Below the pieces are notes generated by a model that did not search any database, was not told the origin of the DNA, and saw only the letters and a program-made list of their open reading frames with translations. DNA of 61,413 nt from Bradyrhizobium oropedii (lineage in GTDB: Bacteria > Pseudomonadota > Alphaproteobacteria > Rhizobiales > Xanthobacteraceae), in contig NZ_JACMYO010000016.1 of NCBI RefSeq assembly GCF_020889685.1, positions 10,001 through 71,413 of the forward strand, read 5' to 3'. Below, one piece after another: positions 1 through 61,413 of this stretch. The position numbers and the translations under genes are program-made. Positions within the stretch are counted from its first letter, which is position 1; every line of letters begins with the position of its first letter.

Positions 1-1025
<1,025 letters not shown>

Positions 1026-1453
1026 TCTCATTATCAATGTCCACACACTCGGCAGAATGTTGTCTGTACAACTGCCAGAAGACCGAAGTCTCAGGCGTGC
1101 ATCCTCGATGAATGCGATTGCACAGCCGGACATTGACTAGAAAGACCAGCTTGCTTCGTAAGATCGGCCCGATAGCGAGGCGGTCAAGCTTCGCTACAAA
1201 GATCGTTTTACAACTCGCTCACCTCACTCATCTTGCGATGAGCTGCGATGCGCGAGCGCCGAAAACGATCTGGAGATTAGGAATGGTACCCGCGAATTGC
1301 TTCGCAGATCCAAACTCGGATCGATCTCCTCTTTACGATGTCAGAAAACACGCACGTCACCGTCCATCCGGACCAATGAGTGCGAAGTGATGTTTCGCGG
1401 ACGATATGAACAGAGCTTCTGCACAAGGTGCATTGTCGAGCTTCAATTCCATC
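1026..1453 (-). other. rRNA operon spacer between tRNA-Ala and 23S
   Basis: This 428-nt transcribed spacer holds no protein gene and no further tRNA that I can fold. It should contain the RNase III processing arm for the 23S 5' end and antitermination signals, but I could not assign these base by base. Confidence 0.7.
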
Positions 1454-1529
1454 TGGTGGAGCCAGACGGGATCGAACCGACGACCTCATGCTTGCAAAGC
1501 ACGCGCTCTCCCAGCTGAGCTATGGCCCC
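1454..1529 (-). tRNA. tRNA-Ala (anticodon TGC)
   Basis: The 76-nt reverse complement folds as a tRNA, with GGGGCCATAGCTC at the 5' end, a TTCGATCC T-arm and an encoded 3' CCA. The anticodon loop is CTTTGCAA, so the anticodon is TGC (alanine). It is the second of the two tRNAs in the 16S-23S spacer, the usual alphaproteobacterial pair. Confidence 0.97.
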
Positions 1530-1564
1530 GTACCAGAAGACGAATGCTCCGCACTCGATCAAAA

Positions 1565-1641
1565 TGGTGGGCCTGGGAAGACTTGAACTTCCGACCTCAC
1601 GCTTATCAAGCGCGCGCTCTAACCAACTGAGCTACAAGCCC
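1565..1641 (-). tRNA. tRNA-Ile (anticodon GAT)
   Basis: The 77-nt reverse complement folds as a tRNA starting GGGCTTGTAGCTCAG, with anticodon loop TTGATAA (GAT, isoleucine), a TTCAAGTC T-arm and an encoded CCA. It lies 35 nt upstream of tRNA-Ala in the direction of transcription and is cotranscribed with it. Confidence 0.97.
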
Positions 1642-3340
<1,699 letters not shown>

Positions 3341-3754
3341 GACTTGAAACTTTTGAACCGGCTGATCACAACGTTTGACGAGGTCCCACCATTCTTCACC
3401 GACCGAAGCCGATGAGCTGCCGACGATTCACATCGCTGGCAACGATGGTGTAACCTTTAAAACGTGTACCGCCGAAGTCTTTCGTCCACTCTCAGAAGTC
3501 AAAAGCCGAAGCTTTCAAGTTTTCCGAGAGACGCAAGGACTCCGCCGTCCACGTTTCTCTTTCTTCATCTTCACTTGTCAAACAGCCCGGGATCCGATGA
3601 CCCCACACCCTTAGAGGGTGGTTCTACCCTTCACCAACCGACAGTGAACCTCAACCGATTTATGTCGGCTGTTGTGTCACTCATCAACGAGGTGAGGAGC
3701 ATCAGTGGCGCGTTCGCTCGCCTTGGTCAGTGACCCGGCGGCGCCGCGCTCAGT
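3341..3754 (-). promoter_or_regulatory. rRNA operon leader with boxA-like element
   Basis: About 410 nt separate the inferred transcription start (near 3754) from mature 16S. The leader RNA contains CTGTTTGACAAGTGA (complement of about 3572-3586) followed by a purine-rich AAGAAAGAGAAACGTGG stretch. I recognise this as a conserved element of rhizobial rrn leaders, and it probably serves antitermination or processing. No protein gene is supported here. Confidence 0.55.
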
Positions 3755-3760
3755 GGTTGG

Positions 3761-3803
3761 TTTATAGTCCCCACCCCTCGGGATTGTCAACGGCCATTGT
3801 CAA
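3761..3803 (-). promoter_or_regulatory. rrn promoter (sigma70 type) with two -35 candidates
   Basis: On the minus strand a perfect -35 TTGACA (3785-3790) is followed after 18 bp by TATAAA (3761-3766). A second perfect TTGACA lies 13 bp further upstream (3798-3803), too far for this -10. The position about 420 bp before 16S and the orientation fit the rrn promoter. Transcription would start near 3754. Confidence 0.75.
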
Positions 3804-4348
3804 CAAATCGTCGCACGCCGAAATCGCTTGTGCAGTGCGAAGAAATTCCCGTTCTTTCCGTGGCTTAGGCCGGAGGTAAAAATTCGCCACCCGGCGCGCG
3901 TGGTAAAAAACTTGAAAAAAAGTTTGTCGCCGGAGGGCTCGTCAGCCCCTTCCGAACGGGTTCCAAGCCGCTCCAGGCGGGGTGGCGGCATGGACCTGCT
4001 TCAGGAAACTTTTCCACCCAAAATGCCGCACTTGAGCCACAATCCTGCGACGTTCTGGCTATAAGACATGCACTGAACCGCTCGTAACCTGTGGGGGCAC
4101 GGGTGGTTTTTCTGGGGACCAGGCGATTTTCTCCAAGAACCCGTCGCCTCTTCCCTACACGGCCGAGCAATATCGAGAGATCTGCACACCATTGACGTTC
4201 GGGATCGCGGCCAGCGAATGGCCTTCGTCTCTTCGACTTCGATGCGTGTGGCTCGCCACGCTGCCGAATTCCCTCTCGGAGGGAGCGAGGTGGAGATGAG
4301 GACGAGCAGAGGACGATCGCAGTTGCTGGAATTTGGGGGGATACAGGG
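3804..4348. other. Intergenic region between divergent rrn and M23 peptidase genes
   Basis: This 545-bp divergent region shows no protein gene I can support; open frames across it have no recognisable sequence and no good ribosome binding site. It must hold upstream rrn promoter elements and the promoter of the M23 gene. A TATAAG at about 4059-4064 could be a -10, but I do not see a well-spaced -35. Confidence 0.5.
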
Positions 4349-6418
4349 TTGAGCCAACGGGCGTCACGCGGAAGCGGCATTGGGCGCGAGACCGGGATGA
4401 TCGATCTCGGTCACGAACCGCCGCTTTCAGTCGACGGCACCGAGGCTGCGGTGATCGATCGCCGCCGTGTCTCCGTTCAATGGTTCAGCGGCACCATTCT
4501 GACTGGCTTATGTGGCGCGGCCCTGATCGGCGGCGCCGTTTTTGCGTCGCTCGACGGCGAGATGACCTTCGCCAAGGTGCCGGAGCGCGTCGAAGGCGCG
4601 CTGCGCGGCGCCTTTACCGGCAATGATCGCGTCGTCAGCCTACACAAGGGTGACCGCCTGCCGCCGCCGAGCGAATCTTCCGCCTCCCGCAGCCTGGTGC
4701 GCGTGTCGACCGTGACCCGCGTCGGCAATCGCGACGTGATGCGGGTACGGCCCTTCATCCGGATTTCCGGCAATCTCTCGATGACCACGAGCGATCTGTC
4801 GTCCAAGATTCCGGCGTTCAACGCGCAGCGTCTGTTGACCGATGTCGGCTCCAACACGCCGGCGGCGGCCGAGGATCCGAATGCGGCCGACGCCGCCGAG
4901 CCCGACGCCGAGGTCTCGTTCGTCACCAAGGATCTCGGATCCGTGCTGCCGAAAGCCAAGCTCGCCGCCGTTGTCGCGCTCGACGACGTGCTGATGCGGG
5001 TTCGTGACGCCGCCAACTGGCGCGGCTCCGGCAATTCGGTGCGCTACGCTTCACTGGCCAATGCCACGGCCGACGCAAGCGGCGCCGCCCCCGACATGAG
5101 GATGGCCTACGCCACCGAGGGCAACACCTCCGATCCCTATGCAGGCTTCGAGACCCGCGTGGTGCCGGAGAACGTCACGCTGCTACCGAAGACCAAGGAG
5201 CAGGTCACCGGCGGCAATCCGGTCGGTGAGCGGGTTCACCTCGTCAAGAAAGGCGACACCATCACCTCGATCCTGCGCGATCAGGGCGCGACATCGGACG
5301 AGGCGAAGGCGATTGCCGCAATGCTGGGCCCGCGCGGCCGCGACGGCGGCCTGAAGGAAGGCCAGAAGGTGCGAATCCTGATGGCGCCGGCAGCTCCCGG
5401 ACCGAATGTCAGGCTGCAGCCCTATCGCGTCGTCGTCGCCAATGATTCCGCCGTCGAAGCCGTCGCCGCCCTGTCCGATCTCGGCAAATACGTCGCCGTC
5501 GACGTGCAGAGCATGAACACCGTCAACGAAACCGCGGATAATTCCAGCGACGATGACGAGGATGATGGCAGCGGCGTGCGGCTCTATCAGAGCATTTACG
5601 AGACCGCGCTGCGCAACAAGGTGCCGCCGACCGTGATCGACGACATGGTCAAGATCTACTCCTACGACGTCGATTTCCAGCGCAAGGTGCAGCCGGGCGA
5701 CTCGTTCGACGTGTTCTATGCCGGCGAGGACGAGGGCGTCACCAGCACCGAAAAGACCGAAGTGCTCTACGCCGCGCTGACCGTGGGCGGCGAAACCAAG
5801 AAATACTACCGCTTCCAGAGCTCCGACGACGGCCTCGTCGATTACTATGACGAGACCGGCAAGAGCGCGAAGAAGTTCCTGGTGCGTAAGCCGGTCAACA
5901 ACGCGATCATGCGTTCGGGCTTCGGCGGCCGCCGCCACCCGATCCTCGGCTATGTGAAGATGCACACCGGCGTCGACTGGGCCACCGCCTACGGCACGCC
6001 GATCTTCGCTTCCGGCAATGGCGTGCTCGAGAAGGTCGGATACGAAGGCGGTTACGGCAAATATATCCGCATGAAGCATTCCAACGGCTATGAGACGGCC
6101 TACGGTCACATGTCGGCCTTCGCCAAGGGCATGGAGATCGGCAAGAAGGTGCGGCAGGGCCAGGTGATCGGCTTCGTCGGCTCGACCGGCCAGTCGACCG
6201 GCCCGCACGTCCACTACGAAATCCTGGTCAACGGCAGATTCGTCGATCCGATGCGCGTGAAACTGCCGCGCGGCCGCTCGCTCGAAGGCCCGATGCTGGC
6301 GAGCTTCGAACAGGCTCGCGACAAGATCGAAGCCCAGATGTCGAGCCGCGGCAGCTCGCGCATCGTCTCGGACGCGACCAGCTCCACGTCGCAGACCCGC
6401 TCCATCACCAACCGCTAA
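4349..6418 (+). CDS. LysM/M23 family zinc metallopeptidase (peptidoglycan endopeptidase)
   Basis: A 689-residue membrane-anchored or secreted cell-wall hydrolase. An N-terminal hydrophobic segment (about residues 47-70) follows a cytoplasmic tail. A LysM-like region (HLVKKGDTITSILRD, about 296-345) should bind glycan. The C-terminal M23/LytM domain (about 520-630) keeps the zinc ligands: His and Asp in RRHPILGYVKMHTGVDW, and HVHYE. These predict an active DD-endopeptidase cleaving peptide crosslinks in the periplasm. The start shown is TTG with GGGGGG 8 nt upstream; an in-frame ATG at 4397 (MIDLGHEPPL) is the alternative. A 9-bp inverted repeat follows the stop. Confidence 0.9.
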   Translation: MSQRASRGSGIGRETGMIDLGHEPPLSVDGTEAAVIDRRRVSVQWFSGTILTGLCGAALIGGAVFASLDGEMTFAKVPERVEGALRGAFTGNDRVVSLHKGDRLPPPSESSASRSLVRVSTVTRVGNRDVMRVRPFIRISGNLSMTTSDLSSKIPAFNAQRLLTDVGSNTPAAAEDPNAADAAEPDAEVSFVTKDLGSVLPKAKLAAVVALDDVLMRVRDAANWRGSGNSVRYASLANATADASGAAPDMRMAYATEGNTSDPYAGFETRVVPENVTLLPKTKEQVTGGNPVGERVHLVKKGDTITSILRDQGATSDEAKAIAAMLGPRGRDGGLKEGQKVRILMAPAAPGPNVRLQPYRVVVANDSAVEAVAALSDLGKYVAVDVQSMNTVNETADNSSDDDEDDGSGVRLYQSIYETALRNKVPPTVIDDMVKIYSYDVDFQRKVQPGDSFDVFYAGEDEGVTSTEKTEVLYAALTVGGETKKYYRFQSSDDGLVDYYDETGKSAKKFLVRKPVNNAIMRSGFGGRRHPILGYVKMHTGVDWATAYGTPIFASGNGVLEKVGYEGGYGKYIRMKHSNGYETAYGHMSAFAKGMEIGKKVRQGQVIGFVGSTGQSTGPHVHYEILVNGRFVDPMRVKLPRGRSLEGPMLASFEQARDKIEAQMSSRGSSRIVSDATSSTSQTRSITNR

Positions 6419-6448
6419 GCGCGGAACCTGCATCAGGCCGTTCCGCGC
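6419..6448 (+). terminator. Inverted repeat after the M23 gene, possible terminator
   Basis: A perfect 9-bp stem GCGCGGAAC/GTTCCGCGC with a 12-nt loop begins one base after the stop codon. There is no T-tract, so it may stabilise the mRNA end or act with Rho rather than terminate by itself. Confidence 0.35.
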
Positions 6449-6510
6449 GGAACGATCCGCCATCGATTCGGCTTGTCTCGACCAAGCAACCCCTTGCAGA
6501 GGAGGCGCGG

Positions 6511-6768
6511 ATGGCCAGCCTCACCCGCGACGACGTGCTGAAAGCGGTCGGCAACGCCGACGACGTCACGATTGCCCGGATTATCGCATCCGGGGCGACG
6601 ATCACCGAACTTGCCGAGGCTCAGGCCTGGCTCGCCAATGACGAGCCGCTGATGAATGACGGCAGGCCGCTGGCCACCGGCCGCGCCCGCGAACTGGTCG
6701 ACATTCTCACAGAACTCGAGCCCGTCGAGGACGACGAGCCCTCACCGCCTATCGCCCCGCAGGAGTGA
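6511..6768 (+). CDS. Small conserved hypothetical protein (85 aa)
   Basis: An 85-residue acidic protein with an excellent ribosome binding site (GAGGAGG, 6499-6505, 5 nt before ATG). It begins MASLTRDDVLKAVG and is predicted largely helical (DDVLKAVGNADDVTIARII, ELAEAQAWLA), ending in a Pro/Glu-rich tail. I recall similar small proteins in Bradyrhizobium but no assigned function. No signal peptide or membrane segment. It lies between the M23 gene and the convergent clpB, 53 bp from the clpB stop. Confidence 0.75.
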   Translation: MASLTRDDVLKAVGNADDVTIARIIASGATITELAEAQAWLANDEPLMNDGRPLATGRARELVDILTELEPVEDDEPSPPIAPQE

Positions 6769-6772
6769 TTCG

Positions 6773-6819
6773 CGCAACAAACCCTCCCCGCAGCGTGCGG
6801 GAAGAGTTCTTTTGTTGCG
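6773..6819. terminator. Bidirectional terminator between the 85-aa gene and clpB
   Basis: An interrupted inverted repeat: outer arms CGCAACAAA (6773-6781) and TTTTGTTGCG (6810-6819), inner arms TCCCCGC/GCGGGA around 6786-6801. It fills nearly all of the 52-bp gap between two convergent genes, with A-rich and T-rich flanks giving a U-run in both directions. Confidence 0.7.
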
Positions 6820-6820
6820 T

Positions 6821-9472
<2,652 letters not shown>

Positions 9473-9663
9473 TCGTTTTCCCTCGGCCTGCCATCGTCAC
9501 CCATTCAGGCATGACAACGGCATCTTCATTGGGTTTCCGCGGGCCGCGTTGACGTTCCTCAACCAGCCTCTGGTCGTCGCCATCATTTTTCAGGCTTGCC
9601 GCAGATGTGGGCACTTGGTTCCGAAACGGAAGAGCCACAGTCCGCGATTTCGCCCGATCGAGC

Positions 9664-10227
9664 TCAGCGCCGCACGATGGCGACAAGGTAGCGGCAGGGC
9701 TGAGTAGTTTCGTTACGGAAGACGATGTCCGACGGCGGACCAAGCTCGACGCGGTCACCCGCTGCGAGCTCGTGACGCTCCACGCCTTCCATCAAGGTGA
9801 GGCGGCCGCTGATCACCCAGACCACCTGACGGACCAGATGATAGGCACTGGCGGGGAAGCCGGCTTCCTGCCTGGCAGGCAGTTCGACCTCGACCAGCTC
9901 CAGCGGATTGGCCGGGTGCAGGAACACCTGCCGTCGCAGATAGGCCGCCTTCGGATCCCGCCATACCGGCTGATCCTTGGCCCGCTGCAGGCGGGAAGTG
10001 GCCGAGGCAACCTCGAACAGCGCGGCCATGGTCAGGCCATAGGCGGTGGCGATCCGCGACAGCGTTGCCGCCGTCGGGCTTGCCTCCGCCCGTTCGATTT
10101 TGCTCAGCATGGCCTTGGACACGCCTGCCCGCCCGGCGAGTTCCGCCAGCGACCAGCCGCGCCCCTCCCGTTCGGCGCGAACCCGCCGCCCGAGAGCCTC
10201 ATCGGCGTTGTCTTCTATAATTGACAT
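9664..10227 (-). CDS. XRE-family regulator with C-terminal cupin domain
   Basis: A 187-residue transcription factor. The Cro/cI-type helix-turn-helix is at about residues 13-67 (SLAELAGRAGVSKAMLSKIE). The C-terminal half (about 100-185) is a cupin_2 sensor (GEVERHELAAGDRVELGPPSD-like core, ending CRYLVAIVRR). This HTH-cupin class typically represses its own gene and a neighbour in response to a small ligand. The divergent neighbour is a GNAT acetyltransferase, 57 bp away, with two related operators between. The predicted -10 lies so close to the ATG that the mRNA may be leaderless. Confidence 0.92.
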   Translation of the reverse strand: MSIIEDNADEALGRRVRAEREGRGWSLAELAGRAGVSKAMLSKIERAEASPTAATLSRIATAYGLTMAALFEVASATSRLQRAKDQPVWRDPKAAYLRRQVFLHPANPLELVEVELPARQEAGFPASAYHLVRQVVWVISGRLTLMEGVERHELAAGDRVELGPPSDIVFRNETTQPCRYLVAIVRR

Positions 10228-10262
10228 GTCGTCTTATATAGTAGACGATAGGGTCCATTCAA
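10210..10262 (-). promoter_or_regulatory. XRE gene promoter with two tandem operator-like sites
   Basis: Two 16-bp sites, GTCTTCTATAATTGAC (10210-10225) and GTCTTATATAGTAGAC (10231-10246), lie 21 bp apart, two helical turns. The second sits in a perfect inverted repeat TCGTCT/AGACGA (10229-10248). On the minus strand a -35 TTGAAT (10257-10262) and a -10 TATAAG (10233-10238, 18-bp spacer) overlap the second site. The first site overlaps the start codon. This predicts tight autorepression, probably also affecting the divergent acetyltransferase. Confidence 0.6.
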
Positions 10263-10284
10263 GAGGCTCGCTAAAGGAACCACG

Positions 10285-10800
10285 ATGATTATCCGTCCCG
10301 CCACCGAGGACGACATTCCTGCGATCACCGCGATCTTCAATGAGGCGGTCGTCAACTCGAACGCGATCTGGACGGAGAAGCAGGATTCCGAGGCCGAGCG
10401 GCTGGCATGGATGCAGGCCCGGCTGGCGCTCGGCTACCCGGTGCTGGTCGCGGCCGAAGGGCCTGTGGTGCTGGGGTATGGCACGTTCGGCGACTTCCGG
10501 GCCTTCCCCGGTTACCGCTACAGCGTCGAGCACAGCGTCTATATCCATGCCGACCATCGCGGCCGCGGGCTTGGCCGCCTCATCGTCGACGAGCTGATCG
10601 CCGCGGCCACCGCGCTCGGCAAGCACGTCATGATCGCCGGCATCGACGGCGGCAATCCCGCCTCGCTCCGGCTGCACGCGCAGTTGGGCTTTGTCGAGGT
10701 CGCCAGGATGCCGGAGGTCGGACGCAAGTTCGGCCGCTGGCTCGAACTCGTGTTCATGCAGCGTGTCCTCGACACCGAAGGCGCGGCGCGGCCCGACTAG
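10285..10800 (+). CDS. GNAT-family N-acetyltransferase (phosphinothricin acetyltransferase-like)
   Basis: A 171-residue single-domain GNAT enzyme using acetyl-CoA. It starts MIIRPATEDDIPAITAIFNEAV, and the acetyl-CoA binding loop is HRGRGLGRLIVDELI (about 93-107). The VEHSVYIHADHRGRG pattern and length match the phosphinothricin/methionine-sulfone acetyltransferase (Pat/YncA) branch, which acetylates small amino-acid-like amines; the substrate here is not determinable. The RBS AAAGGA is 7 nt before ATG. It is divergent from the XRE-cupin gene, which probably controls it. Confidence 0.9.
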   Translation: MIIRPATEDDIPAITAIFNEAVVNSNAIWTEKQDSEAERLAWMQARLALGYPVLVAAEGPVVLGYGTFGDFRAFPGYRYSVEHSVYIHADHRGRGLGRLIVDELIAAATALGKHVMIAGIDGGNPASLRLHAQLGFVEVARMPEVGRKFGRWLELVFMQRVLDTEGAARPD

Positions 10801-10856
10801 CAGCCTCACCGCTGGCGGCGGTTCTCCTCGCCCGTCAAACAGGCTAGAGCGGGCGG

Positions 10857-11648
10857 ATGGACACCACGCACGCTTCCTTCGCCCGGATCACCGGCATCTA
10901 CCGCTACCCCGTTAAGGGTCTGACGCCCGAGCCCCTGCCCCGCACAGAGCTCAAGGTCGGCGAGACGCTCCGCTCGGATCGCCGCTACGCGATCGAGAAC
11001 GGCCCGAGCGGCTTCGATGCATCAGCTCCGAAATGGCTGGCGAAGCCGCATTTCCTGATGCTGCAGCGGGACGAGTGGTTGGCGCCGCTGCGCGCCCATT
11101 ACGACGACGACAGCCACGTGCTGACGCTGCGCCGGGATGGCGCGATGGTAGCCCAGGGCGATCTCGAAACGGCAGCCGGGCGCGCGGCGATCGAGCGCTA
11201 TTTTGCCGATCGCCACGCCGGCCAGATCAAGGGACCGCCCAAGGTGCTGGTGAGCCCCGGGCACAGTTTCTCCGACGTGCCGCGCAAGGTGGTCTCGATC
11301 ATCAACCTGGCGAGCCTGCGGGCGATCGAGGAGATGGTGCAGGCGCCGGTCCATCCGCTGCGCTTCCGCGCCAACCTCTATGTCGAGGGCTGGCCGGCCT
11401 GGCATGAAGCTGGCCTGCTCGACCAGACGATCGCGATCGGCAGCGCGCGAGCCAAAGTGGTGAAGCGCATCACCCGCTGTGCCGCGGTCAATGTCGATCC
11501 CGATACCGGCGCACGCGACCTCTCGGTCCCGAACACGCTGATGCAGCGCTTCGGCAACAATGAATGCGGCATCTACGCCGAGATCATCAGCGAGGGCGGC
11601 GCGGCCGTCGGCGACATGATTGCCGCCGAGCAGCCTGTCATTTCGTAG
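10857..11648 (+). CDS. MOSC domain-containing protein
   Basis: A 263-residue protein with a MOSC N-terminal beta-barrel (ARITGIYRYPVKGLTPEPL, about 6-24) and a MOSC core (about 130-255) including FRANLYVEGWPAWHE and the conserved cysteine in KRITRCAAVNVDPDTGARD. MOSC proteins handle the molybdenum cofactor or its sulfur, as in YcbX/YiiM-type and mARC enzymes, which reduce N-hydroxylated compounds. No ferredoxin domain is fused. It starts 56 bp after the acetyltransferase gene and could be cotranscribed. Confidence 0.88.
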   Translation: MDTTHASFARITGIYRYPVKGLTPEPLPRTELKVGETLRSDRRYAIENGPSGFDASAPKWLAKPHFLMLQRDEWLAPLRAHYDDDSHVLTLRRDGAMVAQGDLETAAGRAAIERYFADRHAGQIKGPPKVLVSPGHSFSDVPRKVVSIINLASLRAIEEMVQAPVHPLRFRANLYVEGWPAWHEAGLLDQTIAIGSARAKVVKRITRCAAVNVDPDTGARDLSVPNTLMQRFGNNECGIYAEIISEGGAAVGDMIAAEQPVIS

Positions 11649-11689
11649 AGAGGGCAAGGCGCGCACGCCGAGCCCGCCCTTTCGACCGA

Positions 11690-12361
11690 TCAGTTCGCCG
11701 GCATCACATAGGCGTAGATCCGGCCGCGCGAGACTGGCGTCTCGCGGACGCGATGGCTGCTGTTGCCCGAGATCATGATCGGATTGCCCTTGGCGTCGAC
11801 GCCGGTGATGATGCCGACATGACCGCCGCCGCGGCGGCCCATCACGGCGATGGCGCCGACCTGCGGACCGGAAACGCGCGTGCCGTATTTCGCGAACGAG
11901 CTCGCCATGTCGGATCCGGTGCCGCGATGGCCGGTTTGCTGCAGCACCATGTTCATGAAGCGCGCGCACCACAGGCTGGAGCGGCCGGTCGGGTTGCCGC
12001 CGCCGAGATAGCGGCGCGCCGTGGCGACGATGCCGGACGAGCCGAAGCCGCCCGCCATGCTCACACCGCCGGTGTTGGGCACGGCTTCATCGTTGCCCGG
12101 CAACGCGGATGCGCTGGCCTCGGTGAAGCCGCCCGCCTCCTGGATCTGCTCGCGACGCTCGGCGCGCGACAGTCGCACCGTGTGCCGATAGTGACGATGG
12201 GCGGAGTGGCGCGCGTGATGGCCGACATGGGCCGAATGCGCGTGGCGTGAATGATGCGGACGGGCGGATGCCGGAGCGGCGGCGATCACGGCGAGAGTGA
12301 GCGAACACAGAGCCAGCGCCAAAACACGAAGCGACCGGCGATACGCAAGCAACTGAACCAT
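11690..12361 (-). CDS. Secreted TIGR02594-family protein (NlpC/CHAP-like)
   Basis: A 223-residue exported protein. The signal peptide is about residues 1-33 (LALALCSLTLAVIAAAPASA). It is followed by a histidine-rich tract (about 34-62, 11 or more His) and then a C-terminal TIGR02594 domain (about 105-223) with the Cys of SSLWCARFMN and the His of GGGHVGIITG, the usual Cys/His pair of NlpC/P60-CHAP-like amidohydrolases. Probably acts on peptidoglycan in the periplasm, but the substrate is not known. It is convergent with the MOSC gene, 41 bp apart. Confidence 0.85.
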   Translation of the reverse strand: MVQLLAYRRSLRVLALALCSLTLAVIAAAPASARPHHSRHAHSAHVGHHARHSAHRHYRHTVRLSRAERREQIQEAGGFTEASASALPGNDEAVPNTGGVSMAGGFGSSGIVATARRYLGGGNPTGRSSLWCARFMNMVLQQTGHRGTGSDMASSFAKYGTRVSGPQVGAIAVMGRRGGGHVGIITGVDAKGNPIMISGNSSHRVRETPVSRGRIYAYVMPAN

Positions 12362-12604
12362 ACTTCACGAGATCCTCTGTAACGCCCCCCAACTCCCCGT
12401 CGCATTCCCTTGTCATTCCCCTGGGAAACGCGGCGGTGGTTTTGAAAATCGCGGTGTGGCGAGAGGAAGACTTCGTGCGGCGCTGCCGAAACGATTTCGG
12501 GGTCATTCCGAGCAAATTCCATGACGAAAATAGTCAGAACTGCCGCATTGCAGCCGCGGAAATTAATTGCAAATCTGAGGCCGGCCAACGAGAGGAGAAT
12601 TTCA

Positions 12605-13471
12605 ATGCCCCATGCCGTCACGAAAGATAATGTCCGACTCCATTTCGAGGAGGCCGGGAGCGGCACCCCGATCATCTTCATGCACGAGTTCGCTGCGGAT
12701 CACACCAACTGGGAACCGCAGATGCGCTACTTCTCGCGCGGCCACCGCTGCATCGCCTACTCCGCGCGCGGCTACACGCCGTCGGACGTGCCTGCGAGTG
12801 CCAACGTCTACACCTACAAGCATTTCTATTCCGACGCGCTCGCCGTGCTCGACCACCTCGGCATCGCAAGTGCGCATTTCATCGGCCTCTCGATGGGCTC
12901 CTATTCGTCGTTGCAGGTTGCGCTCAACGCGCCGGAGCGCGCGCTCTCGATGACGCTCGCCGCCGTCGGCTCCGGCTCGAGCCTCGAGAATCTCGATGCC
13001 TTCCGCGTCCAGTGCCGCGCCAACGCCGAGCAATACGAGACCATCGGCGCGGTCGAAGTTGCCAAGGCCACGCGCGAGGCGCCGAGCCGGATTCCGTTCC
13101 TGGTGAAGGACCCGCGCGGCCACGCCGATTTCTACGCCGCGCTCGCCCGGCACGACGCCAGGGGCTCGGCCAACACGATGCGCAGCTTCCAGGGCGGCAG
13201 GCCCTCGATCTACACCATGACCGACGCGATCAAGCGCGCAGCGACGCCGGCGCTGATCCTGTGCGGCGACGAGGACGATAATTGCATCGCGCCCAGCATG
13301 TTCCTGAAACAGCATCTGCCGGCCGCCGGCCTCTCCTTCTTCCCGAAGTCGGGCCACGTGCTCAACCTCGAAGAGCCGGCGCTGTTCAACGAGATGGTGG
13401 AGCACTTCATCGCGCTGGTCGAGGCCGGCCGCTGGCCGGTGCGCGATCCGAGGTCGATGGTGGCGGCTTGA
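12605..13471 (+). CDS. Alpha/beta hydrolase
   Basis: A 288-residue alpha/beta-hydrolase. ATG 12605 is chosen because GAGAGGAGAA precedes it and the fold starts right after (RLHFEEAGSGTPIIFMHEF). The nucleophile elbow is GLSMGS (about residue 98) and the catalytic His lies in SGHVLNLEEP near the C-terminus. The LCGDEDDN segment supplies the acid. Substrate unknown; the family includes esterases and C-C hydrolases. Its last codons (WPVRDP to the stop) are duplicated about 4.7 kb downstream, after two unrelated genes. Confidence 0.9.
   Translation: MPHAVTKDNVRLHFEEAGSGTPIIFMHEFAADHTNWEPQMRYFSRGHRCIAYSARGYTPSDVPASANVYTYKHFYSDALAVLDHLGIASAHFIGLSMGSYSSLQVALNAPERALSMTLAAVGSGSSLENLDAFRVQCRANAEQYETIGAVEVAKATREAPSRIPFLVKDPRGHADFYAALARHDARGSANTMRSFQGGRPSIYTMTDAIKRAATPALILCGDEDDNCIAPSMFLKQHLPAAGLSFFPKSGHVLNLEEPALFNEMVEHFIALVEAGRWPVRDPRSMVAA
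13432..13451 (+). repeat. Direct repeat, left copy (3' end of the hydrolase gene)
   Basis: CTGGCCGGTGCGCGATCCGA is repeated exactly at 18162-18181. The next 16 bases match with three differences. In both copies it is in the frame encoding WPVRDP. The copies bracket the 13.47-18.15 kb islet. Confidence 0.85.
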
Positions 13472-13600
13472 ACATCCAATGTCTTCGTTGGACGCAAGGC
13501 GCAACCAGAGCGCGGCGGATACATGCGGACAGCCCGCCAGATCCGCACCCGGAGCTCAGGAAGTGAGATACGTCAACACATTCGTGGCACCGCGCGAACG

Positions 13601-15082
13601 ATGAAAGCCGGATATTCCATTCTGCTCTGCGCGATTGCGATCGGGCTTGCTGTCGTCTCCTACACCGCTTGCGCTCAAGGCCTTGTTGAGGAAATGAAAC
13701 TGGAAGCGGCGGGCGCCACAGCGGATGCGTCCTATCTTCTGGATGGGAAAGCGCAGCCGTCGATCCCGATCGGCTGGGCCGTGATGAGCCCAATGATCGC
13801 CGTCATCGACGACGATCAGTACGCTCCTATCTTCGCGCCTTGCAATCCCGCCGAGCCACTCCTGTATTGCGTTGAAATCCTGAAAAACGGCACGACGTTC
13901 TCAGAACCGCTGGACATGGGACACGCCTTCGTGCCGGCCGGCTTTCAGGCTGAACTCGCCTATCATCCCCCGCTGTTGTTCACAGATGGAACCAGGCTGC
14001 TCGTGGCATACTGGGTCCGTGCGAAGGACCATCGCTCCATCCTCCAGTTGCTCTCGCTCGATCCGAAGGCTTCAGGCATCGCCCCATGGGCCTTGCTATC
14101 GACATTCGAGAATCGTGGTGACGAGCTTCTTAGCTACCTTGGAGGAGCTATGGGGCCCGACGGCGAAATCGTTATCTCCGCATATGGGACCGGTGGACCT
14201 TCGAGGAGCCACCGGCTCGAAATAACAAAGATACTGCCGCCCTACACCGGGCCCTGGATGCCGAAGCAACTCATCGCCGAATATCCCTCACCAGCCTACG
14301 CACCAGAATATCCGCATGTCGCAATTCGCGACGATGGCAGCATCAGCATTTTGACCGTGCTCGCCAACTACACGCCGTGCCCGGAGACTCAAGTAACGTA
14401 TTCGGTCTACAAGAACGTCATCGCTTTCGATGGGCGTTATGGCGGATCTCTTGCCGCGAAATGGAGCGACGCGACGGCGGACACCGTAACCGACCCCGCA
14501 AACCACGGCGACAGCTGCCTGTTCGGGGCGGATCGTTATCCGCTGGCGCATTTTTGGGACAAGCAATCGCACGCAATCTATTCGATCGTACGCAGCGCGG
14601 ACCTCGACGCGGTCGATGCCACCAACAAGGTTGCGTCGAACGCACGCTTCTCACGAACATTCAAGCTCTATCGCGATGGCAGCCTGATCGTGCCCGACCT
14701 TGCGATCTACTTCTCACATTACTTTACCGACCCGCTGCATCCCTGCTACCGGCACGAAAGTGCCTGTCACATCCATGCGATGACGATGACCCGTCTCGAC
14801 AATGGAGAATTCGTCATTTTCGCCAACGCCCGCGACGATGACGCCGCCACGACCTATTCAAAGATCGGCGTCATTTGGTCGAAGGACCTTCAGACATTTT
14901 CCGAGCCGGTTTATCTGCCGACATCCTATGGTCCTGGATACAGCATATTCGTCGCACAACCGGACAAGAACGGCATGCATTCGGCGCGCAAGCTGCAATT
15001 CTTCAACGCGGGCAACACGTACAACCCAGCACAACTCAACTACAATCAGCGCCTCACGCTCTGGCGCTATTCCCTCGACTAG
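13601..15082 (+). CDS. Secreted beta-propeller-like protein of unknown function
   Basis: I do not recognise a named family. The 493-residue product starts at ATG 13601, giving a clean signal peptide (MKAGYSILLCAIAIGLAVVS, cleavage near ACAQ). The body is beta-rich, with repeated short strands and two similar segments, NGTTFSEP and DLQTFSEP, that resemble degenerate Asp-box/BNR turns of sialidase-like propellers. Several cysteines (CNPAEPLLYC, HPCYRHESACH) could form disulfides, as expected outside the cytoplasm. An upstream frame allows a start at 13523, but without a signal peptide. The coding sequence is visibly richer in A and T than its neighbours, suggesting transfer. It is convergent with the G8-domain gene. 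Confidence 0.75.
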   Translation: MKAGYSILLCAIAIGLAVVSYTACAQGLVEEMKLEAAGATADASYLLDGKAQPSIPIGWAVMSPMIAVIDDDQYAPIFAPCNPAEPLLYCVEILKNGTTFSEPLDMGHAFVPAGFQAELAYHPPLLFTDGTRLLVAYWVRAKDHRSILQLLSLDPKASGIAPWALLSTFENRGDELLSYLGGAMGPDGEIVISAYGTGGPSRSHRLEITKILPPYTGPWMPKQLIAEYPSPAYAPEYPHVAIRDDGSISILTVLANYTPCPETQVTYSVYKNVIAFDGRYGGSLAAKWSDATADTVTDPANHGDSCLFGADRYPLAHFWDKQSHAIYSIVRSADLDAVDATNKVASNARFSRTFKLYRDGSLIVPDLAIYFSHYFTDPLHPCYRHESACHIHAMTMTRLDNGEFVIFANARDDDAATTYSKIGVIWSKDLQTFSEPVYLPTSYGPGYSIFVAQPDKNGMHSARKLQFFNAGNTYNPAQLNYNQRLTLWRYSLD

Positions 15083-15143
15083 CGCCAGCGCTCTCCGGAG
15101 ACGCGCAGCGCGCGCCCGTATGGTTCCCACGCCTGGTTCAAGG

Positions 15144-17942
15144 TCATTGGACCTGAGGGAACATCGCGCGCACGTCTCGCTGCATCTCCGGATCGAAATC
15201 ACACTTCCCGCAATATTGCGCCTGCTTGTAGAACTCGTAGTTCCTTCCGCGCCTGACGGCCTGTTTCGTCACGGTGAGCGACAAGGGCAGCGATGTCATG
15301 TCCCCGGCAGGATCCGGAAACTTCACGTCGAGCGCGATATGGCCTTGCCCGTCGGGCCGCAGATCAGGGAAGTCCTGTATGAACGCCATTTCGGTCACGC
15401 GGTTTTCGACCACATCGGCGACGATTCCCTCGAGCCGGTAGCCGTAACGCACGTCGTCAGGGTGAATTTCCAGCTTGCGAAGCAAGGGATGCACGATCAG
15501 CTTTGGGCTGGTCTTCTTGACGAACACAAAATGGGGATGCTCAGGACCGGAAGCCGTGCCTGCGAACGTCCAGCGGCTTTTCGCAGTCTGGTCTTCCGTG
15601 TTTACGATATGCGATCCCGCCAAAGGATAGAGTTCGTTCGAGGGATTTTGCGCAAACTCCAGCTCCGTCGGTGTCGGCGCCAAATTGTCCGCATCGACCA
15701 AGGCCATTGTGGCGTTGCTGCGCGGCAGCGGCTTCGCATCGGCCGGCGCCAACTGACCGCCGAACGCGACGCCAAAGCGAGCCTTGATTTCCCCACTGGT
15801 CAACCCCTTGAGATCGGCTGGCCCGTTATCTGCAAAGGGGACGAAGTTTCCGTTCTGCGATCCAAAGTACAGCCGGAAACTTTTGCCGGCGGAATTGCTC
15901 CAGAAAATCCGGTCGTTTTCAAAGAGCATGGCGACGTCGCCATTCGCCGGCACGGCCAGATCCTTCAGATCGAAGTTCGTTGTCGCGCCCTCGGACGGAA
16001 CGTGGATGTTCTTGAGCGCAACCATGCGGAACGGACGATTCGCCGATTCGATCATGATGTTGGTACGATTGCGGAGGAACGCGCCATCGACCGTGTTGAT
16101 ACCGCGCCGCGGCAGCACCAATCCGTTGGGAAACCGCTCGGCCGAAACATTCTGGAAAGTAATGTTCTCGGTCTGGGAGTTTCCTCCGATCGCAAAATCG
16201 GTGTCCATGTGACGTTCGCCGCCATAGGCGTAGACGTTGCGGATCAGCGTGTCCCGGACGTAGGGAATGAAGAGCGCATGCCGGCTGACATTCCAAACCG
16301 TCACATCCTCGATGAGGCTCTGGGAAGGATGCGGCGCAAGCAGCTTGTGATTCCAGATCTCGACCCCGTCGGCCGAACCGGCCGCTTGGTTGCGCGCAAA
16401 GTACAAATCGACGTCCGACGTCGAAATGCGGCCTTGCGCATCGGCGTTGACGCGATTGTCGGTATTGCGCGCGTCGAAATAGGTACGGTTGTTTCCTTCC
16501 GCAAACGCATAGCCGAACACGACATACGCGCCCGCGGCGTGCCCAAACGCCCAGTTGTCCGTTACGCGGACACCGGCGCTTTGCATCCAGAAGCCGTGCC
16601 CCTGATGGCCATTGTCGAATATCCCCATTCGACTGACGAGCTCCTCGCCTGATCCGGTCGACCGGACTGCGAGATTCCCGCGAAAGGATCCAATCTCGGT
16701 GCCGTTCTCCGCAAAGAAATGCGAGCCGGCGATCTCGAACGTCACATTGTTCTCTGCCAGAAGATGACCACCATGGTTGACGATGCCATGCTTTGGACTC
16801 CCTCTCACGACGCTATTGCGCACCACATGCGGCGGGACATCGATGCGTGCGCCGGAGACGATGTGGAAATGAAGTGCGTATCGGCCGACAGTGTTATCGT
16901 CCGATCCGGCTATCAGGTTTCCGGCCTCATCGAGATCGGGCACGGTCTGGGCCCGCTTGGTGTCGGTACGGCCAAGATCCCGGAACTCGGCGCCGTCAAT
17001 CACCACACCTGTCTGCCGATGCAGGAACATGATGTGGCCTCGCGCCGATAACGGCGCCGCCGCCTCGGAGCTGACCCGGACATTCCTCGTCAGGTTACCG
17101 ACAGGAACGGATGTGCCGTCCGGTGTTAGATGCGTGTATTTGAGCACCCTATCGAGTACAATTCGCTCACCGTCGACGCTGACAACGACTGGCGTTTCGT
17201 CCTCATCATTCGAGTCGCTGGTCCCGGGTATGATCAATTCATCTCCGACTGACCAGTTCGACGGCCGCTGATCGAACTGGAATACCGCTACTCCCGCCAC
17301 GAGTTGGCTCTGCGGTATCTTCCACGCGGTCTTTTCGGCACCATGAATCCGGATGACGCCCATCGAAATGAGCCCGCCGGCCATGTCGAACGGATCACGC
17401 TTTCGGTCCCGGAACGTGCGAGCGGCAAAGGTCAGCTTTGCGACAACCGCCTTCGAGACCGGATGATCTTCGGTCCCCATTTCGAGTGCGCCTTCGGGCG
17501 TCACGACAATCGTTCCTACATTCACGGAGCTTGCGTGATCGGTGCTCCACGCGAGGGCTCCATCGACGCGGATCCAGTCGATGTTGGGCGTGACCTCCTT
17601 GTCGACCTTGACGGTCAGCCCGGATGGAATGCGGACCTTTGCGTTGGCGGCGGGCGGCTTCCCCCGTGCCCAGGTGGAGGGGGCACTCCAATCGCCCGAC
17701 GATACGGCGGTGTCCGTCTCCGAGCACAGGGCTACCAGATCGAGTGCCGCGGAATGCTCTCGATGGCGAGCAAGATCGGGCACGTGATCTGCCGCATGCC
17801 CGGACGCTTGCGTGTCGCAGGCTCCATGCGGCAGCGCCAGGTGTCCCGCTTGGTGCCCATCGGGGGTGGACATATTGGCGGCCCACAAGGCTGCGGACAG
17901 CGCAACAACGAGCAATAGCGCAACCGAGAAACCTGTTCGCAT
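15144..17942 (-). CDS. Secreted G8-domain protein with right-handed beta-helix
   Basis: A 932-residue exported protein. The signal peptide is about residues 1-22 (RTGFSVALLLVVALSAALWA). A G8 domain follows at about 75-200 (GDWSAPSTWARGKPPAANAK, then VRIPSGLTVKVDKEV and MGVIRIHGAEKTAW). The central part (about 250-680) has repeated Asn/Val/Gly strands typical of a parallel beta-helix. The C-terminus has a CxxC (YCGKC). G8 domains occur in animal CEMIP/TMEM2 hyaluronan-degrading proteins and in assorted bacterial proteins, so action on an extracellular polysaccharide is plausible but not shown. ATG 17942 with GGGGG just upstream is preferred over TTG 17957. Composition is less GC-rich than the chromosome around it. 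Confidence 0.82.
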   Translation of the reverse strand: MRTGFSVALLLVVALSAALWAANMSTPDGHQAGHLALPHGACDTQASGHAADHVPDLARHREHSAALDLVALCSETDTAVSSGDWSAPSTWARGKPPAANAKVRIPSGLTVKVDKEVTPNIDWIRVDGALAWSTDHASSVNVGTIVVTPEGALEMGTEDHPVSKAVVAKLTFAARTFRDRKRDPFDMAGGLISMGVIRIHGAEKTAWKIPQSQLVAGVAVFQFDQRPSNWSVGDELIIPGTSDSNDEDETPVVVSVDGERIVLDRVLKYTHLTPDGTSVPVGNLTRNVRVSSEAAAPLSARGHIMFLHRQTGVVIDGAEFRDLGRTDTKRAQTVPDLDEAGNLIAGSDDNTVGRYALHFHIVSGARIDVPPHVVRNSVVRGSPKHGIVNHGGHLLAENNVTFEIAGSHFFAENGTEIGSFRGNLAVRSTGSGEELVSRMGIFDNGHQGHGFWMQSAGVRVTDNWAFGHAAGAYVVFGYAFAEGNNRTYFDARNTDNRVNADAQGRISTSDVDLYFARNQAAGSADGVEIWNHKLLAPHPSQSLIEDVTVWNVSRHALFIPYVRDTLIRNVYAYGGERHMDTDFAIGGNSQTENITFQNVSAERFPNGLVLPRRGINTVDGAFLRNRTNIMIESANRPFRMVALKNIHVPSEGATTNFDLKDLAVPANGDVAMLFENDRIFWSNSAGKSFRLYFGSQNGNFVPFADNGPADLKGLTSGEIKARFGVAFGGQLAPADAKPLPRSNATMALVDADNLAPTPTELEFAQNPSNELYPLAGSHIVNTEDQTAKSRWTFAGTASGPEHPHFVFVKKTSPKLIVHPLLRKLEIHPDDVRYGYRLEGIVADVVENRVTEMAFIQDFPDLRPDGQGHIALDVKFPDPAGDMTSLPLSLTVTKQAVRRGRNYEFYKQAQYCGKCDFDPEMQRDVRAMFPQVQ

Positions 17943-18147
17943 TGTCACCCCCAGCAAGTGACCATCGCGCGTCAGCCCGCGATGACCACCATCAACCCAC
18001 CATTGATTCGATTATCTCTAATCAGCATGACGCATTTTTGCACGGCGAGCGCGAATGGGAAAGCTGCACACCGACAACCCATCCCTGTCATGGCCGACGA
18101 TCTGAATCGGCGGGGATTCCACGGATTTCGTTGAAGGATTGCAAAGA

Positions 18148-18207
18148 TTCAGCCGCGGCCTCTGGCCGGTGCGCGATCCGATGTCGCAGGTGGCGACGCC
18201 GGGTTGA
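18148..18207 (+). pseudogene. Remnant of an alpha/beta hydrolase 3' end (right direct repeat)
   Basis: A 20-residue open tail ending at TGA 18205-18207 reads GLWPVRDPMSQVATPG, matching the end of the hydrolase at 12605-13471 (AGRWPVRDPRSMVAA). The first 20 bp of the match (18162-18181) are identical to 13432-13451. No start codon or body of a gene precedes it; the islet genes lie there instead. It is either the original gene end displaced by insertion or a worn-down paralogue. Confidence 0.6.
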
Positions 18208-18222
18208 CGTGTCACACAGCTG

Positions 18223-18900
18223 TCACTTGGCCTTGTCGCTACCCTGCCCACCACGGCTGAGCAGGAACACGCCCTGCTCGCCGAACATGTTCCACACCCA
18301 CCAGGGCAAATTGAGCGGCACCGGGCGGCCGTAGAGATCGAGCGCCACCGCGCGCTCCATCTTGACGTTGATCTGCTCGCAGAGCTCCACGAAATCCTTG
18401 ATGGTGCAGAAATGGATGTTGGCGGTGTCGTACCAGCTCGCCGGCAGATTCTCGGTCCGCGGCATGTGGCCGCCGATCAGGAGCTGCAGCCGCATCTTCC
18501 AGAACCCGAAATTCGGGAACGAGACGATGGCGCGCTGGCCGATCCGCAGCAGGTTCTCCAGCACCACCTTGGGCTGCCGCGTGGCCTGCAAGGTCTGCGA
18601 CAGGATCACGTAGTCGAACGCATCATCGGGATAGTTGACGAGGTCGGTGTCGGCGTCGCCCTGCACCACTGCGAGCCCCTTGGCGACGCAGCCATTGACG
18701 CCCTCGCGCGACAGCTCGATGCCGCGGCCGTCGATGCCGCGGCTCTCCAAGAGCTGAAGCAATTCGCCATCGCCGCAGCCGACATCGAGTACGCGCGAGC
18801 TCGGCCGCACCATCTCGGCGACCAGAAGATGATCCCTGCGATAGCCGCCGGTCCGCTCCGGCGCGACGCCCGGCAAGGGCAATGTCTGCTGCATGCTCAT
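18223..18900 (-). CDS. metW: Methionine biosynthesis protein MetW
   Basis: A 225-residue class I SAM-dependent methyltransferase-like protein. Motif I is [14 protein letters not shown] (about 38-51). MetW is found next to MetX in alpha- and betaproteobacteria, and the pair is needed for homoserine acyl transfer in the methionine pathway. Its ATG overlaps the metX stop (ATGA, 18897-18900), so translation is coupled. It is under the SAM-II riboswitch upstream of metX. Confidence 0.95.
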
Positions 18901-20102
18901 GACTGGCCGTCGTCCTTCAGTCCGCGTGCCTTGCCTGCGGCCAGCAGGAAGGCACGGGAGATTTCGAGGAATTCGGGCACGTCGAGCAGGAAGGCGTCGT
19001 GACCTCGATCGGTCTCGATCTCCGCGAACGACACCCGCGCACTCGACGCATTCAGCGCGTGCACCAGCGCGCGCGATTCCGAGGTCGGAAACAGCCAGTC
19101 GCTGGTGAACGACACCACGCAGAACCGCGTCTGGATGCCGGTGAACGCCTTCGCCAGCACGCCGTTGTGGTCGGCGGCGATGTCGAAATAGTCCATCGCG
19201 CGGGTCAGATAGAGATAGCTATTGGCGTCGAAGCGCTCGACAAAGGACGAGCCCTGATAGCGCAGGTAGCTCTCGACCTGGAAATCCGCATCGAACGAGA
19301 AGGTCGGCAGCTCGCGGTCCTGCATCCGCCGCCCGAACTTGCGATGCAGCGCGGCGTCCGAGAGGTAGGTGATGTGCGCGGCCATCCGCGCGACCGCCAA
19401 GCCGCGATGCGGATGGGTGTCCTCGTCGACATAACGGCCGCCACGCCAGTCCGGATCGGCCATGACAGCCTGGCGGCCGAGCTCGTGGAATGCGATGTTC
19501 TGCGCCGAGTGGCGCGTCGAGCAGGCGATCGCAAGCGTCGCGAACACGCGCTCGGGATAGGCCGCGGTCCATTGCAGCACCTGCATGCCGCCCATCGAAC
19601 CGCCGACCACGCAGAACAGCGTCGCGATACCGAGGCGATCGATCAGCATCGCCTGCGCGCGCACCATGTCGGGGATCGTGATGATCGGGAAATCCAACCC
19701 CCACATCTTGCCGGTCGCAGGGTTCAGCGACGCAGGGCCCGTCGAGCCCATGCAGCCGCCGATCACGTTGGAGCAGATGATGAAGTATTTGTCGGGATCG
19801 ATCGGCTTGCCGGCCCCGACCATGGTCTCCCACCAGCCGGGCTTGCCCGTGACGGGATGGATGTTGTTGACGTGCTGATCGCCGGTCAGCGCGTGGCAGA
19901 TCAGAATCGCGTTGGACCGGTCGGCATTGAGCTGGCCATAGGTCTGATAGGCGATCTGGAACGGTGCGAGATCGACGCCGCAATCGAGCTTCAGCGGCTG
20001 ATCCATGCCGAACTTCGCCACCAATGACGACGGATGATCGGCCTCATGGGCGCGATCATCGCTCTGGGTTTGCGGGCTCGGTATCGGACGCACGTTGCTC
20101 AT
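18897..20102 (-). CDS. metX: Homoserine O-acetyltransferase MetX
   Basis: A 401-residue alpha/beta-hydrolase-fold enzyme making O-acetyl (or O-succinyl) homoserine, the first committed step of methionine synthesis. The nucleophilic Ser lies in [12 protein letters not shown] (about 165); the catalytic Asp is in SDWLFP and the His in [10 protein letters not shown]. MetX-type enzymes in Proteobacteria may prefer succinyl-CoA, so the acyl donor is uncertain. First gene of metX-metW, about 160 nt downstream of the inferred transcription start and behind a riboswitch-terminator. Confidence 0.96.
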
Positions 20103-20153
20103 TTAGGCGACCCAGCCTCCGCGCGGGAGGGCTCGAACAGAAATCAGGCCAAT

Positions 20154-20186
20154 AAAAAACCCGGCCTGAACATAGGTTCGGCCGGG
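20154..20186 (-). terminator. Intrinsic terminator of the metX leader
   Basis: On the RNA strand CCCGGCCGAAC pairs with GTTCAGGCCGGG (one bulged A), followed by six U (20154-20159). The 5' arm CCCGGCC can instead pair with GGCCGGG just after the aptamer (about 20198-20206), forming an antiterminator. This is a classical transcriptional switch. Confidence 0.85.
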
Positions 20187-20201
20187 AGCTGATCTGTCCC
20201 C

Positions 20202-20258
20202 GGCCTGTTTAGCGAGTTGTTTAACGTGGCTGCAAGCCGGCCGGCTCAAATGACCACG
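20202..20258 (-). promoter_or_regulatory. SAM-II riboswitch aptamer
   Basis: The RNA strand reads CGTGG (20254-20258) TCATTTGAGCCGGCCGG, then CTTGCAGCCACG (P1 3' arm 20225-20229), TTAAACAA, and CGCTAAACAGGCC at the 3' end. P1, the conserved UUUG and UUGCA loop bases and the terminal GCUAAA match the SAM-II consensus found upstream of metA/metX in alphaproteobacteria. SAM binding should favour the downstream terminator, switching off metX-metW when SAM is plentiful. Confidence 0.9.
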
Positions 20259-20268
20259 GAGTGCAGCG

Positions 20269-20297
20269 AACCTAGTCCTCAGGCCCCCCGTCGTCAA
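20269..20297 (-). promoter_or_regulatory. metX promoter
   Basis: On the minus strand a -35 TTGACG (20292-20297) and a -10 TAGGTT (20269-20274) are separated by 17 bp. Transcription would start near 20262, a few bases before the SAM-II aptamer, as expected for a riboswitch leader. Confidence 0.6.
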
Positions 20298-20453
20298 GGC
20301 GGCCGGCGAACGTCCCCTTGCCGGGCCCCGATGGTTAACCGAATGCGCAAGGCACGGCTGCGACGTTTCTCTTTGCTTTCGCTGCCCGTCTTTCCTAATC
20401 AGGGACCCTGTCCGGCACGGCATCGGGCCGCCCGGACGACAAGGTTTTAGAGC

Positions 20454-21317
20454 ATGTCCAAGCCACCCCCGTCGCCGCCCTCGTTGCAGGAGCTGCGCAA
20501 GGAGATCGACGCGATCGACGAGCAGGTTCACCGCCTGCTGATGGCGCGCGGCGACATCATCGACCGCCTGATCCAGGTCAAGAAGACCCAGGAGGTCGGC
20601 TCCGCGTTCCGCCCGGCGCGCGAAGCCAGCATGATGCGCGAACTGGTGCAGCGTCATCGCGGCATCCTGCCGCTCGACACCATCGAGGGCATCTGGCGCG
20701 TCATCATCTCGACCTTCACCTATGTGCAGGCGCCGTTCGCCGTGCACGCCGATGTGTCCGTCGGCGAGTCGGCGATGCGCGACTCGGCGCGGTTTCACTT
20801 CGGCTTCGTGGTGCCCTACGTCTCGCATTTCAGCGCGCAGGCCGCGGTGGAGGCGGTGGCGAAATCGAAGGGCGACCTCGCACTGGTCTCCGCGATCGCG
20901 AGCCGCACGCCGTGGTGGAATGCGCTCGAGGCCGATGGCGCGCCGAAGATCATCGCGCGGCTGCCGTTTCTCGAACGCGCCGACCATCCCGCCGCGTTGC
21001 CGGTGTTCTTGGTCTCCCGCGTCGCTGACGATGCGATGGTGACCGAGGTCCAGATGTGGAGCGTCCGCGTTTCCGGCTGGAACGCCGATGTCGCCCGCGC
21101 GCTGGCGCCGCTCGCCGAGATCGTCGCGGTCCCCGACACCGCCTTCGACGGCGCGGCGCTGCTGGTCTCGGTCGCCGGTCAGGACCCGGAGAGCAAGGGC
21201 TTCGAGACCATCAAGCTCGCTCTGATCAAGGCCGGCGCCTCGGTGCGCTCTTCGGCCCTCGTCGGCAGCCACGCAACGCGCTATACGGTGCCCACCAACG
21301 GATCGGCCAGAAGCTAG
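20454..21317 (+). CDS. Chorismate mutase (AroQ type) with C-terminal extension
   Basis: A 287-residue protein. The N-terminal AroQ-type chorismate mutase domain (about 8-95; LQELRKEIDAIDEQVHRLLM, then IDRLIQVKKTQ and EGIWRVIIS) converts chorismate to prephenate. The roughly 190-residue C-terminal part is not a canonical ACT or complete prephenate dehydratase domain. It reads like a diverged PDT/periplasmic-binding fold (HFGFVVPYVSHFSAQAAVEAVA); I recall this architecture in Bradyrhizobium proteins annotated simply as chorismate mutase. First gene of a block with hisC and tyrC, which together make tyrosine/phenylalanine precursors. Confidence 0.88.
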   Translation: MSKPPPSPPSLQELRKEIDAIDEQVHRLLMARGDIIDRLIQVKKTQEVGSAFRPAREASMMRELVQRHRGILPLDTIEGIWRVIISTFTYVQAPFAVHADVSVGESAMRDSARFHFGFVVPYVSHFSAQAAVEAVAKSKGDLALVSAIASRTPWWNALEADGAPKIIARLPFLERADHPAALPVFLVSRVADDAMVTEVQMWSVRVSGWNADVARALAPLAEIVAVPDTAFDGAALLVSVAGQDPESKGFETIKLALIKAGASVRSSALVGSHATRYTVPTNGSARS

Positions 21318-21341
21318 CCGCCCCGTAATCCGGAGTTGATG

Positions 21342-22439
21342 ATGTCCCGCCCCGTGCCGAACCCCGGCATCCTCGATATTGCGCCCTACACGCCCGGCAA
21401 GAGCCCGGTGCCGGAACCGGGCCGCAAGGTGTTCAAGCTGTCCGCCAACGAGACGCCGTTCGGCCCGTCTCCGAAGGCGATCGCGGCCTACAAGGGCGCG
21501 GCTGACCATCTCGAGGACTATCCGGAGGGCACCTCGCGCGTGCTGCGCGAGGCGATCGGCCGCGCCTACGGGCTCGATCCCGACCGCATCATCTGCGGCG
21601 CCGGCTCCGACGAGATCCTCAATCTGCTGGCGCACACCTATCTCGCGCGCGGCGACGAGGCGATCTCGACCACCCACGGCTTCCTGGTCTACCCGATCGC
21701 CACCATGGCGAACGGCGCGAAGAACGTGATTGCCGCCGAGACCAACTTTACGGCCGATGTCGATGCCATCCTGAAGGTGGTGACGCCACGCACAAAACTG
21801 GTCTGGCTCGCCAATCCGAACAATCCGACCGGCACCTATATCCCGTTCGACGAGGTCAAGCGCCTGCGCGCCACCCTGCCCTCGCATGTGCTGCTGGTGC
21901 TCGACGCCGCCTATGCCGACTATGTCTCGCGCAACGACTACGAGCTCGGCATCGAGTTGGTCGCGACGACGGACAACACGGTGGTGACGCACACCTTCTC
22001 GAAGATCCACGGCCTTGCCGCGCTGCGGATCGGCTGGATGTTCGGGCCGGCGCATATCGTCGATGCCTGCAACCGGATCCGCGGCCCGTTCAACGTCACG
22101 ACACCGGCGATGCTGGCGGCGGTGGCGGCGATCGAGGACTCCGCACATGTGCAGATGTCGCGGACCCACACCGAACAGTGGCGCAACTGGCTGACCGAGG
22201 AGATCGGTAAGCTCGGGCTCAAGGTGACGCCAAGCGTCGCCAACTTCGTGCTGATCCACTTCCCGACCGACCAGGGCAAGACTGCGGCGGAAGCCGACGC
22301 CTATCTCACGCGGCGCGGCCTCGTGCTGCGCGCGCTCAACAATTACAAGCTGCCGCATGCGCTGCGCATGACCGTTGGCACCGAGGAAGCCAACCGCCTC
22401 GTGGTCGAGGGGCTGCGCGACTTCCTGGCCGGAAAGTGA
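21342..22439 (+). CDS. hisC: Histidinol-phosphate aminotransferase HisC
   Basis: A 365-residue class I/II PLP aminotransferase. The PLP lysine is Lys221 in [16 protein letters not shown]. The start at 21342 ([10 protein letters not shown]) is preferred because GGAG at 21332-21335 is then 6 nt upstream; ATG 21339 is adjacent. Its position between chorismate mutase and tyrC suggests it also transaminates phenylpyruvate or prephenate, a known dual role of HisC-like enzymes. TyrC follows 4 bp after the stop. Confidence 0.93.
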
Positions 22440-22443
22440 CATC

Positions 22444-23376
22444 GTGACCACGGCTCCACTCTTCAACCGCATCGCGCTGATCGGGTTCGGCCTGATCGGC
22501 GGTTCGATCGCGCGCGGCGCGCGCGCGCAAGGCCTGGTCGGTGAGATCGTGACCACCGCCCGCTCGGAGAAGACCCGCGCGCGCGTCGCCGAGTTCGGCA
22601 TCGTCGACCGCGTCGTCGAGACCAGTATCGAGGCGGTCAGGGATGCCGATCTCGTCATCCTCTGCATCCCGGTCGGCGCCTGCGGTCCGGTCGCGGCCGA
22701 GATCGCCGCGCATCTGAAGCCCGGCGCCATCATCTCCGACGTCGGTTCGGTGAAGGGCGCCGTCGTCAAGGACATGGCGCCGCATCTGCCGAAGACGGCG
22801 CACTTCGTGCCGGCGCATCCGGTGGCCGGCACTGAGCATTCGGGTCCCGATTCCGGCTTCGCCGAACTCTTCATCAACCGCTGGTGCATCCTGACGCCGC
22901 CCGAAGGCACGGATCCCGCCGCGACCGACCGGCTGCGCGCGTTCTGGGCCGCGCTCGGCGCCAAGGTCGAGATCATGACGCCGGACCATCATGACCTCGT
23001 GCTCGCGATCACCAGCCATCTGCCACATCTGATCGCCTACACCATCGTCGGCACCGCCGACGAGCTGGCGCAGGTGACGGAATCCGAGGTCATCAAATTC
23101 TCCGCCGGCGGCTTCCGCGACTTCACTCGCATCGCAGCGTCGGATCCGACGATGTGGCGCGACGTGTTCCTCGCCAACAAGGACGCCGTGCTCGAGATGC
23201 TCGGCACCTTCACCGAGGATCTGTCGAAGCTCACCCGCGCGATCCGGCGCGGCGACGGCGAAGCGCTGTTCGACCACTTCACCCGCACCCGCGCCATCCG
23301 CCGCGGCATCGTCGAGATCGGCCAGGACTCCGCCGCGCCCGACTTCGGCCGCCCGCATGCGAATTTGAAGAAGTAG
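22444..23376 (+). CDS. tyrC: Prephenate/arogenate dehydrogenase TyrC
   Basis: A 310-residue NAD(P)-dependent dehydrogenase for tyrosine synthesis. The Rossmann motif is GFGLIGGSIARG (about 13-24), and the conserved catalytic region HPVAGTEHSGPDSG (about 125) is present. No ACT or chorismate mutase domain is fused. The start GTG 22444 lies 4 bp after the hisC stop, so the two are translationally linked; in-frame codons further upstream lie inside hisC. Confidence 0.94.
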   Translation: MTTAPLFNRIALIGFGLIGGSIARGARAQGLVGEIVTTARSEKTRARVAEFGIVDRVVETSIEAVRDADLVILCIPVGACGPVAAEIAAHLKPGAIISDVGSVKGAVVKDMAPHLPKTAHFVPAHPVAGTEHSGPDSGFAELFINRWCILTPPEGTDPAATDRLRAFWAALGAKVEIMTPDHHDLVLAITSHLPHLIAYTIVGTADELAQVTESEVIKFSAGGFRDFTRIAASDPTMWRDVFLANKDAVLEMLGTFTEDLSKLTRAIRRGDGEALFDHFTRTRAIRRGIVEIGQDSAAPDFGRPHANLKK

Positions 23377-23708
23377 GCGGGCTGAAGACGTAGCGGGGAT
23401 TGAGCCCACATACGCGCCGTCGTCCCTGCGAAAGCAGGGACCCATACTCCGCGGCGAATGTGGTTGAAGCGACTCGTCGTTCCAGCATCGCATAGCAATC
23501 GGCATTTGTGGTTATGGGTCCCTGCTTTCGCAGGGACGACACCGAGGATAGCGCTCGATGCACAACTTCAAACATCTTGTTCGGTGCCATCGCCCGGTCA
23601 GGTGTTCGGGCCGGGCGATGACAGCTGGGGCCGGGGGCACAGCGTCGCGTTCTTGCGACATGTATGGGCAGCCCGCAGGGTTGAACCCGGAATGACGAGA
23701 AGAGATGT
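23377..23708. repeat. Intergenic region with paired palindromic repeats
   Basis: This 332-bp gap holds no gene. Two inverted copies of a short element, 23416-23446 and 23512-23543, each contain GTCCCTGCGAAAGCAGGGAC or its complement (8-bp stem with GAAA loop) and can also pair with each other. A separate hairpin lies at 23588-23620 (CATCGCCCGG/CCGGGCGATG). Related elements occur near 42.9, 46.2 and 47.4 kb. Confidence 0.8.
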
Positions 23709-24698
23709 CTACGCCGGCGGCAGGCCGAGCGACTGGGCGGCGTCCATCCAGACCGGCAATTCGCGCTGATACAGCGCATTGGTCTCCTTGAAGCCGATCG
23801 CGGGCTCCAGCACGAAGGTGGCGAGCACCTCCTTCACTTTCGGATCGTTGTTGGCGGCGACGCAGAGCTCGGACAGCCGATCGACGATCGGCTGCGGCGT
23901 CGCTTTCGGCAAGGCCCAGCCCGAGAAGCCGCTCACGGTGAAGAATTTCGACGTGGCGCCTTGCTCGGGCAACGTCTTGATCTCGGAAATCGCGCCAACC
24001 TTCTTCGAGTGCACCCCGAAGACGACGCCGCGGCTGCTTTGCAGCACGGTTTGCGCGGCGGTGTAGCTGCCCATCGCGACGTCGAGCGTGCCTTCCGCAA
24101 GCCCGGTCCACATCGGCGCTTCGCCGCGATAGTGGATCGGCTCGATGTTGAGGCCGTATTGCTTGTTGAGCTCGTTGATCGTCATGTGCGGGGCGGAGCC
24201 CGCACTGTAGGTGCCGAAGTTCACGTTGCCGCTGCTTCGCGCATGGGCGACGAAGTCGGCCAGCGACTTGACGCCGAGCTTCGGGCTCGCGACCAGCAGC
24301 AGCCCGGCGCCCGGAATGACGCTGACCAGCGTCAGATCCTTGTCCATGTCGTAGCCGGGGTTCTTCATCATCGCCCGATTCATCACATAGGTCGTCGAGA
24401 TCGAGCACAGGATGGTGTGGCCATCCGGCGCGGCGCGCGCGACCTCGGCGGCGCCGATCGAGCCCGAGGCGCCCGCCTTGTTCTCGATCACGACGGTCTG
24501 CCCGACTTGCCGGGAGATGAACTCGCCAAAGGCGCGCGCCAGCAGGTCGGTCTGCCCGCCCGCGGGGTAGCTGCAGATCATGCGGATCTGGCGCGACGGC
24601 CACCCAGCCTGCGCCGAGGCTCCGCGTGCCAGCCAAGGCATCGCGGCAGAAGCCGCTCCGGCAGCGATGACGTGACGGCGGCTGAATTTTGCTGGCAT
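23709..24698 (-). CDS. Bug-family substrate-binding protein (TctC-like)
   Basis: A 329-residue periplasmic solute-binding protein of the tripartite tricarboxylate transporter (Bug) family. A Tat-type leader (SRRHVIAAGAASAAMPWLARG, split near ASAQ) precedes the typical SRQIRMICSYPAGGQTDLLAR and VIENKAGASGSIGAAEVARA motifs. These bind carboxylates or related small molecules. No TctA or TctB permease gene lies nearby, so this is one of the orphan Bug proteins common in Bradyrhizobium. The RBS is GGGAGG, 4 nt before ATG. Confidence 0.92.
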   Translation of the reverse strand: MPAKFSRRHVIAAGAASAAMPWLARGASAQAGWPSRQIRMICSYPAGGQTDLLARAFGEFISRQVGQTVVIENKAGASGSIGAAEVARAAPDGHTILCSISTTYVMNRAMMKNPGYDMDKDLTLVSVIPGAGLLLVASPKLGVKSLADFVAHARSSGNVNFGTYSAGSAPHMTINELNKQYGLNIEPIHYRGEAPMWTGLAEGTLDVAMGSYTAAQTVLQSSRGVVFGVHSKKVGAISEIKTLPEQGATSKFFTVSGFSGWALPKATPQPIVDRLSELCVAANNDPKVKEVLATFVLEPAIGFKETNALYQRELPVWMDAAQSLGLPPA

Positions 24699-24821
24699 GA
24701 TGTCCCTCCCCGATTTTTCGGCAAGGGTATCGCATCGGGCAGGCTCAGCTACGGGACAGATTGGCGCAGAGGCGCATCGATCGGCACAGGGCGGCTCGGA
24801 CGCGCCGACATCGCCGATCCC

Positions 24822-25331
24822 TCACCGTTTCATCCGTTGATCCCGGATCGGTCCCGCCGACGCCACTGCAACCTTCTGCGCCAGCCGCTGACGGCCGGCC
24901 AAACCGGCAATTGCCAGCATGACATCGCCGCCGAACCAGCACGAGCCGAACACGAATTCCCAGGCCCGTGGCGGAATCTCGTCGAACACGATGCCATAGA
25001 CCGACACCAGCGCGGCGAGTGCAGCGAGAAAGATGCCGCCGGCGCTCAGAAGCTCGACGGCGTCGATGCGCCCTGTCACGCGCACCGTCGGCTTCGGAAT
25101 ATCGATGCCGAGATAGAAGCCGACGGCGCCGACCACGATCGTCGTCGCGATGAAGGCAAGTGTACCGAAGAAAGCGATGTGGCCCTTCGCGAGCTGAGCG
25201 GCGACGAAGGTGCCGCCCATGGCACCGGCCATCGCCAGCCCGGTTCGCTGCAGCACATGCGCGGCGCGGCTGACCATCATCAGTTCGCGAGCGATCACGG
25301 CCCTCCCCTTCGGTCTGCTCACGATCCTCAT
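24822..25331 (-). CDS. Hypothetical integral membrane protein (169 aa)
   Basis: I do not recognise a family. The 169-residue product has about four hydrophobic segments (near 28-45, 52-75, 92-112, 125-145) and a basic N-terminus and C-terminus, suggesting an inner-membrane protein with both ends in the cytoplasm. AAAGGAGA lies 7 nt before the ATG. It sits between a Bug-type binding protein and a porin gene, all on the minus strand; a shared transport role is possible but not shown by sequence. Confidence 0.75.
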   Translation of the reverse strand: MRIVSRPKGRAVIARELMMVSRAAHVLQRTGLAMAGAMGGTFVAAQLAKGHIAFFGTLAFIATTIVVGAVGFYLGIDIPKPTVRVTGRIDAVELLSAGGIFLAALAALVSVYGIVFDEIPPRAWEFVFGSCWFGGDVMLAIAGLAGRQRLAQKVAVASAGPIRDQRMKR

Positions 25332-25371
25332 CTGCTGTCTCCTTTACCGGCTCTGCTCCCTCTCTCCGTTC

Positions 25372-26946
25372 CTACGGGGAGAACGGGTAGTAGCGGATCT
25401 GCGACATGATGATGTGGTCGTCGGTCCTCGGCGCGCCGCCGACACCGGCGAAGGCGAAGCGCTGGTTGTAGGAGTACTGGACGCCGGCCTTGATCGCACC
25501 GTAGTCGCCCTTGAAGATCGTGTCGTAGAAGCCGGCGGTATACTGCCTGACCTCCGAGGTGTTGCCGTTACAGGTCGCCGCCGGCGAATTCTCGATGTTG
25601 CAGCCGAGATTGTTGTAGAGCGGATTGCCGTAGCCGAATGGCACCGTGCCGACATTGGAGAACGTCGCCTTGGTCTTCTCGAGGCCGGCATAGGCGTAGA
25701 GATCGAGCGACGGCGTCGTGTGCCAGACCGTGCCGAGCAGGAAGGCCGTGATCGGCAGCGGCTGGATCGTGCCGTCCTGGCGCAGCGTTGCATCCGGGAA
25801 CGGCGTCGCGGTGAACCGGCCGAGCGCACCGTGGGACGCAGAGCCCTGCAGCTCCAGCAGCTTCGGCACGATCTCCGCCGAGAAATGCCCGCCGAAGCTC
25901 ACCGTGTTGACGTCGTGGTTGGCGAAGTTGAAGCGATCGTAGAAGTCGCGATACATCGCCCAGCCCTCGACATGTACCTTGTAGGGCCCGAGCCGCGGAT
26001 CCCACGCGCCCTTCACGGTGAAATCAGGCACGTGGTTGAGGCTGACATTGTTGGCGTTGTTGAAGAAGCTGCCGCCCGGACCGGTGAGGTTGACCAGCAC
26101 GTTCGGATTGAGCACGCCCTGCGGCCCGACCGCAGGCGTGCCGACCAGCGGCGTGTTGCCGCCGAAGAACGAGGTCTGCGGGTTTTCCGCCGAGACCGCG
26201 AGCTTGACCTCGGGCCCGATATCCTGCCAGACGCGAATGCCGGGCTGCCGCGCCGCAAGGAAGCCGGGCACCGATTCGAAATCGATCACGCCGGGTGCAT
26301 CGACCCCACGCGGATCGATGCCGGCCTTGCTCGGCGCGTTCAACGACCAGCTCTGGCCGGCGAGGACGTGCAGGCCGAGATCAGTGCGATCGATCTCGAC
26401 GCTGGCCTGCCGCAGCCGCGGATTGAAGGAGTTGGTCGCGACCGAATTCGCCGTCTGCGCCGCGCCTTCGAAGTCGAGTTCGCCGTAGCCGGCGACACGG
26501 GTGTTGGCGAACACCTCGGCTTCCGCAAGCACCGAGAAGCGGGTCTGCCGCGCCGAGAAGCGCGACTCGCCGGTATTGAAATTCTTGCTCTGCGGGAACG
26601 GAATGAAGGCGTAGACCGAGCCGGTGTCGGACGCGAGATTGCGGGTGCGATAGATGCCGGTGAGGTCGACCCAGCCGCCGAAGGTGAAGGTGACGCCCTT
26701 GTAGCAGAGCTTGCCCGATGCGCAGGGATCGAACGGCACCGGCGCCTTCGCGGCCATCTGCGTATGCTGCATTGCGCTCTGTTTGGCGGCCAGCGCCTCC
26801 TCCTTGCGCGCCTGCACCTCCATTTTCTGTTCCAGCTGCTTGAGACGTGCCTTCAACGCACGCAGCTCGGACGCATCGTCCTCCGCCAGCACCGGACCTG
26901 CCGACAGCAGCATGCTGCCGAGCAGAATTCCCCCGAGAATTCGCAT
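25372..26946 (-). CDS. DcaP-like outer-membrane porin
   Basis: A 524-residue outer-membrane protein. ATG 26946 is chosen because GGAGG lies 5 nt before it. The signal peptide is about residues 1-19 (ILGGILLGSMLLSAGPVLA), followed by a coiled coil (about 24-62, LRALKARLKQLEQKMEVQ). The beta-barrel begins with TFTFGGWVDLTGIYRT and contains FSARQTRFSVLAEAE and FNPRLRQASVEID, a pattern of DcaP-type porins for dicarboxylates. It ends in an aromatic-rich strand (IRYYPFSP). Together with the Bug protein it could admit carboxylates. Confidence 0.82.
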   Translation of the reverse strand: MRILGGILLGSMLLSAGPVLAEDDASELRALKARLKQLEQKMEVQARKEEALAAKQSAMQHTQMAAKAPVPFDPCASGKLCYKGVTFTFGGWVDLTGIYRTRNLASDTGSVYAFIPFPQSKNFNTGESRFSARQTRFSVLAEAEVFANTRVAGYGELDFEGAAQTANSVATNSFNPRLRQASVEIDRTDLGLHVLAGQSWSLNAPSKAGIDPRGVDAPGVIDFESVPGFLAARQPGIRVWQDIGPEVKLAVSAENPQTSFFGGNTPLVGTPAVGPQGVLNPNVLVNLTGPGGSFFNNANNVSLNHVPDFTVKGAWDPRLGPYKVHVEGWAMYRDFYDRFNFANHDVNTVSFGGHFSAEIVPKLLELQGSASHGALGRFTATPFPDATLRQDGTIQPLPITAFLLGTVWHTTPSLDLYAYAGLEKTKATFSNVGTVPFGYGNPLYNNLGCNIENSPAATCNGNTSEVRQYTAGFYDTIFKGDYGAIKAGVQYSYNQRFAFAGVGGAPRTDDHIIMSQIRYYPFSP

Positions 26947-27249
26947 CGCTTCCTCCACACGAGGTTGGTTCCTCAGGCGAGAGAGAGCGGTACTCGGGGA
27001 ATGATATTCGCGGCGACCCGCATTATTGCGGTCACGTTTTTCTCATCGCGACCGCGGGAATAGATTGCCACGACGCACGATATCGCGCGCGAGGGAGTGG
27101 TGAGTGCGTCCGGTGCGTAGGGCGGATCAGCGTCAGCGCAATCCGCCGCACGGCCGATGCGTAACAACACCGGTTGCGAGATCGAATTGTCGGTACGGGC
27201 AGTTGCTTTCAGTCTGCCACGGACATTCTACGGACCAAAGGACAGCAAC
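26947..27249. other. Intergenic region upstream of porin and monooxygenase genes
   Basis: This 303-bp divergent region has no gene. It contains a copy of the GTAGGGCGGAT repeat at 27117-27156. No convincing promoter could be assigned for either flanking gene. Confidence 0.5.
27117..27156. repeat. Short palindromic repeat (GTAGGGCGGAT family), copy 1
   Basis: GTAGGGCGGATCAGCGTCAG followed by GCAATCCGCC forms an imperfect hairpin (GGCGGAT/ATCCGCC). Related copies lie at 27578-27613 and 28152-28187, so all three occur within 1.1 kb around two small enzyme genes. Confidence 0.7.
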
Positions 27250-27570
27250 ATGATCGGTGAAATCATTGTGGTCGGCGACCTGAAGTTGCGCGGTGACGCA
27301 GCTCTGGACGAATACAACCGGCTGGGCGAACGCATGTACGACATCGTCAGCCGCCTTCCGGGATTCTTGTCGGTCAAATCGTTCAAGGCAGAGGATGGCG
27401 AGGAGCTCACCTTGTTTCGCTTTGCTTCGGAGCAAGCGCTCGAGGCCTGGCGCAATCATCCGGACCATGTCGAAACCATGAAGCGAGGACATGCCGAATT
27501 CTACGCCAGCGGCTTCCTGCAAATCTGCAAGGTGATCCGCGAAGTCGGTCCGTTTGAGCATTCCCGATGA
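27250..27570 (+). CDS. Antibiotic biosynthesis monooxygenase-fold protein
   Basis: A 106-residue protein of the ABM/dimeric alpha-beta-barrel type. It starts MIGEIIVVGDLKLRGDAALD and contains LPGFLSVKSFKAEDGEELTLFRF and the typical W(R/K)NHPDH segment (EAWRNHPDHVETMKRGHAEF). Such small ferredoxin-like proteins oxidise quinones or degrade haem, or act in stress. The start ATG 27250 has AAAGGA 8 nt upstream; an upstream in-frame start would add residues unlike the family. Confidence 0.85.
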   Translation: MIGEIIVVGDLKLRGDAALDEYNRLGERMYDIVSRLPGFLSVKSFKAEDGEELTLFRFASEQALEAWRNHPDHVETMKRGHAEFYASGFLQICKVIREVGPFEHSR

Positions 27571-27577
27571 CGAACGA

Positions 27578-27613
27578 TGGCGGACTACGCCTTAGGGCTC
27601 ATCCGCCCTACGA
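27578..27613. repeat. GTAGGGCGGAT-family palindrome, copy 2
   Basis: GGCGGACTACGCC and GGCTCATCCGCCCTACG form an imperfect hairpin directly after the ABM gene; on the complementary strand it reads CGTAGGGCGGATGAGCC, the same family as copies 1 and 3. It may act as a transcript end. Confidence 0.65.
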
Positions 27614-27724
27614 AGCCTTTCGCGTGAGTTTTTCTCGCGCCATGCGCGAGTTTTGCAGGATTGTCCGACCCCGATTTTGGAGATACGTCGTATTCAGCGC
27701 AGGCCGTGAACAGGAGCAGGCAAC

Positions 27725-28156
27725 ATGGTGGACGACGCGAGGGTTCGGGCTGGCCAGTGCCATTGCGGTGCGGTGCGTTTCGAGGCAGCGCTCAGCGACG
27801 GCTTCAATTCGATCCGCCGCTGCACCTGCTCCTACTGCCGGATGCGCGGCGCCGTCGTCGCCATGGCGGAAATGGGCGGAATCAGGTTCCTGCAAGGCGA
27901 AGATATGCTGACAAGCTACCGCTTCCATACCGGATCGGCGCAGCACTTCTTCTGTTCCCGTTGCGGCATCTACACCCATCATCAGCGGCGATCCGACCAG
28001 AACCTCTATGCCGTCAACGTGGCCTGCCTGGACGGCATAAGCCCGTTCGACTTCCCCGAGGTGCCGGTCATGGACGGTGTCAACCACACCAACGACACCG
28101 GCAAGCCGACGCGCCGCGCCGGCACACTCCGCTTCATCCCGGCTGACGATGCGTAG
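27725..28156 (+). CDS. GFA family protein (zinc-binding, Gfa/Mss4 fold)
   Basis: A 143-residue protein of the glutathione-dependent formaldehyde-activating (GFA) family. Zinc-binding cysteines are in QCHCGAVRFE (11-20), RRCTCSYCRMRG (about 31-42) and FFCSRCGIYTHH (about 75-86). Some members catalyse formaldehyde-glutathione adduct formation, though that activity has been questioned; specificity here is open. AGGAG lies 9 nt upstream of the ATG. It is bracketed by repeat copies. Confidence 0.9.
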   Translation: MVDDARVRAGQCHCGAVRFEAALSDGFNSIRRCTCSYCRMRGAVVAMAEMGGIRFLQGEDMLTSYRFHTGSAQHFFCSRCGIYTHHQRRSDQNLYAVNVACLDGISPFDFPEVPVMDGVNHTNDTGKPTRRAGTLRFIPADDA

Positions 28157-28187
28157 GGCGGATTACGCTAACGTTAATCCGCCGTAC
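28152..28187. repeat. GTAGGGCGGAT-family palindrome, copy 3
   Basis: GTAGGGCGGATTACGCTAAC followed by GTTAATCCGCCGTAC gives a hairpin with GGCGGATTA/TAATCCGCC arms, starting inside the stop codon region of the GFA gene. Confidence 0.75.
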
Positions 28188-28203
28188 AATGCTCGTTGGC
28201 TTC

Positions 28204-28289
28204 GTCATTGCGAGGAGCGATAGCGACGAAGCAATCCATGCTTCCGCATATGCGGCGCAATGGATTGCTTCGCTTCGCTCGCAATGACG
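28204..28289. repeat. Long inverted repeat (GTCATTGCGAGG family), copy 1
   Basis: GTCATTGCGAGGAGCGATAG is followed by CGACGAAGCAATCCA; after a short centre come TGGATTGCTTCG and CTTCGCTCGCAATGAC. The arms pair over most of their length. A near-identical element lies at 51522-51603, 23 kb away. It sits between the convergent GFA and DUF2125 genes. Confidence 0.85.
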
Positions 28290-28296
28290 GATGCTT

Positions 28297-29484
28297 TCAG
28301 AACAGCGGCGGGATCTGCGCGACTTTCAGCGGCCCCAAAAACACCGCGCCGTCGGCGAAGCGCAACGGGAAGCTACGCGCCTTCTTGCCTTCGAGCGTGG
28401 CCTCGGTGCCGAGCGAATTGATGCCGGCGGAAATGCCGGCATTGGCGTTCTGCTTGATCACCTTGCCGAGGCCGGGGATCGCGCGATCCAGCGCGCCGAA
28501 GAGATTGCTGAGGTCCTGGCTCTTCACGCCCGGCGCGACGCGATCGAGCGTCGACTGCGGCACGCCCTCCTCCAGCATCTTGTCGATGCCGAGCGCGGGG
28601 ATGACGCGATCGAGGCCGGCGACCGTCATCTGCAATTCGCCGTCGATGCGGCCTTGCGCGTTCAGGCGCAGCGTGCCGGCCGCGACCGACAGCACGTCGC
28701 CCTGCTCGATCCGCGACTGCTGGATCTCGACGCTGCCGCCGGCCGCCTGGATCTCGCGGAAACGATCCGGCCACGGCTTCGGCGAGAAATCCTTCAACCC
28801 GTTCAGCCGCGCATGGATGTCGGCGTTGAACGGCTGGGTCAGCAGCGGATGCACCTCCTGCAATGTGCCGCCTGATATTTGCAGCACGGTCTCGATCGCG
28901 GGGCTGTCCGGGGCCGAGCCGTCGACCTGCCTTCCATGCAGCTCGATGTGATTGACGCGCATCAGCGGCGTCGGCGCGAGACCGCCGGTGCGGTCGATGG
29001 CGAGATTGTCGAACACCAGCGAGGCGCGCTGCGGCACCGCCGGCAGACCGACCACGCTGCTGCGCCCGAGGCTCCAGTTCACCGACAGCGTGGGCTGCGC
29101 GTTGCGCTCGGCGACCGTGGCCGGGCCCTTGAACTCCGCGATCACAAGCTTGGGATCATAGACCTGCGCCACCACCAGGATCTCGGCGAGCCGCGCCACG
29201 AACGCCATCTGCGGCGAAGCGGTCTGCGACACCAGCATCACGCTCGGATCGGTACAGCGGACCTCGAATCGGAACGGGTAGCCCGCCACCGAACGGTTGC
29301 CGCAATCATAGACCCGGCCGGCCTTCGCCTCCTGGGCGCGCCAGGCGTCGGCCTGCACGCCGACCTGGGAAGCTGCGAAGAACCAGAAGCCGCTCCACGC
29401 GACCGCGGCGATCAGGACCGCGACGGGGACGGCATAGAGGCCGAAGCGCGAGCGGCGGCGGGGGGCGGAGGTCAAATCGGACAT
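28297..29484 (-). CDS. DUF2125 domain-containing membrane-anchored protein
   Basis: A 395-residue protein with one N-terminal membrane anchor (about 16-38, LYAVPVAVLIAAVAWSGFWF) and a periplasmic DUF2125 domain (about 45-390) containing CGNRSVAGYPFRFEVRCTDP, the family hallmark with two cysteines likely to form a disulfide. Function unknown; the fold resembles AsmA-like/lipid-transfer beta-taco proteins. Start ATG 29484 (MSDLTSAPRRR) is preferred over upstream codons that precede the anchor without a ribosome binding site. Confidence 0.88.
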   Translation of the reverse strand: MSDLTSAPRRRSRFGLYAVPVAVLIAAVAWSGFWFFAASQVGVQADAWRAQEAKAGRVYDCGNRSVAGYPFRFEVRCTDPSVMLVSQTASPQMAFVARLAEILVVAQVYDPKLVIAEFKGPATVAERNAQPTLSVNWSLGRSSVVGLPAVPQRASLVFDNLAIDRTGGLAPTPLMRVNHIELHGRQVDGSAPDSPAIETVLQISGGTLQEVHPLLTQPFNADIHARLNGLKDFSPKPWPDRFREIQAAGGSVEIQQSRIEQGDVLSVAAGTLRLNAQGRIDGELQMTVAGLDRVIPALGIDKMLEEGVPQSTLDRVAPGVKSQDLSNLFGALDRAIPGLGKVIKQNANAGISAGINSLGTEATLEGKKARSFPLRFADGAVFLGPLKVAQIPPLF

Positions 29485-29625
29485 GCAGGTCCTTTGGCGG
29501 GCGAATTTGTCAAATCTAAGCGGCCGCAAGCGAAGGGCAACCCCTGCGCAACTCCTGCGCAACTCTTGGAAACATCACGGAATTTGCTTCGCTTCGACTC
29601 GTTGTTCTGCTAGCCCATCTGCGCG

Positions 29626-30231
29626 ATGTCAGCAAATCCCCCCCATTCCGAAACCGACGGCGACCTCTGGGTGTTCGGCTACGGCTCGCTGATGTGGAAG
29701 CCGGGCTTCGAGTATCTCGAGCAGGTGCCGGCACGGCTGATCGGCGAGCATCGCGCGCTCTGCGTCTATTCGTTCGACCACCGCGGCACGCCGGAGAAGC
29801 CGGGCCTGGTGCTCGGGCTCGACCGCGGCGGCGCCTGCCGCGGCATCGCATTCCGCGTCGCCGCGCGCCTGCGCCACGACACCATCGCCTATTTGCGGGC
29901 ACGCGAGCAGACCACCAACGTCTATCGCGAGGTGATGCGCTCGGTGTGGCTGGAGAACGCGACGCGCGATCGCGTCTCTGCGCTGGCCTATGTGGTCGAT
30001 CGCGGCCATGTGCAATATGCCGGACGGCTGTCGCTCTCGGAGCAGCAGCGCCTGGTGCAGCAGGGCCATGGCCGCTCCGGCAACAACCGCGACTATGTGC
30101 TCTCGACCGTTGCCTCGATCGAGAAGCAGGGCTTTCGCGACACCCAGCTGCATCAGCTTGCGACGATGCTGCACGATTCAGGCTCGCTGCACCGGGATGC
30201 GCGTGCGGCTGGCGGGATCGATCCAGCCTGA
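29626..30231 (+). CDS. ChaC-like gamma-glutamylcyclotransferase
   Basis: A 201-residue enzyme of the ChaC/GGCT family, which splits glutathione to 5-oxoproline and Cys-Gly. The signature VFGYGSLMWKPGF (about 15-27) forms the substrate pocket. The conserved acid is expected in the YLRAREQTTNVYRE segment (about 85-100), where Glu is present (REQ). The product is cytosolic, without a signal peptide. It lies upstream of and in the same direction as the TPR-caspase gene, 100 bp away. Confidence 0.92.
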   Translation: MSANPPHSETDGDLWVFGYGSLMWKPGFEYLEQVPARLIGEHRALCVYSFDHRGTPEKPGLVLGLDRGGACRGIAFRVAARLRHDTIAYLRAREQTTNVYREVMRSVWLENATRDRVSALAYVVDRGHVQYAGRLSLSEQQRLVQQGHGRSGNNRDYVLSTVASIEKQGFRDTQLHQLATMLHDSGSLHRDARAAGGIDPA

Positions 30232-30331
30232 GTCCGGCCGCGCCGATTGTCGGCGCCGAGGAACCCGGTTCGCGGATTTTTGCCACGGCGCGAACAACAT
30301 TGTGGTCTCAATTTCCGGTCGCTGGAATGGA

Positions 30332-32137
30332 ATGACCGGAATGCGCCCCTCATTGCCCAAGCTCGCCGCAATCGGCCTGCTGTTGCTGCTGAACGCCCCA
30401 TCTTTTGCTGGTCTGAGAGAGGATGGCGCAGTTTGCGATGCCAAGAGTTCGCAGCCTGACCTGGTGATCCCCGCCTGCACCCGCCTGATCGCGCTCAATC
30501 CCAGGGGGCGCGACCTTTCGATCACCTATTACAACCGGGCGCTCGCCTGGCATAACAAGGGCGATCTGGAGAAAGCCAAGGCTGACTACGATCAATCGAT
30601 CGCGATCAATCCGGCGTTCGCGCCCTCCTATGGCCAGCGTGCCAAGGTCTATCTGCAAAACCAGGACTACGACCGCGCGCTGGGCGACTTCGATCGAGCC
30701 ATCCAGCTCAAGCCTGCCGGTCCGTTCAGCGCCGGCTGGTTCAACAATCGCGCCGAGCTGTTCGTTGCCACCGGGGACTATGATCGCGCGCTGGCCGATT
30801 ACGGCAAATCCATCGAGCTCGATCCCAATTCCTGGTACGCCTATGTCAATCGGGCGCTGGTCTATGATTTCAGCGGCAAGGATCGGCTCGCGGCGCTGCA
30901 TTGCCAGGATGCGATCAAGGTCGCGCCGCGCGCAAGCGGTCCCTATTATTGCCGGGCCGTGATCGAGATCAGCGCCGGCGACATCGACAGTGCGGCGCGC
31001 GACGTCGATCGCGCGATCGCGATCCAGGACGGCCAGCCCGAATTCTACTCGCTGCGCGGCCTGACGCTGGCCAACAAGGGCGAGCTCGATCAGGCGATGC
31101 GCGATTACGACCACGCGACGCAACTCAATGCCCAGGGCGCGCTGAACTACGCCCGCCGCGGCCTCGCCGACGAGAAGAAGGGCGATATCGAGAATGCGCG
31201 CGCCGACTTCCGCCACGCGCTCGACGTCATCGGCCTCGATCAGCTCGACCGCACGCAAGGGCAGCGCCTCGCCAGGGAAGGCCTGCAACGGCTCGATAAA
31301 ATTGCCAGCACGGACAAGAGCGTCGTCGCGGATCACGGTGCGGCCAAGCCGGCCCCCGCCCTCGCCGCGGCCGTTCCGATCGCGCCGGTCGGCGCGGGCC
31401 CAAAGGCGGCAACGACCGAACGGCGCGTCGCCCTTGTCGTCGGCAACTCAAAATACCGCTCCGTCCCGACGCTGCCGAACCCCGTCCAGGACGCGGCAGC
31501 GATCGCCGAGACGCTGCGCGCCACAGGCTTGCAGGACGTGCGGCTGGTCAACGACGCCACGCGGGATAGCCTGGTCGAGGCGCTGAAGTCATTCGCCAAC
31601 GCCGCCGACGGCGCCGACTGGGCGGTGATCTACTATGCCGGGCACGGCATGGAGATGGCGGGCGAGAACTATCTCGTGCCGGTCGACGCGAAACTCGCGA
31701 CCGACCGCGACGTGCCGTACGAGGCGGTCGCGCTGACCCAGGTGATGGGCGCAACCGAAGGCGCGCGCAAGCTGCACCTCGTGATTCTCGATGCCTGCCG
31801 CGACAACCCGTTCGCCAACCAGATCAAGCGGACCGTCGCCTCACGCTCCATCGGCAGGGGATTGGCGCAGATCGAACCCGACAGCGGCACGCTGGTGGTC
31901 TACGCCGCCAAGCACGGCCAGGTCGCGCTCGACGGCGACGGCGGCCACAGCCCGTTCGTGACGGCCCTGATCAAGCGGATGCAGACGCCGCGGATCGAGA
32001 TCCGCAAGCTGTTCGACCTCGTGCGCGACGACGTCATGGCCGCGACCGATCGCCGGCAGCAGCCGTTCAGCTACGGCTCGGTGCCGGGAAGCGAGGATTT
32101 CTACTTCGTCGACGCCAGCCAGAACGCGGCGAAGTAG
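30332..32137 (+). CDS. Secreted TPR and caspase-fold (peptidase C14) protein
   Basis: A 601-residue protein. The signal peptide is about 1-26 (LAAIGLLLLLNAPSFAG), followed by tetratricopeptide repeats (about 60-310; e.g. AYNRALAWHNKGDLEKAKADYDQSIAINP-like units) and a caspase-like p20 domain (about 365-590). The catalytic dyad is His438 (YYAGHG) and Cys489 (LDACRDNPF), both intact. It belongs to the bacterial orthocaspase/metacaspase-like group. The TPR array probably binds partners, so this may be a regulated periplasmic protease. ATG 30332 is used; ATG 30341 is possible. Target unknown. Confidence 0.9.
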   Translation: MTGMRPSLPKLAAIGLLLLLNAPSFAGLREDGAVCDAKSSQPDLVIPACTRLIALNPRGRDLSITYYNRALAWHNKGDLEKAKADYDQSIAINPAFAPSYGQRAKVYLQNQDYDRALGDFDRAIQLKPAGPFSAGWFNNRAELFVATGDYDRALADYGKSIELDPNSWYAYVNRALVYDFSGKDRLAALHCQDAIKVAPRASGPYYCRAVIEISAGDIDSAARDVDRAIAIQDGQPEFYSLRGLTLANKGELDQAMRDYDHATQLNAQGALNYARRGLADEKKGDIENARADFRHALDVIGLDQLDRTQGQRLAREGLQRLDKIASTDKSVVADHGAAKPAPALAAAVPIAPVGAGPKAATTERRVALVVGNSKYRSVPTLPNPVQDAAAIAETLRATGLQDVRLVNDATRDSLVEALKSFANAADGADWAVIYYAGHGMEMAGENYLVPVDAKLATDRDVPYEAVALTQVMGATEGARKLHLVILDACRDNPFANQIKRTVASRSIGRGLAQIEPDSGTLVVYAAKHGQVALDGDGGHSPFVTALIKRMQTPRIEIRKLFDLVRDDVMAATDRRQQPFSYGSVPGSEDFYFVDASQNAAK

Positions 32138-32268
32138 TCCGCGGCCGTGACCTTTGTTGCGGCCAGACACATCGCGGCTTCTGTATGGCAGCGCCCTGTG
32201 ACATTTAGGCTTTTGCATCGCGGCGCAGACGGATAGAAGCTGATCCGCAAACATCGCTTGCTGATGCA

Positions 32269-35200
32269 ATGAACCTCTCCGCGCCCTTTATCCGCCGACC
32301 GGTCGGCACCACGCTGCTGTCGCTTGGACTGGTGGTGGCGGGCATCATTGCGTTCTTCAAGCTGCCGGTGTCGCCGCTGCCCGACGTCGACATCCCGACC
32401 ATCATGGTGCAGGCGACCCTGCCCGGCGCCAGCCCCGCCGACGTCGCCTCCACCGTGGCGAGCCCCCTGGAACGTCACCTCGGCCAGATCGCCAGCGTCA
32501 CCGAAATGACCTCGGTGTCATCGCTCGGCTCTGCGCGCATCACGCTGCAATTCGACATCGACCGCGACATCAACGGCGCCGCGCGCGACGTGCAGGCGGC
32601 GATCAACGCGGCGCGGGCCGATCTGCCGACCAACCTCCGCGCCAATCCGACCTACCGCAAGTTCAACCCGGCCTCGGCGCCGATCCTGATCTACACCCTG
32701 ACCTCCGACACGCTGACGCCGGCCGAGCTGTATGACGCCGCCTCGACCGTGCTGGCGCAGAAGCTGTCGCAGGTCGAGGGCGTCGGCGAGGTCTCGGTCG
32801 GCGGCGGCTCGCTGCCCGCGGTGCGCGTCGAGCTGATCCCGCCGGCGCTCTACAAATACGGCATCGGGCTCGAGGACGTCCGCGCCGCGCTCTCGAGCGC
32901 CAATGCGCACAGCCCGAAGGGCGGCATCGACGTCGGCCACCAGCGCTACCAGATCTACGCCAACGACCAGGCCCGGAAGGCGGCCGACTACAAGCCGCTG
33001 GTCGTCGCCTACCGCAACGGCGCGGCGGTGCGGCTGACCGATGTCGGCGACGTCATCGACTCCGTGGAGAACGTGCGCACGCTCGGCCTTTCCAACGGCA
33101 AGCCGGCCGTCGTGATGATCGTGTACCGGCAGCCGGGCGCCAACATCATCAAGATGGTCGACAATGTGAAGGGGCTGATGCCGCAGCTCCGGGCCTCGGT
33201 CTCGCCGGCGATGGACATCACGCTGGCGATGGACCGCTCGAAGACGATCCGCGCCTCACTGCACGACGTCGAGATCACGCTGTTGATCGCGGTCGCCCTG
33301 GTGATCCTGGTGGTGTTCGCCTTCCTGCGCAATGCGCGGGCGACGCTGGTGCCTGTCGTGGCGGTCGGCGTGTCGCTGATTGCGACCTTCGCCGTGATGT
33401 ATCTGCTCGGCTACACGCTCGACATCTTCTCGCTGATGGCGCTGACGGTAGCGACTGGGTTCGTGGTCGACGACGCCATCGTGGTGCTGGAAAACATCAC
33501 CCGCCACATGGATGCCGGGCTGTCGCGTATGGAGGCCACGCTGCTCGGCACCCGCGAGGTCGGCTTCACGGTGCTGTCGATGAGCGTGTCGCTGGTCGCG
33601 GTGTTCGTGCCGATCCTGCTGATGGGCGGCCTGGTCGGTCGCCTGTTCCGCGAGTTCGCCATGACCATCACGATCGCGATCGTGATCTCGCTGGTGGTCT
33701 CGCTGACCACGACGCCCATGATGTGCTCCGTGCTGCTGCGCAGGGAGGAAGACCAGCCGCATGGCCGGATCTACCGGATCAGCGAGCGCGTGTTCGAGCT
33801 GATGCTGAGCGGCTACCGCGCGACGCTCGGCCTCGCGCTGCGCCATCCGCTGCTGGTGATGCTGATCCTGGGCTGCACGCTCTATTTGAACGTCCATCTC
33901 TACACCGTCGTGCCCAAGGGCTTCGTGCCGCAACAGGATACCGGGCTGTTGGTCGGCTCGATCCAGGCCGACCAGAGCACCTCGTTCCAGCTGATGCAGC
34001 AGAAGCTGACGCAGTTCATCGACATCGTGAAGGCGGACCCGGCGGTCGATACCGCGGTCGGCTTCACCGGCGGCGGCGGCGTCGGTCCAGGCGGCACCAA
34101 CACCGGCACCGTGTTCGCCTCGCTGAAGCCGATGGACGAACGCAAGCTGCGCGCCGACAAGGTGATCGAGCGGCTGCGCGACAAGCTCGCGACGGTGGCG
34201 GGCGCCACCCTGTTCCTGCAATCGATCGGCGATCTCGGCGCCGGCGGGCGTTCGGGTAACGCCGCGTATCAATACACGCTGAAGGGCTCGACCTTCGAGG
34301 AGCTCAACGAGTGGACGCCGAAGCTCGTCGCGGCGCTGCAGAGGGAGCCGACCCTCGCCGACGTCAACACCGACCAGCAGAACAAGGCGCTGCAGGCCAA
34401 TCTGGTGATCGATCGCGACGCCGCCTCCCGGCTCGGCATCACCGTCAGCCAGCTCGACAACACGCTCTATGACGCCTTCGGGCAGCGCCAGGTCTCGACC
34501 ATCTTCGTCGCGCGCAACCAGTATCACGTGATCATGGAGGTCGCGCCGCGCTTCTCGCAGGACCCGCAGACCCTGAAGGAGGTCTACATCTCGACCTCGG
34601 GCGGCTCGGCGAGCGGTACCCAGAGCACCAATGCGGTGGCCGGAACGGTGGCGTCGTCGTCGCAGAAGAGCTCGATCAGCTCGGTCGCCGCCAATGTGGT
34701 GCGCAACCAGGCCACCAACTCGATCGGCGCCACCGGCAAGGGCGTCGCCTCGACCGGAACCGCGGTCTCGACCAGCGCCGAGACGATGATCCCGCTGTCC
34801 AGCGTCGCCCGTTTCGAGCATGGCGAGACGCCGCTATCCGTCAACCACCAGGATCTGCTGGTCGCCAGCACCATCTCCTTCAATCTGCCGCCGGGCGTCT
34901 CGCTGAGCACGGCGACCACCACGATCGAGAATGCGATGCATACGCTCGGCATGCCGGCAGGCATTTCCGGCGGCTTCGCGGGCTCCGCAAAGGTCTTCCA
35001 GCAGGCGCTGGCCAACGAGCTGTTCCTGATTCTGGCCGCGCTGGCGACGATCTACATCTCGCTCGGCATGCTCTACGAGAGCTACATCCACCCGCTGACG
35101 ATCCTGTCCACTTTGCCCTCGGCCGGCGTCGGCGCGGTGGCCGCGCTGATGCTGTCGCACACCGATTTCGACATCATCGGCATGATCGGGGTGATCCTGC

Positions 35201-35568
35201 TGGTCGGCATCGTGAAGAAGAACGCCATCATGATGATCGACTTCGCGCTCGATGCCGAACGCCAGCGCGGGCTGTCGTCGCGCGATGCGATCTACGAAGC
35301 CTGCCTGATGCGCTACCGCCCGATCATGATGACGACGCTCGCCGCGTTGTTCGGCGCGGTGCCGCTGATGATCGGCCTCGGCGAAGGCAGCGAGCTGCGC
35401 CAGCCGCTCGGCATCGCGATCTTCGGAGGACTGATCCTGAGCCAGATCCTGACGCTCTACACCACGCCCGTGGTCTATCTCTATCTCGACCGCGCCAGAC
35501 TCTGGACCCAGCGGCGGCGCGCCGCACGCCGCGCACGGCGCGCAGCATCAGGCGCCGCCGGTCGTTGA
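32269..35568 (+). CDS. RND efflux transporter permease (HAE-1/MdtBC type)
   Basis: A 1099-residue inner-membrane proton-driven pump with the 12-TM RND layout: TM1 (LLSLGLVVAGIIAFFKLPV), a large periplasmic loop, TM2-6 (about 335-500, with GFVVDDAIVVLENITRH holding the conserved Asp pair), TM7, a second loop, and TM8-12. The closing motif VGIVKKNAIMMIDFA is intact. About residues 778-838 form a Ser/Thr/Ala/Gly-rich insertion in the second periplasmic loop, absent from standard members. No membrane-fusion partner or TolC gene is nearby, so it must pair with proteins encoded elsewhere. Preceded by a 131-bp gap. Confidence 0.95.
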   Translation: MNLSAPFIRRPVGTTLLSLGLVVAGIIAFFKLPVSPLPDVDIPTIMVQATLPGASPADVASTVASPLERHLGQIASVTEMTSVSSLGSARITLQFDIDRDINGAARDVQAAINAARADLPTNLRANPTYRKFNPASAPILIYTLTSDTLTPAELYDAASTVLAQKLSQVEGVGEVSVGGGSLPAVRVELIPPALYKYGIGLEDVRAALSSANAHSPKGGIDVGHQRYQIYANDQARKAADYKPLVVAYRNGAAVRLTDVGDVIDSVENVRTLGLSNGKPAVVMIVYRQPGANIIKMVDNVKGLMPQLRASVSPAMDITLAMDRSKTIRASLHDVEITLLIAVALVILVVFAFLRNARATLVPVVAVGVSLIATFAVMYLLGYTLDIFSLMALTVATGFVVDDAIVVLENITRHMDAGLSRMEATLLGTREVGFTVLSMSVSLVAVFVPILLMGGLVGRLFREFAMTITIAIVISLVVSLTTTPMMCSVLLRREEDQPHGRIYRISERVFELMLSGYRATLGLALRHPLLVMLILGCTLYLNVHLYTVVPKGFVPQQDTGLLVGSIQADQSTSFQLMQQKLTQFIDIVKADPAVDTAVGFTGGGGVGPGGTNTGTVFASLKPMDERKLRADKVIERLRDKLATVAGATLFLQSIGDLGAGGRSGNAAYQYTLKGSTFEELNEWTPKLVAALQREPTLADVNTDQQNKALQANLVIDRDAASRLGITVSQLDNTLYDAFGQRQVSTIFVARNQYHVIMEVAPRFSQDPQTLKEVYISTSGGSASGTQSTNAVAGTVASSSQKSSISSVAANVVRNQATNSIGATGKGVASTGTAVSTSAETMIPLSSVARFEHGETPLSVNHQDLLVASTISFNLPPGVSLSTATTTIENAMHTLGMPAGISGGFAGSAKVFQQALANELFLILAALATIYISLGMLYESYIHPLTILSTLPSAGVGAVAALMLSHTDFDIIGMIGVILLVGIVKKNAIMMIDFALDAERQRGLSSRDAIYEACLMRYRPIMMTTLAALFGAVPLMIGLGEGSELRQPLGIAIFGGLILSQILTLYTTPVVYLYLDRARLWTQRRRAARRARRAASGAAGR

Positions 35569-35626
35569 CAGATCGACATCGATCTTGCCACCCTGCGGCG
35601 AAGTGGCAGACGCAAGGAACCAGGCC

Positions 35627-36094
35627 GTGACTCCCGCACCCGAAATCGCCGTGTCGCGCTGGTTCAACAGCAGCGAGCCCCTCACCCTGGCCGCGCTGCG
35701 CGGCCGGCCGGTGCTGCTGCACGCGTTCCAGATGCTGTGTCCGGGCTGCGTCGCGCACGGCACGCCGCAGACCCAGCGCGCCTTCGAGCTGTTCAAGCAT
35801 TCGGATTTGCGGGTGATCGGGCTGCACACCGTCTTCGAGCACCACGCGGCGATGACGCCTGTGTCGCTGGAAGCCTTCATCCACGAGTATCGATTGACTT
35901 TCCCGATCGGCGTCGACGAGGCCGGCGACGGCACGCCGATCCCCGTCACCATGCAGCGCTACGGCATGCAGGGAACCCCGACCAGCATCCTGATCGGTCG
36001 CGACGGCAACATCGTGCATCACGGATTCGGCCAGCAGAGCGACATGGCGCTCGGCGCGATCATCGCGGCCGAGCTTGCCGCAACGCACGCCTGA
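35627..36094 (+). CDS. Redoxin/AhpC-TSA-like thioredoxin-fold protein
   Basis: A 155-residue thioredoxin-fold protein of the peroxiredoxin-like group. The CxxC is CPGC (Cys38 and Cys41), followed by the typical VIGLHTVFEHH and TPTSILIGRDGNIV blocks (cis-Pro segment GMQGTPTSI). The start GTG 35627 has AAGGA 8 nt upstream and is preferred over TTG 35585. No signal peptide, so it is probably cytoplasmic. It starts 58 bp after the RND gene in the same direction. Confidence 0.85.
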   Translation: MTPAPEIAVSRWFNSSEPLTLAALRGRPVLLHAFQMLCPGCVAHGTPQTQRAFELFKHSDLRVIGLHTVFEHHAAMTPVSLEAFIHEYRLTFPIGVDEAGDGTPIPVTMQRYGMQGTPTSILIGRDGNIVHHGFGQQSDMALGAIIAAELAATHA

Positions 36095-36191
36095 CCGCCG
36101 AGCAGCCCGCTCACGCAGCTGCGTTATGACGGCGTCGCGCAATGCGTGATAACGTTTCGCCAAACAGACCATCGTCGTGCGGGAGGATGTC

Positions 36192-37673
36192 ATGAAGACC
36201 TATCAGCTCTACATCAACGGCCAGTATGTCGACCCGGCCAATGGCGAGTGGTTCGAATCGATCGATCCCTATCGCGGCGAGGCCTGGGCCAAGATCCCGC
36301 GCGGCACCGCCGCCGATGCCGACAAGGCTGTGAAGGCCGCCAATGAGGCGATGTGGAACGGCCCGTGGGCGAAGATGACGGCGTCCGCGCGCGGCAAGGC
36401 GATGCGCAAGCTCGGCGACCTCGTCGCCGCCAACGCCGAGCGTCTCGCCGAGATCGAGGTGCGCGACAACGGCAAGCTGATGGCGGAGATGCTGGGCCAG
36501 CTCCGCTACCATCCGGAGTGGTGGTGGTATTTCGGCGGGCTCGTCGACAAGCTCGAAGGCGGCCTGGTGCCGATCGACAAGGCCGACACGTTTGCCTACA
36601 CGACGCATGAGCCGGTCGGCGTCGTCGCGGCGCTGACCGCCTGGAATTCGCCGCTGTTGTTCGTGGCCTGGAAATGCGCCGCCGCGCTCGCGGCCGGTTG
36701 CGCCGTGGTCGTCAAGCCCTCGGAATTCACCTCGGCCAGCACGCTGGAATTCGCGGCGCTGACCAAGGAAGCCGGCATTCCCGACGGCATCTTCAACGTG
36801 GTGACCGGCTTCGGCCCCGAGGCGGGCTCGGCGCTGATCTCACATCCCGGCGTCGCCAAGATCACCTTCACCGGATCGGACACAACCGGCGCAAAGGTTT
36901 ACGAGACCGCGGCCAAGAGCCTGAAGCGCGTCTCGCTCGAGCTCGGCGGCAAGTCGCCGAACATCGTGTTCGAGGATGCCGATCTCACTGCGGCTGCGGC
37001 CGGCGCGATCTCCGGCATCTTCGCCGCGACGGGGCAGACCTGCATCGCCGGATCGCGCCTGCTGGTGCAGAGCTCGATCAAGGAGAAGTTCGTCGCGCGC
37101 GTGCTGGAGCTCGCGAAATCCGCCAAGATCGGCGATCCCATGCAAGCAGACACCAATGTCGGGCCGATCACGACGCCGGCGCAGTACAAGAAGGTGCTCG
37201 ACTACATCGATATCGCGAAGGCCGAGGGCGCGCGCTGCCTACTGGGCGGCAAGCCGGCCTCCGGCGACGGCATCAAGGGCGGCCAGTTCGTCGAGCCGAC
37301 GATCTTCACCGACGTCGACAACACCATGCGGATCGCCCGCGAGGAGGTGTTCGGGCCGGTGCTGTCGATCATCTCGTTCGACACGGAGGAAGACGCTATC
37401 CGCATCGCCAACGATACGATCTACGGCCTTGCCGCCGGCATCTGGACCAAGGATCTCGCCCGCGCCATCCGCGTGCCGAAGCTACTCCGCGCCGGTACGG
37501 TGTGGGTCAACACCTATCGCGCCATCAGCTACATGATGCCGTTCGGCGGCATGAAGTTTTCCGGCGTCGGCCGCGAAAGCGGCATCGACGCGGTGCGCGA
37601 ATATCAGGAAACCAAGAGCGTCTGGATCTCGACCGCGACGGACGTGCCGGCGAATCCGTTCGTGATGCGGTGA
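36192..37673 (+). CDS. Aldehyde dehydrogenase (NAD(P)+-dependent)
   Basis: A 493-residue ALDH-superfamily enzyme oxidising an aldehyde to an acid. The catalytic Cys is Cys284 in GQTCIAGSRLL and the general base is Glu250 in LELGGKSPNIV. The NAD-site FTGSDTTG segment is present. Normal length for the family. ATG 36192 (MKTYQLYING) with GGGAGG upstream is preferred over GTG 36177. The substrate cannot be told from sequence; the opening KTYQLYINGQYVDPANG resembles the betaine-aldehyde/5-carboxymethyl-2-hydroxymuconic-semialdehyde group. Confidence 0.94.
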   Translation: MKTYQLYINGQYVDPANGEWFESIDPYRGEAWAKIPRGTAADADKAVKAANEAMWNGPWAKMTASARGKAMRKLGDLVAANAERLAEIEVRDNGKLMAEMLGQLRYHPEWWWYFGGLVDKLEGGLVPIDKADTFAYTTHEPVGVVAALTAWNSPLLFVAWKCAAALAAGCAVVVKPSEFTSASTLEFAALTKEAGIPDGIFNVVTGFGPEAGSALISHPGVAKITFTGSDTTGAKVYETAAKSLKRVSLELGGKSPNIVFEDADLTAAAAGAISGIFAATGQTCIAGSRLLVQSSIKEKFVARVLELAKSAKIGDPMQADTNVGPITTPAQYKKVLDYIDIAKAEGARCLLGGKPASGDGIKGGQFVEPTIFTDVDNTMRIAREEVFGPVLSIISFDTEEDAIRIANDTIYGLAAGIWTKDLARAIRVPKLLRAGTVWVNTYRAISYMMPFGGMKFSGVGRESGIDAVREYQETKSVWISTATDVPANPFVMR

Positions 37674-37734
37674 CCATCATTTCGACCGCGGCGCGCCGCG
37701 CTGGCGCGTCGCACGCAGAATAGGAGCGGTTCTA

Positions 37735-37962
37735 TTGGCAAAGCGAACGCGGCTACCGATGATCGTATTGGGTCGCAGCATGACAAGCGGCCCATTGACG
37801 GAAGAAGACCCCAAAGCGAGCTTCGAGCTCGAGGCGGAGACAGGCGAGATTTTTGAGATCAGCTTTTCTCTTCGCGGGCTCCTGAGCACTGTCATGATGG
37901 CTCACGGCTGGGCGCCTCTCAGAGAGGAACTTGCCCAACTGGAGCCGCCGACCAGAGTCTAG
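37735..37962 (+). CDS. Hypothetical protein (75 aa)
   Basis: A 75-residue acidic protein with no recognised family, signal peptide or membrane span. TTG 37735 has AGGAG 10 nt upstream; ATG 37759 would give a shorter product. It contains ASFELEAETGEIFEISFSLR, a likely pair of beta strands, then a helix. The coding sequence is less GC-rich at its third positions than its neighbours. It ends 18 bp before the stop of the convergent plsC, which supports a real compact gene, but the call is tentative. Confidence 0.5.
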   Translation: MAKRTRLPMIVLGRSMTSGPLTEEDPKASFELEAETGEIFEISFSLRGLLSTVMMAHGWAPLREELAQLEPPTRV

Positions 37963-37979
37963 ATGGTCACACTTACGCC

Positions 37980-38744
37980 CTACCCCTTCGGGCTCGGCAC
38001 GCCGCCGAACAATTTCGCCTGCTCGGCGCGGCCGGCGTCGACGATGCGGGTGGTGGCGGTCTCGATCTGGTCGCGCAGGCGGGTCATGAACTCGTCGCGC
38101 GGCAGGCCTGGCGGCAGCGGATCGAGGAATTCGACCACCAGCGTGCCGGGATAGCGCATGAAGGTGCGGCGCGGCCAGAACAGCCCGGAATTGAGCGCGA
38201 TCGGCAGGCACGGCACGCCACTCTCGGCGTAGATCTGGGCGACGCCGGCCTTGTAGTTCGGCGCAGCGCCTGGCGCGGTGCGGGTGCCTTCGGGGAAGAT
38301 CACGAGCTGCCGGCCGAGCTTGACCTCGGCCGCCGCACGCTTCAGCGTCTTGATCAGCGAGCGCGGACCGCCGCCGCGCTCGACCGAGATCATGCCGACC
38401 TTCTTCAGGTACCAGCCGAACACCGGGATCATCATCAGCTCGCGCTTGAGGATGAACAGCGGATGCTCGAAGAAACGCATCAGCGCAAACGTCTCCCAGA
38501 ACGACTGGTGTTTCGAGGCGATCACCAGCGGTCCGCTCGGGATCTTTTCGACGCCGCGGAATTCGATCCGGATGTTGCAGATCACGCGCATCAGGAACAG
38601 GCTGGTGCTGGCCCATGCGGCTTCGATTGCCATCATCGCGCCGCGCGGCAGCAGCAATGCCGGTAGCGCGATGACGCAGAGCAGCACCAGCACGAGATAG
38701 AACAGCACGTTGAAGATCAGCGAGCGCAGGAAGATCGAAGTCAT
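37980..38744 (-). CDS. plsC: 1-acyl-sn-glycerol-3-phosphate acyltransferase (PlsC)
   Basis: A 254-residue inner-membrane acyltransferase that makes phosphatidic acid from lysophosphatidate. An N-terminal membrane segment (about 10-33) precedes the catalytic HxxxxD-type motif, here SKHQSFWE (about 76-83), in which the usual Asp is Glu. The substrate motif FPEGTR (about 151) is intact. Related alphaproteobacterial proteins share the Glu. Minus-strand neighbours are ydcF and ftsEX, a cluster I recall from Rhizobiales. Confidence 0.92.
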   Translation of the reverse strand: MTSIFLRSLIFNVLFYLVLVLLCVIALPALLLPRGAMMAIEAAWASTSLFLMRVICNIRIEFRGVEKIPSGPLVIASKHQSFWETFALMRFFEHPLFILKRELMMIPVFGWYLKKVGMISVERGGGPRSLIKTLKRAAAEVKLGRQLVIFPEGTRTAPGAAPNYKAGVAQIYAESGVPCLPIALNSGLFWPRRTFMRYPGTLVVEFLDPLPPGLPRDEFMTRLRDQIETATTRIVDAGRAEQAKLFGGVPSPKG

Positions 38745-38766
38745 TTCTAAAACTACTCTCTCGTGC

Positions 38767-38871
38767 CGTCATTCCGGGATGGTGCGCTAGCACCAGACCC
38801 GGAATCTCGAGATTCCCCGATGCGCGGTGCGCATCTGTGGTTCGATGCTTCGCATCGCCCCGGAATGACGA
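38767..38871. repeat. Palindromic intergenic element (CCGTCATTCCGGG type)
   Basis: CGTCATTCCGGG at the left end and CCCCGGAATGACG at the right end form long arms, with internal hairpins (GGTGCGCTAGCACC, ATGCGCGGTGCGCAT, GATGCTTCGCATC). It fills the gap between plsC and ydcF and resembles mobile REP-like elements. Confidence 0.75.
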
Positions 38872-38880
38872 TGACTGACA

Positions 38881-39591
38881 TCAATTCGCCTGTGCCGTTG
38901 CCGGGCGCCGTGGCGCGGCTGCCGGCTCGGCGAGGTCGGAGGTCAGGTCGAGGCCGATATCGGCCAACCGCACCCGCATCTCCGCCGCGACATATTTGGC
39001 GTATTCCGATAGCAAGAGACGGAACGCCGCGCCACTCGTCCACCAGGGCTCGTCGCGCCATTTGTCGCCGACCACCGCGAACGGGATCAGCGTGATATCG
39101 GGCATCGCGTGTGACAGTTCCACGATCGCCCGCGGCATGTGGTAGTTCGAGGTCACCACGATCAGCGATTTGAAGCCGCGCTCGCGCGCCCAGCGCCGCG
39201 TCTCAGCCGCATTGCTGCGGGTGTTCACCGCCGAGCGGTCGAGATCGACGCAGCAGCTCATCAACCCCCGGCTGTCAGGCACCGAGCGCGAAATGTCGCC
39301 GGCATCGTTGGTCGGGTGCACGCCCGAGATCAAGAGACGCTTGCCGTAGCCCGCGGCCAGCAGTTCCATCGCATCCGACACCCGCGACGAGCCGCCGGTC
39401 AGCACCACGATCCCATCGGCATTGTGCGGCGGGTCGGTCTCGACGCCGCGCAATTGCGACAGGAAGCCGATGAAGCCGACCGCGGCGGCAACGAAGGCAA
39501 GCGCCAGCGGCACGACGATGACGACGCGCAGCCAGCCGCGCGGCTGCGCGGCATGGCCTTTCGGCGACGTATCGTCGGGCTGCAAACTCAT
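38881..39591 (-). CDS. YdcF family protein (DUF218)
   Basis: A 236-residue protein with one membrane anchor (about 22-44, VVIVVPLALAFVAAAVGFIGF) and a DUF218 domain (about 60-215) starting IVVLTGGSSRVSDAMELL and containing LIVVTSNYHMPRA. Members such as SanA and ElyC affect envelope barrier function and peptidoglycan or lipid-carrier metabolism. Active residues are not well defined. It lies between ftsX and plsC in a row of envelope genes on the minus strand. Confidence 0.9.
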   Translation of the reverse strand: MSLQPDDTSPKGHAAQPRGWLRVVIVVPLALAFVAAAVGFIGFLSQLRGVETDPPHNADGIVVLTGGSSRVSDAMELLAAGYGKRLLISGVHPTNDAGDISRSVPDSRGLMSCCVDLDRSAVNTRSNAAETRRWARERGFKSLIVVTSNYHMPRAIVELSHAMPDITLIPFAVVGDKWRDEPWWTSGAAFRLLLSEYAKYVAAEMRVRLADIGLDLTSDLAEPAAAPRRPATAQAN

Positions 39592-39623
39592 GTGATGCTG
39601 ATATCCTTCCCCCCGGGGATTTT

Positions 39624-39657
39624 AGAGCATGATCCGGAAAAGTGGAAACCGGTTTTG
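39624..39657. repeat. GAGCATGATCCGGAAAAGTGG-type repeat, copy 1
   Basis: AGAGCATGATCCGGAAAAGT followed by GGAAACCGGTTTT. Copies or half-copies lie at 48766-48815 (both arms) and 55908-55944. It lies just upstream of ydcF. Confidence 0.75.
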
Positions 39658-39750
39658 CCCGGCCAGGGCCGTGCCGATGCAGGCGAAATCACACTCTGGC
39701 GACGACCCGCGATCACGAAACCGGCCCCATGATTGCGACGCCGCGGGCCG

Positions 39751-40722
39751 TCAGTCGATGTCGTCGAGCGTGGCGAACAGGGTGCGCCGCGACGCCCATG
39801 CGGTGATCGCCGCGATCAGCACCGCCTGCAACGCCAGGACGAGGTAACCCGACGGACGCAGCGAGAACGTGCCGAGCAGGGCCGCGAACTGGTCGCCCAC
39901 CGGCGTGCCGGAGAACCAGTTGGCGATCGACTCGGAGAAGCCGAACGCCAGCATCGCCGCGCCGCCGCCGATCAGCCCGCCCTCGAGGCCGAGCCGGAGG
40001 AAATGCCGCAGGAAGCGGTTGGCGATGAAGCTGTCGCCGGCGCCGACGAAGTGCAGCACCTCGACGATCGGACGGTTGGACGCCATCGCGCCGCGGGTCG
40101 CGAACGACACCGAGATGATGGTGGCGATGATCACGAGGATCAGGATGCCGACGCCGGCAAACACCGTGGCGCCGGTCATCGAGCGCATTCGCTCGATCCA
40201 GGCGCGGTGATCGTCGACGCTCGCGGTCGGCGCCGCCTGCGTCACCCGAGCGCGCAAGCCGGCGAGATCGAGCGTGGTGCCGGGCTGCACCCGCGCCACG
40301 ATCACGCGCGGCACCGGCAGCTCGTCGATCGAGAGCCCGCTGCCGAGCCAGGGCTCCAGCAGCTTGGCGGATTCCTCCTTGCTGAACGGACGAACCTCGA
40401 GAATGCCGGGCTGCGCCCGCATCGCGTCCACCGCCGCCTGCGCATCGCGATCGAGGTCGCGGCCGGGCGAAGGGCGCACCTGGATGGTGACCTCGCTCGA
40501 CACCTCGGACTGCCATTCGGCAGCCGACGCGCTGACCAGGAGCACGGTGCCTGTCGTCAGCGAGGCGAGGAAGGTCATGATCGCGACCACCGCGACCAGC
40601 GCGCGGCCGGAGATCGAGGCGCGCGGCACGATCGGCGACATGTTGCGTGCGGTGGCGGGGACCTGCGGGCGTTCGCGCCCGAGATCGACCAACGACACTT
40701 TCTCGTCGCCGCTCTTACTCAT
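39751..40722 (-). CDS. ftsX: Cell division protein FtsX
   Basis: A 323-residue inner-membrane protein with four membrane segments (about 45-65, 190-212, 240-260, 292-312) and a large periplasmic loop after the first, as in FtsX of the FtsEX complex. FtsEX uses ATP to activate periplasmic peptidoglycan hydrolases at the septum. The start overlaps the ftsE 3' end by 8 bp (40715-40722), consistent with one operon. Loop sequence is little conserved; the call rests on topology and ftsE. Confidence 0.92.
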   Translation of the reverse strand: MSKSGDEKVSLVDLGRERPQVPATARNMSPIVPRASISGRALVAVVAIMTFLASLTTGTVLLVSASAAEWQSEVSSEVTIQVRPSPGRDLDRDAQAAVDAMRAQPGILEVRPFSKEESAKLLEPWLGSGLSIDELPVPRVIVARVQPGTTLDLAGLRARVTQAAPTASVDDHRAWIERMRSMTGATVFAGVGILILVIIATIISVSFATRGAMASNRPIVEVLHFVGAGDSFIANRFLRHFLRLGLEGGLIGGGAAMLAFGFSESIANWFSGTPVGDQFAALLGTFSLRPSGYLVLALQAVLIAAITAWASRRTLFATLDDID

Positions 40723-41374
40723 AGATGTGCAGCCGTCCCTGATGCAGCACCAGCCGCCGCGCCTCGTATTGATCCATCAGCGTGATGTCGTGGGTCGCGA
40801 TGATAACAGCGGTGCCCGATTTGTTGAGCTCGATGAACAGCCGCAGCAGGCGGCGCCCGAGCGTCGGATCGACGCTGCCGGTCGGCTCGTCGGCCAGCAG
40901 CAATTGCGGCCGCGAGATCACCGCGCGCGCGATCGCTGCGCGCTGCTTCTCGCCGCCCGACAGGATCGGCGGCAGCGCATCCATCCGCTCGCCGAGGCCG
41001 ACCCATTTCAGGAGGTCGATCACCTCGCGGCGATAGCTCGATTCCTCGCGGCCCATCACGCGGAAGGGCAGCGCGACGTTCTCATAGGTCGTCATATGGT
41101 CGAGCAGGCGAAAATCCTGCAGCACGATGCCGATCCGCTTGCGCAGGTCGGCGACCTGGTCCTTGTTGAGCAGGGAGATGTCCTTGCCGAACAGATTGAC
41201 CAGCCCGCGGGTCGGCCGCAGCGACAGGAACAACAGCCGCAGCAGCGAGGTCTTGCCCGCGCCCGACGGGCCGGTGAGGAACTGGAACGAATGCGCCGGG
41301 ATCATGAACGAGAGGTCGCGCAGAACCTCCGGGCCGAGCCCGTAGCGCAAACCGACATTTTCGAACCGAACCAA
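40715..41374 (-). CDS. ftsE: Cell division ATP-binding protein FtsE
   Basis: A 219-residue ABC ATPase. It has Walker A GPSGAGKTS (about 35-43), signature LSGGEKQR (about 139) and Walker B LLLADEPTGS. The start TTG 41374 (MVRFENVGLRYG) is chosen because it matches the family start and has GGAG 8 nt upstream; the open frame extends further upstream but that sequence is unlike FtsE. It partners FtsX; the divergent neighbour is the MJ0042 zinc-ribbon gene. Confidence 0.95.
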   Translation of the reverse strand: MVRFENVGLRYGLGPEVLRDLSFMIPAHSFQFLTGPSGAGKTSLLRLLFLSLRPTRGLVNLFGKDISLLNKDQVADLRKRIGIVLQDFRLLDHMTTYENVALPFRVMGREESSYRREVIDLLKWVGLGERMDALPPILSGGEKQRAAIARAVISRPQLLLADEPTGSVDPTLGRRLLRLFIELNKSGTAVIIATHDITLMDQYEARRLVLHQGRLHIYE

Positions 41375-41547
41375 TGCGCTAGCTCCGTTCGAGAGGGCCA
41401 GTGGCCCAATACCCAACACGACGGTCCGAACACCTGCCGAGCGGCCGCGAACCGCACAGAAAGCTTGTGCGTCGGTTATGGTTTCCGATTCGTTAACGGT
41501 CGCTCGGTAGCATCCGGGCATACCACACGGTGGAGATTCGGCTCCAT

Positions 41548-42411
41548 ATGCATATCGTTTGCCCGCATTGTACAACATCCTACGCCATCAATCCGGCCAC
41601 CCTGGGGGAGGCCGGACGCTCCGTCCGCTGTTCCCGCTGCCGGGAGGTCTGGCTGGCCCGGCCGGAGGACGCGATCGGGGCTGTGGCGCCCACTCTGGCC
41701 TATCAGTCCGCCGGCTCCGATCTCGCCGCCGAATGGGACGCGATGGGCCGCGAGGAGGCTGACGAGACCCCGATGGTCGAAAGCCCCTCGATTTCGGCCG
41801 ATCTACCCGAGGGCGACGCCGCAGCGGAATGGCCGGCGGTGGCCGCCGCGGATGCCGCAGCTCATGCCGACGGCCAGGAGCCGACCGGAACCCGGCGCCG
41901 CTTCCGCCTGCCCCGGTTTCCCCGGCTGTTCCGCCTGCCCTCCTTGCCCCGAATTCCCTTCATGCCGGTGATCGGCGCGCTGCCGACCACCTGCGCTGCC
42001 ATGGCGGCTCTGATCGTCGCGCTGTTCGTCTGGCGCAACGACGTGGTGCGCCTGCTGCCGCAGACGGCGCTGTTCTACAAGATGGTCGGGCTCGACGTGA
42101 ATCTGCGCGGGCTCGCCTTCAAGGACCTCAAGATCACCAACGAGACCGTGGACGGCAAGCCGGTGCTGGTCATCGAGGGCATGATCGTCGGCCAGACCCG
42201 GAAGCCGGTCGAACTGCCGCGGCTGCGCTTCTCGGTCCGCGACGCGCAAGGTGCCGAAATCTATGCCTGGAACGCGGTGCTGGAGCAGCCGGTGCTGAAT
42301 CCCGGCGAGCGCGCCTTCTTCAAGTCGCGCCTCGCCTCGCCGCCGCCCGAAGGCCGCAATATCGACGTACGATTCTTCAACAAGCGTGATCTCACCGGCG
42401 GCCGCGCCTGA
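41548..42411 (+). CDS. MJ0042 zinc-ribbon, membrane-anchored protein (DUF3426-like)
   Basis: A 287-residue protein. An N-terminal zinc ribbon (residues 5-33) has two CxxC pairs, VCPHCTTSYAI and CSRCREVW. A Pro/Arg-rich linker leads to a single membrane span (about 147-168, TCAAMAALIVALFVWRNDVV) and a C-terminal periplasmic DUF3426-like domain (about 185-287). ATG 41548 (MHIVCPHC) has GGAG 12 nt upstream. Function unknown. It is divergent from ftsE and followed 37 bp later by the CpdR-like gene, a neighbourhood I recall from Rhizobiales. Confidence 0.85.
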   Translation: MHIVCPHCTTSYAINPATLGEAGRSVRCSRCREVWLARPEDAIGAVAPTLAYQSAGSDLAAEWDAMGREEADETPMVESPSISADLPEGDAAAEWPAVAAADAAAHADGQEPTGTRRRFRLPRFPRLFRLPSLPRIPFMPVIGALPTTCAAMAALIVALFVWRNDVVRLLPQTALFYKMVGLDVNLRGLAFKDLKITNETVDGKPVLVIEGMIVGQTRKPVELPRLRFSVRDAQGAEIYAWNAVLEQPVLNPGERAFFKSRLASPPPEGRNIDVRFFNKRDLTGGRA

Positions 42412-42448
42412 GGCTGCCGGCCGACACCTCGGGAATCGACCAATCACC

Positions 42449-42826
42449 ATGACGCGTGTTCTGATCGCCGACGACGAAGACTCGATGCGCTCGCTGGTGG
42501 CGCGCGCCATCGCCATGGACGGCCACGAGACCGTGACCGCGCAGGACGGCGCTGAGGCGCTGGAGGTGCTGACGCGCGATGAGGGCGCGTTCGACCTCTT
42601 GCTTACCGACATCCAGATGCCCGTGATGGACGGCATCGCGCTGGCCCTGACCGCAGCACGCGACTTCCCCGGGCTGAAGATCCTGCTGATGACCGGCTTC
42701 GCGCATCAGCGCGAGCGCGCCTCAGGCCTCAATGCGATCGTGCATGACGTGGTGACCAAGCCGTTCTCGGTGGCCGATATCCGCACGGCGGTGGCGGACG
42801 CGCTGGCGGCGCGGAAGGCGAGCTAG
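42449..42826 (+). CDS. Single-domain response regulator, CpdR-like
   Basis: A 125-residue receiver domain without an output domain. The acidic pair is ADDEDS (8-13), the phosphoacceptor Asp lies in LLLTDIQMPVMDG (about 55), and the conserved Thr and Lys are in LLMTGFA and VVTKPFS. CpdR in Caulobacter and Sinorhizobium controls ClpXP proteolysis in the cell cycle; the LLTDIxMPxMDG..TGFA pattern resembles it, but other single-domain regulators could too. ATG 42449 (MTRVLIADDE) is used. Confidence 0.8.
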   Translation: MTRVLIADDEDSMRSLVARAIAMDGHETVTAQDGAEALEVLTRDEGAFDLLLTDIQMPVMDGIALALTAARDFPGLKILLMTGFAHQRERASGLNAIVHDVVTKPFSVADIRTAVADALAARKAS

Positions 42827-42860
42827 GACGTCATTGCAAGGCGAGACCGCCGCGCGCATT

Positions 42861-42968
42861 GCTCGTCATGCCCCGCGAAAGCGGGGCATCCAGTACGCCG
42901 AGGCTTCTCGATTCAATCGCTGACGTCTCTGGAATACTGAATCGCCCGGACAAACAGGCCGGGCGATG
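42861..42968. repeat. Paired palindromic repeats between cpdR-like and TIGR02302 genes
   Basis: A hairpin ATGCCCCGCGAAAGCGGGGCAT (42868-42889; stem GCCCCGC with GAAA loop) and a second at 42941-42968 (TCGCCCGG/CCGGGCGA). The second also occurs at 23588-23620. The layout echoes the hairpin pairs at 23.4 kb and probably ends transcripts of the two convergent genes. Confidence 0.75.
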
Positions 42969-42989
42969 ACAGTGGAGATGATGCTGGGA

Positions 42990-45599
42990 CTAGTAATCCT
43001 TCAGCAGGCGCTCGATATAGTCGAGCTCGATCTGCGGCCGTGACGGATCGGCGAGGCGGCGGCGCAGCTCTTCGAGGATGCGGCGGACGCGCTGGACGTC
43101 GATCTCGCCGGGAATCTTCACGGTGTAATCGTCGCCGAATTCACGGCCGTGCAGCGGCCGGCCGAGCGGATCGGTCTGGTTGCCGCCGCTCTGCTGGCGA
43201 CCGGCGCGGTTGCCGGGGCTATCGCCCGGCTGGTCGCCGTCGCCCTGCTGCATCGCGTCGGCAAGGCTCTGCGCGCCCTTGCGCAGCGCGTCCAGCGCGC
43301 GGCCTTGCGAATCCACCGCGCCGTCGGCATTGCCCTCGCCGAGCCGGCCCGATGCATCGCCCATCGCGGAATCGGCCTGGTCGAGCCCGTCGCCGTCATC
43401 GCCCTGATCGCCGCCCTGGTCGCCCTGCTGCGCCTGATCGCCCTTCTGGCCCTGACCCTTCTGCCCCTGCTGGCCCTTCTGGCCGCGCTGATCCGGACCC
43501 ATGCCGCGCTTGGCGAGCTCTTCCTGCAACTTCTTCAGGCGGTCGCGCAGCGCCTGCTGATCCTGTTGCAGATCGCCCATCGACTGGTCGCCCTGCTTGC
43601 CGCGCATGCGATCGCGGCGGGAATCCTGGCCCTGCTTGAAGGTCTTGTCGCGCAATTGCTGCTGCTTGCGGATCATGTCGCCGAGCTCGTTGAGCGACTG
43701 CTGCATGTCGTCGTCGCCCTGATTGGGCTGCGCCATCTGCAGGTTTTCCAGCATCTGCTGCATCTGCTCGAGCAGCTGCCGCGCCGCATCCTTGTCGCCG
43801 GAGCGCGACAGCCGCTCCATGCGATCGAGCATGTTCTTGAGATCCTGCTGGCTCAGCACCTTGGCATTGGGATCGAGCGGCCGGGCGAGCTGCTGCGGAT
43901 TGTTGCGGAACTGCTCGACCATCTGGCGCAGGAAATTGTCCAGCGCCGCGCGCAGATTGTCGGTGAGCTTCTTGATCTCCTCGTCGGTCGCGCCGCGTTC
44001 CAGCGCCTGCTTGAGCGCGTCCTGCGCCGCGCGCAGCGCCTTGTCGACATCACTGATGTTGCCGTCCTCGATGGTGACGGCGAGCGACCACAGGCTGGCG
44101 ACGACCTCACGCAGCTGATCGTCGGTGCGGGCCGCCTCGAGCTGGCGGGCCACGGTGTGCAGGCCGAGATAATAGCCGGTCTCCGGCATGAACATTTCAG
44201 GCGCGATCATCAGCGCGTCGAGCGCGGCGTAGACCTGCCCGTTCTGGTTGGCATCGAGCGCAAGGATCCGACGCTGCTCGATCAGCGCGCGCGCCAACGG
44301 CTTGGTGAACAGGCGCTCGGGCAGCCGCATGTTGAAGGGCTCGCTCTTGCCCTCATTGCCGGCTTCATCCTTGGCGGTCAGCGTCAGCGTCACGTCGGCA
44401 CCGGCATAGGGATCCTCGCTGAGGTCCTTGACGGTCTGGCCGACGCCGTTGCGGGTGCGCGCATTCGGCAGCACCAGCGCGAATTGCGGCGGCTCGAACA
44501 GCGGACGCGGCTGCGTCGTCTTGCCGTCGGCATCCTTCGCAGCATCGCCCGGCCGCGGCGCGAATTGCGCGCGCGCTTCGGTCACGCCGTAATCGTCTTC
44601 GAGCCGGTAGGACATCTGCAAGGCGCCACGCGCCTGCCGCTCCGGATCCTTGGCGAGCGCAATCGACGGCGGGCGGTCCGGCGTCGCGGTGAACTTCCAC
44701 TGCGGCTGGCCGGCCGGCGCGCGGACATGCGCGGTGCCGTCGCCGGTGATCTTGAAATGCCGTTCATTGGTGCCCTTGGGCGCCTGCCCCTCCGGCGCGA
44801 CCTCGTTGACGCCGCCACCGACCACGACGTCGATGGTGCCGCCGCTCGAGCGCACCAGCAGCGTGCTGCCCGAGGGAACCGCGAGCGGGGTGGTGTCGGC
44901 CGCGTTGGCGTCTTTGTTGGCGTTGGACAGGATGATCGGCGGCTTGCCGGTGTAGTTCGGCGGCGTCACCCAGGCATCGACCCGGATATTGGCCGGCGCC
45001 ATGATGCCGTTCCAGTCGAACGCGGAGGCGACCCGCAGGCCGCGTTCGTCGCCGGCCGCGACATAGCTCGCGACCAGCATCACGATGACCAGCGCGCGCA
45101 GCGCCCAGGGATCGTGCAGCGAGACGCGCGGCCGCGGCAGGCCGGCGCGGATGCGCTTGATCGAGGCCAGCGTGCGCTCGCGCTGCGCCTGCCACAGTGC
45201 CAGCGCAAACGGGTCCTTGTTGGTGAGCGTGTCGGAGAGCGTGGTCGCCGGACGATGGCGGATGCCGGCGCCGCGGTCGAGCCGGCTCAGGCCCTCCTCG
45301 CGGCTCGGCCAGCGGAAGCGCACCAGCGGCGACAATGCTGCGAGCCCGGCAAGGCCGAACAGGCCGGCACCGGCCACGCGTGCGGCAAACGGCAGCACCA
45401 GCCACAGCCCGGCCCAGGATGCGACCAGGAACAATCCTGCAACTGTCAGGAACCGCGCCAGATGCGGCCAGGCCCGTTCCCACGCAATCGCGAATTTTGC
45501 CCGCTGCAGAGCCTCGGTCAGCTTCAAACGCGCGATCGCATCGCTGTCGGGGACGGCGCGTGAGGCGTTGTCAGACGGGTCGATGTTGGCTCCGCTCAA
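42990..45599 (-). CDS. TIGR02302 family membrane protein (DUF4175)
   Basis: An 869-residue protein of the TIGR02302 family, known from alphaproteobacteria, function not established. Two membrane spans lie near the N-terminus (about 48-70, 78-95) and another near 160-180. A large periplasmic region follows with helical and Gln-rich stretches (about 600-760), then a low-complexity Gly/Gln/Asp/Lys segment (QRGQKGQQGQKGQGQKGDQ, about 705-745) and a conserved C-terminus (VQRVRRILEELRRRLADPSR). It was seen as a single-gene unit. Confidence 0.9.
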   Translation of the reverse strand: MSGANIDPSDNASRAVPDSDAIARLKLTEALQRAKFAIAWERAWPHLARFLTVAGLFLVASWAGLWLVLPFAARVAGAGLFGLAGLAALSPLVRFRWPSREEGLSRLDRGAGIRHRPATTLSDTLTNKDPFALALWQAQRERTLASIKRIRAGLPRPRVSLHDPWALRALVIVMLVASYVAAGDERGLRVASAFDWNGIMAPANIRVDAWVTPPNYTGKPPIILSNANKDANAADTTPLAVPSGSTLLVRSSGGTIDVVVGGGVNEVAPEGQAPKGTNERHFKITGDGTAHVRAPAGQPQWKFTATPDRPPSIALAKDPERQARGALQMSYRLEDDYGVTEARAQFAPRPGDAAKDADGKTTQPRPLFEPPQFALVLPNARTRNGVGQTVKDLSEDPYAGADVTLTLTAKDEAGNEGKSEPFNMRLPERLFTKPLARALIEQRRILALDANQNGQVYAALDALMIAPEMFMPETGYYLGLHTVARQLEAARTDDQLREVVASLWSLAVTIEDGNISDVDKALRAAQDALKQALERGATDEEIKKLTDNLRAALDNFLRQMVEQFRNNPQQLARPLDPNAKVLSQQDLKNMLDRMERLSRSGDKDAARQLLEQMQQMLENLQMAQPNQGDDDMQQSLNELGDMIRKQQQLRDKTFKQGQDSRRDRMRGKQGDQSMGDLQQDQQALRDRLKKLQEELAKRGMGPDQRGQKGQQGQKGQGQKGDQAQQGDQGGDQGDDGDGLDQADSAMGDASGRLGEGNADGAVDSQGRALDALRKGAQSLADAMQQGDGDQPGDSPGNRAGRQQSGGNQTDPLGRPLHGREFGDDYTVKIPGEIDVQRVRRILEELRRRLADPSRPQIELDYIERLLKDY

Positions 45600-45770
45600 C
45601 GAAATCTCCGGGGTAGCCGGCAGGTCAGCCTAGCACGGCGGCGGCTTTGAGGCACCCGTTCCCCGACGTAACCCACACCGGGAAATACGCATAACACGAA
45701 GGCGTGACTGCGGCGGTGCGACCCCGTAACTTCCCGGCCCGACCCAACGCCTTAAGCATGAGGAAACGAT

Positions 45771-46154
45771 ATGGACCAGAAGACGCACGACAAGGGGCTC
45801 GAAATCCGCAAGGCGGTGCTCGGCGAGGCCTATGTCAACAATGCGCTGAAGAACTCGGACAGCTTCAACAAGCCGTTCCAGGAACTCGTCACTGAATATT
45901 GCTGGGGCGCGGTGTGGGGCCGCGAGGAGCTGCCGCGCAAGACGCGCAGCATGCTCAACCTCGCCATGATCTCGATCCTGAACCGGCCGCACGAGTTGAA
46001 GGCGCACATCAAGGGCGCGCTGACCAACGGCGTCTCCCGCGACGAGATCCGCGAGATCTTCATGCAGGTCTCGATCTATGCCGGCATCCCGGCCGGCGTC
46101 GACAGCTTCCGCATCGCGCGCGAAGTGTTCGCCGAACTCGACAACAAGGCGTGA
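45771..46154 (+). CDS. Carboxymuconolactone decarboxylase family protein
   Basis: A 127-residue CMD-family protein, the length of PcaC. It contains the motif EYCWGAVWGREELPRKTRSM (about 43-62) and GALTNGVSRDEIREIFMQ (about 83-100), with a catalytic-type Glu and Trp as in gamma-carboxymuconolactone decarboxylase, but no CxxC of the AhpD type. No pca genes lie nearby, so a role in protocatechuate breakdown is unproven. It is followed by a repeat region and then the dehydrogenase gene in the same direction. Confidence 0.88.
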   Translation: MDQKTHDKGLEIRKAVLGEAYVNNALKNSDSFNKPFQELVTEYCWGAVWGREELPRKTRSMLNLAMISILNRPHELKAHIKGALTNGVSRDEIREIFMQVSIYAGIPAGVDSFRIAREVFAELDNKA

Positions 46155-46168
46155 GCAAACTCCACTCG

Positions 46169-46340
46169 TTGTCGTCCCGGCCAAGCCACGGGTCGGCGCG
46201 AAGCGCCGCCCGATGACAGGCTCCGCGCGAGCCGGGACCCATAACCACAGCTCGTCGTCGCTACGACGGCTGTGGCTCCAGCTGAACCGAACAATGCAGG
46301 CCTGGGGTTATGGGTCCCTGCTTCCGCAGGGACGACATCG
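46169..46340. repeat. Intergenic repeat pair (GTCGTCCC... type)
   Basis: Left part 46169-46262 contains CGTCCCGGCCAAGCC and GGGACCCATAACCACAG; right part 46305-46340 has GGTTATGGGTCCCTGCTTCC then GCAGGGACGACATCG. The outer arms are inverted to each other. The same arrangement recurs at 47323-47458 and 23416-23543. Confidence 0.8.
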
Positions 46341-46391
46341 AGTGAAGGAGAAACTGCTTCGCGCATAACGACGAAGAGAGGAAACAACACC

Positions 46392-47303
46392 ATGGAAATC
46401 GGATTCATCGGCCTCGGGAAGATGGGCTTCCCGATGGCGCGCCGGCTGATCGAGGCCGGCCACGAGCTCACCGTGTTCGACACCCGCAAGGACGTCGTCG
46501 ACCAGCTCGTTGCGCGCGGCGCTGAGGCAGCAACGTCGCCCAGCGACGTCGCCGACCGCGTAGAGACCGTGATGGCGAGCCTGCCCTCGCTGCAGGCCTC
46601 GCTCGAGGTCGCAACCGGCGCCGGCGGCGTGATCGAGGGCAAGCGCGTCAAGCGCTTCATCGATCTCTCCACCGTCGGCTCGCAGATGGCGGTCAAGATC
46701 CACGATCTCCTGGCCAAGAAGAACATCGTGCAGATCGACAGCCCGGTCTCCGGCGGCGTCTCCGGCGCCGAGAAGGGCACGCTGGCGGTGATGGTGTCGG
46801 GCCCGCGCGCCGATTTCGAGCTGGTGAAGGGCGCGCTCGACGTGATCGGCAAGGTGTTCTTCATCGGCACCAAGCCGGGCTCCGGCCAGACCATGAAGCT
46901 CGCCAACAACTTCCTGTCGGCGACCGCGATGGTCGCGACCTCGGAAGCTGTGGTGATGGGCGTGAAGTCCGGGCTCGATCCGGCCGTGATGATCGATGTC
47001 ATCAATGCCGGCTCCGGGCTGAACACCGCGAGCCGCGACAAGTTTCCGCGCTCGGTGCTGCCGCGCAGCTTCGACTTCGGCTTCGCCACCGGGCTGATGG
47101 TGAAGGACGTGCGGCTCGCGGTCGAGGAAATGCGCTCGCTCGGGCTTTCGATGGAAGTCGCCGAGGCGGTCGGCCGGCTCTGGGAAGTCATCATCCGTGA
47201 CGAGGGACCGGAGTCGGACTTTACGGCTGCGATCAAGCCGATCGAGAAGGCCGCGGGTGTGATCGTCGGTGGGGCTAAGGGCGGAGCTCACGCCGCGAAG
47301 TAA
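46392..47303 (+). CDS. NAD(P)-dependent dehydrogenase, 3-hydroxyisobutyrate dehydrogenase family
   Basis: A 303-residue beta-hydroxyacid dehydrogenase. Rossmann motif GFIGLGKMGFPMARRL (about 4-19), substrate motif SPVSGGVSGAEKGTLAVM (about 117-134) and the catalytic Lys in GQTMKLANNFL (about 165-175). Candidates are 3-hydroxyisobutyrate, tartronate semialdehyde or 2-(hydroxymethyl)glutarate; specificity is not decidable. ATG 46392 follows GAGAGGAAAC. The CMD gene lies 237 bp upstream. Confidence 0.93.
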   Translation: MEIGFIGLGKMGFPMARRLIEAGHELTVFDTRKDVVDQLVARGAEAATSPSDVADRVETVMASLPSLQASLEVATGAGGVIEGKRVKRFIDLSTVGSQMAVKIHDLLAKKNIVQIDSPVSGGVSGAEKGTLAVMVSGPRADFELVKGALDVIGKVFFIGTKPGSGQTMKLANNFLSATAMVATSEAVVMGVKSGLDPAVMIDVINAGSGLNTASRDKFPRSVLPRSFDFGFATGLMVKDVRLAVEEMRSLGLSMEVAEAVGRLWEVIIRDEGPESDFTAAIKPIEKAAGVIVGGAKGGAHAAK

Positions 47304-47322
47304 GGCGGTCGACAAATAGCCG

Positions 47323-47458
47323 CCGTCGTCCCGGGCAAGCGAAGCGCGACCCGGGACCCATAACCACAGGCGTTTGTGATTTAGCTGAGCTGGAGCCCAG
47401 CTCAGTACAATAAGCAAGAGCGGTGGTTATGGGTCCCTGCTTTCGCAGGGACGACACC
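47323..47458. repeat. Intergenic repeat pair between convergent genes
   Basis: CCGTCGTCCCGGGCAAGCGA with CGACCCGGGACCCATAACCA (47323-47370), and GGTTATGGGTCCCTGCTTTC with GCAGGGACGACACCG (47424-47458). Inverted arms are separated by about 50 bp. It lies between the convergent dehydrogenase and lysA genes. Confidence 0.8.
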
Positions 47459-47482
47459 GTTAATGAGGCGCGACCTCGGCTC

Positions 47483-48748
47483 TCACAGCCACGGCGCGGG
47501 CTTGTCCATCGCGATCAGCGCGTCGACGTCGATGCGCGGGCGGACCACGGCATACTGGTCGTCCTTGACCAGCACCTCCGGCACCAGAGGCCGGGTGTTG
47601 TAGGTGCCGGACTGCACGGCGCCATAGGCGCCGGCGGTCATGATCGCCAGGAGATCGCCGGCCTTCGGCTGCGGCAGCGCGCGGTCGAGCGCGAGATAGT
47701 CACCGGTCTCGCAGACCGGGCCGACCACGTCGGCGACCATGGTCGGCGTGCCCTGCGCAGGCTGGCGCACGGCTAAGATGTCGTGATGCGCCTCATACAG
47801 CGTCGGCCGGATCAAATCGTTCATCGCGGCATCGATGATGACGAAGTTCTTGGCATCGCCCGGCTTCACATGGATCACGCGGGCAACGAGGATGCCGGCA
47901 TTGCCGACGATCATGCGGCCCGGCTCGAACATCAGCGTGCAGCCGAGATTATGCGTGACCCGCTTGACCATCGCGGCATAGGCATCCGGCGCCGGCGGCG
48001 CGGCGCGGTCCATGTAATAGGGAATGCCGAGCCCGCCGCCGAAATCGATATGCGAGATATCGTGGCCGTCGGCGCGCAGGGTCTGCACGAATTCGGCGAG
48101 CAGCCGGAAGGCGACTTCTAGCGGACCGAGATCGGTGATCTGGCTGCCGATATGCACGTCGGTGCCGGTGACCTTGATGCCGGGCAGCTTCGCCGCGCGG
48201 GCATAGACCTCGCGGGCGCGCGCGATCGGAATGCCGAACTTGTTCTCGGACTTGCCGGTCGAGATCTTGGCATGGGTGCCGGCGTCGACGTCGGGATTGA
48301 CCCGCACCGAGATGCGCGCGGTCTTTTTCATTTCGACCGCAAGGCGCGACAGCATCTCGAGTTCCGGCTCGGACTCGATATTGATGCAGAGGATGTCGGT
48401 GGCGAGCGCGGCGCGCAGCTCGCTTTCGGTCTTGCCGACGCCCGAAAACACGATCTTCGACGGCGGAATGCCGGCTGCCAGCGCCCGCTTCAACTCGCCG
48501 CCGGACACCACGTCGGCGCCGGCGCCGAGCTTGGCCAGCGTGCGCAGCACCGACTGGTTGGAGTTGGCCTTCATCGCATAGCAGACCAGCGCCTTCTCTC
48601 CGGCGAAGGCTTCGGTGAAGACGCGGTAGTGCCGCTCCAGCGTCGCGGTCGAATAGCAATAGAACGGCGTGCCGACGGCTTCCGCGAGCTCAATGAGATT
48701 GACCGCCTCGGCATGCAGCACGCCGTTGCGATAGTCGAAATGGTTCAT
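47483..48748 (-). CDS. lysA: Diaminopimelate decarboxylase LysA
   Basis: A 421-residue fold-III PLP decarboxylase that turns meso-DAP into lysine. The PLP lysine lies in CYAMKANSNQSVL (about Lys59); HIGSQI (about 200), the glycine-rich DFGGGLGIPY, and the catalytic Cys in GPVCETGDYLA are present. Normal length. Third gene of argH-lptM-lysA on the minus strand, with a palindromic repeat between it and lptM. Confidence 0.97.
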   Translation of the reverse strand: MNHFDYRNGVLHAEAVNLIELAEAVGTPFYCYSTATLERHYRVFTEAFAGEKALVCYAMKANSNQSVLRTLAKLGAGADVVSGGELKRALAAGIPPSKIVFSGVGKTESELRAALATDILCINIESEPELEMLSRLAVEMKKTARISVRVNPDVDAGTHAKISTGKSENKFGIPIARAREVYARAAKLPGIKVTGTDVHIGSQITDLGPLEVAFRLLAEFVQTLRADGHDISHIDFGGGLGIPYYMDRAAPPAPDAYAAMVKRVTHNLGCTLMFEPGRMIVGNAGILVARVIHVKPGDAKNFVIIDAAMNDLIRPTLYEAHHDILAVRQPAQGTPTMVADVVGPVCETGDYLALDRALPQPKAGDLLAIMTAGAYGAVQSGTYNTRPLVPEVLVKDDQYAVVRPRIDVDALIAMDKPAPWL

Positions 48749-48765
48749 GACAAGCTGGATTGTTT

Positions 48766-48815
48766 GAGCATGATCTTTTCGGAAAACCGGTTCCCACTTT
48801 TCCGGATCATGCTCC
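48766..48815. repeat. GAGCATGATC palindrome, copy 2
   Basis: GAGCATGATCTTTTCGGAAA and CCACTTTTCCGGATCATGCTC form a large imperfect palindrome. The right arm is the complement of the element at 39624-39657. It lies between lysA and lptM. Confidence 0.8.
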
Positions 48816-48820
48816 AGATA

Positions 48821-49090
48821 CTAGTTGCCGAGCAGCGGATCGAGGACGAAAGACCGTTTGTTGCCTTTCGACGCGGCCGGCGCGGCATCCGAGCCATAGG
48901 TCGGATTGAACACGCTGGGCTGCGCCGCGCGCTCGGCCTCGGTATCGCCCGGTGCTACGCCCGGCGCGGCGTTCGCGGTCGGCGGCAGGTCGAGCGGTCC
49001 CTTGCGGCCGCAGCCGCCGAGCGCGAGCGTTGCAGCGCTCAGCACAATGATGGCCCATCCCGAGGGGGTCAGGCGGTTCTTGCTAATCAC
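48821..49090 (-). CDS. lptM: LPS translocon maturation chaperone LptM (lipoprotein)
   Basis: An 89-residue lipoprotein. A short hydrophobic leader (SGWAIIVLSAATLALGG) ends in a lipobox with the lipidated Cys in GCGRKGPLDLPP, the hallmark of the LptM/YifL family, which assists LptD disulfide maturation in the outer membrane. GTG 49090 (VISKNRLTPSG) is taken as start because the family begins so; ATG 49123 would add 11 residues. Its place between argH and lysA is, from recall, conserved in many proteobacteria. Confidence 0.85.
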   Translation of the reverse strand: MISKNRLTPSGWAIIVLSAATLALGGCGRKGPLDLPPTANAAPGVAPGDTEAERAAQPSVFNPTYGSDAAPAASKGNKRSFVLDPLLGN

Positions 49091-49182
49091 AACGAATTCC
49101 CCAATTCGGGCGGCACCATACAAACATTGGCGTGCTCTGGCGAGAGGCCGAGGGCTGAGAAATCACGGCCAAATTTTCCGGT

Positions 49183-50580
49183 TCAGCCCAATTTTCGCTC
49201 TTTTTCCAGCCGCTTGGCCCAGGCTTTGGCCTGCGACATCACATTCTTCGGCGCCGTGCCGCCAAACGAGGTCCGGCTCTTCACCGAAGATTCGACGCTG
49301 AGCACCTTCAGCGCCTCCGCGGTGATCTTCGGCTCGACCTCCTGCATGGCCGCCAACGGTAATTCGTGCAGCGCCACGCCCTGCTTCGAGGCCAGGCCGA
49401 CGATGCGCCCGGTCACGTGGTGGGCGTCGCGGAACGGCATTTTCAGGGTGCGCACCAGCCAATCGGCAAGGTCGGTCGCGGTCGCGTAGCCCTCGCCGGC
49501 GGCGGCCTTCATCTTCGCCTCGTCCGGCACCAGGTCCTCGACCATGCCGGTCATGGCGCGGATCGCGAGCGACAGCGCCTCGAACGCCTCCATCGCGCCC
49601 TGCTTGTCCTCCTGCATGTCCTTTTGATAGGCGAGCGGCAGGCCCTTCATCACGATCAGGAGCGCGGTGAGCGCACCGATCACGCGGCCGGTCTTGGCGC
49701 GCACCAGTTCGGCTGCGTCCGGATTGCGCTTCTGCGGCATGATCGACGAGCCGGTCGTGAACTTGTCGCTGAGCTTGACGAGACCGACCAGCGGCGAGGT
49801 CCAGATCACGATCTCCTCGGCGAAGCGCGACATGTGCACCGCGCAGATCGCGGCCGCCGACAGCGTCTCCAGCACGAAATCGCGGTCGGACACTGCATCG
49901 AGCGAATTGGCCATCGGCCGGTCGAAGCCGAGCGCCCTGGCGGTCGCGGTGCGGTCAATCGGAAACGAGGTGCCGGCGAGCGCGGCCGCACCCAGTGGCG
50001 ATTCGTTCAGCCGCTTGCGCGCGTCAGTAAAGCGACCACGGTCGCGACCAGCCATCTCGACATAGGCCAGCAGATGATGACCGAAGGTCACCGGCTGCGC
50101 GGTCTGCAAATGGGTGAAGCCCGGCATGACCGTTCCGGCATGCTCGAGCGCACGGGCGACCAGCGCCTGCTGGAATGCGGCCAGCGCCGCATCGGTCTCA
50201 TCGATGGTGTCGCGGACATAGAGCCGGAAATCGGTCGCGACCTGGTCGTTGCGCGAGCGGGCGGTATGCAGCCGGCCCGCGGCGGGCCCGATCAGTTCGG
50301 ACAGCCGTGACTCGACATTCATGTGAATGTCCTCGAGCGCGCGCTTGAAATCGAAATCGCCCTTGCCGATTTCTGACAAAATCGTGTCTAGACCTTTGCC
50401 GATATTTTTCGCATCAGCTGACGTGATGATGCCTTGCGCGGCGAGCATCGCGGCGTGGGCCTTGGACGCGGCAATGTCCTGGGCGTAAAGGTGACGATCG
50501 ACGTCGATGGAGACGTTGATTTCCTCCATGATCGCGTCGGGACGCTCCGAGAACCGGCCGCCCCACATCTTGTTGCTCAT
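49183..50580 (-). CDS. argH: Argininosuccinate lyase ArgH
   Basis: A 465-residue fumarase/aspartase-superfamily enzyme that splits argininosuccinate into arginine and fumarate. The signature [15 protein letters not shown] (about 280) with the catalytic Ser loop, and [12 protein letters not shown] (about 112), are intact. ATG 50580 ([10 protein letters not shown]) is the family start. First gene of the argH-lptM-lysA group, divergent from tlpA. Confidence 0.97.
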
Positions 50581-50665
50581 GACATCTCGCTCACGAATTT
50601 GTATTTCAAGCCTTGCTGTTCCCGCGCCGAGACGGCGAAACAACATGGCGGTTCCGATCGTATTC

Positions 50666-50770
50666 CTAGAGCGTTTTCGAGCGAAGTGGCTACCGGTTCG
50701 CGTGAAGAAAACGCGTCAAAACAAGAATCTAGAGCCCGTTCCGATTCCATCGGAACGGAAAAGGCTCTAG
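50666..50770. repeat. CTAGAGCGTTTTCGAGCGAAG-type element, copy 1
   Basis: CTAGAGCGTTTTCGAGCGAA opens the element, which continues with TACCGGTTCGCGTGAAGAAA, and ends in a hairpin CTAGAGCCCGTTCCGATTCC with GGAACGGAAAAGGCTCTAG. A short related piece lies at 58421-58445. It occupies most of the gap between argH and tlpA. Confidence 0.75.
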
Positions 50771-50797
50771 CCACTGCTTAGCCACATCTGACCCAGG

Positions 50798-51490
50798 ATG
50801 ACAAACGATATGCCCGAGACGACCCCAAGCGAGCCGACCGCCAAGCCGACTGCCAGATGGCGCATCCCGCTGGTGATCGGCGCCGTGCTGGCCGGGGCCG
50901 TGATCGGCTATGTCGGTGTCTCCGGCCTCAGGCACCCCGCGGGCGGCGATATCGCCTGCAACAGCGCGGTCGATCTGGCCAAGAAGATCGCCCCGCTCGC
51001 CCATGGCGAGGTGGCGGCGCTGACCATGGCGACCACCCCCTTGAGGCTCCCCGACCTGACCTTCGAGGACGCCAACGGCCAGCCGAAGAAGCTCTCGGAC
51101 TGGCGCGGCAAGACCGTGCTGGTCAACCTGTGGGCGACCTGGTGCGTGCCCTGCCGCAAGGAGATGCCGGCGCTCGACAGCCTGCAGACCAAGCTCGGCG
51201 GCAAGGATTTCGAGGTGGTCGCGATCAACATCGACACCCGCGACCCGGACAAGCCGAAGAACTTCCTGAAGGAAGCCAATCTGACCAGGCTCGGCTATTT
51301 CAGCGACCAGAAAGCCAAGGTCTTTCAGGATCTTAAGAACATAGGCAAAGCGCTGGGCATGCCGACCTCGGTACTGGTCGACGGCAAGGGCTGCGAAATC
51401 GCCAACATCGCCGGTCCCGCCGAATGGGCGAGCGACGATGCGATCAAGCTGGTGAAGGCGGCGCTGCAGCCGGCCGCGGCGGGGTTCTAG
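50798..51490 (+). CDS. tlpA: TlpA thiol:disulfide interchange protein
   Basis: A 230-residue membrane-anchored periplasmic thioredoxin. The N-terminal anchor is about 23-44 (IPLVIGAVLAGAVIGYVGV). The thioredoxin domain has the active site WCVPC (Cys116, Cys119), with cis-Pro in GMPTSVLVDGKGC. It closely follows B. japonicum TlpA (e.g. EVVAINIDTRDPDKPKNFLK and ANLTRLGYFSDQKAKVFQDL), which reduces copper chaperones and CoxB for cytochrome aa3 assembly. It is divergent from argH, as I recall for B. japonicum. ATG 50810 is an alternative start. Confidence 0.95.
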   Translation: MTNDMPETTPSEPTAKPTARWRIPLVIGAVLAGAVIGYVGVSGLRHPAGGDIACNSAVDLAKKIAPLAHGEVAALTMATTPLRLPDLTFEDANGQPKKLSDWRGKTVLVNLWATWCVPCRKEMPALDSLQTKLGGKDFEVVAINIDTRDPDKPKNFLKEANLTRLGYFSDQKAKVFQDLKNIGKALGMPTSVLVDGKGCEIANIAGPAEWASDDAIKLVKAALQPAAAGF

Positions 51491-51521
51491 CGGTCTTTGA
51501 GGCCGGCCAGGCGCCTGCCCC

Positions 51522-51603
51522 GTCATTGCGAGGAGCGTAGCGACGAAGCAATCCACGTTCCCGCTTGCGGCGCGATGGATTGCTTCGCCTCGCTCGCAAT
51601 GAC
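51522..51603. repeat. GTCATTGCGAGG long inverted repeat, copy 2
   Basis: Arms GTCATTGCGAGGAGCG and CGACGAAGCAATCCA, then TGGATTGCTTCG and CTCGCTCGCAATGAC; near-identical to 28204-28289 apart from the centre. It lies between convergent tlpA and the YjfB-like gene. Confidence 0.85.
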
Positions 51604-51624
51604 GCGGATAGCTGACGGGTGATC

Positions 51625-51813
51625 TCAGGCGACGGCGTTGAGATTGCCGCCGATGCCGGGCCCGAGATTTGCGGTGGAGGGGTTGCCGAGCAGGGTCTGA
51701 ACCGCAGACCTCTCCGCGTCGAGGCTCTGCTTGGTCATGCGGGTCGCGATCTCGCCCTGCAGGTTGCCCTGCTGCATCGACAAGATGCTCGACACCATGC
51801 TCATCATGTCCAT
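51625..51813 (-). CDS. YjfB-family putative motility protein
   Basis: A 62-residue protein matching the YjfB family (MDMMSMVSSILSMQQGNLQG, then QSLDAERSAVQTLL). The family is called putative motility protein because members lie near flagellar genes; its function is not known. No flagellar genes are nearby here. Met-rich N-terminus, no signal peptide. The gene is short, but the family resemblance and the RBS GGGAGT 5 nt before ATG support it. Confidence 0.78.
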   Translation of the reverse strand: MDMMSMVSSILSMQQGNLQGEIATRMTKQSLDAERSAVQTLLGNPSTANLGPGIGGNLNAVA

Positions 51814-51913
51814 GCGCGGTACTCCCGGAACTGGCTCTGGGGTAGCGCGCGAAAGTTAATACTTGGGCAATCGAAGGCCGCGTCAGGCTGACACATCGTC
51901 CTCGAGTATCCGC

Positions 51914-52771
51914 TCAGGCCGCGTTCGCCGCGAACGCTGCGCCGAGGGTGCGCAGCGCCTGCCGTGTCCGCGCGTCCGACAGCTTTGAGTGCAGCATGAC
52001 GTCGCGCGACGGCAATGGCGGCAGACCAAGCCGGGACCCGAGATCGACGGTATCGGCCGGTGCCACCCGGCGCGCCAACGCGGCGACCGCGAGCCCTGCG
52101 GAGATCGCGGCTCCGATCGTCGAAAGCCCGCCACCGACGAACGCCTCGGTCCAGGCGATACCGGCGGCGTCGAGAACTTCGACGGCCATGGCGCGCACGC
52201 TGCACGGCTCGGCCTGCGTGGCGAGCCGCAACGGCTCGCCCGGCCGATGGTGAAAATCGGGCGCCGCCATCCAGCCAAAGGGTTCTTCGAACAGCACGTC
52301 GCCATCGCGGCGCCTGGCGTCGTGGCGTAGCGCGATTGCAGCATCGAGCTTGCCGTCGTCGAATGCGCTGAGCACCGCGCGCGACGTGTCGACGTGCAGC
52401 TGGATCACCAGGCCGGGATCGGTGGCGTTCATCCGCTTCAACAGCGAGGCCAGCTCCGTTCCGACGATGTGGTGGCTGATGCCGACGACCAACCGCCGAT
52501 GCTCGACCGCAAACGACCCGATCGCCGATTGATGCGCGGCTACCAGATTACGCGCCGCACCGAGAAAGGCCGCACCTTCGGCGGACAGCCGGACCAGCCG
52601 CGGCGTGCGCTCCAGCAGCCGCCGGCCGAGCCCGTCTTCCAGCCGCCTGATCTTCAAACTGACCGCCGACTGCGTGGTCTCCATGACCTGCGCCGCGCGC
52701 GTGAAGCTGCTGAGGTCGGCGACCAGGACGAAGGCCTGCACCGCCTCGACGTCGAGTGCCTTCATGGCCAT
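51914..52771 (-). CDS. LysR-family transcriptional regulator
   Basis: A 285-residue LysR regulator. The winged helix-turn-helix is at about 8-65 (SSFTRAAQVMETTQSAVSLKIRRLE), followed by a LysR_substrate domain (about 90-280). It is divergent from the tautomerase-aminotransferase operon, with a perfect 10-bp inverted repeat between (52787-52823), the standard arrangement for an activator that controls its divergent neighbour in response to a pathway ligand. No sign of truncation. Confidence 0.93.
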   Translation of the reverse strand: MAMKALDVEAVQAFVLVADLSSFTRAAQVMETTQSAVSLKIRRLEDGLGRRLLERTPRLVRLSAEGAAFLGAARNLVAAHQSAIGSFAVEHRRLVVGISHHIVGTELASLLKRMNATDPGLVIQLHVDTSRAVLSAFDDGKLDAAIALRHDARRRDGDVLFEEPFGWMAAPDFHHRPGEPLRLATQAEPCSVRAMAVEVLDAAGIAWTEAFVGGGLSTIGAAISAGLAVAALARRVAPADTVDLGSRLGLPPLPSRDVMLHSKLSDARTRQALRTLGAAFAANAA

Positions 52772-52786
52772 TCATTTAAATTGGCA

Positions 52787-52823
52787 ATCATTGAAATACG
52801 ATATCATACCGTTTTTCAATGAT
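52787..52823. promoter_or_regulatory. Palindromic operator between LysR and tautomerase genes
   Basis: Perfect 10-bp arms ATCATTGAAA (52787-52796) and TTTCAATGAT (52814-52823), 17 bp apart, lie 16 bp before the LysR start and 54 bp before the tautomerase start. The site is AT-rich in an otherwise GC-rich region. It is a likely LysR binding site controlling both genes. Confidence 0.65.
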
Positions 52824-52876
52824 CAACGAGCCCCTAGGATCGGCTGAACGCAACGATCGCCAGGAGAGCCACCATC

Positions 52877-53260
52877 ATGCCGTTGACCCGTGTCTCGCTG
52901 CGGCGGGGCAAGCCCGCCGCCTACCGCAAGGCCATTCTCGACAGCCTTTATCGCGCCATGCGCGAGACCTTCGATGTGCCGGAAGGCGATCGCTTCATGA
53001 CGGTCTCCGAGCACGACGACGGCGATTTCATCTATGGCGCCGACTACCTCGGTATCAGGCGCAGCGATGATCTGGGCATCATTCAGATCACCGTCAGCAA
53101 CACCCGCCCGGTGGCGCAGAAGCAGAAGCTCTATCGACGGATCGCCGAACTGCTGACGGAGAGCCCCGGCCTGCGCGCCGAGGACGTCTTCATCAACCTC
53201 GTCGAGGTGCTTCCCGAGAACTGGTCGTTCGGCAACGGTGAGGCGCAGTACGTCCGATGA
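52877..53260 (+). CDS. Tautomerase-superfamily protein (MIF/4-OT-like)
   Basis: A 127-residue protein with the tautomerase fold: the initiator Met is followed by Pro (MPLTRVSLRRG), the catalytic Pro1 of this superfamily, and NLVEVLPENWSFGNG near the C-terminus. The length fits single-chain, two-repeat members. Substrate unknown. Its TGA overlaps the ATG of the aminotransferase gene (53257-53260), so the two are coupled. GAGAGCC lies upstream. Confidence 0.9.
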   Translation: MPLTRVSLRRGKPAAYRKAILDSLYRAMRETFDVPEGDRFMTVSEHDDGDFIYGADYLGIRRSDDLGIIQITVSNTRPVAQKQKLYRRIAELLTESPGLRAEDVFINLVEVLPENWSFGNGEAQYVR

Positions 53261-54468
53261 CCGCCGCACCGATCCTCTCGCCGCGCATGCGCGGCATCAC
53301 GGCATCGCCCGCCTCGGTGCTGCGCCGCCGCGCCCGCGAGCTGCGCGCCACCGGGCGCGACATCATCGAGCTGTCGTCGGGCAACCTGGACTTCCCGACA
53401 CCGGAGCATGTGATCGCGGCGGCGCATGACGCGGCATTGCGCGGCGAAACCCGCTACACCGATGTCGACGGCACGCCCGAATTGAAGCGCGCGGTGCAGG
53501 CCGCGCTGCTGCGCGACCATCGTCTCGACTATCGACTGGATGAGATCGTCATCACCAACGGCTCGACCCAGGCGCTGTTCAACGCGCTGCTGGCAACGCT
53601 GGCGCCCGCCGACGAGGTGATCATCCCCGCACCCTATTGGGCGCCCTATCTCGATCAGGTCCGGTTGGCAGGCGGCACGCCAGTGGTGGTGCCGTGCGCG
53701 CAGAACAACGGCTTCAGGCTGCGCGCGGAGGATCTGCAGGCGGCGATCTCGCCGCGAACGCGCTGGGTCGTGCTCAACAATCCGGTCAATCCCTCCGGTG
53801 CGCTGTATTCGCGTGAGGATCTCTCCGAGATCGCCGCGGTCCTGTTGCGGCATCCGGATATCTGGGTGCTCGCCGACGGGCTCTACGAGCACATCACGTT
53901 CGACGGCTTACCAGCGCCGACGCTGGCGGAGATCGAGCCGCGCCTGAAGCCGCGGACGCTGACCGTCAGCGGCCTCGCCAAGAGCTACGCCATGATGGCA
54001 TGGCGGATCGGCTATGCCGCCGGACCATCGGCGCTGATCCGCGAGATGATCGCGATCCAGTCGCAGACCACGTCGGGTGCATCGTCGATCAGCCAGGCCG
54101 CTGCCGTTGCGGCGCTCGACGGCCCGCAAGATATGCTGCGCGAACGCGCCGCCATCCTTCGCACGCGGCGCGATCGCTTTGCCGAACTGCTGAATGAATG
54201 CGCCGGGCTGTCCTGCGTGCCGCCGGAAGGCACGTTCTATCTGCTGGTCAATTGCGCCGGCGTGATCGGCAAGCATGCGCCCGACGGCAAGGCGATCGAG
54301 ACGGATCGCGATTTCTCGACCTATCTGCTCGAGCAGGCCGATGTGGTGGTGTTTCCCGGCGAGGATCTCGGGCTGTCGCCCTATATCCGCGTCAGCTTCG
54401 CCAACCCGTCGGCGACCATCGAAGCGGCCGCAAGGCGATTGAAGCGCGCCTGCGACGCCCTGCAATGA
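53257..54468 (+). CDS. PLP-dependent aminotransferase (class I/II)
   Basis: A 403-residue fold-I aminotransferase of the aspartate/aromatic group. The PLP lysine is Lys242 in SGLAKSYAMMAWRIGY; other PLP contacts are in NNPVNPSGALYS and the Arg in SPYIRVSFA near the C-terminus. Likely works with the preceding tautomerase in a small catabolic or detoxification pathway under the LysR protein; the amino acid is not predictable. Its stop overlaps the next small gene (ATGA). Confidence 0.93.
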   Translation: MTAAPILSPRMRGITASPASVLRRRARELRATGRDIIELSSGNLDFPTPEHVIAAAHDAALRGETRYTDVDGTPELKRAVQAALLRDHRLDYRLDEIVITNGSTQALFNALLATLAPADEVIIPAPYWAPYLDQVRLAGGTPVVVPCAQNNGFRLRAEDLQAAISPRTRWVVLNNPVNPSGALYSREDLSEIAAVLLRHPDIWVLADGLYEHITFDGLPAPTLAEIEPRLKPRTLTVSGLAKSYAMMAWRIGYAAGPSALIREMIAIQSQTTSGASSISQAAAVAALDGPQDMLRERAAILRTRRDRFAELLNECAGLSCVPPEGTFYLLVNCAGVIGKHAPDGKAIETDRDFSTYLLEQADVVVFPGEDLGLSPYIRVSFANPSATIEAAARRLKRACDALQ

Positions 54469-54590
54469 CGCCTCACGCACAGAGCCGGCGCCTCGCGCTG
54501 GCAGCGCATCTGCTCGGGCTTGGAATGGGTGTGGCTGTCATTGTTGGTCTCGTGCCCGCGACGCTGGCGCTGTTGCGGGCACTGACCTGA
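54465..54590 (+). CDS. 41-residue single-span membrane peptide
   Basis: A 41-residue product with a basic N-terminus (PHAQSRRLALAAHLLGLGMG) and one hydrophobic helix (about 11-38). It starts at the ATGA overlap with the aminotransferase stop, which supports translation by coupling. No family is recognised. It could be a small inner-membrane peptide of the same operon, or a chance open frame; the overlap and membrane-like composition are the evidence. Confidence 0.5.
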   Translation: MTPHAQSRRLALAAHLLGLGMGVAVIVGLVPATLALLRALT

Positions 54591-54871
54591 AGAGAGAGCT
54601 AGTGACTAAAGCCGCAAATACTCCCCCTCCCGCTACGGCCACGTACCGTAGCCCGCGGGGTGAGGCGCGCCGCACTATTTCTGAATAATAGAATAGTGCC
54701 GCTGATTTGCCCGACGTGTCAAGCCGGCACGCCGCCGGCTACTTTGCATGGGGTTGTTTTCGATATTTTGGCAGAGGCAGGCTGTCACATATGGCAGCTC
54801 ACATTCCATAGCTCGCCCGGCCTGTCCCGGCCAAGACGACGTGGACCTGTCAGTTGCAAAATCTCGTACGA
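54591..54871. other. Intergenic region with CTGATTTGCCCGACGTGTCAA repeat-like sequence
   Basis: This 281-bp gap has no gene. CTGATTTGCCCGACGTGTCA at 54703-54722 and GCATGGGGTTGTTTTCGATA near 54747 belong to a repeat I recall from Bradyrhizobium genomes. A symmetrical AT-rich hairpin (CACTATT/AATAGTG) lies near 54671-54696. Convergent genes end on either side. Confidence 0.5.
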
Positions 54872-55753
54872 TTACCGCGTCGGCACCGGCTTGTCGCCGC
54901 GATAGTCGTAGAAGCCGCGCTGGCTCTTGCGTCCGAGCCAGCCGGCCTCGACGTATTTCACCAGCAGCGGACACGGCCGGTACTTGGAGTCGGCCAGCCC
55001 TTCGTGCAGCACCTGCATGATCGACAGGCAGGTATCGAGGCCGATGAAATCGGCGAGCTCGAGCGGGCCCATCGGATGGTGCGCGCCGAGCTTCATCGCG
55101 GCATCGATCGCCTCGACGTTACCGACGCCTTCATACAGCGTGTAGATCGCCTCGTTGATCATCGGCAGCAGAATGCGGTTGACGATGAAGGCGGGGAAAT
55201 CCTCCGAGACCGCGACCTGCTTGCCGAGCTTGGCCACGAACGCCTTGGCGGTGTCGAAGGTCGTGTCGTCGGTGGCGATGCCGCGGATCAGCTCGACCAG
55301 CTCCATCGCCGGCACCGGATTCATGAAGTGAATGCCGATGAATTTCTCCGGGCGGTCGGTCGAGGCGGCGAGCCTTGTGATCGAGATCGACGACGAGTTG
55401 GTCGCGACGATCGCTTCCGGCTTCAGCACCGCGCAGACGTCGTGGAAGATCTTGCGCTTGGTCTCTTCCTTCTCGACCGCGGTCTCGATCACGAGGTCGC
55501 AATCGGCCAGCGCATCGATCGCTTCGGCGGAGGCGATGCGGTCGAGTGCCTGCTTGCGCTCGCCTTCGCTGATCGCCTTCTTGGCGACCTGGCGGGTCAG
55601 ATTGCCGTTGATGGTCGCCAGCGCCGACTTCAGCCGGTCGCCGGACACGTCATTGAGCACCACGTCGAAACCGGCCAGCGCCGCCACATGGGCAATGCCA
55701 TTGCCCATCTGGCCCGAACCGATCACGCCGACCTTTTTGATTGCCACCGTCAT
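54872..55753 (-). CDS. 3-hydroxybutyryl-CoA dehydrogenase
   Basis: A 293-residue NAD(P)-dependent 3-hydroxyacyl-CoA dehydrogenase acting in butyrate or PHB-linked metabolism. The Rossmann motif GVIGSGQMGNGIAHVAALAG (about 9-28), the catalytic HFMNPVPAMELVELI (His about 143) and Asn in SSISIT are in place. ATG 55753 (MTVAIKKVGV) is chosen as the family start, although the open frame extends upstream. It follows etfA in the same direction, a grouping I recall from alphaproteobacteria. Confidence 0.94.
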   Translation of the reverse strand: MTVAIKKVGVIGSGQMGNGIAHVAALAGFDVVLNDVSGDRLKSALATINGNLTRQVAKKAISEGERKQALDRIASAEAIDALADCDLVIETAVEKEETKRKIFHDVCAVLKPEAIVATNSSSISITRLAASTDRPEKFIGIHFMNPVPAMELVELIRGIATDDTTFDTAKAFVAKLGKQVAVSEDFPAFIVNRILLPMINEAIYTLYEGVGNVEAIDAAMKLGAHHPMGPLELADFIGLDTCLSIMQVLHEGLADSKYRPCPLLVKYVEAGWLGRKSQRGFYDYRGDKPVPTR

Positions 55754-55907
55754 CTTGTCATCCACCGGAACGGCGCGCATGTCGCGCCTGCCCAATTCCA
55801 ACGATACCCGAAGTGAAGCCTTCCGGGTTGCCCAATCCGCCGGAAAACGTTTCCCGGGACCATGATGTGATGACAGGTCATCACGCCCCGATCCCATCTC
55901 CCCTGAC

Positions 55908-55944
55908 GAGCATGATCCTTTCGGAAAAACGTTTCCGGATCATT
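55908..55944. repeat. GAGCATGATC-type repeat, copy 3
   Basis: GAGCATGATCCTTTCGGAAA followed by AACGTTTCCGGATCATTGCC; the two arms pair (ATGATC/GATCAT). It is shorter than the 48766-48815 copy. It lies upstream of hbd, between it and etfA. Confidence 0.75.
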
Positions 55945-56000
55945 GCCTCGAAAATAGTAACACCGGCCGGAGCTTACCCATCCGGCCGGTGTCTTGTCGC

Positions 56001-56951
56001 TTACTTTCCGAGCTTGCCGAGCGCTTCGGTGAGCTCTGGAACCGCCTGGTAGAGGTCGGCGACCAAGCCGTAATCGGCGACCTGGAAGATCGGCGCGTCT
56101 TCATCCTTGTTGATGGCGACGATCACCTTGGAGTCCTTCATGCCGGCCAGATGCTGGATCGCGCCGGAGATGCCGACCGCGACATAAAGTTCCGGGGCCA
56201 CCACCTTGCCGGTCTGGCCGACCTGCCAGTCGTTCGGCGCATAGCCGGCATCGACCGCGGCGCGCGAGGCGCCGACGCCGGCGCCGAGCTTGTCGGCGAG
56301 CGGCTCGATGTACTTGGCGAAGTTCTCGCGGCTCTGCATGGCGCGGCCACCCGAGACGATGATCTTGGCCGAGGTCAGTTCCGGACGGTCGCTCTTGGCG
56401 ACTTCCTCGCCGACGAACGACGACAGGCCCGGATCGGCGGCCGATGCGGCGTTCTCGATCGCCGCGCTGCCGCCTTCGCCGGCGGCGGCGAAGGTCGAGG
56501 TGCGGACCGTGATCACCTTCTTGGCGTCCTTGGACTTCACAGTCTGGATCGCGTTGCCGGCATAGATCGGCCGCTCATAGGTGTCGGGCGCGACGACCTT
56601 GATGATCTCCGAGACCTGCATGACGTCGAGCAGCGCTGCGACGCGCGGCATCACGTTCTTGAAGCGCGAGGTCGCGGGCGCGACGAAGGCGTCGTAGTTC
56701 GGCGCAAGCGCGACGATCAGCGCAGCCAGCGGCTCGGCGAGGTCGTGCTCATAGGCGGGGCCTTCGGCAACCAGCACCTTGGTGACGCCGGCAAGCTTGG
56801 CGGCGGCTTCCGCTGCCGCCTTGGTGCCCTGGCCGCCACCGGCAACCAGCACATGCACGTCGCCGCCGAGCTGGCTCGCCGCGGTCAGCGCCTTGTTGGT
56901 CGAGTCCTTCAGGGTCTCGTGGTCGTGTTCGGCAATCAACAGCGTCGTCAT
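56001..56951 (-). CDS. etfA: Electron transfer flavoprotein, alpha subunit
   Basis: A 316-residue ETF alpha (FixB-type) subunit. The FAD-binding C-terminal domain (about 190-316) holds [34 protein letters not shown] and [16 protein letters not shown]. With EtfB it carries electrons from acyl-CoA dehydrogenases to ETF-ubiquinone oxidoreductase. Its start overlaps the etfB stop by one base (56951). Followed by the dehydrogenase gene. Confidence 0.97.
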
Positions 56952-57700
56952 CAGAGAACCCCGGCTTCGGTCTTGAGCTTGTTCACGAGTTCGGCGACGT
57001 CCTTGACCTTGACGCCCGCCTTGCGGCCTGCCGGTTCCGCGGTCTTCAGCACTTCCAGACGCGGCGTCACATCGACGCCGTAGTCGGCGACGCTCTTGTC
57101 GTCGATCGGCTTCTTCTTCGCCTTCATGATGTTGGGCAGCGACGCATAGCGCGGCTCGTTGAGGCGAAGGTCGGTGGTGACGATCGCCGGGCCCTTCAGC
57201 TTGATGGTCTGCAGGCCGCCGTCGACTTCGCGCGTGACCTTGAAGTCACTTCCTTCGACCTCGAGCTTGGAGGCGAAGGTCGCCTGCGACCAGCCGAGCA
57301 GCGCGGCCAGCATCTGGCCGGTCTGGTTCGAATCGTCGTCGATCGCCTGCTTGCCGAGAATGACGAGGCCGGGCTGCTCCGCGTCGACCACCGCCTTCAG
57401 GATCTTGGCGACGGCGAGCGGTTCGACATTGCCTTCGGCCTTGACCAGGATGCCGCGGTCGGCGCCCATCGCAAGCGCGGTGCGGATGGTCTCGGAGGCC
57501 TGCGCCGGTCCGATCGACACCACCACCACTTCGGTCGCCTTGCCGGCTTCCTTCAGCCGCAGCGCTTCCTCGACGGCGATCTCGTCGAACGGGTTCATCG
57601 ACATCTTGACGTTGGCGAGCTCCACGCCCGTCCCGTCGCTCTTGACGCGGACCTTGACGTTGTAGTCGACGACCCGCTTTACCGGCACAAGAACCTTCAT
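56951..57700 (-). CDS. etfB: Electron transfer flavoprotein, beta subunit
   Basis: A 249-residue ETF beta (FixA-type) subunit. It opens [18 protein letters not shown] and has the AMP-binding segment [20 protein letters not shown] (about 120-140) and the C-terminal motif [15 protein letters not shown], which holds the recognition loop for acyl-CoA dehydrogenases. The stop overlaps the etfA start, so the pair is coupled. Confidence 0.97.
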
Positions 57701-57817
57701 CGATCCTCTTTCGCTTTGATTTTATGGGTTTCGGTTGGCTGGCGCGGAACCTAAAGGTCCCGTTTCCCCCGGTCAACGCGCCAAAGCCAAAAAACCGTCA
57801 CCCGGTTTTGAACCAGT

Positions 57818-58390
57818 TTAGCGGTTTTGACCCGGCACCCACAACACGTCTCCCGCCCCCTTATTGTTCTGGAAGCGGCTGGCAACGAACAGGAAATCCG
57901 ACAGGCGGTTCATATACTGGATGCCAGCGGCATTGACCGGCTCGTCGGGCCGGGCGGCGAGTTCCACCATCATCCGTTCCGCGCGGCGACATATCGTCCG
58001 GGCGAGATGCAGATATGCAGATGCGGGCGTCCCGCCGGGCAGCACGAACGAGGTCAGCGGCGCAAGCTGGTCGTTCAGGCTGTCGATGTCGCGCTCGAGC
58101 CGTTCGACCTGGCTTGCCAGCACCCGCAGGCGCTCCGCCTTGCCCTCGCGCTCGGGCACCGCAAGGTCGGCGCCAAGATCGAACAGATCGTTCTGGATCC
58201 GGCCGAGCATCGCATCGACCTCGGGGCTATCTGCGAGATGCAGCCGCACCACGCCGATCGCAGCATTGGTCTCGTCGACGGTGCCATAGGCGGCAACGCG
58301 CAGATCGTATTTCGGCCGCCGCTCGCCGGAGCCGAGCGCGGTGGTGCCGTCATCGCCGGTACGCGTGTAGATCCGATTGAGAACGACCAT
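57818..58390 (-). CDS. Cob(I)yrinic acid a,c-diamide adenosyltransferase (PduO type)
   Basis: A 190-residue PduO-type ATP:cob(I)alamin adenosyltransferase that makes adenosylcobalamin. The N-terminal motif YTRTGDDGTTALGSGER (about 7-23), KYDLRVAAYGTVDETNAAIG and the C-terminal RRAERMMVELA, with VNAAGIQYMNRLSDFLFVASR, are intact. It forms a trimer in the cytosol. I looked for a cobalamin riboswitch upstream and saw none. It is in line with etfBA and hbd. Confidence 0.95.
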   Translation of the reverse strand: MVVLNRIYTRTGDDGTTALGSGERRPKYDLRVAAYGTVDETNAAIGVVRLHLADSPEVDAMLGRIQNDLFDLGADLAVPEREGKAERLRVLASQVERLERDIDSLNDQLAPLTSFVLPGGTPASAYLHLARTICRRAERMMVELAARPDEPVNAAGIQYMNRLSDFLFVASRFQNNKGAGDVLWVPGQNR

Positions 58391-58420
58391 GGCCGTGATC
58401 CCCTAAGGTTTGCACAATCG

Positions 58421-58445
58421 CGCAACTTCGCTCGAAACGCTCTAA
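58421..58445. repeat. Partial CTAGAGCG-type element (end of family D)
   Basis: GCAACTTCGCTCGAAACGCT followed by CTAAC is the complement of the start of the element at 50666-50770. It overlaps the stop codon of the HIG1-type gene. Confidence 0.6.
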
Positions 58446-58636
58446 CGCCCCATCGTCCACACCGCGAGCATCGCGATGACGATGGCGACGAACTGCAGCA
58501 GCACGCGCAGCCGCATCAGCTTCTGCGACGTGTTCGGCGAGCCGCCCTTCATCATGTTGATAAGGCCGAGCAGGAGCACCAAGGCTACGGCGCCGACGGC
58601 GATGGGAAGAACGATCATGCTGAGAAGAGATGTCAT
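58442..58636 (-). CDS. Small HIG1-type twin-transmembrane protein
   Basis: A 64-residue membrane protein with two hydrophobic segments (about 6-26 and 43-61) joined by a short basic loop (MMKGGSPNTSQKLMRLR), the pattern of HIG1-domain/twin-TM proteins, some of which bind cytochrome oxidase. The start ATG 58636 (MTSLLSMIVL) is preferred; the frame extends upstream. It lies just before the pduO gene on the same strand. Its stop codon lies within a repeat fragment. Confidence 0.85.
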   Translation of the reverse strand: MTSLLSMIVLPIAVGAVALVLLLGLINMMKGGSPNTSQKLMRLRVLLQFVAIVIAMLAVWTMGR

Positions 58637-58718
58637 CTGCGGTACATAACACCGCAGGACACGGACTTCCACACAGCTCCGCCATGCAACCAACTGGCTT
58701 TTCAGTGCGTAATATCAG

Positions 58719-59663
58719 ATGCTGGGCCCGTTCTCGGACCGAGCCGTTTTCGACAATGCCGGGTGGAATGTGAAGCAGCTTCGTTACGTCACCCACGTCG
58801 TGATGGATGCCTTTTACACGTTCCTCGCCGACGACGGCTGGGCGATCGCGAGCCACATCGCGCTATCGACCCTAATGGCGCTGTTTCCGTTTCTGATCGT
58901 GCTGACGTCGCTGGCCGGCTTCTTCGGCTCCAAGCAGCTCGCCGACCAGGCCGTCGGGCTGTTGCTGCAGGTATGGCCGGATCAGGTCGCCGGGGCATTG
59001 TCCGGCCAGATCCACGACGTTTTGACCAACACCCGCGGCGACATCCTGACCATCGGCGCGGTGCTTGCGGTCTACTTCGCCTCCAACGGCGTCGAGGCGC
59101 TGCGGGTGGCGCTGAACCGCGCCTATGCGGTGATCGAGCCGCGGCGCTGGTACTGGCTGCGGCTGGAATCGATCGGCTACACGCTGGTCGCGGCGTTCAC
59201 CTCGCTCGCGATGGCCTTCCTGATCGTGCTCGGGCCGCTGATCATCGAGGCGGCGCGGCGCTATATTCCGTTCTTCGTCGAATCCAACGAGAGCCTGCTC
59301 AACACCGCTCGTTACGGCATCACGATCCTGGCGCTGGTGGTTGCGCTGTTCATCCTGCATGCCTGGCTGCCGGCGGGCCGCCGCAGCTTCACGCAGATCC
59401 TGCCCGGCATCATTTTCACCGTGGTGGCGTCGCTGATCTCGGGCATCGGCTTCGGCATGTACCTGGCGCGCTTCGCCAACAACTACGTGACGATGTATGC
59501 GGGGCTCGCCTCGGTGATCATCGCACTGGTGTTCCTGTATTTCATCGCCGCGATCTTCGTGTTCGGCGGCGAATTGAACGCGGCGATCATCAAGTCGCGG
59601 CTGCCGCACGGCGTGTCGCTTCATGCAGCGCAGTTGCGAGTGCCCGCGGAGAAACAGGCTTGA
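58719..59663 (+). CDS. YihY/BrkB family inner-membrane protein
   Basis: A 314-residue integral membrane protein of the YihY/BrkB (formerly 'ribonuclease BN') family. About six hydrophobic segments (near 50-70, 105-120, 145-172, 195-212, 222-250, 258-282) are visible, and the family features ALSTLMALFPFLIVL and YFASNGVEALRVALNRAY are present. Function is not settled; the name BrkB refers to serum resistance in Bordetella. Its last 74 bp overlap the antisense 3' end of the histidine kinase gene. An ATG at 58803 is a possible shorter start. Confidence 0.9.
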   Translation: MLGPFSDRAVFDNAGWNVKQLRYVTHVVMDAFYTFLADDGWAIASHIALSTLMALFPFLIVLTSLAGFFGSKQLADQAVGLLLQVWPDQVAGALSGQIHDVLTNTRGDILTIGAVLAVYFASNGVEALRVALNRAYAVIEPRRWYWLRLESIGYTLVAAFTSLAMAFLIVLGPLIIEAARRYIPFFVESNESLLNTARYGITILALVVALFILHAWLPAGRRSFTQILPGIIFTVVASLISGIGFGMYLARFANNYVTMYAGLASVIIALVFLYFIAAIFVFGGELNAAIIKSRLPHGVSLHAAQLRVPAEKQA

Positions 59664-60903
59664 CCAGGAAGGTGTCGGCGCCGGCGGCGCGCGCGGCGGC
59701 TTCGTCCTCGGCACGGCCGGAAATCCCGACGATCACGATACGGCCGTGCGGCGGCGGCAGCGCGCGGATGCGCTTGATCGTTTCGACACCGCCGATGCCC
59801 GGCAGCACCATGTCCATCAGCACGGCGTCGAAGGCGCCCTGTCCGAGCTTATCCGGCGCGGCCTCGCCCTGACCGACGAATTCGGCGTGGTGACCGAGCT
59901 CGGTCAGGATCGTGTTGAGCACGACGCGGCCGAACGGGTTGTCCTCGACGCTCAGCAGCCGCAATCCCTGCGCTGCATGCGCCGCGGTACCTTCGCTCGA
60001 CATTGCTCCGGCCCGCCCTTCGGCCGGCGCCAGGACCACGTTGAGCGTGAAGACGGTCCCGCCGCCCACGCGTTGCGCCGCGACGACGTCCCCGCCCATG
60101 GCGCGCGCGAGCTGCCGGACCGAGGACAGGCCGAGCCCGGCGCCGCCGAACCGCGCGGCGATCGAGACATTGGCCTGCGAGAACGGCCGGAACAGGCGCT
60201 TGACCTCCGACAGCGTCAGGCCGATGCCGCTGTCGGAAATCACAAAGGCAACGCCGATCCTGCCACCGGTTTTGCCACCGTTCTTGGCCTTGGCCGCGCG
60301 CACCGGCGCGACATTGAGCTCGATGCTGCCCTGCTCGGTGAACTTGACGGCGTTGTCGATCAGGTTCTCCAACGCCGCGCGCAGGCGAACGGGATCGCCG
60401 ACCGCGAAGGCGGGCAGCCTGTCGGAGACCTCGACCGAGGCCTGCAATCCCTTGGCCGCCGCGCGGCCGGCCAGCGAATCCGCGGCCTGGCGCGCCAGCG
60501 TGCGCAGGTCGAAGAATTCCTGCCGGATCTCGAGCCCCGGTCCCTCGCTGCGGGCGGCATCGACGAACAGGGTCGCAAGGCTTGCCAAGTGCTCGGCGCC
60601 GGCCTTGATGGTGTCGACCCAGCGCCGCTCGCGCTCGCCAAGTTCCGACGTCGCGAGCAGATTGCTGATCGCGAGGATTCCGGTCAGCGGCGTCCGCACC
60701 TCATGGGCAAAGGCTGCGAGCGCCGTCTCGACCATGCCGGCACCGGCCTTCGCAGGCGACTTTCGCACCGGCCGTTTGCGGCCCGGCTTAGCCGCCACCT
60801 TGGCGGCGCGTATTTTGGCGGTGCGTGGTTTGGCGGCGCGTGCCTTCGGCGGCAGCCTTTTGGATGGCCGCTTGCTGCGCCGTACGCGCGATTTTGACGC
60901 CAT
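59590..60903 (-). CDS. Soluble hybrid histidine kinase with C-terminal receiver and basic N-terminal tail
   Basis: A 437-residue protein. Residues 1-57 are a lysine/arginine/alanine/proline-rich tail (e.g. KPRTAKIRAAKVAAKPGRKR). HisKA begins at about 60 with the phosphoacceptor His67 (AFAHEVRTPLTG), followed by HATPase_c (N-box ENLIDNAVKF; G boxes DSGIGLT and GGAGLGLSS), then a REC domain (about 310-430) with Asp364 in VLMDMVLPG. No membrane span and no sensor domain are visible. ATG 60903 (MASKSRV) is used; ATG 60936 is possible. No partner response regulator lies nearby. Confidence 0.9.
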   Translation of the reverse strand: MASKSRVRRSKRPSKRLPPKARAAKPRTAKIRAAKVAAKPGRKRPVRKSPAKAGAGMVETALAAFAHEVRTPLTGILAISNLLATSELGERERRWVDTIKAGAEHLASLATLFVDAARSEGPGLEIRQEFFDLRTLARQAADSLAGRAAAKGLQASVEVSDRLPAFAVGDPVRLRAALENLIDNAVKFTEQGSIELNVAPVRAAKAKNGGKTGGRIGVAFVISDSGIGLTLSEVKRLFRPFSQANVSIAARFGGAGLGLSSVRQLARAMGGDVVAAQRVGGGTVFTLNVVLAPAEGRAGAMSSEGTAAHAAQGLRLLSVEDNPFGRVVLNTILTELGHHAEFVGQGEAAPDKLGQGAFDAVLMDMVLPGIGGVETIKRIRALPPPHGRIVIVGISGRAEDEAAARAAGADTFLVKPVSPRALATALHEATRRAAAAT

Positions 60904-61028
60904 GGTCTCAGTGATCCCCGCCCCGGACGACAACATGGCATGCCAGACGTACCGGAGTCACGGCGGCGTTTGCGGCCTGCCGCCACGACGCACCCTGATG
61001 GTAACCGCGATCGAATTCGTCCGGGGAT

Positions 61029-61413
61029 CTACGGCAAACCGACCAGGCGGCGGACGTCAGCCGGGCTCGCGCCCTCCGCCCGCAACTCGCGGAGTCCGGT
61101 CGCCTGGGTCGATTTCGACAGTTTCTGGCCGGCTGCATCGCGGATCAGGCGGTGGTGCCGGTAGGCTGGCACTGGCAAGCCAAGCAGTTCCTGCAACAGC
61201 CGATGCACGCTGGTCGACCAGAACAGGTCAACGCCCCTGACCACATCCGTGACGCCCTGCAAGGCGTCGTCGATCACGACCGAGAGATGGTAGCTGGTTG
61301 GGGTCTCCTTGCGCGCCAGGATCACGTCGCCCCAGGCCTCAGGCTGGGCTGCGACGTCTCCGCTTTCGCCGGCCGGCCCCTCACCTGTTTCCTGCCAGCA
61401 CAAGCCGCCCGCG
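61029..61413 (-). CDS. gluQ: Glutamyl-Q tRNA(Asp) synthetase, 3' part (truncated)
   Basis: C-terminal about 128 residues of a class I Glu-tRNA-synthetase-like protein that charges glutamate onto the queuosine of tRNA-Asp. The visible motifs are SYHLSVVIDDALQGVTDVVRG and the KLSKS form of the KMSKS motif, ending with the GluQ-type LRELRAEGASPADVRRLVG. There is no anticodon-binding domain, which separates it from GltX. The gene continues past the right edge; no start is in the window. Confidence 0.88.
   Translation of the reverse strand, partial: AGGLCWQETGEGPAGESGDVAAQPEAWGDVILARKETPTSYHLSVVIDDALQGVTDVVRGVDLFWSTSVHRLLQELLGLPVPAYRHHRLIRDAAGQKLSKSTQATGLRELRAEGASPADVRRLVGLP

Follow-up and report, generated by a model that had tools for sequence, protein, structure and literature searches.

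The locus considered here raises the question of how the 3' end of one gene came to stand on both sides of two others. In the window, by which we mean the whole 61,413-nt stretch of Bradyrhizobium oropedii DNA that was analyzed, an alpha/beta hydrolase gene (12605..13471, + strand; assigned by PF00561 and by C-terminal comparison) is followed by two genes and then by a second copy of its own last codons. A preliminary description made from the sequence had called the two intervening genes convergent, and this is how they lie, with gene 1 at 13601-15082 on the + strand (493 aa; start picked by comparison with the other carriers of the gene) and gene 2 at 15144-17942 on the - strand (932 aa; PF10162 and PF24606); we refer to the inserted block that holds them as the islet. 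The right core neighbor is metW (18223..18900, - strand; PF07021), whose distance from the hydrolase was surveyed in the gap census below, and it is followed by a further core gene (18897..20102, - strand; PF00561), syntenic in 20/20 loci, which we take to be metX from its place beside metW; the profile itself shows an alpha/beta hydrolase fold alone. An alpha-proteobacterial SAM riboswitch (20188-20267, - strand) is located upstream of this metX-type gene, which precedes metW. As the hydrolase gene lies on the left on the + strand and metW and the metX-type gene lie on the opposite strand, the islet separates two core units that converge on it, and its genes are each co-directional with the core gene that precedes them. 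Gene 2 thus runs in the same direction after metW, and read-through control from the SAM riboswitch is conceivable; a search for Sigma-70-like promoters found none, the average in shuffled sequences being 1.7. At the far left of the window (1-3340, - strand) there is a ribosomal RNA operon comprising 16S, tRNA-Ile, tRNA-Ala and part of 23S.

The direct repeat that brackets the islet measures 40 nt, somewhat more than first described, with 36/40 bases identical between 13426-13465 and 18156-18195. It contains the 20 identical base pairs that the preliminary description had placed at 13432-13451 and 18162-18181; this core is exact, and when up to two mismatches were allowed no third site turned up in the window, nor any match in 100 dinucleotide shuffles. 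A search for further copies had been proposed, and in the 9.04-Mb assembly the exact core was found at two sites, both of them those bracketing the islet, with seven further sites at two or three mismatches, the same number as was obtained with a reversed control pattern. Reading both copies also bore out the claim that they share one frame (GRWPVRDPRSMVAA upstream and GLWPVRDPMSQVATPG downstream), the C-termini being ...RSMVAA* in the upstream and ...MSQVATPG* in the downstream copy. The description had further counted three changes in the 16 bases after the core; three is right for the next 14 bases, whereas the full 16 have four. Its remark that GC is lower between the copies than in the flanks agrees with third codon positions, GC3 being 69 and 71% in the islet genes against 82–90% in the eight neighboring genes measured.

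Searches of related genomes showed the islet to be present in a few and its site to be empty in most. Gene 1 was identified in 5/265 congeners, namely in the window and in the genomes G043, G076, G120 and G183, and every copy lies between the hydrolase gene and metW; the latter four carriers are presumably members of the B. elkanii group. Close copies of gene 2 occurred in the same five carriers among 195 genomes searched, the other four being 85–87% identical to that of the window, with the G076 copy matched as two pieces (87 and 72%); this G076 gene is split over two frames near codon 127, through either real decay or a sequencing error. Distant copies of gene 2 were found elsewhere in three further genomes of the 195 and at a second place in the window's own genome, and B. 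elkanii was present among the named homologs in the best 120 of at least 125 matches. Across the order gene 1 was found in 1/397 genomes drawn, which was the window's own, and no match to it was identified in plasmid and phage records. The hydrolase, by comparison, had a protein match in 195/195 genomes searched. As a sample of empty sites we used the 16 non-carriers with hydrolases most similar to that of the window, and in 16/16 the hydrolase gene and metW are adjacent, giving the empty site that had been predicted for an insertion; 14/16 of these hydrolases end in ...PV* and the other two in a close variant. No islet remnant was detected by blastn in 33/33 non-carrier loci. By eye, short palindromic repeat-like sequences directly follow the hydrolase stop at most empty sites, G192 being without any, and close relatives differ in the type present.

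To these two states of the site a census of the hydrolase-metW gap added a third. The two genes lie on one contig in 120 of the 124 genomes listed for both, and 107 of the gaps span 18–679 bp (median 131), the other 13 being longer than 1 kb; these 13 consist of the five islets and eight other cargoes. Thus different cargoes occur between the same core genes (13/120 junctions >1 kb), as is typical of a hotspot. The eight other inserts (1.4–7.1 kb, in G007, G015, G031, G033, G054, G128, G156 and G180) have no blastn match to the islet, and they are not all independent, as a similar ORF is common to G031 and G033. Conserved synteny of the two genes in related strains, combined with matching codon usage, had been named in advance as evidence against an insertion; the first part of this was found, since four other species have the same genes at the same place, but the second was not, as the codon usage of the window's islet genes is unlike that of their neighbors. 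With 16/16 empty sites, the central claim of the preliminary description, that the block is an insertion at the hydrolase 3' end that duplicated the target tail and left a rebuilt gene, is upheld; the rebuilt upstream gene ends slightly differently. On balance we consider it moderately probable that the block 13472-18155 is an inserted two-gene islet whose right-hand repeat is the displaced and decaying end of the hydrolase gene, left there by homologous recombination through the tail.

The two tail copies can be told apart by their endings. From the stop of the upstream hydrolase onward the carriers have alignable sequence, in the window the islet left end (13472..13600, + strand), which aligns with the four other carriers, so that the junction is common to them; the upstream gene of the carriers is without the last two codons of most empty relatives, ending in VAA* in the window where most of these have VAAPV*. 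The downstream copy (18156..18207, + strand), which matches the empty-site tail of G048 at 43/47 bases, has instead an ending and stop of the native type, ATPG* in the window and AVPV* in G043, to be compared with, e.g., AAPV* at an empty site. The G043 copy runs on into intergenic DNA like that of its relative G148, and the window DNA between copy 2 and metW has no match to the nearest empty relatives, G048 and G138. Given this native-type ending downstream and the early end of the upstream hydrolase, the most plausible original hydrolase tail is the downstream copy, which would have been displaced.

The homology of this fossil to the hydrolase starts at one codon (~254), ~97 bp from the end, in G043 as well as in the highest-scoring G076 alignments; with two of the seven reference tails the G076 alignment could be extended with gaps to -147, at a lower score. 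What precedes the start is islet sequence, alignable among carriers. A start at one codon in both genomes points to an ancestral duplication of ~97 bp, and since the fossil start maps to it, the corresponding segment of copy 1 in the window would be 13370..13467 (+ strand). The same codon bears on whether the right-hand copy could be all that is left of a tandem paralog, a second and once complete hydrolase gene, as might be thought from the fact that copy 2 is open in the hydrolase frame in both the window and G076. A full separate hydrolase at this position in relatives, which the preliminary description had named as evidence against its reading, was not seen: each of 20 loci has one complete hydrolase, and the sole second match is the G076 fossil (residues 254–287). 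Together with the common start near codon 254 in G043 and G076, this led us to reject a second full gene, and we regard the paralog explanation as hardly credible.

Comparison of the five carriers showed the displaced tail in different states of preservation. In the window only the last ~50 bases of copy 2 are plain, and the preceding 52 (18104..18155, + strand) are recognizable only by their match to the decayed G043 copy (score 25, reached by 2/300 shuffles); against two native tails they scored 14 and 18 (210 and 56 of 300 shuffles, respectively), and against the G183 remnant 15 (138/300 shuffles). Differences are concentrated in the 5' 60 bases, with 20/60 against 5/47 in the rest of the window copy and 13/60 against 3/47 in that of G043, a split into decayed and fresh parts for which four cut points were used, picked after looking at the data; G076 shows the opposite split because a deletion took its 3' end. 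Within G076 the two copies are distinguished by 3 of 92 bases, and over 92 bases there is no difference between its upstream copy and the tail of G148. G183 and G120, which are not sisters on the core tree, have a truncated tail remnant in common, its match being weakly significant (26–36 of 1000 shuffles over the gap between gene 2 and metW). Two derived bases are common to the remnants of G043, G183 and G120 and absent from 16/16 native tails, which suggests one original scar that was carried along. The fresh G076 copy and the fresh 3' part of the window copy suggest, in turn, that the host tail may have served to renew the repeat, through recombination or gene conversion; all of these readings of the tail draw on fewer than 110 bases in five carriers.

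The history of the islet was then compared with that of its flanks. A tree of rpoB and the four flanking genes (21 genomes) has the five carriers scattered, each beside empty relatives. The islet falls into three lineages, between which its dS is 0.44–0.59, while the flanks of the same pairs have 0.21–0.28 (8/8 pairs); within lineages the islet is about as diverged as its flanks (0.22 versus 0.23 and 0.16 versus 0.18, 2/2 pairs). For reference, the largest flank dS over the 210 pairs of the 21 genomes is 0.361. By dS, the three lineages thus differ roughly twice as much in the islet as in the flanks, so the islet appears to have its own history, and one insertion inherited by vertical descent alone does not agree with these values unless the four flanking genes were homogenized. 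Consequently, we judge it quite unlikely that the carriers inherited the islet vertically from a common ancestor with a single old insertion, which was then lost many times through the direct repeat, although several observations speak for such a history: the two derived bases in the G043, G183 and G120 remnants favor one origin of the fossil, the gene would be restored cleanly if the islet were lost across a ~97-bp repeat that was still fresh, and in 44/50 flank windows no other carrier is closer to the carrier than its own empty relatives are (another carrier was closer than the chosen relatives in 6/50, and there were 5 ties). Against it stand the between-lineage islet values, above the flank maximum in 8/8 pairs, and the truncation of the repeat in G183 and G120, as repeat-mediated loss is unavailable once copy 2 has been largely deleted; in addition, the G076 copy would be very fresh for such an age unless it was gene-converted.

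If the islet was inserted, its mechanism of entry has to be considered. Integrative genomic islands that use gene 3' ends leave a direct repeat and a rebuilt gene, and in having an insertion at a gene end, a direct repeat and a rebuilt target gene the islet resembles them. A site-specific recombinase, since lost or acting in trans, may thus have used the hydrolase 3' end as an attachment site, like islands at tRNA and some protein genes, and this would also account for junctions common to carriers whose islets diverged early; the low GC of the islet and the 17 matches to the tyrosine integrase family (PF00589) elsewhere in the genome are consistent with it. However, in a search that covered the tyrosine integrases the 71-kb contig (C16) gave no PF00589 match, the preliminary description having already remarked that no integrase was seen, and there is no tyrosine integrase gene inside or linked to the islet, which consists of two genes; in all five carriers the space holds two genes and short gaps. 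Furthermore, an attachment site predicts a repeat whenever it is used, and here the other inserts were informative. We scanned each gap with the last 110 nt of the genome's own hydrolase gene (100 shuffles each), and this detected the duplication in 3/5 carriers (window, G043 and G076; 0/100 shuffles each), missed it in G183 and G120 (72 and 64 of 100 shuffles), and found no tail duplication at the eight other inserts, where between 3 and 89 of 100 shuffles scored at least as high. A wider scan with 600 nt of the hydrolase topped all 40 shuffles in 5/8 genomes with other inserts (G031, G054, G156, G180 and G015) and in 1/9 genomes with smaller gaps (G016); the alignments lie wholly upstream of the tail in 4/5, that of G054 being long, gapped and reaching -7, and we take these signals as general coding-sequence similarity. 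The junction was accordingly rejected as an attachment-site hotspot on account of the eight inserts that lack a tail duplication. Finally, the truncated remnant common to G183 and G120 implies that the block travelled, or stayed, with its scar. The integrase-type integration favored in the preliminary description is therefore not supported, given a contig that lacks a tyrosine integrase, 8/13 large inserts that lack a tail duplication and a truncated remnant in two non-sister carriers, and we consider entry by a recombinase unlikely. Target duplication by neither integrase nor homology could, by reasoning, also arise from end joining at a staggered double-strand break, where fill-in of long overhangs made the ~97-bp duplication; a 97-nt stagger is long, and neither the recurrence of the same junctions nor the fresh G076 copy would be explained, making this very unlikely.

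Homologous recombination is, in our assessment, more likely than an integrase as the mechanism, based on the variable cargo between conserved genes, the scar in non-sister carriers and the mostly native-looking flanks. Under this preferred reading, DNA carrying the islet and its own copy of the hydrolase tail would have recombined with the resident tail by ordinary RecA-type recombination, the dependence on RecA being assumed from laboratory precedent; the left crossover is not placeable, the hydrolase being too conserved in its 3' half. At an ancestral stage, the islet would have come to be bordered by ~97 bp of hydrolase sequence, possibly via a single crossover of a circularized fragment with a trimmed part of the hydrolase gene, and later moves between related species may have used the flanking genes and the tail as homology arms. 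As long as the direct repeat was fresh, clean loss of the islet with restoration of the hydrolase would be possible, and once the right copy had decayed or been deleted the islet would be locked in.

Several known systems resemble parts of this scheme. The best precedent for the first event is the experiment of PMC3240628, where a gene end was duplicated in 56/60 E. coli recombinants, over 109–950 bp in the 14 sequenced, which was explained by a single crossover of a trimmed, recircularized molecule; these integrants likewise consist of a gene, an insert and then a partial second gene end of ~100 bp or more, with the difference that they involve a plasmid in E. coli, whereas the islet event would be old and is reconstructed. 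Hotspots that lack mobile elements are described in PMC5635113 as exchanging their cargo via flanking core genes, and the islet resembles these in that one core-gene junction has different cargoes across species and that the islet genes include no mobile-element gene, while the Bradyrhizobium insertion differs in being marked by a duplicated target tail. For Vibrio T6SS arrays, PMC5361080 proposes displacement of the old 3' part by an incoming anchored module; in the V. cholerae immunity arrays, as in the islet, the incoming module is anchored in a conserved upstream stretch and the old downstream part remains, but there a whole gene is left and here a decaying fragment. From integrative islands the islet differs in that no tyrosine integrase was found and that other inserts at the site have no repeat, and a literature search for rebuilt-gene islands found nothing. 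The islet belongs to a known kind, that of gene blocks exchanged by recombination, and its scar is unusually easy to read. Many variable blocks of bacterial genes have no recombinase, and their route of entry is usually invisible; since five related genomes keep this scar in a fresh, decayed or truncated form, the order of events can be read and tested here. More speculatively, the islet might be an integrase-free mobile unit addressed by homology, i.e., one that carries the tail of a single widespread Bradyrhizobium gene, recombines into the end of that gene in a recipient, renews its repeat from every host that it enters and can exit through this repeat, doing no damage, until decay of the displaced copy locks it in, although we hold this extension to be rather doubtful.

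As for the cargo, both islet proteins have an apparent signal peptide by eye. The gene 1 product is a predicted beta-propeller with no Pfam or NCBIfam match, and that of gene 2, also unmatched in NCBIfam, has a G8 domain (57.5 bits, cut-off 22.9) and a CEMIP-type beta-helix (48.8 bits, cut-off 27.3), both above the curated cut-offs; sequence relatives among solved structures were matched only at E-values above 0.1 for the islet proteins. Photorhabdus PLL-type propeller lectins, which have seven blades with sugar-binding sites between them, are among the closest known systems for the predicted propeller. Gene 2 shares its G8 domain and CEMIP beta-helix with the CEMIP/TMEM2-type G8 proteins (PMC10474455), and differs from them in being bacterial and predicted to be secreted. 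A literature search combining G8 domain-containing proteins with Bradyrhizobium found nothing. The window's own genome has a second, distant G8 protein (G000:C269:2225-4861; 40% identity) in another setting, on a contig without gene 1, and G183 has a second gene 1 homolog (G183:C1:579535-581001; 46% by genome search) with no G8 gene in the 11.5 kb covered. Both are predicted secreted proteins that together would bind or cut a polysaccharide, and the islet would pair a bacterial relative of animal hyaluronan-degrading proteins with an orphan propeller, each of them little known, as a probable sugar-acting pair. In a 553-aa JGI metagenome protein (P0006), a gene 1 homolog is fused in frame to 81 residues that match the G8 protein at its C-terminal end, which suggests that the two islet proteins work together.
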